A DNA stretch of 64,000 bases. Origin: Dongia deserti. Lineage in GTDB: Bacteria; Pseudomonadota; Alphaproteobacteria; Dongiales; Dongiaceae. The notes beneath the pieces are model-generated. The model saw nothing but the letters and a program-made list of their open reading frames with translations. It did no database searches and had not been told where the DNA came from. The stretch spans positions 310,001 through 374,000 of the forward strand of contig NZ_QORW01000002.1 of assembly GCF_003574735.1 (NCBI RefSeq). The letters are read 5' to 3'. The translations under genes and the position numbers were made by a program. Of the stretch, positions 1 to 64,000 are shown piece by piece. Each line of letters starts with the position of its first letter. The stretch's first letter is position 1.

Positions 1-360
1 GCCGCGCCGCACAAAGTCAGGATGCGTGTACATGGCACGCACTCGCGCGGCATCCTTGGCCGGGTCGAGCACCGCGGGATCGCGCCCCGGCGAAACGTCG
101 CCGCCATACATGGTGGCGCGCCGGCTCCAGCCGCCGCAGCCGGCGAGCGCTCCATTCTGCTCCACCACGAAATAGGTGCCGTCCTCCACCAGCTGGGTAT
201 CGAGGCCCATGATGGTGCGGCTGGATGCGATCTCCGCCTCGCTCAGGAACGGCTTCAGCAATTCGTCGATCGCCAGGTCCATGAGCGCATGGAGCGCCGC
301 CAATTCGTCCAAGCGCGCGGTGCGGATTTGAAGCTGGTGAGCCGTCATTGGCGCTTCCAT
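1..360 (-). CDS. GNAT N-acetyltransferase, C-terminally truncated by window edge
   Basis: The reverse strand reads open from an ATG at 358-360 to the window edge. The protein begins MEAPMTAHQLQIRTARLDEL, and continues with a stretch of the kind 'VEQNGALAGCGGWSRRATMYGG' and then 'ARVRAMYTHPDFVRRG', which is the acetyl-CoA-binding approach of the GNAT fold (beta-4 followed by the R/Q-x-x-G-x-G/A loop). Only about 120 residues are inside the window, so the catalytic end is missing here and the substrate cannot be named. An internal ATG at 346-348 could also be the start. It lies alone, divergent from the EAL gene. Confidence 0.75.
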   Translation of the reverse strand, partial: MEAPMTAHQLQIRTARLDELAALHALMDLAIDELLKPFLSEAEIASSRTIMGLDTQLVEDGTYFVVEQNGALAGCGGWSRRATMYGGDVSPGRDPAVLDPAKDAARVRAMYTHPDFVRRG

Positions 361-540
361 TCCCGAAAAAGGGCTGGATGGCCGATTCCAAAGGCGAGCC
401 TACATACATCTATGTAGCTGTCCCAGATGGGACCGGTCCATCCGCGTCGCATCTTAACGCGATCTTAAGCGCGTGGCTCAAGACTTCCTGAGACACTTCC
501 ACCTGGCTACATCGCTTCATCTGCACGACCCCGAGGAAGT

Positions 541-2232
541 ATGGCCGCAACCATTTCCGACCGACTGCGCGAAGAACGAGACCGGTTCGTCGGCTTCGCG
601 TTCGCCAATGCGGATCTCCTGCTCGAGCTGGATCGCGGCAGTCATGTCCTCTGGGTCGGCGGCGCGGTCAAGTCGATCCTGGACGTCGAGGCGGATGCCC
701 TGGTTGGGAAGCCTTTTACGAAAATTCTAGCAGATCAGGATTCGGTGCTGTTGACCGCGTCGCTGCGCGGCCTAGGACCCGGCCAGCGCCGGCGCGGCCT
801 GAAGCTCGCCCTGCATCAGAGCGCCGCCGAGCCCGATTTGCAGCGCACAGTCGAAGCCTGCATCTACCGTGCCTTCGACAAGTCAGATGAACGTTTCTTT
901 TTGTCCATTGTGCGCGCCCAGATCACGGCCGCTGAGCCTGGCGCGGTGCGCCAGCGCGACCGGGTCACCGGCCTGCTGGAAGCGGTCGAGTTCACCCAGG
1001 CGGCGACCGACGCCGTGAAGCTCGCCCGCAAGTCGGGCAAGGCCGCCTGCCTCACCTTGATCGAAATCTGCGGCGAGGCGGAGCTGAAGAAGATGCTGGG
1101 CGCCGAGCGCTCCGAAGCGCTGCTGGGCGAGATCGGCGCGCAGCTGAAGCTGCATGCCATCGATCACGAGTCCGCCGGCCGGGTCGGCGATGGCAAGTTC
1201 AGCGTCACGCACCTGGAGAGCGAAAGCCCGGCCGCCATCGCCGATGCCATCGCCAAGGCCGGCCAGAGCTACAACCTCGATGAGAAGGCGCTGAATCTTC
1301 AGGAAACGACGGTCCGCTTCCACGGCAACTCGCTGAGCGAGGAGGATGTCGACGGTATCCTGACCTACATCGTCGGCAAGTTCACGACCGAAGGCACGGC
1401 CGGCATGGAATCCGGCTCGGCCGATGAATACCTGCGCAAGAAGACGGCGGAGATCCTGACCCGCGTCGTCTCCATGCGCGACCTCATCCACGAGCAGAAG
1501 ATCACGCTGCACTACCAGCCGATCGTCAGCCTCGTGGACCGATATCAACATCACTACGAGGTGCTGCTGCGCCTGCCGAACGGCCGCTCGCCGTTCGAGG
1601 ACGTGAAGTTCGCCGAAGAGATCAACATCGTCCATGAGCTCGACCTCGCGGTCACCAACGGCGCGATCCGCCGGATCATGGAAGCAAACGGTAAAAAGCA
1701 TCACCTATGCCTGGCCGTGAACATGTCGGCCAAGTCGCTGCTGAATGACAGCTTTATGGCGATGTTCGAGCGCGTCACTGAGCGCCTGGGCGAGGATCGC
1801 AAGAAGCTGATGGTAGAAGTGACGGAATCGGCGAAGCTCGAGGATCTGGGCCGCGCCGCCAAGTCAGTGGATCGCCTGCGTGCTCGCGGCCACGCCGTCT
1901 GCCTCGACGATTTTGGCGCCGGTGCCTCGTCCCTGCCTTATCTGCAGCAACTGCATGTCGACCTGGTGAAGATCGACGGCGTCTACATTCGCAACATCCA
2001 CGATTCCCTGCGCGAGCGCGCGATCGTGGAAGGCGTGCTCACCACCTGCAAATGCCTCGGCATCCGCACCGTCGCGGAAATGGTGGAGAAGGAGGATCAG
2101 CACCGTATCCTCCTCGATCTCGGCGTCGATCTGGGCCAAGGTTGGCTCTATGGCCGCCCGGCGGCCGAGATTCCGCCGCCAGCCCCCGCTCGGTTCGGCA
2201 AGCGCATGGGCGCCAAGGAAATGTGGGGCTGA
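541..2232 (+). CDS. PAS - degenerate GGDEF - EAL cyclic-di-GMP signalling protein
   Basis: This 563-residue cytoplasmic protein has a PAS-like N-terminus (about residues 15-75), a middle region resembling a GGDEF domain whose signature has decayed to RVGDGKF, and a C-terminal EAL domain (about 315-555). The EAL domain keeps the metal and substrate residues: EVLLR in place of EALLR, the Asn in AVNMSAKSL, the Glu in VEVTES, the DD of LDDFGAGAS, the Lys in DLVKIDG, the Glu in TVAEMVE and the Gln in QGWLYGRP. It is therefore probably a c-di-GMP phosphodiesterase rather than a cyclase. No transmembrane segment is seen. The start is supported by GAGGAAG just upstream of the ATG. Confidence 0.85.
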   Translation: MAATISDRLREERDRFVGFAFANADLLLELDRGSHVLWVGGAVKSILDVEADALVGKPFTKILADQDSVLLTASLRGLGPGQRRRGLKLALHQSAAEPDLQRTVEACIYRAFDKSDERFFLSIVRAQITAAEPGAVRQRDRVTGLLEAVEFTQAATDAVKLARKSGKAACLTLIEICGEAELKKMLGAERSEALLGEIGAQLKLHAIDHESAGRVGDGKFSVTHLESESPAAIADAIAKAGQSYNLDEKALNLQETTVRFHGNSLSEEDVDGILTYIVGKFTTEGTAGMESGSADEYLRKKTAEILTRVVSMRDLIHEQKITLHYQPIVSLVDRYQHHYEVLLRLPNGRSPFEDVKFAEEINIVHELDLAVTNGAIRRIMEANGKKHHLCLAVNMSAKSLLNDSFMAMFERVTERLGEDRKKLMVEVTESAKLEDLGRAAKSVDRLRARGHAVCLDDFGAGASSLPYLQQLHVDLVKIDGVYIRNIHDSLRERAIVEGVLTTCKCLGIRTVAEMVEKEDQHRILLDLGVDLGQGWLYGRPAAEIPPPAPARFGKRMGAKEMWG

Positions 2233-2306
2233 TCCAGCGCGCAAGGTCTGCGCGAGGCCCCTCGTCGCGCGCTCTTTCGCCACTAGACCTCTCGAACGCG
2301 GTGTGC

Positions 2307-4046
2307 TCAGAAGATCGCGGGTTCCTCGACCGGGCGACCGAACCCCGCGCGCAAGAAATCGAAGTCGCAGCCCTCGTTCGCTTGCTGGATGTGCTGGGCG
2401 AACATCCAGCCGTAGCCACGCTCGTAGCGGGCGGGCGGCGCTGACCAGGCCGCCTTGCGGCGCGCCAACTCCTCCGCCGTGATCTGGAGATCGATACGTC
2501 GCTGCGGAACGTCGACGGAGATGATGTCGCCCGTCCGCGCCAGAGCGAGCGGCCCGCCGACATAGGCTTCCGGCGCAACGTGCAGGATGCAGGCGCCATA
2601 GGAGGTGCCGCTCATCCGCGCGTCGGAGATGCGCACCATGTCGCGCACGCCCTGCTTCAACAGCTTCTTCGGGATCGGGAGCATGCCCCATTCCGGCATG
2701 CCGGGCCCACCCTGCGGACCCGCGTTCCGCAGAACCATCACATGGTCCGGCGTGACCTCGAGATCGTCGCGATCAACCGCCGCCTTCATCGACGGATAAT
2801 CGTCAAACACGATCGCCGGTCCCGCATGTTGCCGCAGCCGCGGCTCGCACGCGCTGGGCTTCATGACGCAGCCGTCCGGCGCTAGGTTGCCTTTGAGCAC
2901 AGCAAGCGCGCCTTCGGCATAGATCGGGTTGTCGAGCGAGCGGATGACGTCCTCGTTGTGGATCTCAGCACCGGCAATGGTCTCTCCCAGAGAGCGCCCT
3001 GTGACCGTGAGAGCAGCAAGATTGAGCCGGTCGCGCAGGCGGCTCATCAGCGCCCTGAGGCCGCCTGCATAGAAGAAATCCTCCATCAGATAGCGGTCGC
3101 CGCTCGGACGGACATTGGCGATCACCGGCACGGCCCGGCTGGCCGCTTCGAAATCTGCAAGGCCGATGTCACAGCCGGCGCGGCGTGCCATCGCGATGAC
3201 ATGGATGATGGCGTTGGTGGAGCAGCCCATCGCCATCGCGACCTTGATCGCATTCTCATAGGCGGTGCGCGTCTGGATGTGCACCGGAGTCAGATCCTCC
3301 CAGATCATGTCGACAATGCGCCGTCCGGCAGCGGCACACATGCGCGGGTGGTTGGCATCGGCGGCTGGAATCGAGGAGGCGCCGGGCAGCGTCATGCCGA
3401 TCGCCTCCGCGATCGCGGTCATGGTGCTGGCCGTTCCCATGGTCATGCAATGACCATCGCTGCGCGCGATGCCGCCTTCGACACCGGTCCACTCCTCTGC
3501 CGTGATGGTGCCGGCGCGCCGCTCGTCCCAGTATTTCCAGACATCCGAGCCGGAGCCCAGCACCGCCCCTTTCCAATTGCCGCGCAGCATCGGCCCGGCC
3601 GGCACATAGATTGCCGGCAGGCCGGCGCTGGTGGCGCCCATCAGCAAAGCTGGCGTGGTTTTGTCGCAACCGCCCATCAGCACGGCGCCGTCGACCGGAT
3701 GGCAGCGCAGCAGTTCCTCCACCTCCATCGCCAGCATGTTGCGATAGAGCATCGTGGTCGGCTTCACATAGGTTTCCGCCAGAGAAAGCGCCGGCAGCTC
3801 GATCGGCAGGCCGCCAGCCTGCAGGACGCCGCGCTTGATGTCCTCGACGCGGTTCTTGAAATGCGCGTGGCAGGGGTTGATGTCGGACCAGGTGTTGATG
3901 ATTGCCACCACCGGCCGCCCGCGCCAATCTTCCGGTGCGTAGCCCATTTGCATGAAGCGCGATCGGTGGCTGAAGCCGCGCAAATCATCCGGCGCGAACC
4001 AGCGCGCGCTCCTGAGCTCGTTCGGTGACTTGCGTGACGGGGACAT
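2307..4046 (-). CDS. IlvD/Edd-family sugar-acid dehydratase (arabinonate/xylonate dehydratase type)
   Basis: The 579-residue protein is a full-length member of the dihydroxyacid/phosphogluconate dehydratase family, which removes water from a 2,3-dihydroxy acid using an iron-sulfur cluster. The cluster cysteines are visible in NPCHAH, GGCDKTTP and GHCMTMGTAS; further family motifs are ISDARMSGTSYGA and LRNAGPQGGPGMPEWG. The N-terminus (ELRSARWFAPDDLRGFSHRSRF) and length fit the sugar-acid subgroup (L-arabinonate, D-xylonate or galactonate) rather than IlvD of valine synthesis. A GGGAGGAAG site precedes the ATG. It is divergent from an ABC sugar importer and dehydrogenase, which supports a catabolic role. 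The exact substrate is not determinable from sequence. Confidence 0.88.
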   Translation of the reverse strand: MSPSRKSPNELRSARWFAPDDLRGFSHRSRFMQMGYAPEDWRGRPVVAIINTWSDINPCHAHFKNRVEDIKRGVLQAGGLPIELPALSLAETYVKPTTMLYRNMLAMEVEELLRCHPVDGAVLMGGCDKTTPALLMGATSAGLPAIYVPAGPMLRGNWKGAVLGSGSDVWKYWDERRAGTITAEEWTGVEGGIARSDGHCMTMGTASTMTAIAEAIGMTLPGASSIPAADANHPRMCAAAGRRIVDMIWEDLTPVHIQTRTAYENAIKVAMAMGCSTNAIIHVIAMARRAGCDIGLADFEAASRAVPVIANVRPSGDRYLMEDFFYAGGLRALMSRLRDRLNLAALTVTGRSLGETIAGAEIHNEDVIRSLDNPIYAEGALAVLKGNLAPDGCVMKPSACEPRLRQHAGPAIVFDDYPSMKAAVDRDDLEVTPDHVMVLRNAGPQGGPGMPEWGMLPIPKKLLKQGVRDMVRISDARMSGTSYGACILHVAPEAYVGGPLALARTGDIISVDVPQRRIDLQITAEELARRKAAWSAPPARYERGYGWMFAQHIQQANEGCDFDFLRAGFGRPVEEPAIF

Positions 4047-4393
4047 AGCGGGCTTCCTCCCAGAAACTGATCGCGAAACTCATTGCGCCCGAACCTTGCA
4101 CGGCGCGCGACCGGATTCCAATTTTCATGCAGGCGCCGAACCAATCTGCGCCTGCTGTGTTTATGCCCGAGCCGATTGAGGGCGTTTGCGGACTCCGGAA
4201 AAAGACCTATCCTTAGAAGCCTAAGACCGGCGGCTGGAAGCTTGGACTTGACAGCGCTGTCATTACGTGCATCCATCTTGGAAAGACTTTCCAGATAGCT
4301 TCGCATCGGCGGGGAGTAGGGTGCAAGCCCCTAAAATCTAGGAAGGCGACCGGCCATTTCACCCGGCCGGCATACAGTACTGGGAGGCTATGA
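4047..4393. other. Divergent intergenic region with a hairpin before the dehydrogenase gene
   Basis: This 347-base stretch separates the divergent dehydratase and dehydrogenase genes and should carry both promoters. I see no convincing ORF. The clearest structure is the inverted repeat CCGGCC (4350-4355) and GGCCGG (4365-4370) with a nine-base loop, placed 23 bases before the GTG start at 4394. It could be an operator or an mRNA leader hairpin. No confident -35/-10 pair was found. Confidence 0.4.
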
Positions 4394-5794
4394 GTGGCCG
4401 TGGCACTCGATGCTGGCGAGGCTTGCCTCGCGGCGTTGCGCAATACATTTGGCGACACCGTCGTGCTGGCTGGGCCGGAAGTCCCAGCGCGCAATCTCTC
4501 GGACTGGAGCGGTCAGGGGCCGGTCCGGCCGCTTGCTGTCGTCCGCCCGGTCGATACAGCGGGCGTCGCCGCCGCGGTCAGGATCGCCAGCGCCCATCGC
4601 GTCCCCATCGTGCCGCAGGGTGGCCTGACCGGATTGTGCGGCGGCGCTCAGCCGGATTCGCAAGCCATCGCCCTGTCGCTGGAGCGCCTGACCGGCATCG
4701 AGGAGATCGACCCCTCTGCCGCCACCATGATCGTGCGCGCAGGCACGCCGCTGGAAACGGTGCAGCGCGCGGCTGAAGAAGCGGGATTCTTCTGCCCGCT
4801 CGATCTCGGCGCGCGAGGCTCCTGCGCGATCGGCGGCAATCTCTCGACCAATGCCGGCGGCAACCGCGTCATCCGCTACGGCATGGCGCGGGACATGGTC
4901 CTGGGGTTGGAAGTCGTGCTGCCCGACGGCACGGTGATGACCAGCCTCAATAAGATGATCAAGAACAATGCCGGCTATGACCTGAAACACCTGTTCATCG
5001 GATCTGAGGGGACCCTCGGCATCATCACCCGCATCGTCCTCAGGCTGTTTCCGAAGCCCGCCTGCACCATGGCCGCGATGTGCGGCCTCGCCGACTTCGA
5101 CAAGGTCCTGGCCCTGTTGACGGCGGCGCGCGGCAGGCTTGGCCCCCTGCTCTCGGCGTTCGAGGTCATGTGGCCGGATTACTGGAACGTCGCGACCCAG
5201 AAGATCGCGGGCGTGCGCCATCCCTTGAGCGGTGCACACGGCTTCTACGTCCTGGCCGAGGCCCAGGGCAGCGACGAAAGCGATCGCGGACGCTTCCAGA
5301 GTTGGCTCGAGAGCCTGGTCGAGGACGAGATCATCGAGGACGGCGCTGTCGCGCAGTCCCTGGCGGATATCGCCGCCTTCTGGGGTGTGCGCGACGCATC
5401 GGGCGAAGTCGGCAAATATCTCGGCCCGCATCTTTCCTTCGACATTGGCTTGCCGGTGGGGGACATGGATCGGTACGCTCGCGCCTGCCGCAAGGCGCTT
5501 GAGGCGGCGCTGCCCGGATGCATCGCCCTGTTCTTCGGCCATATCGGCGATGGCAACATGCACATTGTCGCCAGCGTGCCGGGCCGCTCGCCGCAGCCGA
5601 AGGCCGACATCGAAGCAATCGTCTATGGACTCGTGCGCGAATTCGGCGGCACGGTGTCGGCGGAACACGGGATCGGGACGCTGAAGAAGCCGTGGCTCGC
5701 CTACGCGCGGTCCAAGGAGGAGATCCAGCTGATGCACATCCTGAAGCGTGCCATTGACCCGCTCAACCTGCTCAACCCAGGCAAAGTGCTGTGA
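4394..5794 (+). CDS. FAD-binding 2-hydroxyacid dehydrogenase, GlcD/DLD family
   Basis: The 466-residue protein belongs to the VAO-type flavoproteins that oxidise D-2-hydroxyacids such as D-lactate, glycolate or D-2-hydroxyglutarate. The FAD-binding half shows VPQGGLTGLCGG, GGNLSTNAGGNRV and HLFIGSEGTLGIITR; the C-terminal half shows FFGHIGDGNMH and GTVSAEHGIGTLKKPWL, typical of the family. The start is taken as GTG at 4394 because GGGAGG at 4382-4387 is six bases upstream. It is the first gene of a run leading into the ABC importer, so it probably oxidises a product of the imported sugar acid. The acceptor is likely the quinone pool or a flavoprotein (inference). Confidence 0.85.
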   Translation: MAVALDAGEACLAALRNTFGDTVVLAGPEVPARNLSDWSGQGPVRPLAVVRPVDTAGVAAAVRIASAHRVPIVPQGGLTGLCGGAQPDSQAIALSLERLTGIEEIDPSAATMIVRAGTPLETVQRAAEEAGFFCPLDLGARGSCAIGGNLSTNAGGNRVIRYGMARDMVLGLEVVLPDGTVMTSLNKMIKNNAGYDLKHLFIGSEGTLGIITRIVLRLFPKPACTMAAMCGLADFDKVLALLTAARGRLGPLLSAFEVMWPDYWNVATQKIAGVRHPLSGAHGFYVLAEAQGSDESDRGRFQSWLESLVEDEIIEDGAVAQSLADIAAFWGVRDASGEVGKYLGPHLSFDIGLPVGDMDRYARACRKALEAALPGCIALFFGHIGDGNMHIVASVPGRSPQPKADIEAIVYGLVREFGGTVSAEHGIGTLKKPWLAYARSKEEIQLMHILKRAIDPLNLLNPGKVL

Positions 5795-5837
5795 GGAACC
5801 ACCCAACAACAAGTACTTTACGCAAGGAGGAGACGCC

Positions 5838-7175
5838 ATGACCAAGTTTACCCGTCGCGATTCCATCGCCCTCGGCCTGGGCGCGGCCGCCGTGCTGTCG
5901 CCGCTCGGTCGCTTCGCGAAAGCTGCCGTTCCCGTCGCCGACGTCCCGGCGCCGAAGTTCGAGATCGAGGATGGCGCGTCGCTGCGCGTCCTGCGCCCGG
6001 CTAAATTCGTGCCGGCGGATGAGGAATATTTCAACAAGAACACCAAGAAGTTCACGGACACGACCGGCATCGACGTCAGGGTCGACTACCAGGCCTGGGA
6101 AGACCTGCGGCCGCAGACTGCCGTGACCGCCAATACAGGCGCCGGTCCCGATGTCGTGCTCGGCTGGACCGACGACCCGCACCTCTATTCGGACAAGCTG
6201 GTCGATATCACCGACATCGCCGACTATCTCGGCAAGAAGTATGGCGGCTGGTACCCGCTGTCGGAGCTCTACGGCAAGAAGTTCGGCACCGACACGTGGG
6301 TTGCCATCCCCTTCGGTGGCACCGGCGGCCCCGCCGTCTACCGCAAGAGCTGGGTGAACGAAGCGGGCTTCGACGAGTTCCCAAAGGATCTCGATGGCTT
6401 CCTGAAGCTGTGTCAGGGCTTGAAGAAGATCGGGCATCCGGCCGGGTTCGCGCTGGGCCACGCCGTCGGCGACGGCAACTCGTTTGTGCACTGGCTGGTC
6501 TGGAGCCACGGCGGATTCATGATCGACGAGAACCAGAAAGTCACGATCAACTCGAACGAGACGATCGAGGCGCTGGAGTATGCCAAGGCGCTCTACGAGA
6601 CCTTCGTGCCTGGCACCCAGTCCTGGCTCGACAGCAACAACAACAAGGCGATGCTGGCGGGCGAGATCGGCCTGACGCAGAACGGCGTCTCGCTGTACAA
6701 CGCCTTCAAGAAGTCGGAGGATCCGAATATCGCCAAGCTGGCCGAGGACGTCTATCACGCGCCGATGCCCATCGGCCCGGTCGGCCGGCCGACCGCCACG
6801 GCGCTGGTGGTGAACGCCATGATCTTCAGCCACACGGAATATCCGAACGCCGCCAAGGCGTACCTTACCTTCATGATGGAGGCGGAGCAGTACGACACCT
6901 GGCTCACGGCCTCGAGCGGCTACTGGTCGCAGCCGTTGAAGGCTTATTCGGAAAGTGCGGTGTGGTCCTCTGACCCGAAGATCCTGGTCTATCGCGACAC
7001 CATGAAGGATGCGCTCTGGCTGTCCTACAAGGGTCCGATCTCGGAAGCTTCCGCCGCCGTGGTGGCAGACTACGTGATGCTCGACATGGTGGCCTCGGCC
7101 GCGACCGGCTCGGCTACGCCGCAAGAGGCGGCCGCCGAAGCGGAGCGCCGCGCCAAGCGCTACTTCAAGAGCTGA
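5838..7175 (+). CDS. Tat-exported ABC sugar-binding protein (family 1)
   Basis: The 445-residue periplasmic solute-binding protein of a carbohydrate ABC importer starts at an ATG preceded by AAGGAGGAG. The N-terminus TRRDSIALGLGAAAVLSP is a twin-arginine signal with likely cleavage after RFAKA. The mature part has family-1 features, including TGIDVRVDYQAWEDLRPQTA, GPDVVLGWTDDPH and the late FSHTEYPNAAKAYLTFMM segment. It is followed by two permeases and an ATPase in the order usual for Ugp/Mal-type importers. Export by Tat suggests folding before secretion. The ligand is unknown; the neighbours suggest a sugar or sugar acid. Confidence 0.9.
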   Translation: MTKFTRRDSIALGLGAAAVLSPLGRFAKAAVPVADVPAPKFEIEDGASLRVLRPAKFVPADEEYFNKNTKKFTDTTGIDVRVDYQAWEDLRPQTAVTANTGAGPDVVLGWTDDPHLYSDKLVDITDIADYLGKKYGGWYPLSELYGKKFGTDTWVAIPFGGTGGPAVYRKSWVNEAGFDEFPKDLDGFLKLCQGLKKIGHPAGFALGHAVGDGNSFVHWLVWSHGGFMIDENQKVTINSNETIEALEYAKALYETFVPGTQSWLDSNNNKAMLAGEIGLTQNGVSLYNAFKKSEDPNIAKLAEDVYHAPMPIGPVGRPTATALVVNAMIFSHTEYPNAAKAYLTFMMEAEQYDTWLTASSGYWSQPLKAYSESAVWSSDPKILVYRDTMKDALWLSYKGPISEASAAVVADYVMLDMVASAATGSATPQEAAAEAERRAKRYFKS

Positions 7176-7183
7176 CCATTGGA

Positions 7184-7213
7184 CCGGCGGAGGGCGATAC
7201 CCTCCGCCGGTTT
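7184..7213 (+). terminator. Hairpin between binding-protein and permease genes
   Basis: CCGGCGGAGGG (7184-7194) pairs perfectly with CCCTCCGCCGG (7200-7210) around a five-base loop, followed by TTTCTCC. It begins nine bases after the stop of the binding-protein gene. In ABC operons such a hairpin commonly protects the upstream message or attenuates transcription, so that binding protein exceeds permease; here that is inference. Confidence 0.75.
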
Positions 7214-7240
7214 CTCCCCCTCGTGTTGTGAGGAGAGACG

Positions 7241-8194
7241 ATGACTTCTGTTGCCGAGAGTCTGGGCAAGACGTCGGTTCAGCCGGGCCCGATTGCCCGC
7301 CTGTTCGACTGGAAGCCGTTCCTGATCGTGATCTGCCTGCTCCCCGCCGTCGGGCTGCTCACGGTCTTCCTCACCTATCCGCTGGGACTGGGGGTATGGC
7401 TCTCCTTCACCGATACAAAGATCGGACGCGACGGTTTCTTCGTCGGGCTGGAGAATTTCGCATCTCTGGCGCGCGACCCGATTTTCTGGCTGTCTGTTTT
7501 CAACACCATCGTCTACACGGCGCTCGCCACCGTTCTGAAGTTCGGGCTCGGGCTTTGGCTGGCGCTGCTGCTCAACGAATACATGCCGTTCAAGGCGCTG
7601 ATCCGCGCCATCGTGCTGGTGCCCTGGATCGTGCCGACGGTGCTGTCCGCCATGGCGTTCTGGTGGATCTACGATCCGCAATTCTCGATCATCTCCTATT
7701 TCTTCAAAGACGTGGTCCCGATCCGCGAGCAGAACTTCGATTTCCTGGGCGAGCCCTGGCCGGCGCGCCTGTCGCTGATCGCCGCCAATGTCTGGCGCGG
7801 CATTCCCTTCGTCGCGATCAGCCTGCTGGCGGGGTTGCAGACGATCTCGCCCTCGCTCTACGAGGCCGCGATGCTCGATGGCGCCACAGGCTGGCAACGC
7901 TTCCGCTACGTGACCGTGCCGATGCTGATGCCGGTGCTGGCGGTCGTGCTGACCTTCTCCGTCATTTTCACCTTCACAGATTTCCAGCTGGTCTATGCGA
8001 TCACGCGCGGCGGGCCCAACAACGCGACCCATCTGATGGCGACGCTGGCGTTCCAGCGCGGCATCCCGGGCGGACAACTCGGCGAAGGCGCGGCCATCGC
8101 CGTCGCGATGATCCCGTTCCTCGTCGCCGCAACCTTGATCAGCTATTTCGGTCTCGCCCGGCGCAAGTGGCAGCAGGGAGAAAGCAATGACTGA
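7241..8194 (+). CDS. ABC sugar permease, MalF/UgpA type
   Basis: This 317-residue inner-membrane protein has about six hydrophobic segments, starting with FLIVICLLPAVGLLTVFLTY near residue 27. The EAA loop that contacts the ATPase is seen as LYEAAMLDGATGWQRFRYVTVP. GAGGAG lies before the ATG. Its stop overlaps the next permease start by eight bases, indicating translational coupling. With the second permease it forms the heterodimeric channel of the sugar importer. Confidence 0.9.
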   Translation: MTSVAESLGKTSVQPGPIARLFDWKPFLIVICLLPAVGLLTVFLTYPLGLGVWLSFTDTKIGRDGFFVGLENFASLARDPIFWLSVFNTIVYTALATVLKFGLGLWLALLLNEYMPFKALIRAIVLVPWIVPTVLSAMAFWWIYDPQFSIISYFFKDVVPIREQNFDFLGEPWPARLSLIAANVWRGIPFVAISLLAGLQTISPSLYEAAMLDGATGWQRFRYVTVPMLMPVLAVVLTFSVIFTFTDFQLVYAITRGGPNNATHLMATLAFQRGIPGGQLGEGAAIAVAMIPFLVAATLISYFGLARRKWQQGESND

Positions 8195-9080
8195 CGCCGT
8201 CCAGCAAGTCGCCGCCAAGCCGGCTCGTACGGGTGTCATCTCCTGGCACTCGACGCCCCGTCGAGTGGCGACCATTTATCTGCCGCTCGCCTGCTTCGTG
8301 GTCGTGCTGCTGTTTCCGTTCTACTGGATGACGATCACGACGCTGAAGCCGAACCACGAACTCTACAATTACAAGGACTACAACCCTTTCTTCGTGCACT
8401 CGCCGACACTAGTCAACGTCAAGAAGCTGCTGTTCGACACTGAGTACCCACAGTGGCTCTTCACGACCATGTCGATCGCGATCGCCGCGACTGTGCTGTC
8501 GATCTTCGCCAGCGTGCTGGCGGCGTATGCCATCCAGCGCCTCAGGTTCCGCGGCTCCCAGTGGGTGGGCCTTGCGATCTATCTGGCCTACTTGGTGCCG
8601 CCGTCGATCCTGTTCATCCCGCTGGCGACCATGGTGTTCAAGCTGGGGCTATATGATTCGCCATTCGCGCTCATCCTCACCTATCCCACTTTCCTGATCC
8701 CGTTCTGCACCTGGCTGCTGATCGGCTATTTCAAGTCGATCCCGTACGAGCTCGAGGAATGCGCGATGATCGACGGCGCGACGCGGCTGCAGATCCTGCG
8801 CAAGATCACGCTGCCGTTGGCAGTGCCCGGCCTCATCTCGGCCGGCATCTTCGCGTTCACCCTGTCGTGGAACGAGTTCATCTACGCCCTCGCCTTCATC
8901 CAGTCCTCGGAGAAGAAGACCGTGCCCGTTGCGGTGTTGACCCAGCTCGTTCAGGGCGATGACTATCAGTGGGGTGCGCTGATGGCCGGAGCGTTGTTCG
9001 GGTCGATCCCAGTGGCGTTGTTCTATTCATTCTTCGTGGATTATTACGTGTCGAGCCTGACGGGCGCAGTGAAGGAATGA
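8187..9080 (+). CDS. ABC sugar permease, MalG/UgpE type
   Basis: The 297-residue inner-membrane protein is the second channel subunit. It opens with a hydrophobic segment (TIYLPLACFVVVLLFPFYWM) and carries the EAA loop ELEECAMIDGATRLQILRKI, followed by LPLAVPGLISAGIFAFTLSW. The final segment is a short hydrophobic tail ending in SLTGAVKE. It overlaps the preceding permease by eight bases and lies 18 bases before the ATPase gene. Confidence 0.9.
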   Translation: MTDAVQQVAAKPARTGVISWHSTPRRVATIYLPLACFVVVLLFPFYWMTITTLKPNHELYNYKDYNPFFVHSPTLVNVKKLLFDTEYPQWLFTTMSIAIAATVLSIFASVLAAYAIQRLRFRGSQWVGLAIYLAYLVPPSILFIPLATMVFKLGLYDSPFALILTYPTFLIPFCTWLLIGYFKSIPYELEECAMIDGATRLQILRKITLPLAVPGLISAGIFAFTLSWNEFIYALAFIQSSEKKTVPVAVLTQLVQGDDYQWGALMAGALFGSIPVALFYSFFVDYYVSSLTGAVKE

Positions 9081-9098
9081 TCAAGGAGACCGAGAAAC

Positions 9099-10157
<1,059 letters not shown>

Positions 10158-10209
10158 GCTTGCCCGCTCGTCCCCGTACCGGGCTAGGTTCGACCGGAGG
10201 GCTTGACCC

Positions 10210-11031
10210 GTGTCGAATTCTTCCGCCTTGTCCGCCGATCGCGTGCTGGCCGTCCTCGAGATGCTGGTGCGGATGAGCGAGGGCGTTTCGCTAAGCCGCA
10301 TCGCGCAAGAGCTGGATCTGCCGTTGAGCGCAACGCACCGCCTGCTCACCGTTCTGGTCAATCGCAACTATGCGCGCCAGAACCCGGCGACCGAGCAATA
10401 CGAACCGACCCTCGCGATCGCGACCCTGGGAATCCGGCTGTTGGCCAACACGCGCCTGTCGGATGTCTATCAGCCGATCCTCGATGAGCTGGCAGAAGAG
10501 ACCGGAGAACTGGTGCGCCTCGCGGTCCTGGACGGCGAAAAACTGACCTGGATCGCCCGGGCCCAGGGAGCGACCAGCTCCATCCGCTATGATCCCGTGA
10601 GCGGGCATGACGTGCCACTCCATGCCACGGCCATGGGCAAGGCCTGGCTCGCAACGCTGCCGGAACAAGAGGCGCTGCGCGTCGCAACCGCCGCCGGCTT
10701 CACCGGTGCTGCTGGTCCCAATGCCGTTGCGAGCGCGGCGGAGCTTGCAGCGCATCTGCGCGAGGCCCGCGAACGTGGCTACGGCCTGGTCAATGAGGAG
10801 GCGGAGCCCGGCATCTCCGCCATTGCCATGGTCGTGCGCGATGGCTCGACTGACGCACCAGTCGGCTGTATCTCCATCGGCGGCCCGTCCTTCCGGCTCA
10901 GCGAGGCGAAACTGGAGAGCTTCGTTCCGAAGCTGCGCGCAGCGGTGGATGAGCTCTCGGCCCTTTGGCCGGTGCGCACATACCAGGCGCGCAATCTCCA
11001 GGAACGATCTTTCCCCTCGTCTCCTCGATAA
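10210..11031 (+). CDS. IclR-family transcriptional regulator
   Basis: The 273-residue protein has an N-terminal winged helix (about residues 8-65: VLAVLEMLVRMSEGVSLSRI and LPLSATHRLLTVLVNRNY) and the C-terminal effector domain with GHDVPLHATAMGKAWLA and GYGLVNEEAEPGISAIAM, hallmarks of IclR. Start GTG at 10210 is chosen for GGAGG at 10196-10200. It lies 52 bases after the ATPase gene in the same direction and probably controls the sugar-acid locus in response to its substrate or a catabolite (inference from location). Confidence 0.9.
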   Translation: MSNSSALSADRVLAVLEMLVRMSEGVSLSRIAQELDLPLSATHRLLTVLVNRNYARQNPATEQYEPTLAIATLGIRLLANTRLSDVYQPILDELAEETGELVRLAVLDGEKLTWIARAQGATSSIRYDPVSGHDVPLHATAMGKAWLATLPEQEALRVATAAGFTGAAGPNAVASAAELAAHLREARERGYGLVNEEAEPGISAIAMVVRDGSTDAPVGCISIGGPSFRLSEAKLESFVPKLRAAVDELSALWPVRTYQARNLQERSFPSSPR

Positions 11032-11051
11032 CGTGCGCCGTCAAGAAGTCG

Positions 11052-11738
11052 TCATCGCGCTTCGTCGTCGCCGAGGCCGATCCAGCGCGCGATCATCCAG
11101 CAGCCGAGCGCCCAGGCCGCGCCGGCCGCCCATCCCGCCAACACGTCCGACGGCCAATGCACGCCGAGATAGACGCGCGACACGCCCACCAGCAACGTCA
11201 GGATCATCGCGACCCCAAGCGCGTAGCCCTTCAGCCGCTTGCGCTCGATGAGCCGAGTCACCAGGGCGGCCAGCGTCAGATAGACGACGGCCGACATCAT
11301 GGAATGGCCGCTGGGAAAGCTTGCGGTGTAAACGATGTTGCCGTGCGGCACCAGGTCGGGCCTGGGCCGATCAATCAACTCCTTGAGCAGCCAGGAGAGG
11401 ATGAGCCCGCCGCCGCTCGCCGCTAGAGTGAAGATCGCGGGCCTCCACGCGTTGGCCAGCATGAGGAACCCTGCGACCGCAAGCACCGCGATCACCAGGG
11501 TGGGCGAGCTGCCGAGTGCCGTTATGTCGCGCACCGCCTCCTCCAGCCACGCCGGACCGATCGGGTCCGCAGGATCGCCCGGCACCCGGAAGGCGCGGAT
11601 GATCGCCTCGTCAACGGCGCGCGTGTCGCCCTCCAGCACGTCGTCCAGGAACTCGATGAACCCCCACGCGCTGAGCGCAGCCAGTGCAAGCGCGACCAGT
11701 GTCCACGGAGCCTGCCAGCTCTTCTTGATGTCCATCAT
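11052..11738 (-). CDS. PAP2-family membrane phosphatase
   Basis: This 228-residue protein has several hydrophobic helices and the three-part PAP2 signature: KELIDRPRP, PSGHSMMS, and SRVYLGVHWPSDVLAGW. The conserved Lys, Arg, Ser, His and the final Arg/His pair are all present, so it should be active. PAP2 enzymes act at the membrane on lipid phosphates such as undecaprenyl-PP or phosphatidylglycerol phosphate. The specific lipid is unknown. It is convergent with the IclR gene, and a second ATG one codon downstream could be the start. Confidence 0.88.
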   Translation of the reverse strand: MMDIKKSWQAPWTLVALALAALSAWGFIEFLDDVLEGDTRAVDEAIIRAFRVPGDPADPIGPAWLEEAVRDITALGSSPTLVIAVLAVAGFLMLANAWRPAIFTLAASGGGLILSWLLKELIDRPRPDLVPHGNIVYTASFPSGHSMMSAVVYLTLAALVTRLIERKRLKGYALGVAMILTLLVGVSRVYLGVHWPSDVLAGWAAGAAWALGCWMIARWIGLGDDEAR

Positions 11739-11865
11739 GACGTCCTCGCTCCCTGGCTAGGGCTCGACGCTTTGCCTGTCAATCCCACACCGAGGTCACG
11801 GTGTAATCCGTCACACAGCACGGTTAGAGTGCCTTCCCCTCTCCACGCTCGAAAGGATCCTGGCC

Positions 11866-12687
11866 ATGAGCTTCGTCAAAACTGAGGACGGCACGAACAT
11901 CTTCTACAAGGATTGGGGATCGGGGCAGCCCGTGGTGTTCTCTCATGGCTGGCCGCTCTGCAGTGATGCCTGGGACGCGCAGATGCTGTTCCTCGGGACA
12001 AATGGCTATCGCGTGATCGCCCACGACCGGCGGGGGCACGGGCGTTCCGACCAGACCTGGGACGGCAACCATATGGATACCTATGCCGACGACCTCGCGG
12101 CCCTCCTGGATCATCTCAACATCAAGGACGCGGTGATGGTCGGCCATTCGACCGGCGGCGGCGAGGTCACGCGCTATATCGGCCGCCACGGCACGCGGCG
12201 GGTGGCGAAAGCCGTGCTCCTGGGCGCGGTGCCGCCGATCATGTTGAAGACCGACGACAACCCGGACGGGCTGCCGATGAACGTGTTCGACGGCATCCGC
12301 GACGGCGTAACCAAAGACCGCTCGCAGTTCTTCAAGGACCTCACGCTTCCGTTCTACGGCTACAACCGCCCGGGTGCGAAGATCTCCGAGGGCGTGCGCG
12401 AGGAGTTCTGGCGCCAGGGCATGATCGCGGGCGTCAAGCCGGTCTATGACTGCATCCAGCAATTCTCCGAGACCGACTTCACCGAGGATCTAAAGAAGTT
12501 CGGCGTGCCGACCTTGATCGCGCACGGCGACGACGATCAGATCGTGCCCATCGGCGCCTCGGCCATGAAATCGGCCAAGCTGGTGAAAGGCGCGACGCTC
12601 AAGGTCTACCCGGGGCTGTCGCACGGACTCGCGCAAATCAACGCGGAGGACTTCAACAAGGACCTGCTGGCCTTCATCAAAGGCTAG
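11866..12687 (+). CDS. Alpha/beta hydrolase of the cofactor-free haloperoxidase group
   Basis: The 273-residue protein matches the cofactor-free haloperoxidase/esterase group. The nucleophile elbow GHSTGGGE places the serine at residue 95; the acid is in [10 protein letters not shown] and the histidine in LSHGL. The lid and N-terminal features ([33 protein letters not shown]) agree. Physiological activity is probably as an esterase; halogenation is a side reaction known for the family. No signal peptide is present. The gene is monocistronic and followed by a long hairpin repeat. Confidence 0.88.
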
Positions 12688-12700
12688 GTTGCATTCTATC

Positions 12701-12800
12701 GTCATGATCGGACTTGGTCCGACCATCCACGAGTTTATCAAGGCAAGGCCGAGCGTCAGCAGGCAAACTCATGGATGGTCGGACCAAGCACGACCATGAC
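12701..12800. repeat. Long REP/RIME-like inverted repeat, 36-nt arms
   Basis: The left arm 12701-12736 and right arm 12765-12800 are reverse complements over 36 positions with about four mismatches, separated by 28 bases. The arm core is CTTGGTCCGACCATCC. The element starts 13 bases after the hydrolase stop and could end its transcript. The layout of a GC-rich palindromic pair resembles the RIME/REP elements known from rhizobia and relatives; similar but diverged pairs occur at 27.5, 53.8 and 57.4 kb. Confidence 0.85.
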
Positions 12801-12853
12801 GAAACGAAGAATTTGCCTCGCGCCAAATCGCATCGCTGCTCTGTGGTTAAGAC

Positions 12854-13339
12854 ATGGAGATTCGCCAATTTGAAAACTCGGACTGGCCGCAGGTCTGGCC
12901 GATCGTGCGGGAGATCGTGCGCGCGGCGGAGACCTTCGCATACGATCCGGCGATGAGCGAAGAAGAGGCACGCGATATCTGGATCGAAAGGTCGCCGGGA
13001 CAGACAGTCGTTGCGATCGATGGCCATCGTATCCTGGGCAGCGCCAAGATGGGACCGAACCGTCCCGGGCCTGGCGCACATATTGCGACCGCCAGCTTCA
13101 TGGTCGCCGGCGATGCACGGGGGCGCGGCATCAGCGCTGCGCTCTGCCGCTTCGCACTTGATTGGGCGAAGGAGCACGGCTTTGCCGGCATGCAGTTCAA
13201 CGCCGTGGCAGACTCCAACCGCGCCGCGATCGAGATCTACCAGCGCCTTGGTTTCCGCATTGTCGGCACAGTGCCCGGCGCCTTTGCACACCCGACGCTG
13301 GGGCGCGTCGGGTTGCACATCATGTATTGCGAGCTCTGA
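12854..13339 (+). CDS. GNAT-family N-acetyltransferase
   Basis: The 161-residue protein is a complete GNAT enzyme. The acetyl-CoA loop is seen in MVAGDARGRGISAALCRFAL (R-G-R-G-I-S-A) and the last motif in NRAAIEIYQRLGFRIVGTVP. Upstream, QTVVAIDGHRILGSAKM gives strands 3-4. Such single-domain proteins acetylate small amines, antibiotics or protein N-termini; the acceptor here is unknown. It is downstream of the palindromic repeat and not obviously in an operon. Confidence 0.85.
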   Translation: MEIRQFENSDWPQVWPIVREIVRAAETFAYDPAMSEEEARDIWIERSPGQTVVAIDGHRILGSAKMGPNRPGPGAHIATASFMVAGDARGRGISAALCRFALDWAKEHGFAGMQFNAVADSNRAAIEIYQRLGFRIVGTVPGAFAHPTLGRVGLHIMYCEL

Positions 13340-13416
13340 AGCGTGCTACTGCGTCATGATCTTGCGCCGTGAATCGCGGGGAGCGCTCGCGGTCTGATCC
13401 AGGAATGCTGCAATCG

Positions 13417-14094
13417 TTAGCGCGGCGGCAGCTCCGGCTGCACCACCCGCGTTTCATGGCCGGCATCCTGCCAGCCTTCGATGCCTTCCTCGTACCAGTG
13501 CACGTTGCTGTAGCCGTAGAGGATGGCGCGCTTGGCGGCATTCCAGCTGCCCCAGCAATCGGGATGGCAGAAGACGACCAGCGGCTTTGACGGATCGCCG
13601 CCCGTCAGCTGCTCGAGCCACGAGCGGTACCAGTCGTCGAGTTTCGGTGTGAGCTTGCCGTCGCCAGCTCCCGGCAGCCAAACGCTCCCCGGAATCGTGC
13701 GATGCGGCGGCGGCACCCATTCTTCCGCGGCAATAGTCTCCGGCTTGTGCGGCAGCGGCCCGACATCGACCAGCACCGGCTGCTTCTCTTCGATCAGCGC
13801 GGCGAGCCCCGCTGTCTCGATCACCCTGCCGCCGGCGATGGTCGCCGGCACCGGCCCGCCCATCGGTCCGGTCCAGAAGCCAGCCGGCTCGGGCACGGTC
13901 TCTTGCGCCTGGGCACGCGCGATGCACAGCGGGATCAGCAACAGCAGCGCAATTGTCGCGAAGGTGGCCAGAAAGCCCCCAAGCTGGGGGGCTGGGGTGG
14001 AGGGAGCGAGCGAAGATTGTCTGACAACGAGGCGCGGCTTCCCCCTCCGCACCCTCCCCCATGTCGGGGGAGAGGAAAAGAACCAGGCCTGCAT
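13417..14094 (-). CDS. PQQ-dependent catabolism-associated CXXCW-motif protein
   Basis: The mature part (from QAQETVPEPAGFWTGPMGG) is a rhodanese-like periplasmic protein of the family linked to PQQ-dependent alcohol catabolism; the defining motif is FCHPDCWGSWNAAKRA near the C-terminus. A hydrophobic signal (FLATFATIALLLLIPLCIA) precedes it. The only ATG in frame is at 14092-14094, two bases after the SoxYZ-like stop, and the 40 residues between it and the signal are translated from a CCCTCCCC-type repeat at 13974-14074. The true start may instead be a GTG inside the repeat. It is the last gene of a three-gene unit with the carrier and metallohydrolase. The start is uncertain; the family call is firm. 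Confidence 0.8.
   Translation of the reverse strand: MQAWFFSSPPTWGRVRRGKPRLVVRQSSLAPSTPAPQLGGFLATFATIALLLLIPLCIARAQAQETVPEPAGFWTGPMGGPVPATIAGGRVIETAGLAALIEEKQPVLVDVGPLPHKPETIAAEEWVPPPHRTIPGSVWLPGAGDGKLTPKLDDWYRSWLEQLTGGDPSKPLVVFCHPDCWGSWNAAKRAILYGYSNVHWYEEGIEGWQDAGHETRVVQPELPPR
13974..14074. repeat. CCCTCCCC/GGGGAGGG palindromic element, copy 1 (translated)
   Basis: G-rich and C-rich ends (AAGCCCCCAAGCTGGGGGGC at one side; CCTCCCCCATGTCGGGGGAG at the other) flank a core that is almost identical, in reverse orientation, to the core at about 28053-28098 (shared GCGAGCGAAGATTGTC). It lies within the reading frame of the CXXCW protein and is open through its whole length in that frame. Confidence 0.8.
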
Positions 14095-14096
14095 GC

Positions 14097-14900
14097 TCAG
14101 CTGCCGCTCGCCGGCACGTCGAAGCTTTGCTCGAACACCGCGTCGTCGCTGTCGCGCACGACGACCTTGAGCTTGCCGGGCAGATCCTCTGCGCGCGGCA
14201 CGAAGCGGAAGCCGATGGCGGGATCGGTCGCCAGCGAGATGTCGTTCTCCATGCTGAGCACGCGTTCGTCGTTGAGCGTGATCTCCACCTGCTGCACATA
14301 GCGCATCGGCGTATAGAGCCGCGTCAGCTGGTCCATCTGCATGCCGTTGAAATTGGGATGCCGGATCAGCACTTGCGCATCGACCGGCTGGCCGGCCGCC
14401 ACCTCGCCGCTGAGTCGCAGCTTCATGCGCCCGATCTGCGCCAGGGATTCCGCTTCTCCCGCGCCGACCGGCGCCGAGCAACCGCCGGCCGCCTTCACGA
14501 ACTGCGCAGTCTCATGCAGCGCCCCGTCCGACGTCTCCGCCACCGCATGCATGTAGGTGTACTGGTTGACCCGCACGCGCAGCGTCAGCAACGATGCATC
14601 GCCACGCGGTCCATAGCTGACTTTCGCCGCGACCGGTCCCGGATTGTCGTCGATCACGACGGTCAGGCCGGTGACATCGCTGCCTGGCTTTGTGGTGACG
14701 GTGATCGGCACGAGTGCCGCGTCGAGCGCGCGCTTCGGTGCCTCGAGCGCGATCAGGTCCGCAGCGGCGACCGCCGCGCGATCACCGAACACGGCTTCCC
14801 TCAGCTCCGCCCAATGCGCCTGGCGCTCCGCCTCCTCGTCCGCCAGCGCGGGAGTTCCAAACATCCCAAGCAGAGCAAGAGAAAGCGCCAGCTTTCGCAT
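14097..14900 (-). CDS. Quinoprotein dehydrogenase-associated SoxYZ-like carrier
   Basis: This periplasmic protein of about 267 residues is a fusion of SoxY-like and SoxZ-like domains. After a signal peptide (MRKLALSLALLGMFGTPALA) the SoxY-like half ends in the Cys-bearing arm KAAGGCSAP, and the SoxZ-like half shows IRHPNFNGMQMDQ and PAIGFRFVP. In Sox systems the carrier holds sulfur intermediates on this Cys; in the quinoprotein-associated branch the cargo is unproven. I take the ATG at 14900, with GGGAG upstream; an ATG at 14915 that overlaps the metallohydrolase stop is also possible. It sits between the metallohydrolase and the CXXCW gene. Confidence 0.85.
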   Translation of the reverse strand: MRKLALSLALLGMFGTPALADEEAERQAHWAELREAVFGDRAAVAAADLIALEAPKRALDAALVPITVTTKPGSDVTGLTVVIDDNPGPVAAKVSYGPRGDASLLTLRVRVNQYTYMHAVAETSDGALHETAQFVKAAGGCSAPVGAGEAESLAQIGRMKLRLSGEVAAGQPVDAQVLIRHPNFNGMQMDQLTRLYTPMRYVQQVEITLNDERVLSMENDISLATDPAIGFRFVPRAEDLPGKLKVVVRDSDDAVFEQSFDVPASGS

Positions 14901-14905
14901 CTTGA

Positions 14906-15829
14906 TCACTCCCATTCCAGTTCCTTGTAGGCCTGGGTGACGTTGCGGCCGTGATAGGCATCGAACAGGGTCCAGCGGCCGCGTTCTCCGGCGGCGACCT
15001 GTTCGACCGCCGCCTCGATCCCTATGTTATCCCGGACCGCTTGGCGCGTCTCTTCGACCAAAGTGCGAAGATAGCGCTCCAAGTCTGCCGCGCCGGCCGG
15101 CCAGTTTACCTGCTCCGGCCCGTGGCCCGGTACGGCCCGTGCAGCGCCAATGCGTTTCAACGCTTCGAGTTCCGCAAGCCAGCCGTTGAGGCTGCCGTCG
15201 AGCGCCGGCACACGGCCGACGAACAGCAGGTCCGACGGGAACAAGGTGCCGGTCTCCGCATCGAACACGCTGAGATCGTTGTCGGTATGGGCCGGCCCGT
15301 GGGCCTTGAGGCGCACCACCCGCTCGCCGAGATCGACCTCCGCCGCGTCCGCCACGTCGAGCGTCGGCATGACGACGGGCCCGGCAGCACCGGCGCCCAG
15401 GATCTCCTCCAGCCGCTGTTTGTAATAGTCGCCACGCGCCGCAAGCGCCGCCGGCAGGCGTGCATGGCCGATGAAGTCGGGCTTGTCCTCGAGGAACGCG
15501 CCCGCGCCGAAGATGTGATCGGGATGGACGTGGTTCAGCACGACCGTGCGGATCGGCAGCTGGGTCTTTTCGCGGATCATGGCCCGCAACGCGGCGCCGT
15601 CGCCGAGGCTGCCGCCCGGATCGAACACCAGCACGGACTCCTGGCCGACGATGAACCCGGCATTGGCGATCGCATCGGCGTTCCCGGGCGAAGCGTCCTC
15701 ATCCACGCCGCGCCGCACATGGATGCCGGGCGCGACCTCCGTGAGGATGAACGAGGACGCGCGCGTCCGCGTGAGCGGCAGGCAGCACGCGCACAACCCG
15801 CCGAGGAGGAGATGGCGGCGATGGAGCAT
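14906..15829 (-). CDS. Quinoprotein relay system zinc metallohydrolase (MBL fold)
   Basis: The 307-residue metallo-beta-lactamase-fold protein starts with an RR-containing signal (LHRRHLLLGGLCACCLP), so it is exported. The metal motif is NHVHPDHIFGAG (HxHxDH), with the further ligands in AHGPAHTDND and VPGHGPEQV. It matches the SoxH-related hydrolases that accompany PQQ dehydrogenases and SoxYZ-like carriers. It leads a three-gene unit. Its ATG (15827-15829) is the edge of a heptad repeat, and no Shine-Dalgarno sequence is visible upstream. Confidence 0.85.
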   Translation of the reverse strand: MLHRRHLLLGGLCACCLPLTRTRASSFILTEVAPGIHVRRGVDEDASPGNADAIANAGFIVGQESVLVFDPGGSLGDGAALRAMIREKTQLPIRTVVLNHVHPDHIFGAGAFLEDKPDFIGHARLPAALAARGDYYKQRLEEILGAGAAGPVVMPTLDVADAAEVDLGERVVRLKAHGPAHTDNDLSVFDAETGTLFPSDLLFVGRVPALDGSLNGWLAELEALKRIGAARAVPGHGPEQVNWPAGAADLERYLRTLVEETRQAVRDNIGIEAAVEQVAAGERGRWTLFDAYHGRNVTQAYKELEWE

Positions 15830-15917
15830 CAGGGATCAGGTATCAGGAATCAGAGGTCAGAAACAGTCCTACACGTCATCTGATACCTGATACCTGATTC
15901 CTGATCACTGATTTCTG
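15827..15917. repeat. ATCAGGN heptad palindrome, copy A
   Basis: Left arm 15827-15864 repeats ATCAGGG/ATCAGGT/ATCAGGA with a 7-base period; the right arm (about 15879-15917) is the inverse, with TGATACC/TGATTCC units. It fills the space between the histidine kinase stop (15920) and the metallohydrolase start. Confidence 0.85.
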
Positions 15918-15919
15918 AG

Positions 15920-17857
15920 CTACGCCGCTTCCGTCTCCGGCTTGCTGCCGTCCAGCGTTGCCACCGCCTCCAGCCGCTGGTTGCGCGAGGGGGGCAGCGT
16001 TACCGTCACCGTGGTGCCGACGCTGACGGCGCTCTCCATGGTGACCTGGCCACCGTGCAGCTCCACCAGCGACTTGACGATGGAGAGGCCAAGGCCGGTG
16101 CCTTCGTGATTGGCCTTCCAGGCGGACTCGCCGCGCGAGAAGGGCTGGAACAGGTGCTCCTGGTCCTTCCTGGAGATGCCAATGCCGGTGTCGGCGACGG
16201 AGATGGTGACACGGCGGTTTGGATCGCACCACACGTCGACCGAGACCGAGCCGCCGTGCCGGGTGAACTTGATGGCGTTAGACAGCAGGTTCAGCACCAC
16301 CCGCTGCAAGGCGCGGGGATCGGCCTTCACCGCCGGCAGGTTATGCGCGATTCGCGCCTTCAGCGTGATGCCGACGGCCAGCGCCTGGTCTGCCATCAGA
16401 TGGCGGCTTTTCTCCACTAGGTCTCCGATGTCAACCACCTCTTCCTGCAGCTTGAACTGGCCGGATTCGACCTTCGACAGGTCGAGCAGGTTGTTGATGA
16501 TCTTCAGCAGCAACTCGCCGCTCATCTGAATGTCGCGCGCATAGGCGACGTAGCGCTCGTTCATCGACCCGAACAACTGGTGCTGCATCAGGTCTGAGAA
16601 TCCGATGATGGCGTTGAGTGGCGTGCGCAGATCGTGACTGACATTGGCAAGCATGATCGACTTGGCGCGGTTGGCATCGTCCGCCTCGCGGCGCGCCTTC
16701 ATCGCCTGCTTGTTGGCCTCATCCAGCTCGGCGATGCGCACCTTGAGTTGCGCCGAACGTCGGCGCGCCGTCTCGAACGCCACGATGACGAGGATCAGGA
16801 GCAGGAGCCCGGCAACTTCCACCACCGAGTCCTTCCACGCCTGCCAGCGCAAAGCGGCTTGATCGGTGACATAGATCAGGCGCCAGGGCGAGCCCTTCAA
16901 GGCGCGCGAGGCGAACAGCTGGCCCTTCCGGGCTACGAAGCCCTTGTGTTCGCCGAACACCAGGTAGCGCAGTCCGGCATCGTACTGACCCAGTACGTTG
17001 CCGAGGCGCGGCGCCGCCGCGACATCGCCGATCAGCAGGGATGGGTGGGCGAGCACCTGTTCCTGCGCATTCACGACGAGAAGCGTGCCCTCGCCTAGCT
17101 CCTCGCTCGCGACATACCTGGAGAGCGTTTCCATCGTGAGGTCAATGGCGACGGTGCCTCGGAAGTTGCCCTCCGGGCCGTAGACCGGCGCGCCGAGTGT
17201 CGCCATCAGTCCCTTCCCAGCTTCATCGACATAGGCGCTGGTCCAGAACTGGCTGCGGTGGGGGTTCACCTCCGGCCGGCCGAGGCTGAAGAACTCATGT
17301 GCGCGCAGGTCGTCGGAATAGAAGAAATCCGCACAGGAGACGTTCGGGTACATCGCAATAAAGCGATTCGCGGAGGTGTAATACGCCCAGGCCATGTTCG
17401 GGATGTTCTCAGCCGCCGCGGCGAATTGCGGCGCCAGCAGCAGAGACATCTCGACCTCCTGCCCCAGCGCGGAGCCCGGCGCCGGCACCGGTCCAGCGCC
17501 CGAGACGCTGCTCATCAGCCCATCATCGTCATGGCCATCCCGTCCCTTGCCCGAGCAATAACCATGATCGTGGGCGCTGACATGCAAGTGGCGGCCGAGC
17601 CCGGCCGCGCTGAAATGGCCACTGGCGAGGTCATCCAGTAGACTTTCCGCCGAGATGCGCAGCATGGTGACGTGGCCAGCGCTGTTCTCGATCAGGCTCT
17701 CGAACTGGGCGGCGGCGTCCTCGATACCGTCCTCGGCAATGAGAAGCCGGGTCTCGAGATGCTGGCGCCACATGTGGTGCAGTGCGAACGCCGCCACCAC
17801 AAGGATGACGGCATAACCCGCGATGTAGGCTCGATTGCGCATGCCGCCCGTTGGCAT
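15920..17857 (-). CDS. Membrane-bound sensor histidine kinase with periplasmic Cache-like sensor
   Basis: The 645-residue protein has a first membrane helix (about 11-29), a large periplasmic sensor (about 40-340) with double-Cache features such as FRGTVAIDLTMETLSRYV, a second helix (about 344-361), a coiled linker, HisKA with phospho-acceptor His408 in NVSHDLRTPLNAI, and HATPase_c with NLLSNAIKF, DTGIGIS and GTGLGLS. The sensor contains a His/Asp-rich insert around residues 90-113 (HVSAHDHGYCSGKGRDGHDD), possibly metal-binding. No response regulator is adjacent. Its closeness to the quinoprotein genes could mean it controls them (inference). An ATG five codons downstream may be the real start. 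Confidence 0.88.
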   Translation of the reverse strand: MPTGGMRNRAYIAGYAVILVVAAFALHHMWRQHLETRLLIAEDGIEDAAAQFESLIENSAGHVTMLRISAESLLDDLASGHFSAAGLGRHLHVSAHDHGYCSGKGRDGHDDDGLMSSVSGAGPVPAPGSALGQEVEMSLLLAPQFAAAAENIPNMAWAYYTSANRFIAMYPNVSCADFFYSDDLRAHEFFSLGRPEVNPHRSQFWTSAYVDEAGKGLMATLGAPVYGPEGNFRGTVAIDLTMETLSRYVASEELGEGTLLVVNAQEQVLAHPSLLIGDVAAAPRLGNVLGQYDAGLRYLVFGEHKGFVARKGQLFASRALKGSPWRLIYVTDQAALRWQAWKDSVVEVAGLLLLILVIVAFETARRRSAQLKVRIAELDEANKQAMKARREADDANRAKSIMLANVSHDLRTPLNAIIGFSDLMQHQLFGSMNERYVAYARDIQMSGELLLKIINNLLDLSKVESGQFKLQEEVVDIGDLVEKSRHLMADQALAVGITLKARIAHNLPAVKADPRALQRVVLNLLSNAIKFTRHGGSVSVDVWCDPNRRVTISVADTGIGISRKDQEHLFQPFSRGESAWKANHEGTGLGLSIVKSLVELHGGQVTMESAVSVGTTVTVTLPPSRNQRLEAVATLDGSKPETEAA

Positions 17858-18241
17858 TCTGGTTTTGCTCGCCCCAGGGTAAGTTTCTCCATCTAAACGC
17901 GGCCTTAAATTGCGGGCGGGACTCGTGGCCTAGCCATCGTTCTTTCGTATAGGCGCGGACGTGCGGGCGGATAGGGTGGCAGGTGCCGCCATATCCAATG
18001 GAACAGGCGTGCGGGATTGGCGCGACCTATGGATGTGCGATTGCGCCGCTTTTCAGGCTGAGAGGGTAGGCGGTGATGTCGGCCCGCTCGTCCGCTCCAG
18101 CGTCAGGCGAGGGCGCCGCGGCGCCGTCGGTACTGCTTTGCCGAGTCGGTCGATCCGAAGACCCGATCGCGGGCTCTGATGAGAGCAATAATTCCTGCGT
18201 GACCTACGCGCTCGACCCTGTCCGCATTAGGATCCGAGCGC
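17858..18241. other. Intergenic region without a supported gene
   Basis: This stretch upstream of the histidine kinase presumably carries its promoter. Short open frames exist but lack recognisable domains or ribosome binding sites. I see no clear promoter motif. Confidence 0.5.
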
Positions 18242-18318
18242 ATGATCAGGCATCAGGGATCAGTCATGAGGGCGCCGGAGCACCCCTGATCCCTGACCCC
18301 TGGTTTACCGATCCCTGG
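18242..18318. repeat. ATCAGGN heptad palindrome, copy B
   Basis: The left arm carries ATCAGGC ATCAGGG ATCAG units (18244-18264) and the right arm the inverse (CCTGATCCCTGACCCCTGG, about 18284-18302). The centre contains GGCGCCGGAG, close to the centre of copy C. It directly abuts the stop codon of the minus-strand gene at 18319. Confidence 0.85.
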
Positions 18319-18735
18319 CTACTGCACGGTCGTGTCGCTTGACTCACCGGTCGTCGACTGCGCCGCGCTCGTGGAGACTTCGACGTCTGCAAGCTTCTCC
18401 GCACAGAGATCGGCAACGCCTGAAACCGGCTGGTCCATCTTGGGCAGCTTGGCCCAGCCGCCCTTCTCAACGAAGTCGTCACGTTGCCAGCTGCCGGTTT
18501 CCATGAGCGAGGCATGCTGTGCGCCGGCATCCGGTGCTGCGAGGAATCGCTGCACGCAGAACGTCGCCGCCAGATCCCTGCGGGCGTCCTGAGCCATCTC
18601 CTTCGCAGTGCCGCCGGTAACCCAGCCGCCCCAGTTGAAGCCGACAACGACCGTAAGAACTGCAACGGCCACCCACGACCAGAACAGGGTTGTCTTGGAA
18701 GCGCGATACTCCTGAAATCGTTGTCCCAGTGCCAT
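18319..18735 (-). CDS. Hypothetical membrane-anchored protein
   Basis: The 138-residue protein starts at MALGQRFQEYRASKTTLF, preceded by AAAGGG, followed by one membrane helix (about FWSWVAVAVLTVVVGFNWGG) and a soluble C-terminal part with two cysteines (ATFCVQRF and ADLCAEKL) and the segment SWQRDDFVEKGGWAKLPKMD. I recognise this general form from alphaproteobacteria but know no function. The C-terminus is Ser/Thr-rich. A longer open frame upstream lacks support. It may be a small periplasm-facing inner-membrane protein. Confidence 0.7.
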   Translation of the reverse strand: MALGQRFQEYRASKTTLFWSWVAVAVLTVVVGFNWGGWVTGGTAKEMAQDARRDLAATFCVQRFLAAPDAGAQHASLMETGSWQRDDFVEKGGWAKLPKMDQPVSGVADLCAEKLADVEVSTSAAQSTTGESSDTTVQ

Positions 18736-19280
18736 TTTGTCTGCCCTTTCTGTGTCCTCACGCTTTCGATGTTGCGAATGATCCACATCGATCAAGTGCC
18801 TCATCCGCGCTGGAGCTCTTCGCGGACCGCCTGCAATGTCGATCGTCACACGTGCCATCACGCCTTCTCGCGCGGACCACCTTCTCGGTCGCCGAGAGTG
18901 GCTGCCGCTGTCGAGGCTCCTTCAGAGCGACACCTGTTTGTCGCTAGCGGTGCTTCGCTCCGGCGACAGCGGCAGGCCCAGGGGACATAGCGCGAGGAAT
19001 GCCCTACGCCCCATCCGTTCCATATCGATAAGGAGCAATCGTTGGTGGGCCGGCGCTCTCCGCTGGCGGGCGCGCATGGTTCTTTCTTCGGTTTCGGCCC
19101 ACCGTGACCCACGTCACCCGACGCCTCTTCAGAATCTGCTCTCCCTGCACATCATTTCGGCACGGTTCTGATTGTTCTGGTTTTCAGCCGTGTTTGTTAT
19201 TGAAGCATGACAAGCGTGAATCGCAGCGACAAGCGAATTTTATTGGTCGTTTAGTGCAAGAATTTTGCTAGATTGCACCC
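18736..19280. other. Intergenic region with a nested inverted repeat (three-way-junction-like)
   Basis: CTGCCGCTGTCG (18902-18913) pairs perfectly with CGACAGCGGCAG (18964-18975). Inside lie a second hairpin, AGCGACA (18926-18932) with TGTCGCT (18939-18945), and a small one, AGCG (18946-18949) with CGCT (18956-18959). Together they could fold as a closed stem with two internal hairpins. Near the right end, TGCAA (19255-19259) and TTGCT (19265-19269) form a weak LysR-type dyad before the LysR gene. No supported ORF is present. Confidence 0.55.
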
Positions 19281-20258
19281 ATGGATATCCAGCTGGCCCA
19301 GACCTTCCTCGACATCGTGAATACCGGCAGCTTCGTCCGCGCTGCTAAGCGCCTGCACGTGAGCCAGACAACGGTGAGCGCCCGCATCCGGCTGCTCGAA
19401 TCGCAGCTCGGGCGTCCCCTGTTCGTGCGCAACAAGGCCGGGGCCTCGCTGACCGCCGCGGGAGAGCAGTTCCTGCGCTATGCGCAGGTCCTGGTGCAGG
19501 TCTGGCGGCGCGCCTGCCAGCAGGTGGCGATCCCCACCGGCCGGCAGGCGCTGCTGACGATCGGCGGCGAGCTCAGCCTTTGGAATCCGTTGCTGTTGAA
19601 CTGGCTGGTCCGGATGAAGCGCAGTGCGCCGGAGATCGCGCTCCGAACCGAAGTCAGCGTGCCGAACGAGTTGATGCGCCAGGTGGCGGCGGGCGTGCTC
19701 GACATCGCCGTGATGTATCAGCCGCAGCAGCTTCCGGGCCTGCGGATCGAGGAGATCCTGACCGAGACGCTGGTCTGCGTCACGACTTCCGGCAAGCGGA
19801 AGCTGGACGAGTCGGACTATGTCTACGTGGATTGGGGGCCTAGCTTCTCGACCCGTCACAATCTCAAGTTTCCCGAGCTTGCCAATCCCGGGCTGTTTGT
19901 CGATCTCGGCCCGCTGGGCCTGAACTACATATTGCGGTGCGGCGGATCGGGCTACTTCCGGTCAAGGACGGTGACGCCCTATCTAAGGTCGGGGCAGCTC
20001 CGCCTGGTGCCCGGCGCGCCCAAGTTCGCCTACCCCGTTCACGTCCTCTATTCGGCGAGCGGCGACAGCACGCTGCTCGAGCCCGCTCTGCGTGCGTTGC
20101 GCAAGGTCGCGGACAGCGAAAGCGACGAATGGCCGATCGACATGCCGGTGACAGGCGGAACGGCCATGGCAGCGATGACCGACAGGGCTGCGTCGCGACC
20201 AAGCGGCACGCGGAACCCAAAGGAGCCCGTACGGCGCAAGCGGCAAGCTGGCGGCTGA
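19281..20258 (+). CDS. LysR-family transcriptional regulator
   Basis: The 325-residue protein has the LysR winged helix at residues 1-60 (QLAQTFLDIVNTGSFVRAAK, HVSQTTVSARIRLLESQLG, PLFVRNKAGASLT) followed by a two-lobed effector domain. The C-terminal 35 residues (from about GTAMAAMTDRAASRPSGTRN) are a basic, low-complexity extension beyond the usual LysR length. The neighbouring downstream gene on the same strand encodes a secreted repeat protein, 145 bases away; regulation of it is possible. The effector is unknown. Confidence 0.9.
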   Translation: MDIQLAQTFLDIVNTGSFVRAAKRLHVSQTTVSARIRLLESQLGRPLFVRNKAGASLTAAGEQFLRYAQVLVQVWRRACQQVAIPTGRQALLTIGGELSLWNPLLLNWLVRMKRSAPEIALRTEVSVPNELMRQVAAGVLDIAVMYQPQQLPGLRIEEILTETLVCVTTSGKRKLDESDYVYVDWGPSFSTRHNLKFPELANPGLFVDLGPLGLNYILRCGGSGYFRSRTVTPYLRSGQLRLVPGAPKFAYPVHVLYSASGDSTLLEPALRALRKVADSESDEWPIDMPVTGGTAMAAMTDRAASRPSGTRNPKEPVRRKRQAGG

Positions 20259-20274
20259 TCGATTTCGCGTCCCG

Positions 20275-20305
20275 TTGTAGCGCCATGGCAGCAGTGCCAT
20301 ATAAT
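20275..20305 (+). promoter_or_regulatory. Promoter with palindrome touching the -10 box
   Basis: A perfect TATAAT (20300-20305) lies 19 bases after TTGTAG (20275-20280). The perfect palindrome ATGGCA-gcag-TGCCAT (20285-20300) sits between them and touches the -10 box, where a bound repressor would block RNA polymerase. It is about 100 bases upstream of the secreted repeat-protein gene at 20404. Confidence 0.55.
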
Positions 20306-20403
20306 CTCCACCCTTTCGTGGTCGCCTTTCCTTTGCGGCGGCGGAACGAGTGTCGTCGCAGTCGCATTGGGACCTGCGAGAAGACAGCAAGAAAGGAGGG
20401 TAT

Positions 20404-21243
20404 ATGTATCCCACCGATATGCCATCACAACCAGATTGCCGGCGGAGGATTGGTCCGTTCGCCAGGCGGTGGATGGGTCGGACGTTGCTGGCACTCCAAT
20501 CCGCGGCGCTGGCGGCCGCCCTCGGAGCGACCACCGGCGCCGCGATGGCCGCGGAACAGCCCGGCGGGATTCCGCCCAACGCGCACCCGACGCCATTCGG
20601 AAGCGGCTGGGACTGCGACCGCGGATACCTGGAGGAAGGCGGATCGTGCGTCGCGATCAAGGTGCCGGAGAACGCCTACCTGGATGCTTCAGGTCGCAAC
20701 TGGAACTGCAAGCGCGGCTTCCGCGAAGTCAGGAACACGTGCATCGAGATCAAGGTCCCGGCGCACGGCTATCTCTCCGATATCTCGCTGGACGGCTGGG
20801 AGTGCGAGCGCGGCTATCGCAAGACGCGCGATGACTGCGTCGCCATTGATGTTCCCAAGAACGCCCATGCGACCTACGCCACGTATGGGCCCGGCTGGGA
20901 GTGCAATCCCGGCTACCGGCAGTCGAACGGCGCGTGCTGGAAGATCGTCGTGCCGGACAATGCCTATCCACTCTATGGCGCATATGGACCGGGCTGGGAA
21001 TGCAAGCGCGGGTATCTCGCGCGGGGCGACGCCTGCGTGAAGGTCAATGTTCCGCCGCACGGCTATCTGACGTGGTCGGGCGACGACTGGAAGTGCGAGC
21101 GCGGCTACAGGCGGGAGAAATCCTCCTGTGTGAAGGTCGAGGTGCCCGAGAACGCGCACATCGACTATTCGGGCCACGGCTGGGAGTGCAACCGCGGCTA
21201 CGGCCAGGTTGGGGACCGGTGCACTCTGCTGAGCGAATCGTAA
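20404..21243 (+). CDS. Secreted protein of seven Trp/Cys repeats
   Basis: The 279-residue protein begins at an ATG behind AAGGAGGG, with a signal sequence whose hydrophobic part is LLALQSAALAAALGATTGAA and likely cleavage at AMAAEQP. The rest is seven units of about 32 residues, each with W-x-C-x-x-G-[YF] then C-x-x-[IV]-x-[VP]-P-x-[NH]-[AG]-[YH]; examples are GWDCDRGYLEEGGSC, NWNCKRGFREVRNTC and GWECNRGYGQVGDRC. Each unit has two cysteines, which probably pair. There is no catalytic motif, so a binding or structural role outside the cytoplasm is the reasonable inference. I do not know a named family. The stop TAA is the first part of heptad repeat copy C. Confidence 0.8.
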   Translation: MYPTDMPSQPDCRRRIGPFARRWMGRTLLALQSAALAAALGATTGAAMAAEQPGGIPPNAHPTPFGSGWDCDRGYLEEGGSCVAIKVPENAYLDASGRNWNCKRGFREVRNTCIEIKVPAHGYLSDISLDGWECERGYRKTRDDCVAIDVPKNAHATYATYGPGWECNPGYRQSNGACWKIVVPDNAYPLYGAYGPGWECKRGYLARGDACVKVNVPPHGYLTWSGDDWKCERGYRREKSSCVKVEVPENAHIDYSGHGWECNRGYGQVGDRCTLLSES

Positions 21244-21320
21244 TCAGGCATCAGGGATCAGGCATCAGTGATCAGAAGGCGCCGAAACCCTCTGATACCT
21301 GATTACTGATCCCTGATTAC
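21241..21320. repeat. ATCAGGN heptad palindrome, copy C
   Basis: The left arm runs ATCAGGC ATCAGGG ATCAGGC ATCAGTG ATCAG (from 21242), then the centre AGGCGCCGAAA, then the inverse arm of TGATACC TGATTAC TGATCCC TGATTAC. It lies between convergent genes; the right arm encodes the last five residues and stop of the methyltransferase. Confidence 0.9.
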
Positions 21321-22121
21321 CGAGACAGCCCACGCCCGTGCAACGAAACTGACCGGACCGTCACCGCCGACTTGCCTCTTCAGCCGCTCTTTCAGCGCGG
21401 CGCGCTTGTCTGCGGGCAGGCTGACGCAATAGCCCGGCGCCGGACCGGCGCCCAAGGTGAAGGGCAGCCACAGATCCTCGAACGACGGAAAGCGCGTCTC
21501 GATCTCGATCGGCGCGACCGTGACCGACGGCAGACCCGACTCCGCGCAAAGCGCGGCCAAACCTTCCGGCGTGCAAAACGGGAAGCGCCCACCTTCGCCC
21601 AGCTCCGCCGCATTCGGATCGAGCGCGATCGCTGCCTTCCAGAACGCAGTCATGAAGCCCATGCCGCCGCCCGGATAATCCCAGACGTAGAAGGAGAGAA
21701 GCCCGCCCGGCCGCACCACGCGCTGGAGCTCGCGCAGCGCCGCGACGCGATCCGGCACGAAATTGAGCACAAGGGCGGAGGCCGCGACATCGACCGACGC
21801 ATCGGCCAGCGTGAGCTTCTGCGCATCGCCCACCTCGAACCGCGCGCGGTCATCGGACGTGGTCGCCCGCGCATGCGCGACGAACCCCTCCGACGGATCG
21901 ATGCCGATGATCGAGCGTGGGTTGCAGCGCGCGAGGATGGTCTGCGTCAACGCGCCCGTGCCGCACCCGAGATCCAGCCACGCCGTCCCGGACGGTGCCG
22001 CCAGCCAATCGAGAAACCGCGCCGCGACCAGGCGGCTCCACCGCCCCATGTAGCGCTCATACGCCTCGCCGGCGGCCCAGGCATCGTGACGGGCGGTGGT
22101 GGACATGGAGCAACTCCTCAC
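21303..22121 (-). CDS. Class I SAM-dependent methyltransferase
   Basis: The 272-residue protein has a Rossmann methyltransferase core: motif I LDLGCGTGALTQTIL, IIGIDPSEGFVAHAR, motif II VGDAQKLTLADASVD and the post-II strand LRELQRVVRPGGLLSFYVWD. It resembles the UbiE/COQ5-like group acting on small molecules, but no specific substrate is indicated. The final residues VIRDQ and the stop codon are supplied by heptad repeat copy C, so the native C-terminus has been replaced or extended. The start may be the second Met (SMSTTARHDAWAAGEAYERY). It is convergent with the repeat-protein gene. Confidence 0.87.
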   Translation of the reverse strand: MRSCSMSTTARHDAWAAGEAYERYMGRWSRLVAARFLDWLAAPSGTAWLDLGCGTGALTQTILARCNPRSIIGIDPSEGFVAHARATTSDDRARFEVGDAQKLTLADASVDVAASALVLNFVPDRVAALRELQRVVRPGGLLSFYVWDYPGGGMGFMTAFWKAAIALDPNAAELGEGGRFPFCTPEGLAALCAESGLPSVTVAPIEIETRFPSFEDLWLPFTLGAGPAPGYCVSLPADKRAALKERLKRQVGGDGPVSFVARAWAVSVIRDQ

Positions 22122-22305
22122 GTGGTTGACGCGTCGCAGCAGGCGTGCCCTTAGTAGGCCGCTTTCAAAGGCGCGTCATTCTCTCATCAAATGCCGATGA
22201 AAGGGAGCGTGCGGGAGAGAGATCGCACGGGACAGACCGGTCTGATCGAGCCTACAACGCAACGGCAAGGCCATCGCATATGGCCGCTGAAGAACGAGCT
22301 GTAAT

Positions 22306-22422
22306 TCCCTCCCCGAGGCGGGGGAGGGTTAGGGTGGGGGCGAGGCGGTTCAACTCGACGCGATTTTCGCTGGAGAGAACAACCCCCGCCCCAACCCTCC
22401 CCCAGCTTGGGGGAGGGAGAAG
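22306..22422. repeat. CCCTCCCC/GGGGAGGG palindromic element, copy 3
   Basis: CCCTCCCCGAGGCGGGGGAG (22308-22327) and CCTCCCCCAGCTTGGGGGAG (22397-22416) form two hairpins. Between them GGTTAGGGTGGGGG (22327-22340) is inverted as CCCCCGCCCCAACC (22383-22396). The central 40 bases differ from copies 1 and 2. It fills most of the gap between the methyltransferase and the arylsulfotransferase-like gene. Confidence 0.8.
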
Positions 22423-22435
22423 AGAGCCGTTCCAC

Positions 22436-23782
22436 TCACCCGCATTGTGCACCAACGAACGTCAGCTGTTCTGGCGCCACGCGCTCCGCGCCGGTGATCA
22501 CGCCGGTGAAGCCGTCGCGGACCAGGTTCACGTATTCCCAGGCGATCCGGTTGCCGGAGCCGCGCGCGATCTCGAACACGCGGCCTTGTTGCGCCTCGAC
22601 CGCCAGCACGTTGCCGTTCGGCAGCTGCTGCTGCATGCCGCGGATGTCCGTGTAGAACGGCTCTTGGTCCGTGCCTTGATAGCTCCAGACGATCGCACGC
22701 GTTTGCGGGTCGATCTCCACGATCCGGCTGTAGCCGAGCCGCGGCTTGCCGCCGGTCCGCCGATTGTCGAACAGGAGGATGTGGCCGTTGGGCATGAAAT
22801 CGGGATCGTGCTGATAGAGGAACGGCCCGGTCATCGTCCATTTGATGCGCCGGCTCTCGCCATCCACCACCAAGATCGTGTTGAGGTTGCGGAGCGACAC
22901 CATGATGTCGCCGGCCCGGAACTGCGGGAAGGCAGGCGCCATCTCTTCCCGCAACATCTCGATGTCGTTGAAATGCGTGGGCTGTTCGGTGCGGATGCTC
23001 GCCTGCTCGCCGGAGAACAGCAGAGCCGCCCAGCCGCTGTCGTAAAGCAGATTCAGCAGCGAGATCTCCTCGGCCACCGACCCATCGGGCCGCAGGCGCA
23101 CGATCAGGTTCTCCATGAAATAGCCTTGCGGGCCCGGCGCGAGCCGCGGGTAGCGCGGATCCTCGGCGAAGCGCTTGCGATCCACGGCGATCAGGGTCTC
23201 GCCGTTGGGCAGGTGATCGATGGAGTGGTGCGTCATGCGCGGCAGGCGCCAGACGATGCGGGAGCACCGGTCGAGCCGCACCGCGCCCACGCCTTCCATG
23301 TTGAGGATGACGTCGCCAGTGGGAAGCAGCGCGGTGCCGTGCAGCACGACATCGTAGTCCGGCGGTGTCACCTCCAGGTGCTGCTGCTTGGGGAACGCGT
23401 CGCTGAACGCGATGCGCCAGCGGTGAAGGACCCGCCCCTCCATGTCGATCAGCTGCGCGCCGAAGCCGCCTTGCCCGTAGAGCGTGAGGAAAGTGTGACC
23501 CTGCCAGGCGGCGGCGCGATCATAGCGCGTCACGCCGCCCTCGCGCCGCGTGGTGGCCGCAAGATATTTCGAGCGGATCTGCAGGTAGTGCCGCCAGTTG
23601 ACGCGCCAGTCCTGCACCGCGGCGGTCGCGTCATCGATCACCGCGTGCGGGAAGAGCTGGTAGCGTTCGACCGCAACGCCCAACCCGAACGCGAGCGCAA
23701 GCACCCCGACGCCGAACAGCACGAGGTCCCACTTCGCGCGGATAAAGCCGAAGCGGCGCCTTGGATTGCGATCCGTTGACAT
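22436..23782 (-). CDS. Arylsulfotransferase (ASST)-like membrane-anchored protein
   Basis: The 448-residue protein has an N-terminal membrane anchor (WDLVLFGVGVLALAFGLGVA) and a large extracytoplasmic part with beta-propeller character: repeated blocks such as HGTALLPTGDVILNMEGVGA, HHSIDHLPNGETLIAVDRK and HDPDFMPNGHILLFDNRR. These His-x-x-x-LPNG blocks match the arylsulfotransferase superfamily, which moves sulfate between phenolic compounds. The catalytic His is probably one of those, but the member is diverged and transferase activity is not assured. It is alone, upstream of the AT-rich island. Confidence 0.78.
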   Translation of the reverse strand: MSTDRNPRRRFGFIRAKWDLVLFGVGVLALAFGLGVAVERYQLFPHAVIDDATAAVQDWRVNWRHYLQIRSKYLAATTRREGGVTRYDRAAAWQGHTFLTLYGQGGFGAQLIDMEGRVLHRWRIAFSDAFPKQQHLEVTPPDYDVVLHGTALLPTGDVILNMEGVGAVRLDRCSRIVWRLPRMTHHSIDHLPNGETLIAVDRKRFAEDPRYPRLAPGPQGYFMENLIVRLRPDGSVAEEISLLNLLYDSGWAALLFSGEQASIRTEQPTHFNDIEMLREEMAPAFPQFRAGDIMVSLRNLNTILVVDGESRRIKWTMTGPFLYQHDPDFMPNGHILLFDNRRTGGKPRLGYSRIVEIDPQTRAIVWSYQGTDQEPFYTDIRGMQQQLPNGNVLAVEAQQGRVFEIARGSGNRIAWEYVNLVRDGFTGVITGAERVAPEQLTFVGAQCG

Positions 23783-24079
23783 GGCCTGGCACTCCCATGT
23801 TGCGATCGTCCTTGCCAGCCCACGCTGGCAGCCCCAAGCCGCAGATCGAAAGAATGAACCTTTCTAGCGCCGCAAGATCAACCGACCGCTGATCGGGGGT
23901 ACGCGTCAGCAGCCCGCCGAGCATAAACTCCGCCTGCAGGAACGACACGCATTGCCCTGCAGGTTGACGGATTTACAACCCATTCAGTAATCCGACAAAA
24001 GAGAGTAGATAACCTCAGAGTGGAATACCGAACGCAATCCCTATTAGGCATTGTTTGGACCTTTTGCAGTGCAGATAAG
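23783..24079. other. Left flank of the AT-rich island
   Basis: This gap holds no supported gene. A weak promoter candidate, TTGACG (23964-23969) with GTAATC 17 bases on, points into the island. A GTG at 24020 could begin the next ORF further upstream. Base composition shifts from GC-rich to AT-richer at about 23.95 kb. Confidence 0.4.
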
Positions 24080-24346
24080 ATGAGAGCCAAGGCCATCGAG
24101 GGGTTCAGTTATTTCGTTGGGTTCATTGGATGCATTCCGGCTGCAAATTGGTTGATCAGCCATGTTGGAGCCATATGCTTGGATGTCGGTCCTTGCCTCC
24201 TAGATGACTACCTGGGACCTTCCAATACGGAAGAACGTTTGGCTATGTCACATGTTTTGAGTCGCTTGGCGAAGCGGATGCGCAATGCGACAGCTGCAGG
24301 ATCGACCGCGCAATGGCGTGCACTGTTTGGTCTGGAGGATGAGTGA
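24080..24346 (+). CDS. Truncated VUT-like transporter ORF or small unknown protein
   Basis: The ORF codes for 88 residues from the ATG at 24080 (108 from a GTG at 24020); neither start has a clear ribosome binding site. The N-terminal part, with YFVGFIGCIPAANWLISHVG and ICLDVGPCL, resembles the first helix region of VUT-family (queuosine precursor-type) transporters (from memory, not searched). The rest (SNTEERLAMSHVLSRLAKRM...) does not, and the family is normally longer, about 150-200 residues. It is therefore probably a truncated or fused relic, though it is only nine bases from the next gene and may be expressed with it. Base composition is near 48% G+C in the two lines I counted. Confidence 0.45.
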   Translation: MRAKAIEGFSYFVGFIGCIPAANWLISHVGAICLDVGPCLLDDYLGPSNTEERLAMSHVLSRLAKRMRNATAAGSTAQWRALFGLEDE

Positions 24347-24355
24347 CAGATCAAA

Positions 24356-24916
24356 ATGAAGGATGAAATCGAGCGGATAAAGCGCGTTGCAGATACGCTG
24401 TGCACCGGTCATGCCGGGCTGCGCGATCGGTATGCTCGTCGGGCCTTGCTGTTAGATATTGCCATCCTTGCGTTGTCGGCATGGCTTACGGCCCTAGCAT
24501 TTATTGATCCCCATCTGAACATCACACTGACTCCATTCGGGTTGGATCCACAACTCTGGACGGGCGTGGTCGCGTTTGTGACCTTTCTGCTGTCCATTGT
24601 GCAGCTCAAGACAGATTGGAAGGCCCGCTCAGACAGCCATAGGCGGAGTTTGGATGTTTACGCAGAAGTAAAGCGAGAGGCGGGGTATTTGCTTGCTTCC
24701 TGGAGTGATGATGAGGCGGCATGCCGTCGAGTGCTAGCGCGTTACGATATGGCCTCAGCAGTTGCAGTCGCGATTCCAGAAAGCGAATTTCTGCGCCAAA
24801 AGAGTCGCCATAAACTCAAGGTCGAAGTCAGCAAGTATATTGACGATCATCCTGGCGCTTCAATTTGGCTCACTCGCATAAAGCTATGGTTGCGGGACAA
24901 TCGATGGGGGAGTTGA
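24356..24916 (+). CDS. SLATT-like two-transmembrane protein (putative effector)
   Basis: The 186-residue protein has a short polar N-terminus (KDEIERIKRVADTLCTGHAG), two membrane helices (about 29-49 and 66-84) separated by a 16-residue loop, and a helical cytoplasmic tail with the pattern W-K-x-R-x-x-x-H-x-x-x-x-x-x-Y-x-x-x-K-x-E (residues 88-108). This layout matches SLATT domains, predicted membrane-pore effectors of nucleotide-activated and other defence systems. It lies in an AT-richer three-gene run, nine bases after the preceding ORF and three bases before the next. The assignment rests on topology and motif pattern; a profile search is needed. Function by analogy: membrane disruption on activation. 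Confidence 0.6.
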   Translation: MKDEIERIKRVADTLCTGHAGLRDRYARRALLLDIAILALSAWLTALAFIDPHLNITLTPFGLDPQLWTGVVAFVTFLLSIVQLKTDWKARSDSHRRSLDVYAEVKREAGYLLASWSDDEAACRRVLARYDMASAVAVAIPESEFLRQKSRHKLKVEVSKYIDDHPGASIWLTRIKLWLRDNRWGS

Positions 24917-24919
24917 GGA

Positions 24920-25564
24920 TTGCCTGATCTAGCTCGCGCGCTCACGGTATATTCAGCCGCCGCTGAGTATGTGGAACGCGCTGGACTCCACTCGGAAGTC
25001 CAGTGGCAGCGTGATGTCTCTGCTCGGAGTTTTACCGAGAGCCAGCTATTGGCAGAAACGGCGTGGGTTGTTCTTTGTTCTGGTTTCCGCGAGTCAACCG
25101 TTAGAAAGGTTTTCGGTTATCTTTCTCTTTGCTTCTGCGACTGGGACTCAGCTGCCGCGATTGTAGCTAGTTATCCGCATTGCAAAGTGACCGCGCTACG
25201 AGGCTTTCGAAACGAAAGAAAGGTTGACGCGATCGTCGCCGCAGCTCGGCACATCCATAGCCTTGGATTCATGACGGTCAAAAACGCCATCTTGGCAGAT
25301 CCCATTTCAGAGTTGCAGAACTTCAGGTTCATCGGCCCGACTACCGCTTGGCACCTTGCCAAAAATCTAGGGCTGGACGTAGTCAAGCCCGATCGTCATC
25401 TTGTTCGCGCGGCGTCGAATCTTGGATACTCGACTGCCTTTGACCTTTGCCAAGCGATCGCCACAGCACGGTGCGAACAGCCCAAAGTGGTCGATCTGAT
25501 ACTGTGGCGATACCTTGCCGATGCCTCGGCTGACCAACGTCGACGCATTTTCGCCGCTGTTTGA
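24920..25564 (+). CDS. HhH-GPD-like DNA glycosylase-related protein
   Basis: The 214-residue protein starts at a TTG with GGGGGAG eight bases upstream, three bases after the SLATT-like stop. It is all-helical, with a helix-hairpin-helix FRFIGPTTAWHLAKNLGL (135-152) followed by KPDRHLVRAA. That places Asp158 at the catalytic Asp of HhH-GPD base-excision glycosylases, while the lyase Lys position of the hairpin is Thr, as in monofunctional enzymes. There is no C-terminal iron-sulfur cluster. It probably binds DNA and may remove or sense modified bases. Being coupled to a putative membrane effector suggests a sensor or nuclease partner role rather than housekeeping repair (inference). Confidence 0.62.
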   Translation: MPDLARALTVYSAAAEYVERAGLHSEVQWQRDVSARSFTESQLLAETAWVVLCSGFRESTVRKVFGYLSLCFCDWDSAAAIVASYPHCKVTALRGFRNERKVDAIVAAARHIHSLGFMTVKNAILADPISELQNFRFIGPTTAWHLAKNLGLDVVKPDRHLVRAASNLGYSTAFDLCQAIATARCEQPKVVDLILWRYLADASADQRRRIFAAV

Positions 25565-25612
25565 CGCTTTACCACCCTCCCCCGACTCCGCGCGCAGTGC
25601 TATACCGCCCCC

Positions 25613-26234
25613 ATGCCTACCTTCCGTTACGAGATCTCGCTGGGTCGCAAGTCGGGGGCCGTGATTTGCGGCGTCGATGAGGCGGGGCGTGGGCCGTTGG
25701 CGGGGCCGGTCGTGGCCTGCGCGGCGATCCTGCCGCTGAGCGGAATCTCGACGCGGCTGCTCGGCGCGCTCGATGATTCGAAGCGCCTCAGCGCCGAGGT
25801 GCGCGAAGCGGTCGCCATCAAGCTGCGCGCGAAGGCGATCTATGCGCTGGGCGAGGCGAGCGTCGAGGAGATCGACCGCTTCAACATCCTGCGTGCCACC
25901 TTCATGGCAATGCGCCGCGCGTTCGAGAAGCTGCCCATCCAGCCCTGCCATGCGATCATCGACGGCAACATGAAGCCGGGCCTGCCCTGCGCGGAGACCA
26001 CCGTCGTCGAGGGCGACCATCTTTCCTATTCCATTGCCGCCGCCTCTATTCTCGCGAAAGTCGAGCGCGACAAGATGATGCGGGAGCTGGCACCCGCCTA
26101 CCCAATATATGGGTGGGAAACCAATGTCGGCTACGGCACGCCGGAGCATCGCGCGGCAATCGATGCCTATGGCCTGACCCCGCATCACCGCGTGTCATTT
26201 CGACCAGTTTATGAGCAACTATCTCTAATCGACT

Positions 26235-26236
<2 letters not shown>
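25613..26236 (+). CDS. rnhB: Ribonuclease HII
   Basis: The 207-residue protein is RNase HII, which nicks RNA-DNA hybrids and removes misincorporated ribonucleotides. The signature CGVDEAGRGPLAGPVVACAA gives Asp22 and Glu23; the further acid is in HAIIDGNMKPGLPC, and ASILAKVERDKMM is conserved. Length is normal. It lies 79 bases before ccrM in the same direction, a pairing often seen in Alphaproteobacteria, and immediately after the AT-rich island, where composition returns to high G+C. Confidence 0.96.
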
Positions 26237-27430
<1,194 letters not shown>

Positions 27431-27447
27431 ACTGAGGGTCCCACCTA

Positions 27448-27484
27448 GGCGCGGCGGGTCCCCGACCCCGTCGCGCCGCTTTTT
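27448..27484 (+). terminator. Rho-independent terminator after ccrM
   Basis: GGCGCGGCGGG (27448-27458) pairs with CCCGTCGCGCC (27467-27477), eleven pairs including one G-T, with an eight-base loop and then GC and five T. It begins 17 bases after the ccrM stop. Confidence 0.85.
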
Positions 27485-27513
27485 CCAGGCTCACGCCGAC
27501 CTCTCTGCCTCTC

Positions 27514-27604
27514 CTATCGTCACTTCGGCATCCGAGCCGGGGTCCAAGCGCTTGGCGCCAAACCCATCCATGGATCCCGGATCGCGCCACTGCGTGGCAA
27601 CCTG
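27514..27604. repeat. Decayed REP/RIME-like palindrome pair
   Basis: CATCCGAGCCGGGGTCC (27529-27545) and CATGGATCCCGGATCG (27569-27584) resemble the arms of the pairs at 53.8 and 57.4 kb but are diverged. The remainder of the gap between ccrM and the next gene has nothing else I can identify. Confidence 0.4.
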
Positions 27605-27724
27605 ACGGCTTGCTGACCGCGCCCTCACGCATTCGTGTCCTGCTGTGAGCGCCTTGTCCGTAGCGCATCTGCAACTTCAGGGGTTTCATAAGGCAGCGCG
27701 GATCACCAACCTGGGAGATAACCC

Positions 27725-27970
27725 ATGAAAAAGCTGATCACAGCGATCGCCTTGACCGTCTTCATGGCGGGCAGCGCCTTCGCGAACTCATGCCCCATGC
27801 ATGTGAAGGCGATCGACGAAGCGCTCGCCACCTCCACCGCCAGCGAAGACGTGAAGGCCCAGGCCCAGGCGCTGCGCGACGAAGGCCAGGCACTGCACGA
27901 AGCCGGCAACCACGCCGAAAGCATGGCCAAGCTCCAAGAAGCCGAGCAGCTGCTCGGCATCGGGATGTAA
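27725..27970 (+). CDS. Small secreted helical protein
   Basis: The 81-residue protein has a classic signal peptide (MKKLITAIALTVFMAGSAFA) with cleavage before NSCPMHVKAIDEAL. The mature 60 residues are mostly helical and rich in Ala, Gln and Glu. The CPMH at the mature N-terminus could bind a metal ion such as copper, but this is only suggestive. AACCTGGGAG lies upstream of the ATG. It has no obvious partner; function is unknown. Confidence 0.75.
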   Translation: MKKLITAIALTVFMAGSAFANSCPMHVKAIDEALATSTASEDVKAQAQALRDEGQALHEAGNHAESMAKLQEAEQLLGIGM

Positions 27971-28018
27971 GGCGGCACGCAGCCCCTCACCACCTTCTCT
28001 TCCTGTCACGCAGTTCTG

Positions 28019-28114
28019 CCCCCCTCCCCCATGTGGGGGAGGGCCGGGGTGGCGGGAAGCCGCGCCTCGCTGCCAGACAATCTTCGCTCGCTTCCCCTCC
28101 CATGGTGGGGAGGA
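28019..28114. repeat. CCCTCCCC/GGGGAGGG palindromic element, copy 2
   Basis: It opens with CCCCCTCCCCCATGTGGGGG, passes through a core (GGGAAGCCGCGCCTCGCTGC, then CAGACAATCTTCGCTCGC) shared with copy 1 in the opposite orientation, and ends with CCCCTCCCATGGTGGGGAGG. It lies between convergent genes and ends ten bases before the radical SAM stop. Confidence 0.85.
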
Positions 28115-28123
28115 GATAGGTCA

Positions 28124-29080
28124 CTACGCCGCGCCGGCGGCGCCCTTCACGCGCCTGGCGATCGCGGCGAGCGGATGCCGGCGGGCCCACTGACGCTCGG
28201 CGCGGGCGGTGAACTTTTCGCAGAAATAGAAACAGTGGCTGCGGTCGCAGGGCCTGGCCTTGCTCTTGAGGTGCAGCGTGCCGGCGAGCACGTTGCCCAT
28301 GGTTGCGCCGCCGCCGCAGCGCACCACCTCGCCGGCGGGGTCGATCGCTACGAACTCCTTCCCAGCGCTGCACAGCCGGCCCCGATAATCCGGGTTCCGC
28401 TCCAGATGCGCGCGCCCCAGCGTCGGGTCGATGCTCGGCCGCTCACGCGTGCCGCCGAACAGGCGCGGATTGGCGCGCTCCGCCGCCAGCGAATGGCGGC
28501 GGAACAAGGCGCGCTCCTCCGCGGTGTAGCTGTCGGGGTAGCGCCGGCCCGCCTGCTCGCCTTGCATCAGCTTGGGGAAGGGCACGAGGCCGACCGGCTT
28601 GAGCGAGTCCACGATCGCATCGAAACGATGAAGGACCTCCGGCGTCGCCACCACCGTCACCATCAGCGGGAAGCCGCGCTCAAGCAGCGCCGCTGCGTGC
28701 CGCACAAACAGGTCGTGGCCGTTGCGCCGCGCGCGCTCGGCCGGATGCAGCCCGGCATTGATGAAGCTGACGCGCGCCGGATCGACGCGCTCCGCAAAGT
28801 CCAGGACAGTGGGCCCGGTCAGGTTGCTGTTGAGCGAGAGGACGTGGCGCTCGGCCAGCAGTGCCGTCAGCCGGGCGAAGTCGGGATAGTGGGTCGGCTC
28901 GCCGCCCGTGATGTGGAGAAGCCAGGTCAGGCCGGTGCGGTCGAACGCGGCGCGCCATTCGGCCGGGCTCGCGAGCACCTGCACCTTCTGGCCCAGGAAC
29001 ATCTCGTCCAGGAAGCAGTAGTCGCATCGGTAGTTGCAGGTGGTGAAGAGCAGCCAATCGGCTTCTATGTCATGCTTCAT
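28124..29080 (-). CDS. Radical SAM protein with extra C-terminal cysteines
   Basis: The 318-residue protein has the radical SAM cluster motif CNYRCDYC (C-x3-C-x2-C) near residue 15 and the SAM-binding ITGGEPTHYPDF. The C-terminal part has a SPASM-like set of cysteines (RLCSAGKEFVAIDPAGEVVR, then VRCGGG and CDRSHCFYFCEKF), so it probably binds a second iron-sulfur cluster. It may modify a peptide or cofactor, but no precursor peptide gene is evident nearby. GGAG precedes the ATG. Copy 2 of the C-rich repeat follows. Confidence 0.85.
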   Translation of the reverse strand: MKHDIEADWLLFTTCNYRCDYCFLDEMFLGQKVQVLASPAEWRAAFDRTGLTWLLHITGGEPTHYPDFARLTALLAERHVLSLNSNLTGPTVLDFAERVDPARVSFINAGLHPAERARRNGHDLFVRHAAALLERGFPLMVTVVATPEVLHRFDAIVDSLKPVGLVPFPKLMQGEQAGRRYPDSYTAEERALFRRHSLAAERANPRLFGGTRERPSIDPTLGRAHLERNPDYRGRLCSAGKEFVAIDPAGEVVRCGGGATMGNVLAGTLHLKSKARPCDRSHCFYFCEKFTARAERQWARRHPLAAIARRVKGAAGAA

Positions 29081-29141
29081 GGCGGCCGGTCTCCGGCAGG
29101 TGGCCCACCACCAACGATAGCAGGATCGCCGGCGGGAGGGC

Positions 29142-29430
29142 TACTGCGCCGCTTGCTCCTGCGCAGCGCTGGCGAGCGCCAGCTTCGCGACCTTGCACTG
29201 TCGGAGCTGGATGTTCAGCCGGCGTCGCGCCGCTCGAACTTGGCGCAGAGCAGGGCGTCGCGTCGCCGGGGATCCTCTTCCGCGTAGGGCCGGCCCTCGA
29301 TGAGCGATCGATAGATGTCCTTGGTCTCTCGAACCTCCTGACCGAGAGGGGCGCGAATTCCTGCGCGAACCGGGCGACCACATCGAACGAAAAGGATTGC
29401 GGCTCGGTCGCGGCCGCTCATTTCGGCTGC
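29142..29430 (-). pseudogene. Decayed ORF followed by a copy of the mutY tail
   Basis: One frame reads EPQSFSFDVVARFAQEFAPL and another continues at once with GQEVRETKDIYRSLIEGRPY and AEEDPRRRDALLCAKFERRD then a stop at 29215; a single frameshift near 29345 would join them into a plausible protein end. I do not recognise the family. Downstream, 29142-29196 reads CKVAKLALASAAQEQAAQ before a stop, nearly the same as the mutY C-terminus (RKVAKLALASAVQNKRAAQ). No functional gene is evident, and the 357-base gap has no other feature. Confidence 0.45.
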
Positions 29431-29437
29431 GGCGCCC

Positions 29438-30520
29438 CTATTGAGCGGCGCGCTTGTTTTGCACCGCGCTTGCGAGGGCCAGCTTCGCGACCTTGCGCAT
29501 GACGCTGGGGAGAGCGACCGCGCCGAGCTGGTCGATTGCGACCCACTCCGTATCTTTGAGCGGCCGGCCCGCTACCCAGGCGCACGCGACCTGCAGCTCC
29601 AACGCGAAATGCGTGAACACGTGGCGCACCATCCCGTCACACCAGCGCCACTCAGCGGAAAGGGGCGCTTTGCGTAAAGCCGCGGTTTTGCCGAGCGGCT
29701 GGTCGGCCCATGCGGTGCCAGGCGGCTCCAGCATGCCGCCGAGCAGGCCGCTCGGCGGGCGGCGCCTCAATGCGACCTCGCCTCTCTCGTTCACGATCCA
29801 GAAGGCGGCGCCATAGCGCCGCGGCCGCTCTGCCTTGGGCGCCTTGCGAGGATAGGTCTCCTGGTCGCCTGCGGCGAACGCCGCGCAGTCGCCTCGCCAC
29901 GGACACAGCGAACAGGCCGGCTTCTGCGGCGTGCAGATCGTCGCGCCGAGATCCATGATCGCCTGGGCGTAATCGCCTGGCCGCTCCTTCGGCGTCAACT
30001 GCTCGGCCAGCGCCCACAGCTCCACCTTGGCCTTGGGCAGCGGCGTTTGCAGGCGATGGATGCGACTCACCACCCGCTCGACATTGCCGTCCAGAATGGT
30101 GGCGTGCCGGTCGAAGGCGATAGCAGCGATGGCGCCGGCGGTGTAGCGGCCGATGCCGGGCAATTCGCGTAATGCATCCTCGCCGTCGGGGAAGCGCCCG
30201 CCGTGCCGCTCCGTCACGATCACAGCGCATTTATGCAAATTGCGGGCACGCGCGTAATAACCGAGCCCCGCCCAGGCCGCCATCACGTCGTGGATGTCCG
30301 CCCTTGCCAGCTCTTCGACGGTCGGCCAGCGCTTCAGGAACGTCTCGTAATAGGGTTTGACCGCCGGCACCGTGGTCTGCTGCAGCATGATCTCGCTGAG
30401 CCAGACGTGGTACGGATCCGCTGTCACCCCCGGCCTGGCGCGCCACGGCAAGCTGCGCCGATGCCGGTCGTACCAGGCCAGCAGCTTTTGAGGCATTTGC
30501 GCGTCGTGCGTGGATTTCAT
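29438..30520 (-). CDS. mutY: A/G-specific adenine DNA glycosylase
   Basis: The 360-residue protein is MutY, which removes adenine opposite 8-oxoguanine. Glu43 in WLSEIMLQQTT and Asp144 in ATILDGNVERV are the catalytic residues; the helix-hairpin-helix is ELPGIGRYTAGAIA; the 4Fe-4S cluster is C196-x6-C203-x2-C206-x5-C212. A C-terminal MutT-like domain (YGAAFWIVNERGEVALRRRP) recognises 8-oxoG. The start is the ATG at 30518-30520; a second ATG eight codons later is possible. It is divergent from the DUF721 gene, 27 bases away. The last 19 residues are duplicated downstream. Confidence 0.95.
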   Translation of the reverse strand: MKSTHDAQMPQKLLAWYDRHRRSLPWRARPGVTADPYHVWLSEIMLQQTTVPAVKPYYETFLKRWPTVEELARADIHDVMAAWAGLGYYARARNLHKCAVIVTERHGGRFPDGEDALRELPGIGRYTAGAIAAIAFDRHATILDGNVERVVSRIHRLQTPLPKAKVELWALAEQLTPKERPGDYAQAIMDLGATICTPQKPACSLCPWRGDCAAFAAGDQETYPRKAPKAERPRRYGAAFWIVNERGEVALRRRPPSGLLGGMLEPPGTAWADQPLGKTAALRKAPLSAEWRWCDGMVRHVFTHFALELQVACAWVAGRPLKDTEWVAIDQLGAVALPSVMRKVAKLALASAVQNKRAAQ

Positions 30521-30547
30521 GGCGCCGTCACCATAGACTCCAAACCC

Positions 30548-31075
30548 ATGACCAAAAAGCCCAAGCCGACCGAGCCTGTGAAACCCGAACCGAAGCCGCG
30601 CCGCAACTATATGGTGGCATTGTCGGTGGAGGTGCCGGCGATCGCCAAGCAGGCGCTGGGCTCGCGCGGGTTTGCGGAGGCTGGCCTGTTCACCCATTGG
30701 GCGGAGATCGCCGGAGCGCAGCTGGCGGCTTCCAGCCTGCCCATCAAGGTCAGCTTTCCGCGCGGCAGGCGCGACGAAGGCACGCTGACGGTGCGTTGCG
30801 GCGGGGCGGCGGCGCTGGAATTGCAGCATCTCGCGCCCAGTATTCTCGAGCGCATCAACGGCCATTTCGGCTATCGCGCGGTGGCGCGCCTCAAGATCGA
30901 GCAGGGCGTGGTCTCGGCCCGCAAGGTCGCGATGCCACCGCCGCCCCTCACCCGCCTGGAACAGAACGAGGTCACGGAAGCGACGGCGCCGGTGGCCGAC
31001 CCGGACATCCGCGAGTCCCTGCAGCGACTCGGGGCCGCCATCCGCCGCCGCAACAAGGCTGGGAACGAGGCTTGA
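30548..31075 (+). CDS. DUF721 (DciA-like) protein
   Basis: The 175-residue protein has the DUF721 core: GFAEAGLFTHWAEIAGAQLA, then LTVRCGGAAALELQHLAPSI and LERINGHFGYRAVARLKIEQ. DciA proteins load the replicative helicase in bacteria that lack DnaC, and the family member in Alphaproteobacteria is commonly found near mutY and smc, as here. The N-terminus is Lys/Pro-rich (KKPKPTEPVKPEPKPRRN) and probably disordered. The longer open frame upstream overlaps mutY and is rejected. Helicase loading by this copy is inference. Confidence 0.85.
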   Translation: MTKKPKPTEPVKPEPKPRRNYMVALSVEVPAIAKQALGSRGFAEAGLFTHWAEIAGAQLAASSLPIKVSFPRGRRDEGTLTVRCGGAAALELQHLAPSILERINGHFGYRAVARLKIEQGVVSARKVAMPPPPLTRLEQNEVTEATAPVADPDIRESLQRLGAAIRRRNKAGNEA

Positions 31076-31214
31076 TTCTGCGCGACTCGGCGGATTCACA
31101 GAGCTGTCATACCATCGCGGTTGTCGCTGGTAGACGCGGGCTTGCGCGCCCCTGGGAATCCTGCCAAAACCCCGAGCCATCAGGGGCTTGGATCATGGCC
31201 TCCAGGAGTGATTG

Positions 31215-31886
31215 ATGAACAAAGGCGTATTGGTCGGACTGATCGTACTGGTCCTGGTTGCGGTCGGGGTCGGCGGCTGGTTCTACTATTCGAGCAAGAG
31301 CATCGGCGCGGGCAGTGCCGTTCCCGGCGATGTCAGCGAGAAGGCGCCCGCGGTGCCGACCGTTACGCCGGAGGACAAATTCCTCGGCAATGCCGACGCG
31401 CCGGTCACCATTGTCGAGTACTTCTCGCTCGGCTGCCCGCACTGCAAGAATTTCCACGAGAACATCCTGCCCAAGCTGAAGGCCGATTACATCGACACCG
31501 GCAAGGTGCGGCTGGTGTTCCGCGACTTCCCGCTGGACGGCGTGTCGTATGGTGCGGCGCTGCTGACCCGCTGCGTCAACGACCTCGCCTATTTCCCGAT
31601 GGTCGACACCCTGTTCCAGGAGCAGGACAAGTGGCACGTCCAGGGCGGGATCGAGCAGATCAGGACCATCGCCAAGTCCGCCGGCATTGACGATTCCACA
31701 TTCCAGGCCTGCCTCGATGACCCGGCCCGCAAGGAGAAGATCAAGGCGACGCAGGACGACGCGGTGAATACGCTCAAGGTCGATTCGACGCCGACCTTCT
31801 TCATCGATGACCGCGTGCTGAAAGGCGTGGGGGACTACGCGCCGTTCAAGGCGGCCATCGAAAACGCCTTGGCCGCCAAGCAGTAA
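31215..31886 (+). CDS. DsbA-family thiol:disulfide oxidoreductase
   Basis: The 223-residue protein has an N-terminal membrane anchor or signal (GVLVGLIVLVLVAVGVGGWF), a linker, and a DsbA-fold domain with the active site GCPHC (Cys74 and Cys77) and a cis-Pro in DSTPTFFIDD. The layout VTIVEYFSLGCPHCKNFHEN is typical of the DsbA/BdbD group that introduces disulfides in exported proteins. GGAG precedes the ATG. It is 30 bases upstream of smc, an arrangement often seen in Alphaproteobacteria; co-transcription is likely. Confidence 0.9.
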   Translation: MNKGVLVGLIVLVLVAVGVGGWFYYSSKSIGAGSAVPGDVSEKAPAVPTVTPEDKFLGNADAPVTIVEYFSLGCPHCKNFHENILPKLKADYIDTGKVRLVFRDFPLDGVSYGAALLTRCVNDLAYFPMVDTLFQEQDKWHVQGGIEQIRTIAKSAGIDDSTFQACLDDPARKEKIKATQDDAVNTLKVDSTPTFFIDDRVLKGVGDYAPFKAAIENALAAKQ

Positions 31887-31916
31887 GACGTTTCATCTCG
31901 GGGGATCGAGACCACC

Positions 31917-34900
31917 TTGGTTCAGTTCACCAAACTCCGCCTCACCGGCTTCAAGTCGTTCGTCGACCCGACAGATTTGATGATCGAGCCCGGCATGACG
32001 GGCATCGTCGGTCCCAATGGCTGCGGCAAGTCGAACCTCGTCGAGGCGCTGCGCTGGGTAATGGGCGAAACCTCCGCCAAGCGCATGCGCGGCAGCGAGA
32101 TGGACGACGTTATCTTCGCGGGCACCGGCACCCGCCCGGCGCGCAACGTCGCCGAGGTGCAGCTCTTCCTCGACAACGCCGACCGCAAGGTGCCGGCGCA
32201 GTTCAACGAGTACGACGAGCTCACGATCTCCCGCAAGATCGAGCGCGGCCAGGGTTCCGCCTATCGGATCAATGGCATGGAGACGCGCGCCAAGGACGTA
32301 CAGCTGCTGTTCGCCGACGCCGCGACGGGTGCCCATTCCACCGCCTTGGTGAGCCAGGGCCGCATCGGTGCCATCATCGCCGCCAAGCCGACCGACCGCC
32401 GTGCTCTACTCGAAGAAGCGGCCGGCATCACCGGCCTGCATTCGCGCCGTCATGAGGCGGAGCTGCGATTGAAGGCGGCCGAAGCCAATCTCGCTCGGCT
32501 CGACGACGTCATCGTCACGCTGGAAAGCCAGCTCGCAGTCCTCAAGAAACAAGCGCGGCAGGCCTCGCGCTACCGCAACCTGCAGGACCACATCCGCCGG
32601 CAGGAAGCGATCCTGTTCCACCTGCTGTGGACGGATGCCGAGGCGCGGCTGAAATCCGCCGAGGAAGCCTTGATGGCGTCCGAGAGCCTGGTGGTGTCCC
32701 TCACCTCCTCCGCGGCCGTTGCAGCGACGCGCCAGGGAGAGGCGGCTGCCGTCCTGCCCGGCCTGCGCCAGGCGGAAGCGGAAGCGGCGGCCGAGCTGCA
32801 GCGCCTCACGATTGCACGCGCGCAGCTCGATCAGGAGGAAGCGCGGGTCGCACAGCAACGCGCCGATGCCGACCGCCAGCTGGCTGACATCGCCGCCGAT
32901 ACCGAACGCGAGACCGCGCTTGCCGCCGACGCAGCCGAAGCCCAGGCGACGCTGAAGACGGAATCCGAGGAACTCGCCGAAGTCGCCGCGCGCGAAGCCG
33001 CCATCGCCGAGGAGGCCGCGCGCGCGGTCGAGGTGGCCGCCGCCGAGGTCGAGGAGACCGAGACCGAGCTTGCCAACCTCACGCAGAACGTCGCCGCGGG
33101 CGAAGCGCGGCAGTCGGCTCTGTCGCGCCGGCGCGATGAATTGGCGGTTCGCCTCGAGCGCCTGCGCCAGCGCATTGCCGACGCCAATGCCGAACGCGAC
33201 CGGTTGCAGGCCGAGATCGCTGCAGATGAATCGCTGAACGCCGCGCGTGCGGCAACCAACGACGCGGAGCACGCGCTGGAAGCGGCGCAAGGGGCCATGA
33301 GCATGGCCGAAGCGGCGCGCGAAAGCGCTGTCGACACCGAAGCCGCGGCGCGCGAGAAGCTGACCGCGGCGCAGTCTGCCCATACCTCTTTGAAAGCCGA
33401 GATCGACGCGCTGTCGGCGCTGTTCCAGGACAGCGATCAGCAGATCTGGCCGCCGTTGATCGACGCGCTCTCCGTCACGCCGGGCTACGAGGCAGCGCTG
33501 GGCGCGGCGCTCGGCGACGATTTGCAGGCTTCGGCCGATACCGGCGCACCGTTGCATTGGCGTGAGTTGGGCACTGATCCGTCGGCGCCGGCCCTGCCGT
33601 TCGGTGCGCGGCCTTTGTCGGATTTCGTGACCGGCAGCGCCGCCCTGCTCCGCCGCCTCTCCCAGGTTGGCGTTGTGGAGAACGAGGCGGGCTGTCGCGC
33701 GCTCGCGCTGCAACTGGCGCAGGGTCAGCGGCTGGTCGGACGTGACGGCTCGATGTGGCGCTGGGACGGTTTCACCATCCAGGCCGGCTCGCCGACCGCC
33801 GAAGTGCAGCGCATGCAACAGCGCAACCGACTCAAGGATGTGACCGCAGAGATGGAGGGCATCGCTGCCAACCTCTCGCGCGCCCATGCCGAATACGACC
33901 TTGCTAAGGCCGCCCTGTCGCAGGCTTCGGCCGATGAGCAGGCGAAGCGCCAGGAGCTGCAGGCCGCCTACCAGACGGCGCGCAACGCCCGCGAAGCGCT
34001 GACCCGTGCCGAGCAGGCGCTGAGCCAGGTGAATGCGAAGCTCACCGGCTTGCTGCAGTCGCTCGCCACGCTCGAGACCGATACCGCCGAAGCCGAGCAG
34101 CAGCTCGGTTCGACGGATGAAGAGATCGCCGGTTTGCCCGACCTGGGCGAAGCGCGCAACCGCATCGCCGAGCTGAAGCCGATCCTGACCGACCGGCGTG
34201 CGAAGCTGATCGAATGCCGCTCCACCGACGATCGCCTGCGCCGCGAGGCCCAGCAGCGCCAGCAGCGGCTGGAGCAGATCGAGCGCGAGCTTGGCTCCTG
34301 GGGCCAGCGCGCAGATGCGGCGGCGCGGCACCTCGAAGCGCTGGCGCAGCGCCGCGAGGCGATGGAAGCGGAGATCGCGCGCCTCGCCGCATTGCCCGAG
34401 CAGCTGGCACAGCAGCGCAACGAATTGCTGAGCCTGCTGTCCACTGCCGAGCAGGCGCGGCGCGATCGCGCCGACGAGCTGGCGGCGGCGGAGAACAGCC
34501 TCGCCGAAGCGGACCGTGCGCTGAAGAACGAAGAGCACCGCCTGGCCGAGATGCGCGAGAACAAGGTGCGCGCCGAATCCGCGGTCGAGCAGGCGCGCGA
34601 GGCCGAACAGTCGCTGACCGAGCGCATCCGTGAGCGCCTGGAATGCACGCCGGCGGACGTGCTGCCGCTGGCCGAGCTCGATCCCAGCGAGCCGCTGCCG
34701 GACAAGACCACGGTCGAGCAGAAGCTGCAGCGCCTGCTGCGCGAGCGGGAGAACATCGGCCCGGTCAACCTGCGCGCCGAGGTCGAATCCAACGAGCTGG
34801 ACCAGCAGCTGGCCGGCATGCAGACCGAGCGGTCGGACCTGGTCAATGCGATCGCGCGCCTGCGCCAGGGCATCAACAGCCTCAACCGCGAAGGGCGCGA

Positions 34901-35381
34901 GCGTTTGCTGGCGGCCTTCGAGCTGGTCAACCGCCATTTCGAGACGCTGTTCACCCGCCTGTTCGGCGGCGGCCGCGCGCATCTGACGCTGACCGAGGCG
35001 GAGGACCCGCTGGAAGCCGGCCTCGAGATCCTCGCCAGCCCGCCAGGCAAGAAGCTGCAGGTCATGTCGCTGCTGTCGGGCGGCGAGCAGGCGCTGACCG
35101 CCACCGCCCTGCTGTTCGCCGTGTTCCTGGTAAATCCGGCGCCGATCTGCGTGCTGGACGAGGTCGACGCGCCGCTGGACGACGCCAACGTCGAGCGCTT
35201 CTGCAATCTGGTCGACGAGCTCGGCCGCGCCGGCGACACCCGCTTCCTGGTCATCACGCACCATCGCCTGACCATGGCCCGCATGGACCGCCTGTTTGGC
35301 GTCACGATGTCCGAGCGCGGCGTCTCGCAACTGGTGTCGGTCGACCTACAGGATGCGCACGAGTTGAAGGCGGCGCAGTAG
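31917..35381 (+). CDS. smc: Chromosome segregation ATPase SMC
   Basis: The 1154-residue protein is a full-length SMC. The head has Walker A GPNGCGKSNLVEALRW, the signature LLSGGEQALTATALLF and Walker B ICVLDEVDAPLDDANVERFC. Two coiled-coil arms (about 165-490 and 650-1000, rich in Ala, Glu, Arg and Gln) flank a hinge around residues 500-640. SMC with ScpA/ScpB organises the chromosome and supports separation of replicated origins. The start is TTG at 31917, with GGGGGA upstream. No ScpA or ScpB gene is in this window. Confidence 0.97.
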   Translation: MVQFTKLRLTGFKSFVDPTDLMIEPGMTGIVGPNGCGKSNLVEALRWVMGETSAKRMRGSEMDDVIFAGTGTRPARNVAEVQLFLDNADRKVPAQFNEYDELTISRKIERGQGSAYRINGMETRAKDVQLLFADAATGAHSTALVSQGRIGAIIAAKPTDRRALLEEAAGITGLHSRRHEAELRLKAAEANLARLDDVIVTLESQLAVLKKQARQASRYRNLQDHIRRQEAILFHLLWTDAEARLKSAEEALMASESLVVSLTSSAAVAATRQGEAAAVLPGLRQAEAEAAAELQRLTIARAQLDQEEARVAQQRADADRQLADIAADTERETALAADAAEAQATLKTESEELAEVAAREAAIAEEAARAVEVAAAEVEETETELANLTQNVAAGEARQSALSRRRDELAVRLERLRQRIADANAERDRLQAEIAADESLNAARAATNDAEHALEAAQGAMSMAEAARESAVDTEAAAREKLTAAQSAHTSLKAEIDALSALFQDSDQQIWPPLIDALSVTPGYEAALGAALGDDLQASADTGAPLHWRELGTDPSAPALPFGARPLSDFVTGSAALLRRLSQVGVVENEAGCRALALQLAQGQRLVGRDGSMWRWDGFTIQAGSPTAEVQRMQQRNRLKDVTAEMEGIAANLSRAHAEYDLAKAALSQASADEQAKRQELQAAYQTARNAREALTRAEQALSQVNAKLTGLLQSLATLETDTAEAEQQLGSTDEEIAGLPDLGEARNRIAELKPILTDRRAKLIECRSTDDRLRREAQQRQQRLEQIERELGSWGQRADAAARHLEALAQRREAMEAEIARLAALPEQLAQQRNELLSLLSTAEQARRDRADELAAAENSLAEADRALKNEEHRLAEMRENKVRAESAVEQAREAEQSLTERIRERLECTPADVLPLAELDPSEPLPDKTTVEQKLQRLLRERENIGPVNLRAEVESNELDQQLAGMQTERSDLVNAIARLRQGINSLNREGRERLLAAFELVNRHFETLFTRLFGGGRAHLTLTEAEDPLEAGLEILASPPGKKLQVMSLLSGGEQALTATALLFAVFLVNPAPICVLDEVDAPLDDANVERFCNLVDELGRAGDTRFLVITHHRLTMARMDRLFGVTMSERGVSQLVSVDLQDAHELKAAQ

Positions 35382-35420
35382 GCGCTCTCCACGCCGGTTC
35401 TCACGCTCTTGGAGGCCACC

Positions 35421-36053
35421 ATGAGCGCAGTCGCGGACCATGCTCTCTATCGCCTGCGGCGAACACGGCGCGACGGCGTCCCGCCCAAGCACTATCGCGG
35501 CACCTGGGTGCTGAGTGACGAAGCGACAAAGCAGGTGCTTGCGACCTGCGAGCTCTTGGGTGTGGTGACATTCCGCGAGCACGCGATCGTTGATAGCAGC
35601 GGGCAGGTTTGGCGCCTCAAGGCTAACCGTGCCATCATGCCGTCGCGCTGGTTGCTCAGCGATCCGACGCAGTGTTTGGTGCTGCAGTTCCACCAGCAGA
35701 TTCTGCGCAAGTTCATCAATCCGTGGGGGCGGACCGGCCTTGTCCTGCTCGATCCGCATGGCAAGGAACTATTCCGTCTCCTCGATGGCAGCACCGGGCT
35801 GCTTGACCGGATATTCGGTCCACGCGTCCATGACTGGGTAATCATGGAGACGGGCCGGCCGGTTGCCAAAGTGGTCCGATTACCAAGGGAGCAAGAGGAA
35901 GCGAAACGACTGCTCGACTACGTGAACAAGCTGCTGGTGCGATCGGACCAGGGCTTCGCCAGCGAGGGTTCCGTGCACATCCTGCCACCCGCCGCGGCGC
36001 TCGCGCTGTTGATGCTGCTCAACGAGCTGACGGATTCATCTGCGGTGGCGTAG
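35421..36053 (+). CDS. LURP-one/scramblase-like beta protein
   Basis: The 210-residue protein has no signal peptide and is beta-strand rich, with RGTWVLSDEATKQVLATCEL, FREHAIVDSSGQVWRLKANR and TGLVLLDPHGKELFRLLDGS. This resembles the LURP-one-related/phospholipid scramblase-like barrel, though similarity is only by pattern. TTGGAGG is placed before the ATG at 35421. The gene lies 39 bases after smc and may be co-transcribed. No catalytic residue is evident; function is unknown. Confidence 0.6.
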   Translation: MSAVADHALYRLRRTRRDGVPPKHYRGTWVLSDEATKQVLATCELLGVVTFREHAIVDSSGQVWRLKANRAIMPSRWLLSDPTQCLVLQFHQQILRKFINPWGRTGLVLLDPHGKELFRLLDGSTGLLDRIFGPRVHDWVIMETGRPVAKVVRLPREQEEAKRLLDYVNKLLVRSDQGFASEGSVHILPPAAALALLMLLNELTDSSAVA

Positions 36054-36077
36054 GACAACGTCCGATGGCGTCCTTGA

Positions 36078-36515
36078 TCATTCGGCGCCTTCACACGTCA
36101 GCCGAGCAGTGCCATTGAATTCATAGAGCATGTAGGCCCGGCCACCGCCATGGGGCGCCAGGGACGGCGGGACGTATCGGCTCTCGAGCGCGATCGGCAG
36201 CGTCAGCGGGGCGCAGCCTCCGGCCGAGATCGCCACGCTTCTGGCGCGGCGCGCGTCCACGGGACGCAGCTTGCTGGTTTCATGGGTGCTATGCGCCCAC
36301 CAATGGATGTTGTTGTCCCAGGACGGAGACTCGTCGAGAGCGATCTCGACGATAGCGCGGCCATCGGCATCCAGGAATGCGGCACGCCCGTCCGCCGTGA
36401 TCTTTCTACCCCGCTGATTCTCCAGTGCTATGGTGATGGACGAAACGGAGACGAGCGGCAGCGCACAATAGCCGACAAGCACACAGAGCAGGAGGGCGGC
36501 GAAGACCTTCTTCAA
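36078..36515 (-). CDS. Hypothetical exported protein
   Basis: The 145-residue protein has a signal peptide or N-terminal anchor (KKVFAALLLCVLVGYCALPL) and a mature part that looks beta-rich, with SITIALENQRGRKITADGRA, ENQRGRK and VEIALDESPSWDNNIHWWAH. Two cysteines (GGCAPL and LTCEGAE) may form a disulfide. I do not recognise it. It is convergent with the LURP-like gene. The start is the ATG preceded by AAGCTTG; no strong ribosome binding site is visible. Confidence 0.6.
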   Translation of the reverse strand: MKKVFAALLLCVLVGYCALPLVSVSSITIALENQRGRKITADGRAAFLDADGRAIVEIALDESPSWDNNIHWWAHSTHETSKLRPVDARRARSVAISAGGCAPLTLPIALESRYVPPSLAPHGGGRAYMLYEFNGTARLTCEGAE

Positions 36516-36658
36516 GCTTTGTCAAACTCTCGAAACCGAATCCGTCAGCGCGACTATAGCCCATTCGTGTCATCCACGGTCTATCGATCACCGCTTGTCA
36601 TTGCGCTGCCCCTTGCCTAGCGTCATCGCATCAGCCACGTCGGGGACGAGACGCTGAG

Positions 36659-37657
36659 ATGGCCAGGAGCAACAAGAACAAGATCATGCGGCAGGGCACC
36701 GCGCCGGGGGCGAAGCCGAGCCAGCCGGCCGGCGGCACGCTCATCGCGCAGCAGACCTATTCCAACATCGCGACCTTCCTGCGCGTGCCCTATTCGCGCG
36801 ACGTCGCGCACGCAGACAACGTGTTCCTGGGCGTGCCCTACGACACCGCCACCACCTTCCGCCCCGGCGCGCGGTTCGGACCGCAGGGCGTGCGGCTGGG
36901 ATCGGCGCAGCTGTGCGAGCTCAAGAGTTTCCCGCAAGGATTTAATCCGCTGGAATACGTGAAGGCAGTGGATTACGGCGACGTCTACTTCGATCACGCC
37001 ATGCCGCATACCATCCCGGACGCCATCGAGCGTACGGCCGCCGAGATCATCAAGCATGACGTCTTCCTGACCACCTTCGGCGGTGATCACTTCATCACCT
37101 ACCCGCTGCTGAAGGCGCATGCCGCGAAGTACGGCCCGCTGGCGCTGGTGCATTTCGACGCGCATCCGGATACTTGGCCGGAGGTCGAAGGCAAAGAGGT
37201 CGAGCTCAATCACGGCACCATGTTCTATCGCGCGGTGAAGGAAGGGCTGATCGTGCCCGAGCGCTCGGTGCAGACCGGCATCCGCACATGGGTCGACGAC
37301 AAGATGGGCCTCACCATCATCGGCGCGCCGGAGGTCCACGAGAAGGGCCCGGCCGCAGCCCTCGACAAGATCAGGAAGATCGTGGGTAGGCACCCGGCTT
37401 ATTTGACCTTCGACATCGATTGCCTCGACCCGGCATTCGCGCCCGGCACCGGCACGCCGGTCGCTGGTGGGCTCTCCACCGCGCAGGCCTTCGCCATCCT
37501 GCGAGGCCTGGGCTCGCTCAACATCGTCGGCATGGATGTGGTGGAAGTGGCGCCGGCCTATGATCAGGCGGAGATCACCGCGATCGCCGCCGCGACCATC
37601 GCCTATGACCAGCTGTGCCTGCGCGCGATCAAGAAAGGCGCCAAAAGCCGCGCTTGA
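36659..37657 (+). CDS. Agmatinase/ureohydrolase family enzyme
   Basis: The 332-residue protein is a manganese ureohydrolase. The metal ligands are in TTFGGDHFIT, HFDAHPDTWPE and TFDIDCLDPAFAPGTGTPVA. Family members cleave agmatine, guanidinobutyrate or similar guanidino compounds, releasing urea. The N-terminal 45 residues (PGAKPSQPAGGTLIAQQTYS) and FLGVPYDTATTFRPGARFGP are typical of agmatinases. The exact substrate is not determinable. It is preceded by the convergent exported-protein gene region and precedes the ATP synthase cluster by 190 bases. Confidence 0.88.
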   Translation: MARSNKNKIMRQGTAPGAKPSQPAGGTLIAQQTYSNIATFLRVPYSRDVAHADNVFLGVPYDTATTFRPGARFGPQGVRLGSAQLCELKSFPQGFNPLEYVKAVDYGDVYFDHAMPHTIPDAIERTAAEIIKHDVFLTTFGGDHFITYPLLKAHAAKYGPLALVHFDAHPDTWPEVEGKEVELNHGTMFYRAVKEGLIVPERSVQTGIRTWVDDKMGLTIIGAPEVHEKGPAAALDKIRKIVGRHPAYLTFDIDCLDPAFAPGTGTPVAGGLSTAQAFAILRGLGSLNIVGMDVVEVAPAYDQAEITAIAAATIAYDQLCLRAIKKGAKSRA

Positions 37658-37847
37658 GACCCCCTGCGACAGCTTGCGCAGGTGCGCGCAAAAACGCAAA
37701 TCTGCTCGCAGTTTCAATGATTTGGCCTGCGGCGAATCGCCTTGACAGGCCTTAGGTGCGTCCGTATGTTCCGCCGCGCGTGCGCCGGTCGATGGATCGG
37801 CGGCGGCGTGTGGCGTTGTGGCGGGGGCGCTTCTCAGGAACCCAGAG

Positions 37848-38171
37848 ATGACCGAGAAAGACCCGCGCGACCTCGACAAGTTCGACGCGAAGCTCAAGGC
37901 GGCGCGCGACCGGATCGAAGGGCGCGGGGAGGGTTCGAAGAAGAGCTCCTATAACGACTCGCTCGTCGCCGTCGGCTATCGGATGAGCATCGAACTGGTG
38001 GTAGGTGTCTGCGTCGGTCTTGGCCTCGGCTGGCTGATCGATATGCAGATGGGCACCAGGCCGTGGTTCATGATCGGTCTCATGTTCCTGGGGATGGTGG
38101 CTGGGATTTTCAACGTCGTGCGGCTGTCCAAGGACGTCCAGCGGCGCATGGATAAAGATAAACGGGACTGA
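37848..38171 (+). CDS. atpI: ATP synthase accessory protein AtpI
   Basis: The 107-residue protein has a charged N-terminus (DPRDLDKFDAKLKAARDRIE) and two membrane helices (YRMSIELVVGVCVGLGLGWL and FMIGLMFLGMVAGIFNVVRL) with GWLID between. AtpI helps assemble or supply magnesium to the c-ring. The ATG at 37848 is preferred over an upstream GTG. It is 42 bases before atpB, giving the usual order I-B-E-b'-b of alphaproteobacterial F0 operons. Confidence 0.9.
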   Translation: MTEKDPRDLDKFDAKLKAARDRIEGRGEGSKKSSYNDSLVAVGYRMSIELVVGVCVGLGLGWLIDMQMGTRPWFMIGLMFLGMVAGIFNVVRLSKDVQRRMDKDKRD

Positions 38172-38213
38172 CAAGGACCAGCAAAGGGTCCGGAGACAAG
38201 GACGGGGTCAATC

Positions 38214-38954
38214 GTGGCAGCAGAAGCGCATTCGCCGCTCGCGCAATTCGAAATTCAACCGCTGGGCGGCCCGATTCATATCGGCGGCCTCGACGTTTCC
38301 TTCACCAACTCCTCGCTGTGGATGGTCATCGCGGTCGCCGCGATCACGGCCTTCATGCTGCTGGGCACCCGCAAGCAGGCGATCGTGCCGGGTCGCTGGC
38401 AGTCGCTGTGCGAAGGCATGTACGACTTTGTGTCCAACATGCTGAGGGACAATGTCGGTCAGGAGGGGCGGGCATACTTCCCGTTCGTGTTCAGCCTGTT
38501 CATGTTCATCCTGTTTGCCAACGTGCTCGGGCTGCTGCCAGGGGCCTTCACGGTCACCAGCCATATCGTGGTGACCGGCGCGATGGCCCTCTTTATCTTC
38601 GTGATGGTGACGATCGTCGGGATCGTGCGGCACGGGCTGCACTTTTTCACCTACTTCGCGCCCCAGGGCGCGCCGATGTGGCTGATGCCGCTGATGATCC
38701 CGATCGAGATCATTTCCTACGCGATCCGGCCGATGACCCTCTCCATCCGACTGTTCGCCAACATGGTGGCGGGGCACGTGATGCTGGCTGTCATCGGCGG
38801 CTTCGCGTTCGCGCTGGGCGTCTGGGCCGGCTGGCTGCCGATCGCGGCTGTGACGGCGCTGTTCGGTCTCGAGTTGCTGATCGCCTGTCTGCAGGCTTAT
38901 GTGTTCACTATCCTCACCTGTATCTATCTCCACGACGCAATCCACCTGCACTGA
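38214..38954 (+). CDS. atpB: F0 ATP synthase subunit a
   Basis: The 246-residue inner-membrane protein has about five to six helices. The essential arginine is in MTLSIRLFANMVAGHVMLAV, facing the c-ring, and the C-terminal helix GLELLIACLQAYVFTILTCI is conserved. With subunit c it forms the two half-channels for protons. The start is a GTG at 38214 preceded by GGACGGGG. It lies between atpI and atpE. Confidence 0.96.
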   Translation: MAAEAHSPLAQFEIQPLGGPIHIGGLDVSFTNSSLWMVIAVAAITAFMLLGTRKQAIVPGRWQSLCEGMYDFVSNMLRDNVGQEGRAYFPFVFSLFMFILFANVLGLLPGAFTVTSHIVVTGAMALFIFVMVTIVGIVRHGLHFFTYFAPQGAPMWLMPLMIPIEIISYAIRPMTLSIRLFANMVAGHVMLAVIGGFAFALGVWAGWLPIAAVTALFGLELLIACLQAYVFTILTCIYLHDAIHLH

Positions 38955-39009
38955 GAGCGTGCGGTCGGTGCCGAAGACGCAACCAACTAACTGAGAAGGA
39001 ACCAACAAC

Positions 39010-39234
39010 ATGGATATCGAAGCAGCACGGTTTATCGGTGCGGGTCTCGCCGTGATCGCCTTGGGCGGGGCGGGCGCGGGTCTGGGCGTTCTGTTCGGCA
39101 ATTACCTGAACGCGGCGGTCCGCAACCCGGCTGCTGCCGAAAAGTGGTTCGGCCGCATGATGATGACCTTCGCGCTGGTCGAAGCGACGGGCCTGTTCGC
39201 CTTCGTCGTGGCGATGATCATCCTGTTCGTCTAA
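39010..39234 (+). CDS. atpE: F0 ATP synthase subunit c
   Basis: The 74-residue protein is a two-helix hairpin. Helix 1 is Gly-rich (ALGGAGAGLGVLFGNYLNAA), the polar loop is RNPAAAEKW, and helix 2 carries the proton-binding Glu58 in FALVEATGLFAFVVAMI. Glu with neighbouring residues and no Gln/Ser sodium pattern indicates proton coupling. GAGAAGGA precedes the ATG. A 75-base gap to the b' gene is free of features. Confidence 0.97.
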   Translation: MDIEAARFIGAGLAVIALGGAGAGLGVLFGNYLNAAVRNPAAAEKWFGRMMMTFALVEATGLFAFVVAMIILFV

Positions 39235-39309
39235 CCGCGCACATCCTGAGCGATCGCCCGCGGGGTCCGTTCCAGGGACTTCACGGGCGCAGGTCGCGGA
39301 GACAGCATC

Positions 39310-39801
39310 ATGCCGCAGTTCAACCCCGAATATTTCGCGCCGCAGTTGGTGTGGCTGGTAATTACCTTCCTGGCGCTCTATCTGCTGATGTCGCGGCTGA
39401 TCCTGCCGCGCATCAACGGCATTCTCGCCCAGCGCGAGGATCGGATCGACGGCAACCTGCAGCGCGCTGAAGCGTTGAAGGAGGAAGCGGCCCAGGTGCT
39501 GGCCGGTTACCAGAAGGCGATCGCCGATGCCCGGGCCCAGGCCCAGGCGGCGCTCGCCAAGGCAGCCGCCGACATTGCGGCCGAGACGGCGGCGCGCGAG
39601 GCCGAGTTCGCCAGGAAGATGGCGGACCAGACGGCAGCGGCCGAAGCGGGCATCCGGGCCGCCAAGACCCGGGCGCTGGCGGACGTGCGCGGCATCGCCG
39701 GTGAAGTGGCGGCGATGATGGCGGGCAAGGTCGCCGACACCTCAGTCGATGCAAATGCGGCGGCCGAGGCGGTCGACAGCGTGATGAAGGAGCGTACGTG
39801 A
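39310..39801 (+). CDS. F0 ATP synthase subunit b'
   Basis: The 163-residue protein has one N-terminal membrane helix (LVWLVITFLALYLLMSRLIL) and a long Ala/Glu-rich coiled coil (PRINGILAQREDRIDGNLQR then Ala-rich repeats). It is the b' partner that, with b, forms the peripheral stalk in photosynthetic-type and alphaproteobacterial ATP synthases. Its stop codon overlaps the start of b (TGATG at 39799-39803). Confidence 0.93.
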   Translation: MPQFNPEYFAPQLVWLVITFLALYLLMSRLILPRINGILAQREDRIDGNLQRAEALKEEAAQVLAGYQKAIADARAQAQAALAKAAADIAAETAAREAEFARKMADQTAAAEAGIRAAKTRALADVRGIAGEVAAMMAGKVADTSVDANAAAEAVDSVMKERT

Positions 39802-40316
39802 TGACCCCCGAAGAAGCCGGCGGCCTCCACGCGATCCTCGAGAACCCGCATACCTGGGTCTATCTCGGCTTCCTCATCTTCGTCGTACTCGCGGGCCCGA
39901 AGATCTGGAAGGCCCTGGCGCAGATGCTCGACCGGCGGTCCCTCAAGATCAAGTCGGACCTCGACGAGGCGCAGAAGCTGAAGGACGAGGCGCAGGCGCT
40001 GCTCGCCGAATACCAGCGCAAGCAGCGCGACGCGATGCGCGAGGCGGAGGAGATCATCTCCAACGCCAAGGCGCTGGCCCAGCGCCAGATCAAGGACGCC
40101 GGCAAGAAGCTGGAGGAGAACCTGGCGCGGCGCGAAAAGGCCTCGCTGGAGAAGATCCATCAGGCGGAGGCCGCGGCCCTCGCGGAAGTGCGCCGCGAGG
40201 CGGTGGACGTGGCGACCGCCGCGGCGGCTCAGATCATCCGCAGCCAGATCGACGGCGTGCGCGGCGGCGCCCTGATCGACCGGGCGATCGCCGAGGTGGA
40301 GAAGAAGCTGCACTGA
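39801..40316 (+). CDS. atpF: F0 ATP synthase subunit b
   Basis: The 171-residue protein has a short N-terminal membrane helix (WVYLGFLIFVVLAGPKIWKA) and a coiled-coil stalk (KLKDEAQALLAEYQRKQRDA and following). It pairs with b' in the peripheral stalk. ATG at 39801 overlaps the b' stop by one base, a strong sign of translational coupling. A terminator follows 30 bases after the stop. The F1 genes are not in this window, in agreement with the split F0/F1 operons of Alphaproteobacteria. Confidence 0.94.
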   Translation: MTPEEAGGLHAILENPHTWVYLGFLIFVVLAGPKIWKALAQMLDRRSLKIKSDLDEAQKLKDEAQALLAEYQRKQRDAMREAEEIISNAKALAQRQIKDAGKKLEENLARREKASLEKIHQAEAAALAEVRREAVDVATAAAAQIIRSQIDGVRGGALIDRAIAEVEKKLH

Positions 40317-40345
40317 GCGCGGCGGATCTACCGACCAGACACGGA

Positions 40346-40372
40346 AGCCCGGGAGCGATCCCGGGCTTTATG
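40346..40372. terminator. Terminator between atpF and the DUF2243 gene
   Basis: AGCCCGGGA (40346-40354) pairs perfectly with TCCCGGGCT (40359-40367) around GCGA, followed by TTTATGTTTA. The DUF2243 gene ends at 40374 on the other strand, so it may serve both convergent transcripts. Confidence 0.85.
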
Positions 40373-40373
40373 T

Positions 40374-40928
40374 TTATCCCCGGCGGCTTGCGGCGTGGAC
40401 AGGACCGGCGGGACGCGGCGGCTCCTCGGCGTTAGGCTCACCGGCAGGCGCCCTCCTTGCTCTCTTCAACATCCACCACCCGACGATCAGCATCAGGGCG
40501 CCCCAGACCAGGAAGCCGCTGTCCCAGTAGATCCACTGGTCGCGCGGGACGGTTTCGTTGACGTGATGCAGGCCGAGAATGTGGTGGTCGATAATGCCCT
40601 CCACCAGGTTGAACAGGCCGAAGCCGATCAGGAACGATCCGCACAGGTATTTTTCATTCCAATTGACGTGAGTGTGGCGCGCCTTTCGCCACAGGATGAA
40701 GAGGCCCGCCAGCGTGAACAGCCAGGTCGCGGCATGGAAGAGGCCGTCGAGCAGCGTATTGAGCTCCAGGTTGTCGACGGTGTTGGCCGGATACCCGGCG
40801 CTGGTAGCCATGTGGTGCCACTGCAGGATCTGGTGCAGCACGATGCCGTCGAAGAACCCGCCGAGGCCAAGGCCCAGCAGGATGCCGGCGGATATCGGGA
40901 ACTGATTGGGCTTCTCGGGCTCTGCCAT
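40374..40928 (-). CDS. DUF2243 membrane protein
   Basis: The 184-residue inner-membrane protein has about four helices and is rich in histidine at helix edges (VLHQILQWHHM, HATHVNW-like RHTHVNWNEKYLCGSF, EGIIDHHILGLHHVNETVP). These match DUF2243, a family seen in Alphaproteobacteria. The His clusters suggest haem or metal binding, but function is unknown. The start is ATG at 40926-40928. It shares a terminator with atpF. Confidence 0.82.
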   Translation of the reverse strand: MAEPEKPNQFPISAGILLGLGLGGFFDGIVLHQILQWHHMATSAGYPANTVDNLELNTLLDGLFHAATWLFTLAGLFILWRKARHTHVNWNEKYLCGSFLIGFGLFNLVEGIIDHHILGLHHVNETVPRDQWIYWDSGFLVWGALMLIVGWWMLKRARRAPAGEPNAEEPPRPAGPVHAASRRG

Positions 40929-40965
40929 GCCCCGCAAACAAGGGCGGGGCAAAACCGTGCCGTCC

Positions 40966-41499
40966 CTAGAATGCGATCTCCGCGGCGGGTGCCACCTTCT
41001 CCACGATGCCCGACAGTACCCGGTTATGATGTCGGATGATCTGCTCGGCCGCGAGCACGCCGTTGTCCATTGTTGAATGTGCGTCGCCCGCCAGCGTAAC
41101 CGCGTAACCGAGGGTTTGCGCGACCCGGCAGGCGGTATCGATGCAGAAATCGCTCTGCAGCCCCGCGATCACCAGTCGCCCAACACCAGCCACGCGCAGG
41201 CGCTGATCGAGGTCGGTATTATAGAAGGAGCTGCAAGCCCATTTCTGAATCACCGGCTCACCGTCGCGGGGCGCGACCTGCGGGTGGATCTGCCATGCCG
41301 CCGTGCTCGGGGCGAGCGGCCCACCCTCCTCGCAATGCTGCACATGAAACACCGGAACTCTGGTCGCCCGCGCGCGCTCGAGGAGGGCCGAGGCATTGGC
41401 CAGCAGGCGCTCCGGCTCGTGGCAGATCTCGTCCGGGCCGAACATGCCCTGCTGGATGTCGATGAGCAGAAGGGCGGTCCTTGGATTCGCTGAGGGCAT
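40966..41499 (-). CDS. Isochorismatase-family cysteine hydrolase
   Basis: The 177-residue protein has the cysteine hydrolase triad: Asp14 in LLLIDIQQGMF, Lys86 in PVIQKWACSS, and Cys119 in LQSDFCIDTACRVA. The fold and length match the nicotinamidase/isochorismatase superfamily, which hydrolyses amide or ether bonds. The sub-family is not specific (possibly a streptothricin- or ureide-type hydrolase). It is monocistronic between the DUF2243 and glycine cleavage genes. Confidence 0.88.
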   Translation of the reverse strand: MPSANPRTALLLIDIQQGMFGPDEICHEPERLLANASALLERARATRVPVFHVQHCEEGGPLAPSTAAWQIHPQVAPRDGEPVIQKWACSSFYNTDLDQRLRVAGVGRLVIAGLQSDFCIDTACRVAQTLGYAVTLAGDAHSTMDNGVLAAEQIIRHHNRVLSGIVEKVAPAAEIAF

Positions 41500-41613
41500 G
41501 CCGGTGATCCTCCAATAGGAACGCTTGTCGTCGCTATCCGCGCAGCCAAGACCTGTTGCGCTAAGACGATGCTGGTTGGCGGTCAGGAACCACCAACCGA
41601 GCGATCTTGATGG

Positions 41614-43143
41614 CTACTCCGCCGCCTTCTTCGGTGCTTCCGGCTTCCAGCGCAGGACGGGCTGGCGGGCAGCGAGCGTCTCGTCGAGGCGGCGGCGCGG
41701 GGTGTGATAGGGCGCGCCTTTGAAATAGGCAGCATCGCCGGCTTTGGCGCGCTTCGCGAGGCCCTTCACCACCTCGATGTAGCGGTCGAGGCCGTCCTTG
41801 CTTTCGGTCTCGGTCGGCTCCATCAGCAGCGCGCCGTGTACCACCAGCGGGAAATACATGGTCATCGGGTGATAGCCCTCGTCGATCATCGCCTTCGCGA
41901 AATCGAGCGTGGTCACGTCAGTGCCATCGAGGAACTCGTCATTGAACAAGGCCTCGTGCATGCAGGTGCCGGGGAAGGCAGGCGTCATCTCGTCCTTGAG
42001 GCCGGCGAGGATGTAGTTGGCGTTGAGCACCGCATCGCCTGACGCCTGGCGCAGACCATCCGAGCCGTGGCTCATCATGTAGGCGAGCGCGCGCACGAAC
42101 ATGCCCATCTGGCCGTGGAAGCCCTTAAGGCGCCCGAAGGCGCTGCCGTTCCTCTCGACCAGATCGAAGCCGTTCGCCCCGTGCACGACGTAGGGCACCG
42201 GCGCATAAGGCGCGAGCGCGGCCGACAGCACCACAGGACCGGAGCCGGGACCGCCGCCGCCATGGGGCGTCGAGAAGGTCTTGTGCAAATTGATGTGCAT
42301 GGCGTCGATGCCAAGGTCGCCCGGCCGCACGCGCCCGACGATCGCGTTGAAGTTCGCGCCGTCGCAATAGAAGTAGCCGCCGATCTCGTGGATCGCGTCG
42401 GCGATGTCGATGATGTCGTTCTCGAACAGGCCGCAGGTATTGGGGTTGGTGATCATGGTGCCGGCGACGTCGGGGCCGAGCTTGGCCTTGAAGGCCGCGA
42501 GATCCACGCGCCCACGATCGTCGGCCGGCACCGGATCGACCTCGTATCCGCAGGCCGCCGCCGTCGCGGGATTCGTCCCGTGGGCGGATTCCGGCACCAG
42601 GATGCGCTTGCGCGCATCGCCTTTCGCCAGCAACGCCGCGCGGATGGTCATGATGCCGCACAGTTCGCCATGCGCGCCCGCAGCCGGCGACATTGCGACG
42701 GCCGGCATGTTGGTCAAGGTCTTCAGCCAGTGTGCCAGCTGATCGATCAGCTCCAAGGCACCCTGCACGGTCGAGATCGGCTGCATCGGATGGAGATCGC
42801 CGATCCCCGGCAGCCGCGCGACCTTCTCGTTGAGGCGCGGATTGTGCTTCATGGTGCAGGAGCCGAGCGGATAGACGCCCATGTCGATGGCGTAGTTCTT
42901 CTGGCTGAGCTTGGTGTAGTGCCGCACCACTTGCGGCTCGGAGAGGCCCGGCAGGCCGATGTCGCTCTTGCGCTTGAGGGCGCCAAGCCGGTCCTTGTGC
43001 GGTGGGACGGCAGGCAGGTCGACGCCGCTGCGGCCCTTCATGCCCTGCTCGAAGATCAAGGGCTCTTCGATCTGCAGGCCCTTGTTGCCCGAGATCGTGC
43101 GCAGCACGCGGCGCTCGCTCTGGATTTGCGTCGGCGCGCTCAT
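41614..43143 (-). CDS. gcvPB: Glycine dehydrogenase (decarboxylating) subunit 2
   Basis: The 509-residue protein is the PLP-bearing half of the split P-protein. The lysine that holds PLP is in [20 protein letters not shown]. Other family segments are [20 protein letters not shown] and [20 protein letters not shown]. It works with subunit 1 to decarboxylate glycine and pass the aminomethyl group to GcvH. Its start overlaps the gcvPA stop by four bases (43140-43143). It is the last gene of the operon. Confidence 0.96.
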
Positions 43144-44486
43144 CTCAGCACCTCTTTGAGAGCAGCTTCATAGGCGGCGATGTCCTCATCGCTCACCGTC
43201 TCGGTCGCGGCAACCAGCAGTAGGTTCGCGAGCGATGCGTCGCCGGGATAGAGGCGCGACACCGGCACGCCACCTAGGATGCGCTTCCTGGCCAGCGCTT
43301 CGACGACCTCGGTTGCCGGCTTCGGCAGCGCGAGGGTGAATTCGTTGAACAAAGTTTCGTTAAACAACGTCACGCCCGGAATGGCACTCAGGCGATCGGC
43401 GAGCCGTGACGCGGTGGCATGATTGAGCTCCGCCAGCTTGGTGAGTCCCGCTTCGCCAAGCAGCGTCAGATGAATGTTGAACGCCAGCGCGCACAGCCCG
43501 GAATTGGTGCAGATGTTGCTGGTCGCCTTCTCGCGCCGGATGTGCTGCTCGCGCGTCGAGAGCGTCAGCACCCAACCGCGCTTGCCATCGACATCGACAG
43601 TCTGGCCGGTGAGACGGCCCGGCATCTGACGGATGAACTTGTCACGAGTGGCGAACAGGCCAACATAGGGGCCCCCGAAGCTGAGCGGCACGCCCAGGGA
43701 CTGGCCCTCCGCCGTCACGATGTCGGCACCCATCTCGCCGGGCGGCGTGACAAGGCCGAGCGACACAACCTCTGTGACCGCGACGACCAGCAGCGCGCCG
43801 GCATCGTGGCAAACCTTTGCCAGATCAGAGAGATCGTGCACGTGGCCGAAGAAGCTGGGGTTCTGCACCACCACGCACGAGGTCTTGGCATCGATCAGCC
43901 GGCTAAGATCCTCAGCGCCTTTGGCATCAGCGGGTGCCGCGGTGACCTCGAAGCCGGTGAACTTGCCGTGAGTCTCGATCACTTCGCGATAGTGCGGATG
44001 CAGCCCACCGGAGAGCACTGCACGACTGCGCCGCGTGACGCGATTCGCCATCGTCACCGCTTCGCAGGTCGCGGTCGCACCGTCATACATGGAGGCGTTG
44101 GCGACATCCATGCCGGTCAGCAGCGCCACCTGGGTCTGGAACTCGAACAGATATTGCAGCGTGCCTTGCGTGACTTCCGGTTGGTACGGCGTATAAGAGG
44201 TGAGGAACTCGCCACGCTGGATCAGGTGATCGACTGACGCGGGAATGTGGTGGCGATAGGCACCGGCGCCAAGAAAGCTCGGACAGGAGCCGGTGCCGAG
44301 ATTCTTCGAGGCCAGCGCGCCGATATGGCGCTCCACTTCGAGCTCGCTCTTGAAGCCCGGCAGATCGACCGGCTTGGTCAGGTGCACCGTCTGCGGCACG
44401 TCGCTATAAAGCGCATCGACCGACTGAACGCCGATCGCCGCCAGCATGGCGCGGCGGTCCTCCTCGGTCAGGGGGAGATAGCGCAT
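43140..44486 (-). CDS. gcvPA: Glycine dehydrogenase (decarboxylating) subunit 1
   Basis: The 448-residue protein is the other half of the split P-protein. It has [20 protein letters not shown] at its start, [33 protein letters not shown] and [20 protein letters not shown], all typical. Its start overlaps the gcvH stop by one base (TGATG), so the operon is tightly coupled. A split P-protein, rather than one of about 950 residues, is common in many bacteria. Confidence 0.96.
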
Positions 44487-44863
44487 CAGTGCAGCCCCTC
44501 GACAAACTTGTTGTACGCAGCCTCGTCCATCAGGGTTGCGAACTGGCCCTTGTCGGCGACCTTCAGCTTGGCGAACCAGCCCTTGCCCAGCGCGTCTTCG
44601 TTGACGGTCGCGGGGGTCTCGGTCAGCGTGCTGTTGACCTCGATCACTTCGCCGGAGACGGGCGCATAGACTTCGCTGGCGGCCTTGACCGATTCGACCA
44701 TCGCGAGCTCCTTGCCCTTCTCCACTTTCTTGCCGATCTCCGGCAGCTCGACGAACACCACGTCGCCCAGCTGCTCCTGCGCGTAGTGGGTGATGCCGAT
44801 GGTCGCAGTGTCACCGTCCAGCTTCACCCATTCATGTTCCTGGCTGTAACGAACTTCGCTCAT
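44486..44863 (-). CDS. gcvH: Glycine cleavage system H protein
   Basis: The 125-residue carrier protein bears lipoate on Lys60 in [20 protein letters not shown]. It shuttles the aminomethyl group from P to T protein. Length and the N-terminus [20 protein letters not shown] are normal. It lies 19 bases after gcvT. A GAGGGAAATG stretch supports the start. Confidence 0.97.
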
Positions 44864-44882
44864 TTCCCTCGTCTCCCCTTCG

Positions 44883-46022
44883 TCAACGGTGATAGCGATG
44901 CGGCACGAAAGGCATGCCGGCGACCTTCGCCGGCAATGCCTTGCCCCGCACCATCAACTGCACGCTTGTACCAATCGCTGCTAGATCGGCGCGCACATAG
45001 CCCATGGCGACCGGCCCACCGACCGTCGGGCCGAAGCCGCCGGAGGTGATTTCACCGATCACTTCGCCATGCTCATTGGCGATCTCGGTGTGCGCGCGGG
45101 CCGGCGCCCTGCCTTCCGGCAGGATGCCGACGCGCTTGCGCGATGGCCCTTCGGCCAGCTGGCGCTGCACGATGCCGGCGCCGGGGAAGCCGCCCTGCTC
45201 GCGTCTTCTCTTCTGCATGGCCCAGACCAGGCTTGCTTCTACCGGTGTCGTGGTCTCGGTGATGTCGTTGCCATAGAGGCAGAGACCGGCCTCCAACCGC
45301 AGCGAATCGCGTGCGCCCAACCCGATCGGCTTCACTTCCATGTCGCCCAGCAGCTTGCGTGCGACATTGTCCAGCTGGTCGTGTGCGACCGAAATCTCGA
45401 ACCCATCCTCGCCGGTATAGCCGGAGCGCGTGACGAAGCACTCCGTGCCGCCGACATTGAGCGGCCGGCCGGTCATGAACTTCATATTCACGCTTTCGGG
45501 CGCGATCTTCTGCATCGCCGCCGCGGCGCGCGGTCCCTGGAGTGCCAGCAGGCCACGGTCGAACATCGGCTCGACCTCGCAGCGATTGTTAAGATTGGCC
45601 TGCAAGTGGGAGAGGTCCTGCTCCTTGCACGCGGCGTTAACCACCATGAGCAGGTGATCCTTATCGTCGCCGTTGCCGGCACGCGTGACCATCAGATCAT
45701 CGAGGATGCCGCCCGCATTGTTGATGAAGAAGGAATAGCGCTGCTGACCGGGTGCCAGACCCAGGAAATCGGCGGGACACAGGCGCTCCAAAGCCGCCGC
45801 GACCTGCGCGTAGCTCTCGCCGCGCAACTTGATCTGACCCATGTGCGAGACGTCGAACAGTCCGGCGCCGCTGCGCGTGTGCTGATGCTCGGTCAGGATT
45901 CCCATGGGATATTGCACCGGCATCTCATAGCCGGCGAACGGCACCATCTTGCCGCCCATCTCAAGATGAAGATCGTAAAGCGGGGTGCGCTTCAGGTTTT
46001 CGGTGTTCTCACTCGCGCCCAC
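44883..46022 (-). CDS. gcvT: Glycine cleavage system T protein (aminomethyltransferase)
   Basis: The protein of about 379 residues transfers the methylene group from GcvH to tetrahydrofolate. Family segments are LKRTPLYDLHLEMGGKMVPF, SGAGLFDVSHMGQIKLRG and TRSGYTGEDGFEISVAHDQL, with the folate-site Asp in the last. I choose GTG at 46020-46022 (VGASENTENL) because CGGAGG is six bases upstream; an ATG at 46046 in frame has no such site and lies close to the riboswitch. It is the first gene of gcvT-H-PA-PB. Confidence 0.93.
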   Translation of the reverse strand: MGASENTENLKRTPLYDLHLEMGGKMVPFAGYEMPVQYPMGILTEHQHTRSGAGLFDVSHMGQIKLRGESYAQVAAALERLCPADFLGLAPGQQRYSFFINNAGGILDDLMVTRAGNGDDKDHLLMVVNAACKEQDLSHLQANLNNRCEVEPMFDRGLLALQGPRAAAAMQKIAPESVNMKFMTGRPLNVGGTECFVTRSGYTGEDGFEISVAHDQLDNVARKLLGDMEVKPIGLGARDSLRLEAGLCLYGNDITETTTPVEASLVWAMQKRRREQGGFPGAGIVQRQLAEGPSRKRVGILPEGRAPARAHTEIANEHGEVIGEITSGGFGPTVGGPVAMGYVRADLAAIGTSVQLMVRGKALPAKVAGMPFVPHRYHR

Positions 46023-46068
46023 AGACAGCCTCCGGATTGCGACCACGGATCATTCCGCGATCTGACAA

Positions 46069-46290
46069 CCCCCCTCTGTCTGAGGACCTGAGAGATTTAC
46101 CGACTTCCGCCGCGAAGAACAGATGCGACGGGAATTGGCTCTACTCCTTCGGTGGGAACCTGCCCAGGTGTGGGGCGGCCCGCTTTCCAGAGTTTTTATC
46201 CGATGCGGTCCTTTTGCCTGAGAGTTTCCGGGGGCGGTTGCTCCTTCGGCGCCGGCCGGCGGTCACTCTGGCCGCCGGACGATCTCTCCC
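46069..46290 (-). promoter_or_regulatory. Tandem glycine riboswitch upstream of gcvT
   Basis: On the minus strand, two successive aptamer cores are visible. The first runs GGGAGAGATCG (from 46290), CGCCGAAGGAGCAA, CTCTCAGGCAAAAGGACCGC and AACTCTGGAAAG (near 46180). The second has CCACCGAAGGAGTAGAGCC, AATCTCTCAGGTCCTCAGAC and AGAGGGGGG (ending about 46069). These are the conserved blocks of the gcvT motif. The element ends about 47 bases before the GTG of gcvT and should switch on glycine cleavage genes when glycine is high. Confidence 0.93.
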
Positions 46291-46502
46291 GCAATCGGTC
46301 GAAACCGGGCGGAGCATCGCTCCGTGCAGGCTTGCCGTCAAGCGGCCAAATATCGCGAAATTGCGACCGAAATTGCTTGCCTGCGGATCGCCGAAACCAC
46401 CGGCGAAATGCACAGGCCCCGAGTCGCAGTACGCGCGGCAACGCTCGTAGAGACACGTTGTTGGAAGATTATATTTTCAACGACTCGCGACGGAGCTGAT
46501 CC

Positions 46503-46985
46503 ATGAGCGCCACCGGCTTGGACGTGTTCGACAAGAGCCTGCAAACCACCCACATTTGGCTCAATGAAATCTGCGAGGAGGTCGGCCCCGATAAGCAGAT
46601 CGCCTGGCATGTGCTGGGCTCCACCTTGCGCGCCCTGCGCGACCGCCTGCAGCCGGATCTGGCCGCGCATCTGGCGGCGGAGTTGCCGCTGGTGGTGCGC
46701 GGCGCCTATTACGACCGCTATCGGCCATCGGAGCAGCCGCGCCTCACTCGCTCGCGCGAGGAGTTCGTGAAGAGCATCGACGCCGACCTGAAGAACATCC
46801 GTCCCGTCAATCCCGACCAGGCCGCACAATGCGTGTTCCGCGTCCTCAACCATCACCTCCCGAAAGGCCAGATCGACAAGGTGCGCGCCGCCCTGCCGGA
46901 AGACGTACGCGAGATGTGGCCGGAGGGCGACGGACAAACCGCGACGGGTGAACAGCCGAAGCGCAGAGCGGCACGCGGGCTGTAG
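46503..46985 (+). CDS. DUF2267 family protein
   Basis: The 160-residue protein is helical and matches DUF2267: FDKSLQTTHIWLNEICEEVG, AWHVLGSTLRALRDRLQPDL, AHLAAELPLVVRGAYYDRYR. Members have unknown function and occur near stress genes. GGAG precedes the ATG. It diverges from the glycine operon; the shared intergenic region holds the riboswitch. Confidence 0.85.
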   Translation: MSATGLDVFDKSLQTTHIWLNEICEEVGPDKQIAWHVLGSTLRALRDRLQPDLAAHLAAELPLVVRGAYYDRYRPSEQPRLTRSREEFVKSIDADLKNIRPVNPDQAAQCVFRVLNHHLPKGQIDKVRAALPEDVREMWPEGDGQTATGEQPKRRAARGL

Positions 46986-47008
46986 GCAACCCATCGAACC
47001 GCCGCGAT

Positions 47009-48430
47009 TTACTGGCGCGACGCCGTCTTGAGGATGGTGTCCGCCAGCAAATTGTAGTCGCCGTTAAAGTGGTGGCCGCCCTTGGTCTTGACGATGGTGA
47101 ACTTGGAGGAATCCAGCGTCGGGCAGAGGCTATCGGCACCCTCCTCCTCGCCGTAGAAGCACATGCGATTGGCGGCAGTGATCTTTTCGGCCTCCGGCTT
47201 GATCGGGAGCGCGCCGTCGTGGCTTCCGGAGAAGAGCCAGTCCGTGACATGGACGGCGAGCGTGGCATCGTGACCTGCGCCCAGCATCGCGACGGTCCCG
47301 ATCCGGCTCTGCTGGTCCGCCGGCAGGTTGTTGACCATGAAAGGCAGGACGTCGGCGCCCAAGGAATAGCCGATCACCATGATGCGCGAGGGCTGCCATG
47401 CGGCCTCATACCAGCGCAGGATGCGGTCCAGATCACGTGAGGCCTGCTCCGGTGTCTTCTCCGACCAGAAGTATTGCAGCGAGTTCAGCCCCACCACGTT
47501 GACGCCGCTCTTGTTCATGGCGCCGCCCACATCGCGGTCGATGTTCGCCCAGCCGCCATCGCCGCTCACAATGATGGCGAACGGCTTGCCTTTCGGATTG
47601 GACAATCCGTTCTCGACCAGCGGCAGATCACTCAGGGAATCCGGCTTGGGATTCACGGCGTCATCCGCTGTCTTGCGGTCGACGATGCGCCGGAACGCAT
47701 CCTTGAACTGCGGCAGCCAGTTCTTCTCCACGGAGAAGCCGTGGCCGACATCGGGCAAGGTCACGATGCTGGCGTTGGCGATTCCGTCCACGAATGCCTT
47801 GGTGGCCTTGGGGTCGCACACCTGGTCGACCTCACCCTGCAAGGCAATCCAGGGCGACGGTGTCGATTGCGCCTTGCCGTAGACATACGTGCCCTTGTGC
47901 TTCGGATCCTCCGTGTGCGTGAGCCCGCTGCCGTTGCAGAGCGGCTTCGGCGACAACAGGTCGGGGCAGAAGCCCATGGAGATCGCGCCGGCAAAGGTGC
48001 TCGGCGGAGCCTGGACGAGCGAAGCATAGGCCATGGTCGCACCGGAGGAATAACCGACCAGCACCGGCTCGACGTAATGGTTATAGCCGAATTTCGCTTG
48101 CAGCGCTTGACTGAGCCCCTGCAGGTCGCCAGCGCTGTAGGTGCATGACTTGTCGCTCTCGGCCGTCGCCTTGAGATAGTGCGTGATGTCGATGCCCGCG
48201 ACCAGCGCATCCATGCCGGCGAGCGACTTCGCCATGTCCACCACGCCCTGGTTCCAGCCGCCGTCACCGGACACGAACAGGACGAGGTGGCGCGGCTTGT
48301 CGCTCTGCCGATAGATGTGCACGTCGCCGAAGGGACCATAGGAGACCGTGTCGCCCTTGGCGTGCGCAACCACCGACGTGGCGCAGGTTAGCAACAGCAA
48401 TGCGGAGAGGGACAAGATTCGGCGGTTCAT
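47009..48430 (-). CDS. AcvB/VirJ-family periplasmic lipid hydrolase
   Basis: The 473-residue exported protein (signal RRILSLSALLLLTCATSVVA) has two serine-hydrolase-like halves, each with SGDGGW (LFVSGDGGWNQGVVDMAKSL and FAIIVSGDGGWANIDRDVGG). The nucleophile elbow GYSLGADVLPF and a GGHHFNGDYN near the end fit AcvB/VirJ, reported in Agrobacterium to hydrolyse lysyl-phosphatidylglycerol. The first half has GYSSGATMAY. It follows the DUF1003 and mprF genes, so it probably counteracts mprF. Its start overlaps the DUF1003 stop by four bases. Confidence 0.87.
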   Translation of the reverse strand: MNRRILSLSALLLLTCATSVVAHAKGDTVSYGPFGDVHIYRQSDKPRHLVLFVSGDGGWNQGVVDMAKSLAGMDALVAGIDITHYLKATAESDKSCTYSAGDLQGLSQALQAKFGYNHYVEPVLVGYSSGATMAYASLVQAPPSTFAGAISMGFCPDLLSPKPLCNGSGLTHTEDPKHKGTYVYGKAQSTPSPWIALQGEVDQVCDPKATKAFVDGIANASIVTLPDVGHGFSVEKNWLPQFKDAFRRIVDRKTADDAVNPKPDSLSDLPLVENGLSNPKGKPFAIIVSGDGGWANIDRDVGGAMNKSGVNVVGLNSLQYFWSEKTPEQASRDLDRILRWYEAAWQPSRIMVIGYSLGADVLPFMVNNLPADQQSRIGTVAMLGAGHDATLAVHVTDWLFSGSHDGALPIKPEAEKITAANRMCFYGEEEGADSLCPTLDSSKFTIVKTKGGHHFNGDYNLLADTILKTASRQ

Positions 48431-48927
48431 GGCTGTTCCTTTCGGTTCTTCTCGATGAGTTCTTCGACCAGCTCGGTCAGACGCTTGATCTCCTGCTCGC
48501 GCATCAGATCCATCTTCTGATGCAGCAGCTCGATTTCGAGCTCGGCTTTGAGGTTCACGTCGTAATCCTTCTCAGCTTTCTTGCGGTCGATATCCGCCTG
48601 CCGGTTCTGCGCCATCATGATGATCGGCGCGGCGTAGGCCGCCTGAAAGGACAGCAGGAGATTGAGCAGGATGAAGGGATAAGGATCCCACGCTTTCCCG
48701 CTGTACGCGTTGACCGCGATCCACAGGAAGAGCACCACGCTCTGGACGATGATGAACGTCCACGACCCGGTGACCGCCGCGACCAAATCGGCGACCCGCT
48801 CGCCCAGCGTCATTCCGTGCAGGGGCACCACGCGACGGGCCGGCTTGCGCCTCCGCAGATGCTTGAGGGCTTCCTTTTCCGAGATTGCGGGCGCTTCCGC
48901 GAGAAGCGCGTCGGCGTTCTGGTCCAT
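48427..48927 (-). CDS. DUF1003 membrane protein
   Basis: The 166-residue inner-membrane protein has two helices (WTFIIVQSVVLFLWIAVNAY and PFILLNLLLSFQAAYAAPII) and a C-terminal coiled coil (IELLHQKMDLMREQEIKRL). This is the DUF1003 pattern. It sits between mprF and acvB-like, so a role in the same membrane lipid pathway is likely but unproven. The mprF reading frame runs through its first 356 bases in another frame. The ATG follows closely the natural end of mprF. Confidence 0.9.
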   Translation of the reverse strand: MDQNADALLAEAPAISEKEALKHLRRRKPARRVVPLHGMTLGERVADLVAAVTGSWTFIIVQSVVLFLWIAVNAYSGKAWDPYPFILLNLLLSFQAAYAAPIIMMAQNRQADIDRKKAEKDYDVNLKAELEIELLHQKMDLMREQEIKRLTELVEELIEKNRKEQP

Positions 48928-51628
48928 GCTTGCGCACTCCGGTGATGGCGGGGATTCGACGGGCGCCGGCGATCAGCCGCGTGATCGTCAGCAGGATGAG
49001 AGGAATGGATAGGCCCGGCGGCGAGGCCAGGTAGCGCGGGCGCCAGTCCGGATCGAACTTGGCCTTGTATTGATAGAGCCCTTCGAAATTGTAGAACTCC
49101 TCGCCCAGATCGAAGATGGCCGTGCCGACCTTGTGCCACAGGGGTGCCAGCCGCCGGCGTTCCAGGCCGGAGAGCGGCGCCATGCCAAGATTGAACCAGC
49201 GATAGCCCTGGTCGCGGCCCCACAGCATCAGTTCCGCGAACAGAAGATCCATCACGCCGCGCGCACTGGCCGGATCGTAACGCATCAGGTCGATCGACAC
49301 CTCGTCCCTGCCCTCGACCTCCCACAGATTGGCGAAGGCCATGATGACACCCCTGGCGTCGGTCACGACCGCGACCCGCGTGCGGACGATGTAGGCTTCA
49401 TCGAAATAGCCGAGCGAGAAGCGTTTCTCGTGCGCCTTCTTGTGTGCGAGCCAAAAATCGGAGATCTGGCGGAGACGCGGCATCACAGCGGCGACCTCGG
49501 ATGCGTCCAGGATCCTGAACGCGAAGCCCTGCTTGGTGAGCTTGTTGCGGGCGTGGCGCAGATTCTCCCGCTTCTTTCCTTCGAGCGTGAAACCCTGCAG
49601 CGGAACGCGCGCCTCTTGCCCAAGCTTCAGAGGCACCAGGCCGAGGTCGAGATAAAGCGGCAAGTGCCGTTCCGCCACCTGATAGAATACGGCCTTTGCG
49701 CCGTAGCGGTCAGCCTCCTCCCGGAACCGCCACAGCAGCCCATCGAAGGAGCTTTCCAGGCCAACCGGGTCGCCCATGGCGATCCAGTGGTTCCTGGTTG
49801 CGACATAGGCGATGAAGGCCTGCCCATCGTCAGACCAGAACAAGGCCTTGTCGCCGAGCAGCGCCAGGAATCCCTGCGTGTCCTCGGCGCCGCGGATGAG
49901 GGGCAGCGCCTGATCCAGCTCCTCCGGCGGGGCGATGGACAGTGCCTCGGGCCGGCGCACGTCGAGCATGTGGCGGATCAGCATCGCGATCACCAGCACG
50001 CCGACGGCGATCAACGAACGCAGGAAGCGCGACGCATCGTTCCCGTAGGAGAACTGCCACCAGAGCTCATGGGAATACTCGATGTGTTTGTACGAGAAGA
50101 AACCGAGCCAGGTCGTGCCGGCGATGACCACGGCGATCATGACCAACCAAGATGGGCTCAGCGGCTCCTGCAGCAGCGAGGACTTGCGATAGAAGTGGCG
50201 GCGCGACGCGTAGATGCCGCCGAACATCACGGCCAGGATGAGCGCCTCCTGCCAATCCAGGCCCTTGAGCAGCGACGCCGCGATGCCGATCGCCAGCAGG
50301 GACAGGGCTCCATACCAGGCCGCGTCGATGCGTTGCAGTACCGCGCGCGCCAGGAACAGCAGTACTACTCCGACCAGCGAGCCGGTCAGGTGCGAGAACT
50401 CGACCAGCGGCAGCGGGATCGCGCTGCGCAGCCACTTGATGTTGGCCGGCAAGGTCGGCGTCGCGCCGGAGGCCAGCAGCACGCCGCCGGTCAGGAACAG
50501 CAGCAGCGAGAAAACCTGGGGCACGGTCGCGGGAACGAGCCGCGAGGCCACGCGCCCGATCTTCGCGAACCGAGCGCGATTGGCATAGAGATCGTGTGCG
50601 ATCAGGAGCAGGCCCGCACTCGCCAGTGGAATGAAATAGTAGATCACGCGATAGAGCACGAGGCCCGCGACGATCGCCGGATGCGACGCGGCGAACGAGG
50701 GGCCTGCCAGCCAGAGAAAGGCGCCCTCGAACACGCCCAGGCCGCCGGGCACCTGCGAGACCAAAGCGAGCAGCGACGCCATGGCGTAGATCGAGAGGAA
50801 AGCCGAGAAAGACAGGCCGGGCACATCCTTGATGAAGACCCAGAGCACCAGCGACGCCGCGATGAGGTCGAGGCTGGATACGATCGTCTGTCCTAGTGCC
50901 AATGACGGCGATGGCAGCGAGATCTCGACGCCTTTCACGCGCAGCGGCTTGCGCCAGCAGAAGATGACCGCCCAATAGGCAAGCAACGCGGCCAGGCTGC
51001 CGCCGAGCATGAGGTTGAATAGGCTAGCATGGCCTAGTGCGCTACGCTCAGCGCCGGGTGCCAAGGCGGTTCCGATCAGCCCGAGCGTCAGGACCCCTAT
51101 GATGTAGGTCAGCGCGAGGAACAGCGAGATCTTGGCGACATCCCGGCCAGGCACGCCGGCATCGTTGTAGAAGCGGTAACGCACCGAGCCGCCCGACGCC
51201 CAGGCGTGGCCGGTATTGTTGCTGATGCCATAGCCAATAAAGGAGGTGAGCAGGATTCTTGAGAGCGGAACGCGGTGGCCGGTGAAGCGCAGGGCCAGCA
51301 GATCATAGCCCGCTAGGATTCCGTAGTTCAGTGCGGTCAGCAGGATCGCAGCGGCGATGAGGTGCCAAGGCACATGGCGCCAGCTGTGCGACAGTTCGGT
51401 GAACTGCCAGTGCTTCAACTCATGCTGGACGACCACGAGGGCAAGGCCAAACAGGACAACCGGCGCCCATCGCAGCAGCCGATCGAGCTTCCCGGCAAGC
51501 GCCACGGCCACCCAGCGGCGCGATGTTTTCTGTGGTTCTTGAAATGTCGCGTCGATTGTCCCGGGGGACGCTGACCGCTCACCTGCGGCGAGCGAAGCGG
51601 ACTCGGTCTTGATCACGTCGGCCTCCAT
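48572..51628 (-). CDS. mprF: Lysyl-phosphatidylglycerol synthase/flippase (MprF/LpiA type)
   Basis: The protein joins an N-terminal membrane flippase (about 12-14 helices, residues 30-555) and a cytoplasmic DUF2156 synthase that moves lysine (or alanine) from tRNA to phosphatidylglycerol. Motifs include SYTGNTGHAWASGGSVRYRF-like GISNNTGHAWASGGSVRYRF, DEVSIDLMRYDPASARGVMD and RWFNLGMAPLSGLERRRLAP. The frame is 1018 residues, but homology ends near residue 890-900 (LIAGARRIPAITGVRKHG). The remaining 118 residues are translated from within DUF1003 in another frame, so a stop codon has been lost or a base is wrong near 48930. Lysylated lipid lowers surface charge and resists cationic peptides and acid. 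Confidence 0.88.
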   Translation of the reverse strand: MEADVIKTESASLAAGERSASPGTIDATFQEPQKTSRRWVAVALAGKLDRLLRWAPVVLFGLALVVVQHELKHWQFTELSHSWRHVPWHLIAAAILLTALNYGILAGYDLLALRFTGHRVPLSRILLTSFIGYGISNNTGHAWASGGSVRYRFYNDAGVPGRDVAKISLFLALTYIIGVLTLGLIGTALAPGAERSALGHASLFNLMLGGSLAALLAYWAVIFCWRKPLRVKGVEISLPSPSLALGQTIVSSLDLIAASLVLWVFIKDVPGLSFSAFLSIYAMASLLALVSQVPGGLGVFEGAFLWLAGPSFAASHPAIVAGLVLYRVIYYFIPLASAGLLLIAHDLYANRARFAKIGRVASRLVPATVPQVFSLLLFLTGGVLLASGATPTLPANIKWLRSAIPLPLVEFSHLTGSLVGVVLLFLARAVLQRIDAAWYGALSLLAIGIAASLLKGLDWQEALILAVMFGGIYASRRHFYRKSSLLQEPLSPSWLVMIAVVIAGTTWLGFFSYKHIEYSHELWWQFSYGNDASRFLRSLIAVGVLVIAMLIRHMLDVRRPEALSIAPPEELDQALPLIRGAEDTQGFLALLGDKALFWSDDGQAFIAYVATRNHWIAMGDPVGLESSFDGLLWRFREEADRYGAKAVFYQVAERHLPLYLDLGLVPLKLGQEARVPLQGFTLEGKKRENLRHARNKLTKQGFAFRILDASEVAAVMPRLRQISDFWLAHKKAHEKRFSLGYFDEAYIVRTRVAVVTDARGVIMAFANLWEVEGRDEVSIDLMRYDPASARGVMDLLFAELMLWGRDQGYRWFNLGMAPLSGLERRRLAPLWHKVGTAIFDLGEEFYNFEGLYQYKAKFDPDWRPRYLASPPGLSIPLILLTITRLIAGARRIPAITGVRKHGPERRRASRGSARNLGKGSPQASAEAQAGPSRGAPARNDAGRAGRRFGRGGHRVVDVHHRPERGALPVDRGQRVQRESVGSLSLHPAQSPAVLSGGLRRADHHDGAEPAGGYRPQES

Positions 51629-51939
51629 CCATGGTTATCCCGCGGCCTTGCTCGCCTGTGGCGAGGCTGACCAGCATGGATAGGCTGATTGAGGCGCGAA
51701 CTATCGCGGCCGCTTGTAAGCGTGGGATGTCGGCCGCTACCGACTTTGTAACGAAATGCGTCAGGCGGCCGTCATGACAGCGGCCGCCCGGAAAAGACCA
51801 TGAGTATTTGAACTGCGGTGACCCGACGATGAGAGGCCAAGCCGGGCTACATCTTACATCGGCGGCATCTTGTCCAATTTCGGTAGTGCCGGGCCAAGGT
51901 GGTCCCTAGCGCAACCGCGGACGGTGTACGCGCGTTCCG
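51629..51939. other. Intergenic region with a short direct repeat
   Basis: This gap upstream of mprF has no supported gene. GAGTATTTGAAC occurs at 51802-51813 and again at 51944-51955, the latter being the 3' end of the DUF899 gene. On the minus strand the first copy reads SPQFKYSW, close to the DUF899 end APRFKYS. This may be a small duplication relic. Confidence 0.4.
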
Positions 51940-52518
51940 TCAGGAGTATTTGAACCTCGGCGCCCAGCCAGCCGGACCTTCGGGCAGCAGGTCGAGGATG
52001 TGCCAGACCGTGCTGAAGTCATCGAGCGGGTGGAAACCTGTGTCTGACAGCCGCACGATCCGCTTCTTCTCGCGGCGGAGCACGGAGATGCCGGGCTGCC
52101 AGCCGCTGTCCTCGGAGCCGTAGCCCATATCGCTGGCGAAGCTGGTTCCCTGATGGCTCACCATCGGGAAGCGCCAGCCACGCGCGGCGGCGAACTCCTG
52201 CTGCACGCCCGGCGCGTCGGGGCTCGATATCGCAAAGGAGGCGCGGTCGGCGAGATGGTGATAGACACCGTTGAACCCGTCAGCCCACAGCGTGCAATAC
52301 GGGCATCGGCGGCCCATGTTGTGGATCATGAAGAGCTCTTCCCTCTTGCCGAACAGGTCCGACAGCTTGCGTTTTCCATCCGGAACTGCGAACTCGTAGT
52401 CGCGCACCTCTTCCGGCTCGGTCTCGGCCAGCGTCTTGCGCATCTTCTCGCGCAGCTCAGCGATGTTCTTGCGGTACCCCGCGAGCTTTTCCGAAGCTTG
52501 CTTGTATTTCATGGCCAC
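51940..52518 (-). CDS. DUF899 family (thioredoxin-like) protein, paralogue 2
   Basis: The 192-residue protein has a helical N-terminus (YKQASEKLAGYRKNIAELRE) and a thioredoxin-like part with HNMGRRCPYCTLWADGFNG. The CPYC is a redox-active pattern and the layout ELFMIHNMG matches the DUF899 family. It lies 12 bases after a second DUF899 gene and is probably in one operon with the ArsR gene. Its role is unknown; thiol redox chemistry is likely. Confidence 0.83.
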   Translation of the reverse strand: MAMKYKQASEKLAGYRKNIAELREKMRKTLAETEPEEVRDYEFAVPDGKRKLSDLFGKREELFMIHNMGRRCPYCTLWADGFNGVYHHLADRASFAISSPDAPGVQQEFAAARGWRFPMVSHQGTSFASDMGYGSEDSGWQPGISVLRREKKRIVRLSDTGFHPLDDFSTVWHILDLLPEGPAGWAPRFKYS

Positions 52519-52530
52519 ACCTTGAGATGC

Positions 52531-53232
52531 TCAGCCTTCGTACTCGTCGTTACGCCGCAGCCAGCGCATGATGCCCTCGCCCTCGTCCCGCCCTTTCGGC
52601 GTCAGATCGATGTAGTGATAGGCATTGTTCATCATATCGAGGCCGCGCGCATAGCAGGAATAGGTGTGGAAAATCGCGCCCGACTTGTCCTTGTAGAAGA
52701 CGCTGATGCCGGGCAGCTCCGGCGCCTTCATCTTGACCTTGCCGTAATTGTAATCCAGATCGCCCGCCTCAAGCTGCTCCGACGTGAAGGAGACGCGGTA
52801 ATCGTAGTTGAAATCGTTGCTGCCGGAGGACACCCACTTGAAGGTCCAGCCGAGCCGCTTCTGGTAGGCCTGGAGCTTGGCGAGTGGCGCACGCGAGATC
52901 GCGACCAAGCTGATGTCGCGGTGCTTCAGATGGACCGGCAAACGCTCGAAATTGTCGGCCCAGAAGGAGCAGCTCTTGCAGCCGGCGTCCCAGCCGGGGT
53001 CGAACATGAAGTGATAGACGATGAGCTGCGACTTGCCCGCGAACAGATCGCCCAGGCTTTCCTTGCCGTTCGAGCCATCGAAGCTGTAAGTCTTCTCCAC
53101 CTTCTCCCACGGGAGCTCGCGCCGCTGGCGGCTGAGCTCGTCGCGCAATCGGGTGAACTCCTTCTCCTTGGCGAGGAAGTCGCGGCGGGCTGCGATCCAC
53201 TGGTCCTGCGAGACGATTCGATGCTGATCCAT
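52531..53232 (-). CDS. DUF899 family (thioredoxin-like) protein, paralogue 1
   Basis: The 233-residue protein shows the same layout: helical N-terminus (REFLAKEKEFTRLRDELS-like), a beta core with LIVYHFMFDPGWDAGCKSCS, and late GISVFYKDKSGAIFHTYSCY. Its cysteines are arranged as C-x2-C in GCKSCSFW. The ATG at 53232 is chosen because ACGGAGG is upstream; a longer start lacks one. It is 55 bases after the ArsR gene, so regulation by it is likely. Confidence 0.84.
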   Translation of the reverse strand: MDQHRIVSQDQWIAARRDFLAKEKEFTRLRDELSRQRRELPWEKVEKTYSFDGSNGKESLGDLFAGKSQLIVYHFMFDPGWDAGCKSCSFWADNFERLPVHLKHRDISLVAISRAPLAKLQAYQKRLGWTFKWVSSGSNDFNYDYRVSFTSEQLEAGDLDYNYGKVKMKAPELPGISVFYKDKSGAIFHTYSCYARGLDMMNNAYHYIDLTPKGRDEGEGIMRWLRRNDEYEG

Positions 53233-53287
53233 AATACGGCCTCCGTACAGCAGCACATGACCTTTCTCATGTGATGGTTGATGGGTT

Positions 53288-53701
53288 CTAGCGACGCTTT
53301 TTGTTTCTGCCCCGCGGCTTCTTCCTGCCGCGGTTCTCTTCCATCTCGGTCAATGCGACGGCCAGGACATCGAACTGCTCCTGCCAATATTTGCTGTAGC
53401 GGTTGATCCACACCGCCGCGTTGAACACCGGTCCGGCCTCCAGCCGGCAGCGGCTGATCCGTCCGGTGCGCTCCTGCTGAATCAATCCGGCGCGCACCAG
53501 CACCTGAATGTGGCGCGACACCGCCTGCAGCGAGATGTCGAACGGCGCGGCCAGCTCCGAAACCAGCGCCGGCTCGCGGTCCAGCCGCTCCAGGATCGCG
53601 CGCCGGACCGGATCCGACAGCGCGAAGAATACCCGATCGAGGATGTCGCTCTCGCTCTCCTCGCTTTCGCCGACGACCCGCAGGACTGCCGCATTGCTCA
53701 T
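53288..53701 (-). CDS. ArsR-family transcriptional regulator
   Basis: The 137-residue protein has an ArsR winged helix: FFALSDPVRRAILERLDREP, ELAAPFDISLQAVSRHIQVL, VRAGLIQQERTGRISRCRLE. It lacks the CVC metal-binding motif of true ArsR, so it belongs to the group controlling other genes. The C-terminus is basic (RGRKKPRGRNKKRR). It heads a unit of two DUF899 genes, and two palindromes lie just upstream of its start. Confidence 0.88.
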   Translation of the reverse strand: MSNAAVLRVVGESEESESDILDRVFFALSDPVRRAILERLDREPALVSELAAPFDISLQAVSRHIQVLVRAGLIQQERTGRISRCRLEAGPVFNAAVWINRYSKYWQEQFDVLAVALTEMEENRGRKKPRGRNKKRR

Positions 53702-53713
53702 GGCGTCATAATT

Positions 53714-53749
53714 ATCAACGTATCAGTTGATTGTCAACATCTTTGTTGA
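53714..53749 (-). promoter_or_regulatory. Two palindromic operator candidates upstream of arsR
   Basis: ATCAAC (53714-53719) pairs with GTTGAT (53726-53731) around a six-base spacer. Immediately after, TCAACA (53734-53739) pairs with TGTTGA (53744-53749) around a four-base spacer. They begin 13 bases upstream of the ArsR start. Such dyads next to ArsR genes are normally the operator for self-regulation. Confidence 0.65.
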
Positions 53750-53770
53750 TTATCAGCGCAAACATGTTTC

Positions 53771-53877
53771 CGTTATCGCCGGGCGAAGACCCGGCGATCC
53801 AAGTCTGGACGAGACTGTGGGGAGGAAATTGGGTCACCGGGTCTCGCAGCTTCGCTGCGGCCCGGTGATGATGACGA
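53771..53877. repeat. REP/RIME-like palindrome pair
   Basis: Left unit TCGCCGGGCGAAGACCCGGC (53776-53795) and right unit CACCGGGTCTCGCAGC followed by GCTGCGGCCCGGTG (53835-53868). The two units are each palindromic and inverted relative to one another. The right unit contains CGCAGCTTCGCTGCG. It lies between the ArsR gene and the lipoprotein gene. Confidence 0.7.
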
Positions 53878-53926
53878 AAAGGACGATTGGCTTGGAGACG
53901 AGCTATTCGCTCGCGAGCGGGAAGAC

Positions 53927-54502
53927 CTACCGCGGGTTCTTGCGGTTGTACGCGAGTTCTTTTTCGCTCAGCATGAAGCCGACATAGATGCGGTAATAGT
54001 CGCCGTTCTCGCCCTGCTTCAGGGGGATGCGCGGCTGCAGCTCCTCGATAACGATGCCCTGGGTGGCGTTGTTCTCGAAGGAGACCTGAGTGTCGAACAC
54101 TTCTCGCGTCAATGGCCGCCCGCCGGCACCGGTGACGGCCATGAAGTAGTTGAACTTGGCGGTGCCTTCGCGGTCCTTCGGGCCGCGCTGGGCGAGAAAC
54201 TTCACCTGAATGTCATAAACGATGGCGCGCTTGCCGTCGCTGGTCTCCTCATAGACGCAATTCCGGGCCGGCAGGACCTGATCGATTTTCGCTTCGAACA
54301 AGGTGTCGGATAGGTCCTGGCTATCGCTCTGGAACTTGGTCATGTAGGCGAGCTCGCGCACCGGCGAGACCACGGGGCAGGGATAGGCGGCAATGTTCTC
54401 CTCGCTGGCGCAGGACCCGGTGAGGAGCAGCGCGGCCGCGCCGGCCAGGATGCGGAATGCGCGCCGCGCGCCTCCGGTCGACGTGATTGGAAGGTGCATC
54501 AT
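53927..54502 (-). CDS. Predicted lipoprotein
   Basis: The 191-residue protein starts at MMHLPITSTGGARRAFRILA with a lipoprotein signal whose lipobox is LLTGSC (Cys28 or so). The mature part contains ARNCVYEETSDGKRAIVYDI and PKDREGTAKFNYFMAVTGAG and looks beta-rich. No known catalytic motif is seen. It lies alone, with the CDGSH gene close upstream on the same strand, and could share its transcript. Function is unknown. Confidence 0.78.
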   Translation of the reverse strand: MMHLPITSTGGARRAFRILAGAAALLLTGSCASEENIAAYPCPVVSPVRELAYMTKFQSDSQDLSDTLFEAKIDQVLPARNCVYEETSDGKRAIVYDIQVKFLAQRGPKDREGTAKFNYFMAVTGAGGRPLTREVFDTQVSFENNATQGIVIEELQPRIPLKQGENGDYYRIYVGFMLSEKELAYNRKNPR

Positions 54503-54533
54503 TGGATCCGTTGCTGGAAAAAGCCGGCTGGAA

Positions 54534-54776
54534 TCATGGCAGCTTGGAGTGGGTTCCGTCGCAGAATGGCTTGCCGCCGGAATGCTTGCAGCCGCAGAAG
54601 AACACCGTCTTTGTCTCCGTCGCGTCATATTGGATGGGGGAAAATTCGCTGCCTTTGTGGGAGCCGTCGCAGAAAGGCTGGTTCTTGCTCCGACCACAGG
54701 CGCACCACCAATAACTCTTGCCGGTCGTCACCTCGAATGGGAAAGGCGATCGTTGCGCGATCGTAGGTTCGGCCAT
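54534..54776 (-). CDS. CDGSH iron-sulfur protein with two domains
   Basis: The 80-residue protein has two CDGSH units: CACGRSKNQPFCDGSH (about residues 25-40) and CGCKHSGGKPFCDGTH (about 61-76). Each binds a 2Fe-2S cluster by three Cys and one His. Such small cytoplasmic proteins are linked to iron or redox handling. The start is ATG at 54774-54776, MAEPTIAQRS. It lies 31 bases before the lipoprotein gene. Confidence 0.9.
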   Translation of the reverse strand: MAEPTIAQRSPFPFEVTTGKSYWWCACGRSKNQPFCDGSHKGSEFSPIQYDATETKTVFFCGCKHSGGKPFCDGTHSKLP

Positions 54777-54954
54777 GCAAAATCCCCAAAGACGGCGCAA
54801 TTCGGTCGCGCCGCATCAATAAGCTAGAGTCTAGCGGAAGGCCCCGCGCCGGCACAAGACGGATGCGCTATTTCGCCCCCGGCGCCTGCGGAAATCGGCG
54901 GTTGCCGGAGGGGCCGAAAAGGGGCTATTGGAGCAGCGGAGACGGACTGAAGCC

Positions 54955-55911
54955 ATGCCCAAAGATGCCTTGACCCTACTGCTGGCGGCGCCGCGCGGTT
55001 TCTGCGCCGGCGTGGACCGCGCCATCCAGATCGTGGAGCGCGCCCTCGAGCGCTATGGCGCGCCGGTTTACGTCCGGCACGAGATTGTCCACAACCGGCA
55101 CGTGGTCGAGGAGCTGGAGCGCAAGGGCGCGGTGTTCGTCGAGGACCTGGAGGAGATTCCAGGCCGCTACCCGGTCGTGTTCTCGGCCCACGGCGTGCCC
55201 AAGTCGGTACCGGAGGATGCGGAGCGGCGCAACCTGCTCTATCTCGACGCCACCTGCCCGCTGGTCAGCAAGGTGCATCGCGAGGCCGAGGTGCATTTCG
55301 CCGCCGGCCGCCACATCATCCTGATCGGCCATGCCGGCCATCCGGAGGTGATCGGCACCATCGGACAGCTGCCGCAGGGCGCGGTCACGCTGGTCGAAAC
55401 GGCGGAGGATGCGGAGGTGATCGCGCCGCCCGTCGGTTCAAGCCTGGGCGACCGGCTCGCCTACATCACGCAGACGACGCTGTCGATCGACGACACCATC
55501 GGCATCATCGACGTGCTGCGCCGCCGCTTTCCCAAGATCCACGGCCCGCGCAAGGAAGACATCTGCTACGCCACCACGAACCGTCAAGCGGCGGTCAAGG
55601 TGATCGCGCCGAAATCGGATCTGCTGCTGGTGATCGGCGCGCCCAATTCGTCGAACTCGCAGCGCCTGGTGGAAGTGGCGCGCGGCGCGGGCTGCCCCAA
55701 GGCCTATCTGGTGCAACGCGAGGCGGAGATCGACTGGCGCTGGTTCGAGGGCGTGAAGACCGTCGGCATCACCGCCGGCGCATCCGCACCCGAAGTGGTG
55801 GTGCAGGAAGTGATCTCCGCCATCCGGCAGCGCTATCTCACCCGGATCCAAGAGATCTCGGTTACCGAAGAGACCACCCACTTCAAGCTTCCTCGCGCCC
55901 TGACTGCCTGA
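54955..55911 (+). CDS. ispH: 4-hydroxy-3-methylbut-2-enyl diphosphate reductase
   Basis: The 318-residue protein is the last enzyme of the MEP isoprenoid pathway, forming IPP and DMAPP. The iron-sulfur cluster cysteines are Cys17 (APRGFCAGV), Cys101 ([11 protein letters not shown]) and Cys204 ([11 protein letters not shown]); other motifs are [15 protein letters not shown] and [11 protein letters not shown]. The ATG at 54955 gives the normal length. It lies 27 bases before thrB. Confidence 0.97.
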
Positions 55912-55938
55912 AAGTGGCCGCCTGATGATGACCGTCTG

Positions 55939-56898
55939 ATGGCCGTCTATACCGAGGTCCCCGACAACGAGCTCCGCGGCTTCGTGGAGCAGTACGAGAT
56001 CGGCGAGGTGATGGCCTGCAAGGGCATCGCCGAGGGCGTCGAGAACAGCAATTACCTGCTGCACACGACACAAGGCAGCTACATCCTCACGCTCTATGAG
56101 AGGCGCGTGCAGCGCGAGGATCTGCCGTTCTTCCTTGGCCTGATGCAGCATCTCGCATCCAAGGGGCTGACCTGCCCGACGCCGCTCAACGGCAAGGACG
56201 GGCAGGCCCTGCGCGAACTATGCGGTCGCCCCGCTGCGATCTGCACCTTCCTGGAAGGCATGTGGCCGCGCCGGCCGAACGAGCGCCATTGCCAGCTGCT
56301 GGGCGCCGCGCTGGCGGACTTGCATGTGAAGGGCCGCGACTTTGCGATGCAGCGGCCGAACAACCTGTCGCTCGCCGGCTGGCGCGAGCTCGCGGCCAAG
56401 ACCGAGGCGCGCGCGGACGAAGTCGAAGCGGGCTTGGCCAAGCTGATCGCGGAGGAGCTGCGCCATCTCGAGGCCAATTGGCCCAAGGAGCTCGAGATCG
56501 GCGTCATTCATGCCGATCTTTTTCCGGATAATGTGTTCTTCTTGGGCGACAAGCTGTCGGGCCTGATCGATTTCTATTTCGCCTGCACCGATTTCCTGGC
56601 CTACGATCTCGCCATCTGCATCAATGCCTGGTGCTTCGAGATTGACGGATCCTTCAACGTCACCAAAGCGCAGAAGATGGTGCGGGCTTACGATTCCCAT
56701 CGCAAGATCCCGGAGGCGGAGATCGCGGCGCTGCCGACCCTGGCGCGCGGATCCGCCCTGCGCTTCCTGCTAACGCGGCTCTATGACTGGCTCAATCATC
56801 CGCCGGGTGCCTTCGTGCAGCCGAAGGATCCGCTGGAGTATCGCCGCAAGCTCTCCTTCCATCAGCAGTGCAAGTCTGCCTCCGCCTACGGCATCTGA
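55939..56898 (+). CDS. thrB: Homoserine kinase, ThrB2 (APH-like) type
   Basis: The 319-residue protein is the aminoglycoside phosphotransferase-like homoserine kinase found in Alpha- and related proteobacteria, making O-phosphohomoserine for threonine. It has [16 protein letters not shown] (catalytic H-x-D-x4-N) and [26 protein letters not shown]-like regions do not matter; the start is the ATG at 55939. Its stop overlaps the rnhA start by one base (TGATG). Confidence 0.94.
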
Positions 56899-57365
56899 TG
56901 AGCACGAACGCATCCCCCAAGATCGTCGAGATCTTCACCGACGGCGCCTGCAGCGGCAATCCCGGCCCGGGCGGCTGGGGTGCGGTATTGCGCTACGGCA
57001 ACGTCGAGAAGGAGATGAATGGCGGCGAGCCGGAGACGACCAACAACCGCATGGAGCTGATGGCCGCCATCATGGCGATCGAGGCGGTGAAGCGGCCCTG
57101 CGAGATCCACTTGCATACCGACAGCGAGTATCTGCGCAACGGCATCACAACCTGGATCCACAGCTGGAAAGCGCGCGGCTGGAAGACGGCCGACAAGAAG
57201 CCGGTCAAGAACGTCGATCTCTGGCAGCGCCTCGAGCACGCGATCGAGACCCACGACGTGCATTTTCACTGGGTCAGGGGCCATTCCGGCCACAAGGAAA
57301 ACGAGCGCGCGGATGAGCTGGCAAGGCTCGCAATCCGGCAGATGCGTGATGCGAGTATTATGTGA
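56898..57365 (+). CDS. rnhA: Ribonuclease HI
   Basis: The 155-residue enzyme cleaves RNA in RNA-DNA hybrids. The catalytic acids are in [41 protein letters not shown] and [11 protein letters not shown]. The start ATG at 56898 overlaps the thrB stop, a common coupling in the ispH-thrB-rnhA run. Length is normal. Confidence 0.97.
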
Positions 57366-57418
57366 GAGCCCCCCTGCCCGGTCGCAGATACCCAGCACCG
57401 CTCTCGCTTCCATTCTCA

Positions 57419-57536
57419 CGTCACCCCGGCCTTGAGCCGGGTCCACTTTTCCGTCGCACGGGGCCCTTGCCTATACTGCGTGCGCTTTCAGCAACTCGTA
57501 CGGCTGCTCGATGGATCCCGGCTCAAGGCCGGGATA
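57419..57536. repeat. REP/RIME-like palindrome pair
   Basis: CCCCGGCCTTGAGCCGGG (57424-57441) and CCCGGCTCAAGGCCGGG (57517-57533) are inverted copies of one 17-base unit, each itself palindromic (GGC-C..G-GCC). They are separated by about 75 bases. It lies between convergent rnhA and RidA genes. Confidence 0.8.
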
Positions 57537-57566
57537 GGAGTAGGCAGCGACGTCGCCGCATCTCTC

Positions 57567-57953
57567 TCACGCCGCCGCGACCACTTCGATCTCCACCAGC
57601 CAGTCGCTCGACAGGGTCTGCGCGACGATGCCGATGGTGGGGATGATGCGGCCATTCAGCGCTTTCACGCGCGCCTTGGCATTCTCCTCGGCATACGCCG
57701 GATCGCGCAGGTAGCTGGTCAAACGCACGATGTTGTCGACACTCATGTCCGCGCTGGCGAGGATGGTGCGGATGTTGGACCAGATGAGGTCGAGCTGCTC
57801 GCTCAGACTCTTGCCGGCAACACCCTTCTCATCGAGGCCCATGGTGCCGGCCACATAGAGGAACCGCGTCGGCTCCTGCACCTCCATCGCGTGGACATAG
57901 TCGCTGGTCGCCGGATAGATCCCGTGCGTCGGATTGCGGACGATCATCTTCAT
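57567..57953 (-). CDS. RidA-family protein lacking the catalytic arginine
   Basis: The 128-residue protein has the YjgF/RidA fold, with FLYVAGTMGLDEKGVAGKSL, SEQLDLIWSNIRTILASADM and RLTSYLRDPAYAEENAKARV. In RidA the arginine that binds the imine is in PAR; here the aligned residue is Thr106 (GRIIPTIGIVAQTL). It therefore belongs to a subgroup that may not deaminate 2-aminoacrylate. The start is ATG at 57953. No operon partner is evident. Confidence 0.85.
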   Translation of the reverse strand: MKMIVRNPTHGIYPATSDYVHAMEVQEPTRFLYVAGTMGLDEKGVAGKSLSEQLDLIWSNIRTILASADMSVDNIVRLTSYLRDPAYAEENAKARVKALNGRIIPTIGIVAQTLSSDWLVEIEVVAAA

Positions 57954-57982
57954 GTTGCTTCCTCCCGAACCTGTACACGAAA

Positions 57983-58008
57983 AATCGGCGGCCTCGCGGC
58001 CGCCGATT
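57983..58008 (-). terminator. Terminator of the peroxiredoxin gene
   Basis: AATCGGCGGCC (57983-57993) pairs perfectly with GGCCGCCGATT (57998-58008) around TCGC. On the minus strand it comes 21 bases after the peroxiredoxin stop and is followed by TTTTT. Confidence 0.85.
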
Positions 58009-58029
58009 CCTTTTCGCGACCGCTCTTGC

Positions 58030-58512
58030 CTACAGCGCCTTCATGATCGCTTCGGCGCTGGAGACTTCAAACGCTCCCGGCGCCTCGACGTTCAGCGCCT
58101 TCACGGTGCCGTCATCGACCACCATGGCATAGCGGCAGGCGCGGGTGCCCATGCCGTAATTGGTGCCGTCCATGGTGAGGCCGACCGCCTTGGAGAAATC
58201 CGCGTTGCCGTCCGCCAGCATCAGCACCTTGTCGCCGACACTCTGCGCCTTGCCCCAGGCATCCATCACGAACGCATCGTTGACGGACAGGCAGACGATC
58301 TGGTCGACGCCCTTTTTCCTGATCGCCTCGGCATGCTGCACGAAGCCCGGCAGGTGCTTGGCCGAGCAGGTGGGCGTGAAGGCACCGGGCAGAGCGAACA
58401 GCACGACCTTCTTGCCCTTCAAGAGATCGTCCGTCTTCACCGTCTGGATGCCGTCCTTGTCCATATATTTCAAGGAAACAGAGGGGATCTTGTCCCCGAC
58501 TTTGATACTCAT
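58030..58512 (-). CDS. Peroxiredoxin, Prx5-like
   Basis: The 160-residue protein has the Prx5 peroxidatic site PGAFTPTCSAKHLPGF, in which the Cys reduces peroxides. Cys in GTRACRYAMVVDDG could be the resolving residue. The length and KLLKGKKVVLFALP-like start (LLKGKKVVLFALPGAFTPTC) fit. It is cytoplasmic. The start is ATG at 58510-58512. A terminator follows, so it is probably monocistronic. Confidence 0.92.
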   Translation of the reverse strand: MSIKVGDKIPSVSLKYMDKDGIQTVKTDDLLKGKKVVLFALPGAFTPTCSAKHLPGFVQHAEAIRKKGVDQIVCLSVNDAFVMDAWGKAQSVGDKVLMLADGNADFSKAVGLTMDGTNYGMGTRACRYAMVVDDGTVKALNVEAPGAFEVSSAEAIMKAL

Positions 58513-58628
58513 TTTTGTGTCCTTTCTGCTTCTCCCGGTGACAGTGCGGGGGTGAGGATAGGCCGCGTCGCCGCCGCTCTCAAGCGGCATAAGACGACAT
58601 TCTTCGTGCGGGAATTTCCCGCCCGGAC

Positions 58629-60593
58629 TCAGCGTTTTCCGGCCCGATCCAGCGCGTTCGTCACCGTCTCGGTCGTCAGCAATTCGGGCAGCGCGATGCC
58701 GGCCGGCGCCCCTGGCCCATACACGATGTTGAAGGGAATGCCGTATCGGCCGTGACGGCCGAGGAAGTCGGCGATCTTCGGATCGGGGTTGGTCCAGTCG
58801 GCGCGCATCGCGACCACATTGTCCTGCTGCAGGCGGTCGGCGACCGGGTCCCGGTCGATCACCAGCTTCTTGTTGGCCTGACAGGTGATGCACCAATCCG
58901 CCGTCACATCGACGAAGACAACCTTGTCCTGCGCGACGAGATCCGGGATCGCCGCTTCATCGAACGCAATCCAGTCGGACCCACCGCGGACCGCCGCGCC
59001 CACGCTGAGGAAGCCGGTCTGAGTGCCGATGATCGACATGAGCCAGATCGCAGTGCCGACCAGGCTCAGCCCCAGCAGGCCTTTGAGCCAGCGCATCCAG
59101 CGACCCGGGCGCGGCAGGAACGTTACCAGGCGGGGCGCTGCGGCAACCGCGAGATACGGCAGGGCAAGACCGAGCCCAAGCGCCAGGAAGATGCCAAGGA
59201 TTTCGCCGGGGCCGCGCGACAAAGCGAAACCGACCGCTGTTCCCACGAAGGGCGCGGAGCACGGTGTCGCGAGCGCAGTCGCCAGCACGCCCGTGAAGAA
59301 CGACTTGGCATGATCGTTGCCGACCCGCGCTTCGCTCGCAACCGCGACACGGCCGACGAAAGCCGGCATCGGAATCTGGAACAGGCCCCAAATGTTCGCC
59401 GCGAACAGCAGGCACACGATCGCCATCAGGGCGAGGAAGGCCGGCTGCTGAAACTGGATTCCCCAGCCGACGCTGGCGCCTCCCGCCTTCACGGCGATGA
59501 GCCCGCCCGCCAGCACCAGGAAGGACGTGACGATGCCGGCAGACGTCCACAGGAACGCGCCGCGCAGGTGCATGAGCTCGCGGCCGGCGGCATCCAGCAC
59601 GCCGGTCAGCTTCAGCGCCAGCACCGGCAGCACGCAGGGCATGACGTTGAGGATGAGGCCGCCCAGCAGCGCAATGCCGAGAATGGGCAAGATCGACATC
59701 CAGGACGAAATCGATGCGGCAGAGACGATCGCGGTCGGGCGTGCCGTCAGCTCCATGCCGCGATCGCCGTCGAACACGGTGAGGATGAGGTCGCTGTTGG
59801 CGACATCAGGTCCGTTGCCGATCCGCTCCATCGGCACGGAAAGGCGCGCGCTCTGACGGTCGGCCGACAGTTCCACCTTGGGCGGGCCGAAATAGATGTG
59901 TGGCGCGCCTTCGACGATCACGTCCGGCTTGTTCAGCACTTCGCCCGTGCTCTTCACGTCGATGACAAGCTGGCTCTGCTGGTCCACGGCGACCTGGTCG
60001 ACCGACCAGCCTAGCCGCTCGCCGCTCTTGGGCACCAGCGAGGCGAACCGGTTGACGAGTGGGGCAAACCGACTGGGGTCCGCCGCGCCGCCCGGCAGAT
60101 CGAGCGCGAGATCTCCTTCCTGCGGCACGCAGATCTGCTCGCACACCAGATAGCGGATCTTCGCCTTGAGGGAGATGGGTTCACCGGGAACTTCCGGCGT
60201 CACCATCAGCGGGAAGGCAACTTCCTCGCCATAGCCAAAGGTCTGCAAGCCGAACAGCTCGAAGCGATGCGGGACCGGCCACATCAGTTGCGCGTCCGCC
60301 ACATTGTCCGACCCCGCAACATCGACCTGCGGCGGATAGCCGGCATCGCCGGGCGCGCGCCAATACGTCTTCCAGCCAGGATGCAAGACAATATGCAGCG
60401 CCAGGGGAACGGACGTGAGGTCGCCGGTGCCCTCCACCGCCGAGAGCAGTTGGGCGCTGGATTGCGGTGTCTGGAACAATCGACTGGCGGGCTCATTATT
60501 CGCATAGACATGCGGAATCGAGCCGACGGCTGCCAACATGCAGAACACCGCCAATCGGATGATGCAGCCAATCGATTTCCGGCGATTCATCAT
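58629..60593 (-). CDS. Protein-disulfide reductase of DsbD/ScsB type
   Basis: The protein of about 654 residues has a signal, an N-terminal periplasmic region with a CEQICVPQEGDLALDLP (DsbD-alpha-like) pair, a central part with about eight membrane helices that carry the cysteines in NVMPCVLPVLALKLTG and ATPCSAPFVGTAVG, and a C-terminal thioredoxin domain with ADWCITCQANKK. It moves electrons from cytoplasmic thioredoxin to periplasmic partners. The longer N-terminal extension fits ScsB rather than classic DsbD. The start is one of the Met pair at 60590-60593. It is divergent from yqgE. Confidence 0.9.
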   Translation of the reverse strand: MMNRRKSIGCIIRLAVFCMLAAVGSIPHVYANNEPASRLFQTPQSSAQLLSAVEGTGDLTSVPLALHIVLHPGWKTYWRAPGDAGYPPQVDVAGSDNVADAQLMWPVPHRFELFGLQTFGYGEEVAFPLMVTPEVPGEPISLKAKIRYLVCEQICVPQEGDLALDLPGGAADPSRFAPLVNRFASLVPKSGERLGWSVDQVAVDQQSQLVIDVKSTGEVLNKPDVIVEGAPHIYFGPPKVELSADRQSARLSVPMERIGNGPDVANSDLILTVFDGDRGMELTARPTAIVSAASISSWMSILPILGIALLGGLILNVMPCVLPVLALKLTGVLDAAGRELMHLRGAFLWTSAGIVTSFLVLAGGLIAVKAGGASVGWGIQFQQPAFLALMAIVCLLFAANIWGLFQIPMPAFVGRVAVASEARVGNDHAKSFFTGVLATALATPCSAPFVGTAVGFALSRGPGEILGIFLALGLGLALPYLAVAAAPRLVTFLPRPGRWMRWLKGLLGLSLVGTAIWLMSIIGTQTGFLSVGAAVRGGSDWIAFDEAAIPDLVAQDKVVFVDVTADWCITCQANKKLVIDRDPVADRLQQDNVVAMRADWTNPDPKIADFLGRHGRYGIPFNIVYGPGAPAGIALPELLTTETVTNALDRAGKR

Positions 60594-60701
60594 TTGCCAA
60601 CCAACTAGGGCGATAATACGTTGAGGGCAGACCGGCATCAGTCACAAAATTGTGCTGATGGCGACCTTGCTGGCGGATCAAACCAACCCTAGGTGAGAGC
60701 C

Positions 60702-61277
60702 ATGGGCAAGAGATTGATACATCAGGGTTTCATCACCGGCCAGCTGCTGGTGGCGATGCCCACCATGCGTGACCCGCGTTTCACCCGCACCGTGATCTAT
60801 ATGTGCGCTCACACCAGTGATGGTGCCATGGGTCTTGTGATCAACCGTCTGGTTGGTTCCCTGTCCTTCCCGGACCTGCTGGAGCAACTCGGCATTCCGT
60901 CGAGCCCGACGAGCGAGCATATCCGCATCCGGAACGGCGGACCGGTCGAGACCGGCCGCGGCTTCGTGCTGCACAGCGCCGACTACCACGACGATGCGAC
61001 CCTCGCGATCGGCGAGGAGGTCGGCCTCACCGCCACGCTCGACATCCTGCGCGATATTGCCGCAGGCCAGGGCCCGAAGCGCAGCCTGCTCGCGCTCGGC
61101 TATGCCGGCTGGGGACCAGGGCAGCTCGATTCGGAGATTCAGGCCAATGCGTGGCTGTGTGTCCCGGCGGACGAAGAGCTGATCTTCGACGACAAGCTGA
61201 CCGATAAGTGGGAGCGCAGCATCGAGAAGATCGGCATCGACTTCCGCCTGCTCTCCGGCGATATCGGAAACGCGTAA
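60702..61277 (+). CDS. yqgE: YqgE/AlgH family protein
   Basis: The 191-residue cytoplasmic protein has the family features GFITGQLLVAMPTMRDPRFT, HTSDGAMGLVINRLVGSLSF and NAWLCVPADEELIFDDKLTD. Function is unknown in general; regulation by AlgH is known only in some bacteria. The ATG at 60702 is used, giving a normal length. It is divergent from the disulfide reductase gene. Confidence 0.9.
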   Translation: MGKRLIHQGFITGQLLVAMPTMRDPRFTRTVIYMCAHTSDGAMGLVINRLVGSLSFPDLLEQLGIPSSPTSEHIRIRNGGPVETGRGFVLHSADYHDDATLAIGEEVGLTATLDILRDIAAGQGPKRSLLALGYAGWGPGQLDSEIQANAWLCVPADEELIFDDKLTDKWERSIEKIGIDFRLLSGDIGNA

Positions 61278-61318
61278 CGCGCGACAGCGCGACACGCCTC
61301 AGCTCCATGTCGCGGCAA

Positions 61319-62575
61319 TCAGCGACGAGCGTCCACACGCGCACCTGTGAACGGGTTCCAGCCGATTGCCGCCAGTGCAGTCCAGGCGGTGGGCGCCAAG
61401 TGCGGCAAACGGTAATAGTAGAAATCATCGAATGTACTGGCCGGTGACAGTCCCAACCCGGTCGTCAATCGCACCTTGCTGGACGCCCAGATGAACCCGT
61501 CAGGGCTGAACTGGCCGTTGAGTTTCGATAGCAGACGGTCGGCTTCTTGCGTCTGCCCCAGCGCACGATAGGTCAAAGCGGCCTGCGCCGTCCCCTCCCA
61601 CCAGATTCCATCGCGATCGTCATTGAAATCGAATCCGCCGGAAACGGCATGATGCTGCTCGACGTAGCGCATCGATGCAGACCAGGCCTCCGGCGCATCG
61701 GACAACAGGGGCGGCCAGAGCTGCGCATCGAGCCCCGCATTGCCGCGGTTCGGCGTGACGCCGTCGGGCGTGGTGCCGACCCAGAAATGGCCGCTGGCCT
61801 GATCCCACTGCGCGGCAACGAAGGCACGCGCGGTTTCGGCGTTGCGTTGCCAGTACCCGCCGGGCTCCAGGCGTGCCAACCACTCGAACACTGCTGCCAG
61901 ATCGGTATTGTGCTCCGTCGACTTCCAGGTGAGCCGCTCCGGCGTGTCGTCATAGCCGTAGATGCCGCCGTCGAAGCCGGCGGGCCGGCGTGGATCCAGA
62001 GTGGTGTTTACGGCCCAACGCGCCAGCCGTGCAGCCGCCGCGCGATAGCGATCATCCTGCGTCTGCTCCGCCATGGTCAGCAGGGCGAGCGCAGCCCACG
62101 CGACGTTGCCGGTGGCCGTGCCGACTTGATACGGGTCTTCAGCCCAGCGGCCTTCCTGATCGCTCCACCAGCCCATGGGCAGAACCGGCCGCTCCGTGAT
62201 CGGACCAGGGCGGTACGCGTTGCGGATGCGACCGGTCGCGCCGCTGCGATCACGTTCGCTCGCCGCCAGCAGCGCATCCGCGACCCGCAGCGCGGCATCG
62301 CGGTGACCACAGGCGACGAGCGCGATCACAGCAAGCGCGTTGTCGTAGGTATAGGCGCCAGGGAGCGTCGGCCCACTCTCGCTGCTCACGTCGGCAGAAG
62401 AATCGTAGCTTTGCAGAAACAGCGGCTCGGTGCCGGGCGTCGCGTTCACGCGCGCCAGCAGCGAGTCACAAGCACGCGCCGCCACCTGTCGGGCCGGCGA
62501 CTCCGCAGCCGAACCCGCGGAAAGCCAGAGCGCAGAGAACAGAACGGACGCGATGAGCCGAACACCCAAGATCAT
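61319..62575 (-). CDS. Exported six-hairpin glycosidase-like protein
   Basis: The 418-residue protein has a signal (GVRLIASVLFSALWLSAGSA) and a helical, repeat-like mature part with YTYDNALAVIALVACGHRDA, YQVGTATGNVAWAALALLTM and DGIWWEGTAQAALTYRALGQ. These suggest an alpha/alpha toroid of glycosidase type, with possible acid residues in YTYDNAL and WWEGTAQ. The substrate is unknown. It lies between convergent yqgE and the acetyltransferase gene. Confidence 0.72.
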   Translation of the reverse strand: MILGVRLIASVLFSALWLSAGSAAESPARQVAARACDSLLARVNATPGTEPLFLQSYDSSADVSSESGPTLPGAYTYDNALAVIALVACGHRDAALRVADALLAASERDRSGATGRIRNAYRPGPITERPVLPMGWWSDQEGRWAEDPYQVGTATGNVAWAALALLTMAEQTQDDRYRAAAARLARWAVNTTLDPRRPAGFDGGIYGYDDTPERLTWKSTEHNTDLAAVFEWLARLEPGGYWQRNAETARAFVAAQWDQASGHFWVGTTPDGVTPNRGNAGLDAQLWPPLLSDAPEAWSASMRYVEQHHAVSGGFDFNDDRDGIWWEGTAQAALTYRALGQTQEADRLLSKLNGQFSPDGFIWASSKVRLTTGLGLSPASTFDDFYYYRLPHLAPTAWTALAAIGWNPFTGARVDARR

Positions 62576-62608
62576 GGTCGATATCCCTGTCGTCCAATAG
62601 GTGCGTCG

Positions 62609-63256
62609 CTAAGCCCTGCGATCCACCAGGCGCGGCCGGGGCGCGGCGTTGCCCAGCATGCCACGCGAGGCCATCAGGTCGTCGAGCTGCAGCTCGTGCA
62701 GGATGTGGTCGCGCCAAGCGCCGTTGATGCGCAGATATTGGCGCGCGAGACCGACGGTACGGAAGCCGAACTTGTCGAGCAGGGCGCGGCTCGGCACGTT
62801 TTCCGGAATGCAGGCGGCCTCGACGCGGTGCAAGCCGAATTCCTGGAACGCCGCCGGCAACAGCAATCGCAGGGCCGCCGACATCAGGCCCGAGTTGGCG
62901 TAGGGCTCGCCCATCCAATAGCCGAGGCTGGCATATTGCGCGGCGCGCCGGCGCACGCCGGTGAGGTTGACACCGCCGACCAGCGCATTGTCCGAGGTGC
63001 GGAAGATGTGGAAGCCGTAGCCACGATCATCGCGCCAGTCGCGCACGGTGAGCCGCACGCGCTTGCGATACGCGGTGCGGGTCAGCATGTCGCTTTCCCA
63101 CACCGGCTCCCATGGCTCGAGGAAATCGCGGCTCTGCTCGCGCAGCGCCTGCCAGGCACGGTAATCGGCAAAGCGCGGGGGGCGCAGGCGCACCTTCGCA
63201 TCCGCTAGCTCCGGCGGCAGCGGCACATAGCTGGGTCCAAGGTCGAACATGCGCAT
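62609..63256 (-). CDS. RimJ/RimL-type GNAT acetyltransferase
   Basis: The 215-residue protein has VRLRPPRFADYRAWQALREQ, SLGYWMGEPYANSGLMSAAL and RVEAACIPENVPSRALLDKF, then GFRTVGLARQYLRINGAWRD. This is the RimJ/RimL group, which acetylates N-terminal amines of ribosomal proteins or other targets. The start ATG at 63254-63256 overlaps the peptidase stop by one base (TGATG), so the two are translationally coupled, which is common for M16 peptidase and this enzyme in Alphaproteobacteria. Confidence 0.88.
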   Translation of the reverse strand: MRMFDLGPSYVPLPPELADAKVRLRPPRFADYRAWQALREQSRDFLEPWEPVWESDMLTRTAYRKRVRLTVRDWRDDRGYGFHIFRTSDNALVGGVNLTGVRRRAAQYASLGYWMGEPYANSGLMSAALRLLLPAAFQEFGLHRVEAACIPENVPSRALLDKFGFRTVGLARQYLRINGAWRDHILHELQLDDLMASRGMLGNAAPRPRLVDRRA

Positions 63257-64000
63257 CAGGGGAGGCGGCGTGTCAGCGCCCCATACTCCATCACCCGTCC
63301 GACCGGCCCCATGGATGTCAACGTGGGTGGGGATTGCGTGAGGCGCCGCGCCAGACGCGCGAGATCGTCGATGGTGACCGCATTGATCCGCGCCACGGCT
63401 TCGGCGGGCGGAATCGGCCGCCCATAGACCAGAAGCTGGCTCGCCAGCTGCTCGCAGCGGGCGCTGGGCTTCTCGCGCGACATCAGGGTGGCGGCGCGCA
63501 GCTGGGCCTTCGCGCGCTCCACCTCCTGGTCGGTCAAATCGTGCGGCAGCTTCGCGAGTTCGTCGCACACGACCGGCAGGAGCTCCGCCACCTCTTTCTC
63601 GCCGGTGCCGGCATAGACGCCGAAGATGCCGCCGTCGGCATAGGAGCTGGCGAAGGAATGGATGGAATAGACCAGGCCGCGCTTCTCGCGGATCTCCTGG
63701 AACAAGCGCGAGGACATGCCGCCGCCCACCAGCTGCGACAGCACAGCGGCGACGTAGTAGTCGGCATCGGTGTAAGTGACGCCCTCGAAGCCGAGCACGA
63801 GGTGTACCTGCTCCAGATCGCGGGTGTAGCGTCCGTCACCACCTGCGTAGCGCGCCCGTTCCGACGGCGGCACAGCACCGGCCGGCAGGCCTGCGAACAG
63901 CTTCTCCGCCATCTCGACCAGCGCGTCGTGGTCGATCCGGCCTGCAGCCGCGAGAACCATCTGTCCGGCGCGATAGCGGCTCGCCATGTAGCCGGCGACC
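63256..64000 (-). CDS. M16 (mitochondrial processing-type) peptidase, C-terminal part
   Basis: The reading frame is open to the window edge, so its N-terminus, including the HxxEH zinc motif, is outside. The visible part has RYRAGQMVLAAAGRIDHDAL, LGFEGVTYTDADYYVAAVLS, GGGMSSRLFQEIREKRGLVY and the C-terminal PSARCEQLASQLLVYGRPIP. This is the second half of an M16 peptidase of the pitrilysin/MPP group. It is followed by the coupled acetyltransferase gene. Confidence 0.9.
   Translation of the reverse strand, partial: VAGYMASRYRAGQMVLAAAGRIDHDALVEMAEKLFAGLPAGAVPPSERARYAGGDGRYTRDLEQVHLVLGFEGVTYTDADYYVAAVLSQLVGGGMSSRLFQEIREKRGLVYSIHSFASSYADGGIFGVYAGTGEKEVAELLPVVCDELAKLPHDLTDQEVERAKAQLRAATLMSREKPSARCEQLASQLLVYGRPIPPAEAVARINAVTIDDLARLARRLTQSPPTLTSMGPVGRVMEYGALTRRLP

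Follow-up and report, generated by a model that had tools for sequence, protein, structure and literature searches.

Can a dispersed palindromic repeat that normally lies between genes become coding sequence for part of a conserved exported protein? This question is raised by a locus in a 64-kb window (the whole stretch of DNA that was analysed) of a 6.1-Mb alphaproteobacterial genome, here called G000. From the letters of this window, an earlier note had claimed that the reading frame of a CXXCW protein passes through a complete repeat without a stop, adding about 40 residues before the hydrophobic signal. The locus was compared with those of three sister species (G001, G002 and G003), of which those with named records are MAGs and the G001 genome is incomplete. 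Start codon positions were compared in a sample of 48 orthologous CXXCW operons from many alphaproteobacteria.

A repeat copy lies in the open reading frame of a CXXCW protein gene

The features of the locus, together with a related repeat copy elsewhere in the window, are as follows.

13420..14094, minus strand: CXXCW protein gene (TIGR03865) with a rhodanese-like domain, read from the conserved ATG (NCBIfam match, ORF end); stop codon at 13417-13419
14092..14094, minus strand: probable ATG start codon, +2 nt from the SoxYZ-like stop (TGA GC ATG), an offset shared with orthologues
13976..14076, minus strand: repeat element of subfamily A, with two GC-rich hairpins around a centre and degradation at its right end (84% to consensus, E 8.5e-24)
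13975..14076, minus strand: element-derived part of the frame, residues 7-40, SSPPTWGRVRRGKPRLVVRQSSLAPSTPAPQLGG (codon table)
13906..13974, minus strand: hydrophobic signal region and predicted cleavage motif, FLATFATIALLLLIPLCIARAQA/QE (Kyte-Doolittle; cleavage site inferred)
14097..14915, minus strand: SoxYZ-like carrier gene, upstream in the same operon (TIGR04557, 242 bits)
14906..15829, minus strand: quinoprotein relay zinc metallohydrolase 2 gene, same operon (TIGR04559, 368 bits)
28013..28100, plus strand: second copy of the same repeat family, truncated, intergenic (82% identity over 89 nt; L014)

The CXXCW protein matches TIGR03865 with 175.2 bits against a cut-off of 128.05 (NCBIfam, E 9.7e-52), includes a match to the Pfam Rhodanese domain (PF00581, E 3.4e-9), and carries the CxxCW-type motif (CHPDCW, in ...FCHPDCWGSWNAAKRAI...) of a PQQ-dependent catabolism-associated CXXCW protein (TIGR03865). 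Its neighbourhood is that of quinoprotein accessory genes, arranged in the order TIGR04559, TIGR04557, TIGR03865, all on the minus strand. The SoxYZ-like gene, which ends here with the TGA at 14097-14099, adjoins the CXXCW gene in most orthologues.

Read on the minus strand from ATG 14092-14094, the frame continues through the element and ...MQAWFFSSPPTWGRVRRGKPRLVVRQSSLAPSTPAPQLGGFLATFATIALLLLIPLCIARAQA/QETVPEP... into the TIGR03865 core, bearing out the stop-free passage that had been claimed. The gene comprises, in order, the ATG, five codons, the repeat copy, a hydrophobic segment, a cleavage motif and the rhodanese-like core. The element match spans 101 nt and corresponds to consensus positions 1-106, with the degraded part at the outer right end (consensus AGGGGGA). 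Although the leader before the signal is indeed about 40 residues long, only 34 of these, residues 7-40, are supplied by the repeat (QAWFFSSPPTWGR...QLGG, SSPPTWGR...QLGG). These 34 residues are strongly basic, including several Arg, one Lys and no acidic residue. Hydropathy in the region that follows reaches a Kyte-Doolittle peak of 3.2 at IALLLLIPLCI. When the whole codons of the element are removed, a leader of ordinary signal-peptide length is left (MQAWFF-FLATFATIALLLLIPLCIARAQA). Codon usage of the leader differs from that of G000 genes (scores of -11.5 and -7.5 per 20 codons), as expected because it derives from a repeat. The leader RNA contains hairpins, but its folding energy is not better than that of shuffled sequences (z -1.17), and an Rfam search gave only sub-threshold GC-rich chance matches, none exceeding the gathering threshold.

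The repeat family is largely intergenic and turns over rapidly

The family was described from an alignment of 26 copies. Intact copies are approximately 110-117 nt long and have a centre of about 50 nt with a hairpin of the CCCTCCCCC-loop-GGGGGAGGG type on either side; the centre sets apart subfamily A (112 nt) from subfamily B (116-117 nt). At 60 bits or above, G000 has at least 39 copies, G003 has 31 and the incomplete G001 genome has 14. In contrast to the dozens in these relatives, G002 has two element matches, so that either G002 has lost the family or amplification took place separately elsewhere. Other genera of the order commonly carry single hairpins, that is to say half-elements. Nearly all of the 74 copies in G000 and G003 occupy narrow intergenic gaps, and coding contributions are found for only two or three of them. 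The copy at 28.0 kb, which had been proposed to share its core with the copy in the CXXCW gene, is a truncated member of the same family.

The description of the repeat as mobile-type holds in part. The G002 site is empty and most insertion sites differ between species, and the copy alignment reveals terminal inverted repeats (TCCCCTCCCCC ... GGGGGAGGGGGA) as in MITEs. However, inspection of 39 near full-length copies found no consistent flanking direct repeat that would represent a target-site duplication, and no RAYT gene (Y1_Tnp, PF01797), as would be expected for RAYT-mobilised REP/BIME elements, was found in G000, G001 or G003. G000 and G003 have only five element-bearing gaps in common, and in three of the five the copies belong to different subfamilies, therefore turnover is fast. 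Such differences could arise either by repeated targeting of the same gaps or by swapping of centres. Gaps L180/L157 and L182/L154 (G000/G003) resemble the CXXCW site in having an element in both genomes but of differing subfamilies.

Some further features of the family were observed. In most full copies of subfamily B, GGAGGGTTAGGGTG or a sequence close to it is present (for example, window positions 22307-22420 and L191:6031-6147), which consists of a ribosome-binding-site-like stretch and a GTG at a spacing of 5-6 nt, and which might start translation of downstream genes. At L155:1585-2244 on the minus strand (G003 C7), the 3' end of an ECF-type sigma factor gene falls within an element, from which its last residues (..VPSPDTGEG) and stop codon apparently derive. 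Another element seemingly inside a gene (L003) was set aside, since the ORF is suspected, from its translation only, to be an antisense frame.

The ATG upstream of the repeat matches the conserved start position

In the 48 orthologous operons, the CXXCW ATG lies between -1 and +20 nt from the SoxYZ stop, and the most common offset (9/48) is +2, as in G000. The L103 orthologue has the identical TGAGCATGC. The comparison of orthologues for the usual start that the earlier note had suggested thus yields a conserved ATG matching the one upstream of the repeat. The distance from the SoxYZ stop to the core is 194 nt in G000 and 206 nt in G003 vs 43-121 nt in other orthologues, and the excess in G000 is accounted for by the element. 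From start to core, orthologues have a median of 26 aa (range 17-37). The Shine-Dalgarno pairing of ATG 14092-14094 is weak (-2.3 kcal/mol), and is equally weak at this position in G001 and G002.

Between the element and the mature part of the protein there is no in-frame ATG or GTG. The start-like codons past the element are CTG 13969 and TTG 13939, both before the mature part, with the TTG located within the hydrophobic core. Because the start is conserved and no normal start follows the element, the element is placed inside the gene, between the start and the signal core. Most likely, the repeat lies within the CXXCW gene and lengthens the n-region of its signal peptide by 34 residues. The proposal that the repeat serves as coding sequence would most likely be correct, given that the upstream start is the conserved gene start.

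An open frame through a copy is common by chance

The copy at 13976-14076 is stop-free in all three forward frames, and these frames are open in 39, 40 and 33 of the 58 full-length copies. Of the 48 genes that begin next to a copy, the frame is open back through the copy in 21, almost all of which have a normal start codon 3' of the element. Openness of the frame is no greater than chance and says little alone, and luck of one in three suffices to explain the kept frame at the CXXCW gene. What is exceptional is the combination of a conserved ATG upstream of the element with no normal start codon after it. The exceptions are the CXXCW gene in G000 and a membrane-protein gene in G003, both of which have an in-frame ATG just upstream of the element. 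Only a TTG follows the element in the latter gene, and a TTG plus a CTG in the former.

L170 (G003 C5:233528-233641), ATG at 1476: subfamily B element, in frame, before the signal of a membrane protein

This second gene has the order of conserved ATG, in-frame element and hydrophobic signal (MIPRLLRPPPPPSRGWVGVGALFQLGSVFARESNPHPGPPPTWGREILVAISLFSFVASTTPAFAHTSERAF...). Its ATG is +7 nt from the stop of the preceding short-chain-dehydrogenase-like gene (name read from sequence), and the orthologues in G000 and G002 have an ATG +6 nt from the same stop and carry no element. By their predicted signals, the elements of both genes are in the n-region of a signal peptide, two cases being too few for statistics.

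Relatives carry either an empty site or a different subfamily

The CXXCW site is empty in G002 (MVEAADASHSRSQLGARRRLPAIVLTLLLS...) and in G001 (MRVKTVALAIVLALS...), where the ATG comes right after the SoxYZ stop. In G003, a subfamily B copy occupies the same place, in the same orientation, as the subfamily A copy of G000. From the conserved ATG, the G003 frame reads MIEPLGTLPIPSPEAGEG and stops inside the element, and hence no close relative shares the in-frame copy of G000. Because this frame is lost, there is no sign of selection acting on the leader itself. By this reading, translation of the G003 gene must restart, either at the element's GTG at +62, which follows a GGAGGG at a spacing of 5 nt (-9.8 kcal/mol), or at the ATG immediately after the element, which is preceded by GGAGGGGGA.

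A tree of three genes groups G002 with G000 (ultrafast bootstrap 93). The simplest reading would be two independent insertions, in G000 and in G003, and a centre swap between copies together with loss in G002 is a possible alternative. A single ancestral insertion was rejected as a simple reading, given that the subfamilies differ (A vs B) and that the element-free G002 groups with G000. A candidate relic of the element in G002 was unsupported, with 281 of 500 shuffled sequences matching equally well.

Alternative starts and gene decay

Two other in-frame codons of the G000 gene are relevant to where translation starts.

13969..13971, minus strand: CTG after the element, alternative start, with GGGGG 4 nt upstream (anti-SD duplex -7.8 kcal/mol, spacer 4)
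14050..14052, minus strand: GTG within the element, alternative in-frame start, directly after GGGGGAGG at improper spacing (codon table)

The most serious rival to translation through the whole repeat is a start at the CTG directly behind it. The element would then be an untranslated spacer whose terminal GGGGG serves as the ribosome-binding site, and the protein would begin with the short signal peptide MATFATIALLLLIPLCIARAQA. This CTG is the one candidate for the non-ATG start just before the hydrophobic segment that the earlier note had named as an example of a refuting case. It is in frame with the G run 4 nt upstream, and the corresponding position in G003 has an ATG preceded by a GGAGGGGGA stretch. 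However, CTG is very rare as a start codon, a conserved ATG is available in frame upstream, and the G run forms the 3' arm of a stable predicted hairpin. The n-region from the CTG would also be without Lys or Arg, whereas at least one such residue is present in 46 of 48 orthologues. Because the pre-insertion leader (MQAWFF-FLATF...) would likewise have neither residue, this charge argument favours the ATG only weakly. Overall, we consider a start at the CTG unlikely.

The repeat might instead provide both the start codon and the leader through GTG 14050-14052, whose equivalent in G003 is well spaced. In G000, however, the purine run lies in a hairpin and directly adjoins the GTG, at a spacing of 0-1 nt, and the best properly spaced duplex is only -4.3 kcal/mol, making this start very improbable. 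A different proposal is that the gene is decaying, the insertion having ended useful translation or export, such that the open frame is accidental. The frequency of open frames through copies agrees with this, but the core is complete and free of stops, exceeds the family cut-off by a wide margin, retains the conserved FCHPDCWGSWNAAKR motif, and still shares approximately 77-78% identity with its nearest relatives. Decay is thus quite unlikely.

Discussion

We conclude with good confidence that the repeat was probably inserted after the conserved ATG, that the gene is translated through it, and that the basic leader lengthens a removable Sec n-region. A dispersed palindromic repeat, normally intergenic, would have landed in G000 a few codons past the conserved CXXCW start, in the n-region of the signal peptide, with a net change that preserves the frame. 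Ribosomes that finish the SoxYZ-like gene could re-initiate at the adjacent ATG (TGA GC ATG) and then read the repeat. The predicted product has a signal peptide with an n-region of approximately 40-47 residues, compared with an orthologue median of 7. This leader would be removed together with the Sec signal peptide, leaving the mature periplasmic protein unchanged.

The element, the open frame, the conserved position of the start and the empty site in relatives are directly observed. From these we infer the use of ATG 14092-14094, Sec export, cleavage and the neutrality of the insertion. Sec export and cleavage should work because the added residues are basic and both the hydrophobic core and the AQA/QE motif are intact. 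Tolerated export of the leader-bearing protein therefore seems likelier than the altered export that had been suggested.

In-frame translation of repeats has precedents in Rickettsia (RPE) and enterobacteria, according to PMC2229807 and the review PMC10969869. In Yersinia YPO1552, PMC2759123 and PMC2229807 describe an RU-2/YPAL MITE that is translated in frame and forms part of a predicted signal peptide. As in the present case, a small non-autonomous repeat lies in the predicted signal peptide of an exported protein, and in both cases this is a prediction; the organism is unrelated and the comparison concerns the way of working, not the sequence. The same papers indicate that hydrophobic residues of the YPO1552 repeat can join the signal and that the protein is thought to be new. 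Unlike this, the CXXCW repeat would do no more than lengthen a basic n-region, in a protein that is old and widely conserved and whose orthologues fix the ancestral start.

Palindromic repeats in frame in protein genes are described for Rickettsia RPEs (Ogata 2000, 2002, as cited in PMC2229807 and PMC10969869). On these accounts, the likeness is that a conserved alphaproteobacterial protein gene carries, in frame and apparently without harm, a palindromic insert of about 100-150 bp. RPEs are described there as occupying many ORFs, whereas the family studied here is almost wholly intergenic, and the likeness is one of description, not of sequence. BIME/REP doublets, including Bradyrhizobium Br-REP (PMC5082802), are likewise intergenic hairpin units whose copy number shifts fast between relatives, but Br-REP consensus sequences differ from this repeat, and the RAYT gene was not found in G000, G001 or G003.

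With its copy inside a conserved frame, downstream of a conserved start, the CXXCW gene would work, by analogy, like the RPE and intragenic-MITE cases, and is a clear but not unprecedented example. Beyond the known cases, it allows the locus to be compared before and after insertion, its conserved start codon settles the frame, and there is a second independent instance. Since an n-region is under loose constraint and is removed together with the signal, a repeat inserted in frame may become coding while the mature protein stays unchanged.

Whether signal-peptide n-regions are a preferred, tolerated landing zone for translated repeats is a more speculative matter, and we regard this idea as rather doubtful at present. 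Two genes, CXXCW in G000 and the membrane-protein gene in G003, carry different subfamilies in the same relative place and orientation. On this reading, subfamily B with its GGAGGGTTAGGGTG could also be usable as a portable start.

For annotation, the locus serves as a warning that gene-calling programs may place the start too far downstream, at a false TTG or CTG, or mistake leaders encoded by repeats for errors. The CXXCW gene offers a natural example of an intergenic repeat turned into protein sequence, accompanied by empty sites and a conserved start codon. It suggests a ground for tolerance, namely that the insertion fell in a part of the gene whose product is discarded, and it makes testable the hypothesis that translated repeats concentrate in the n-regions of signal peptides.
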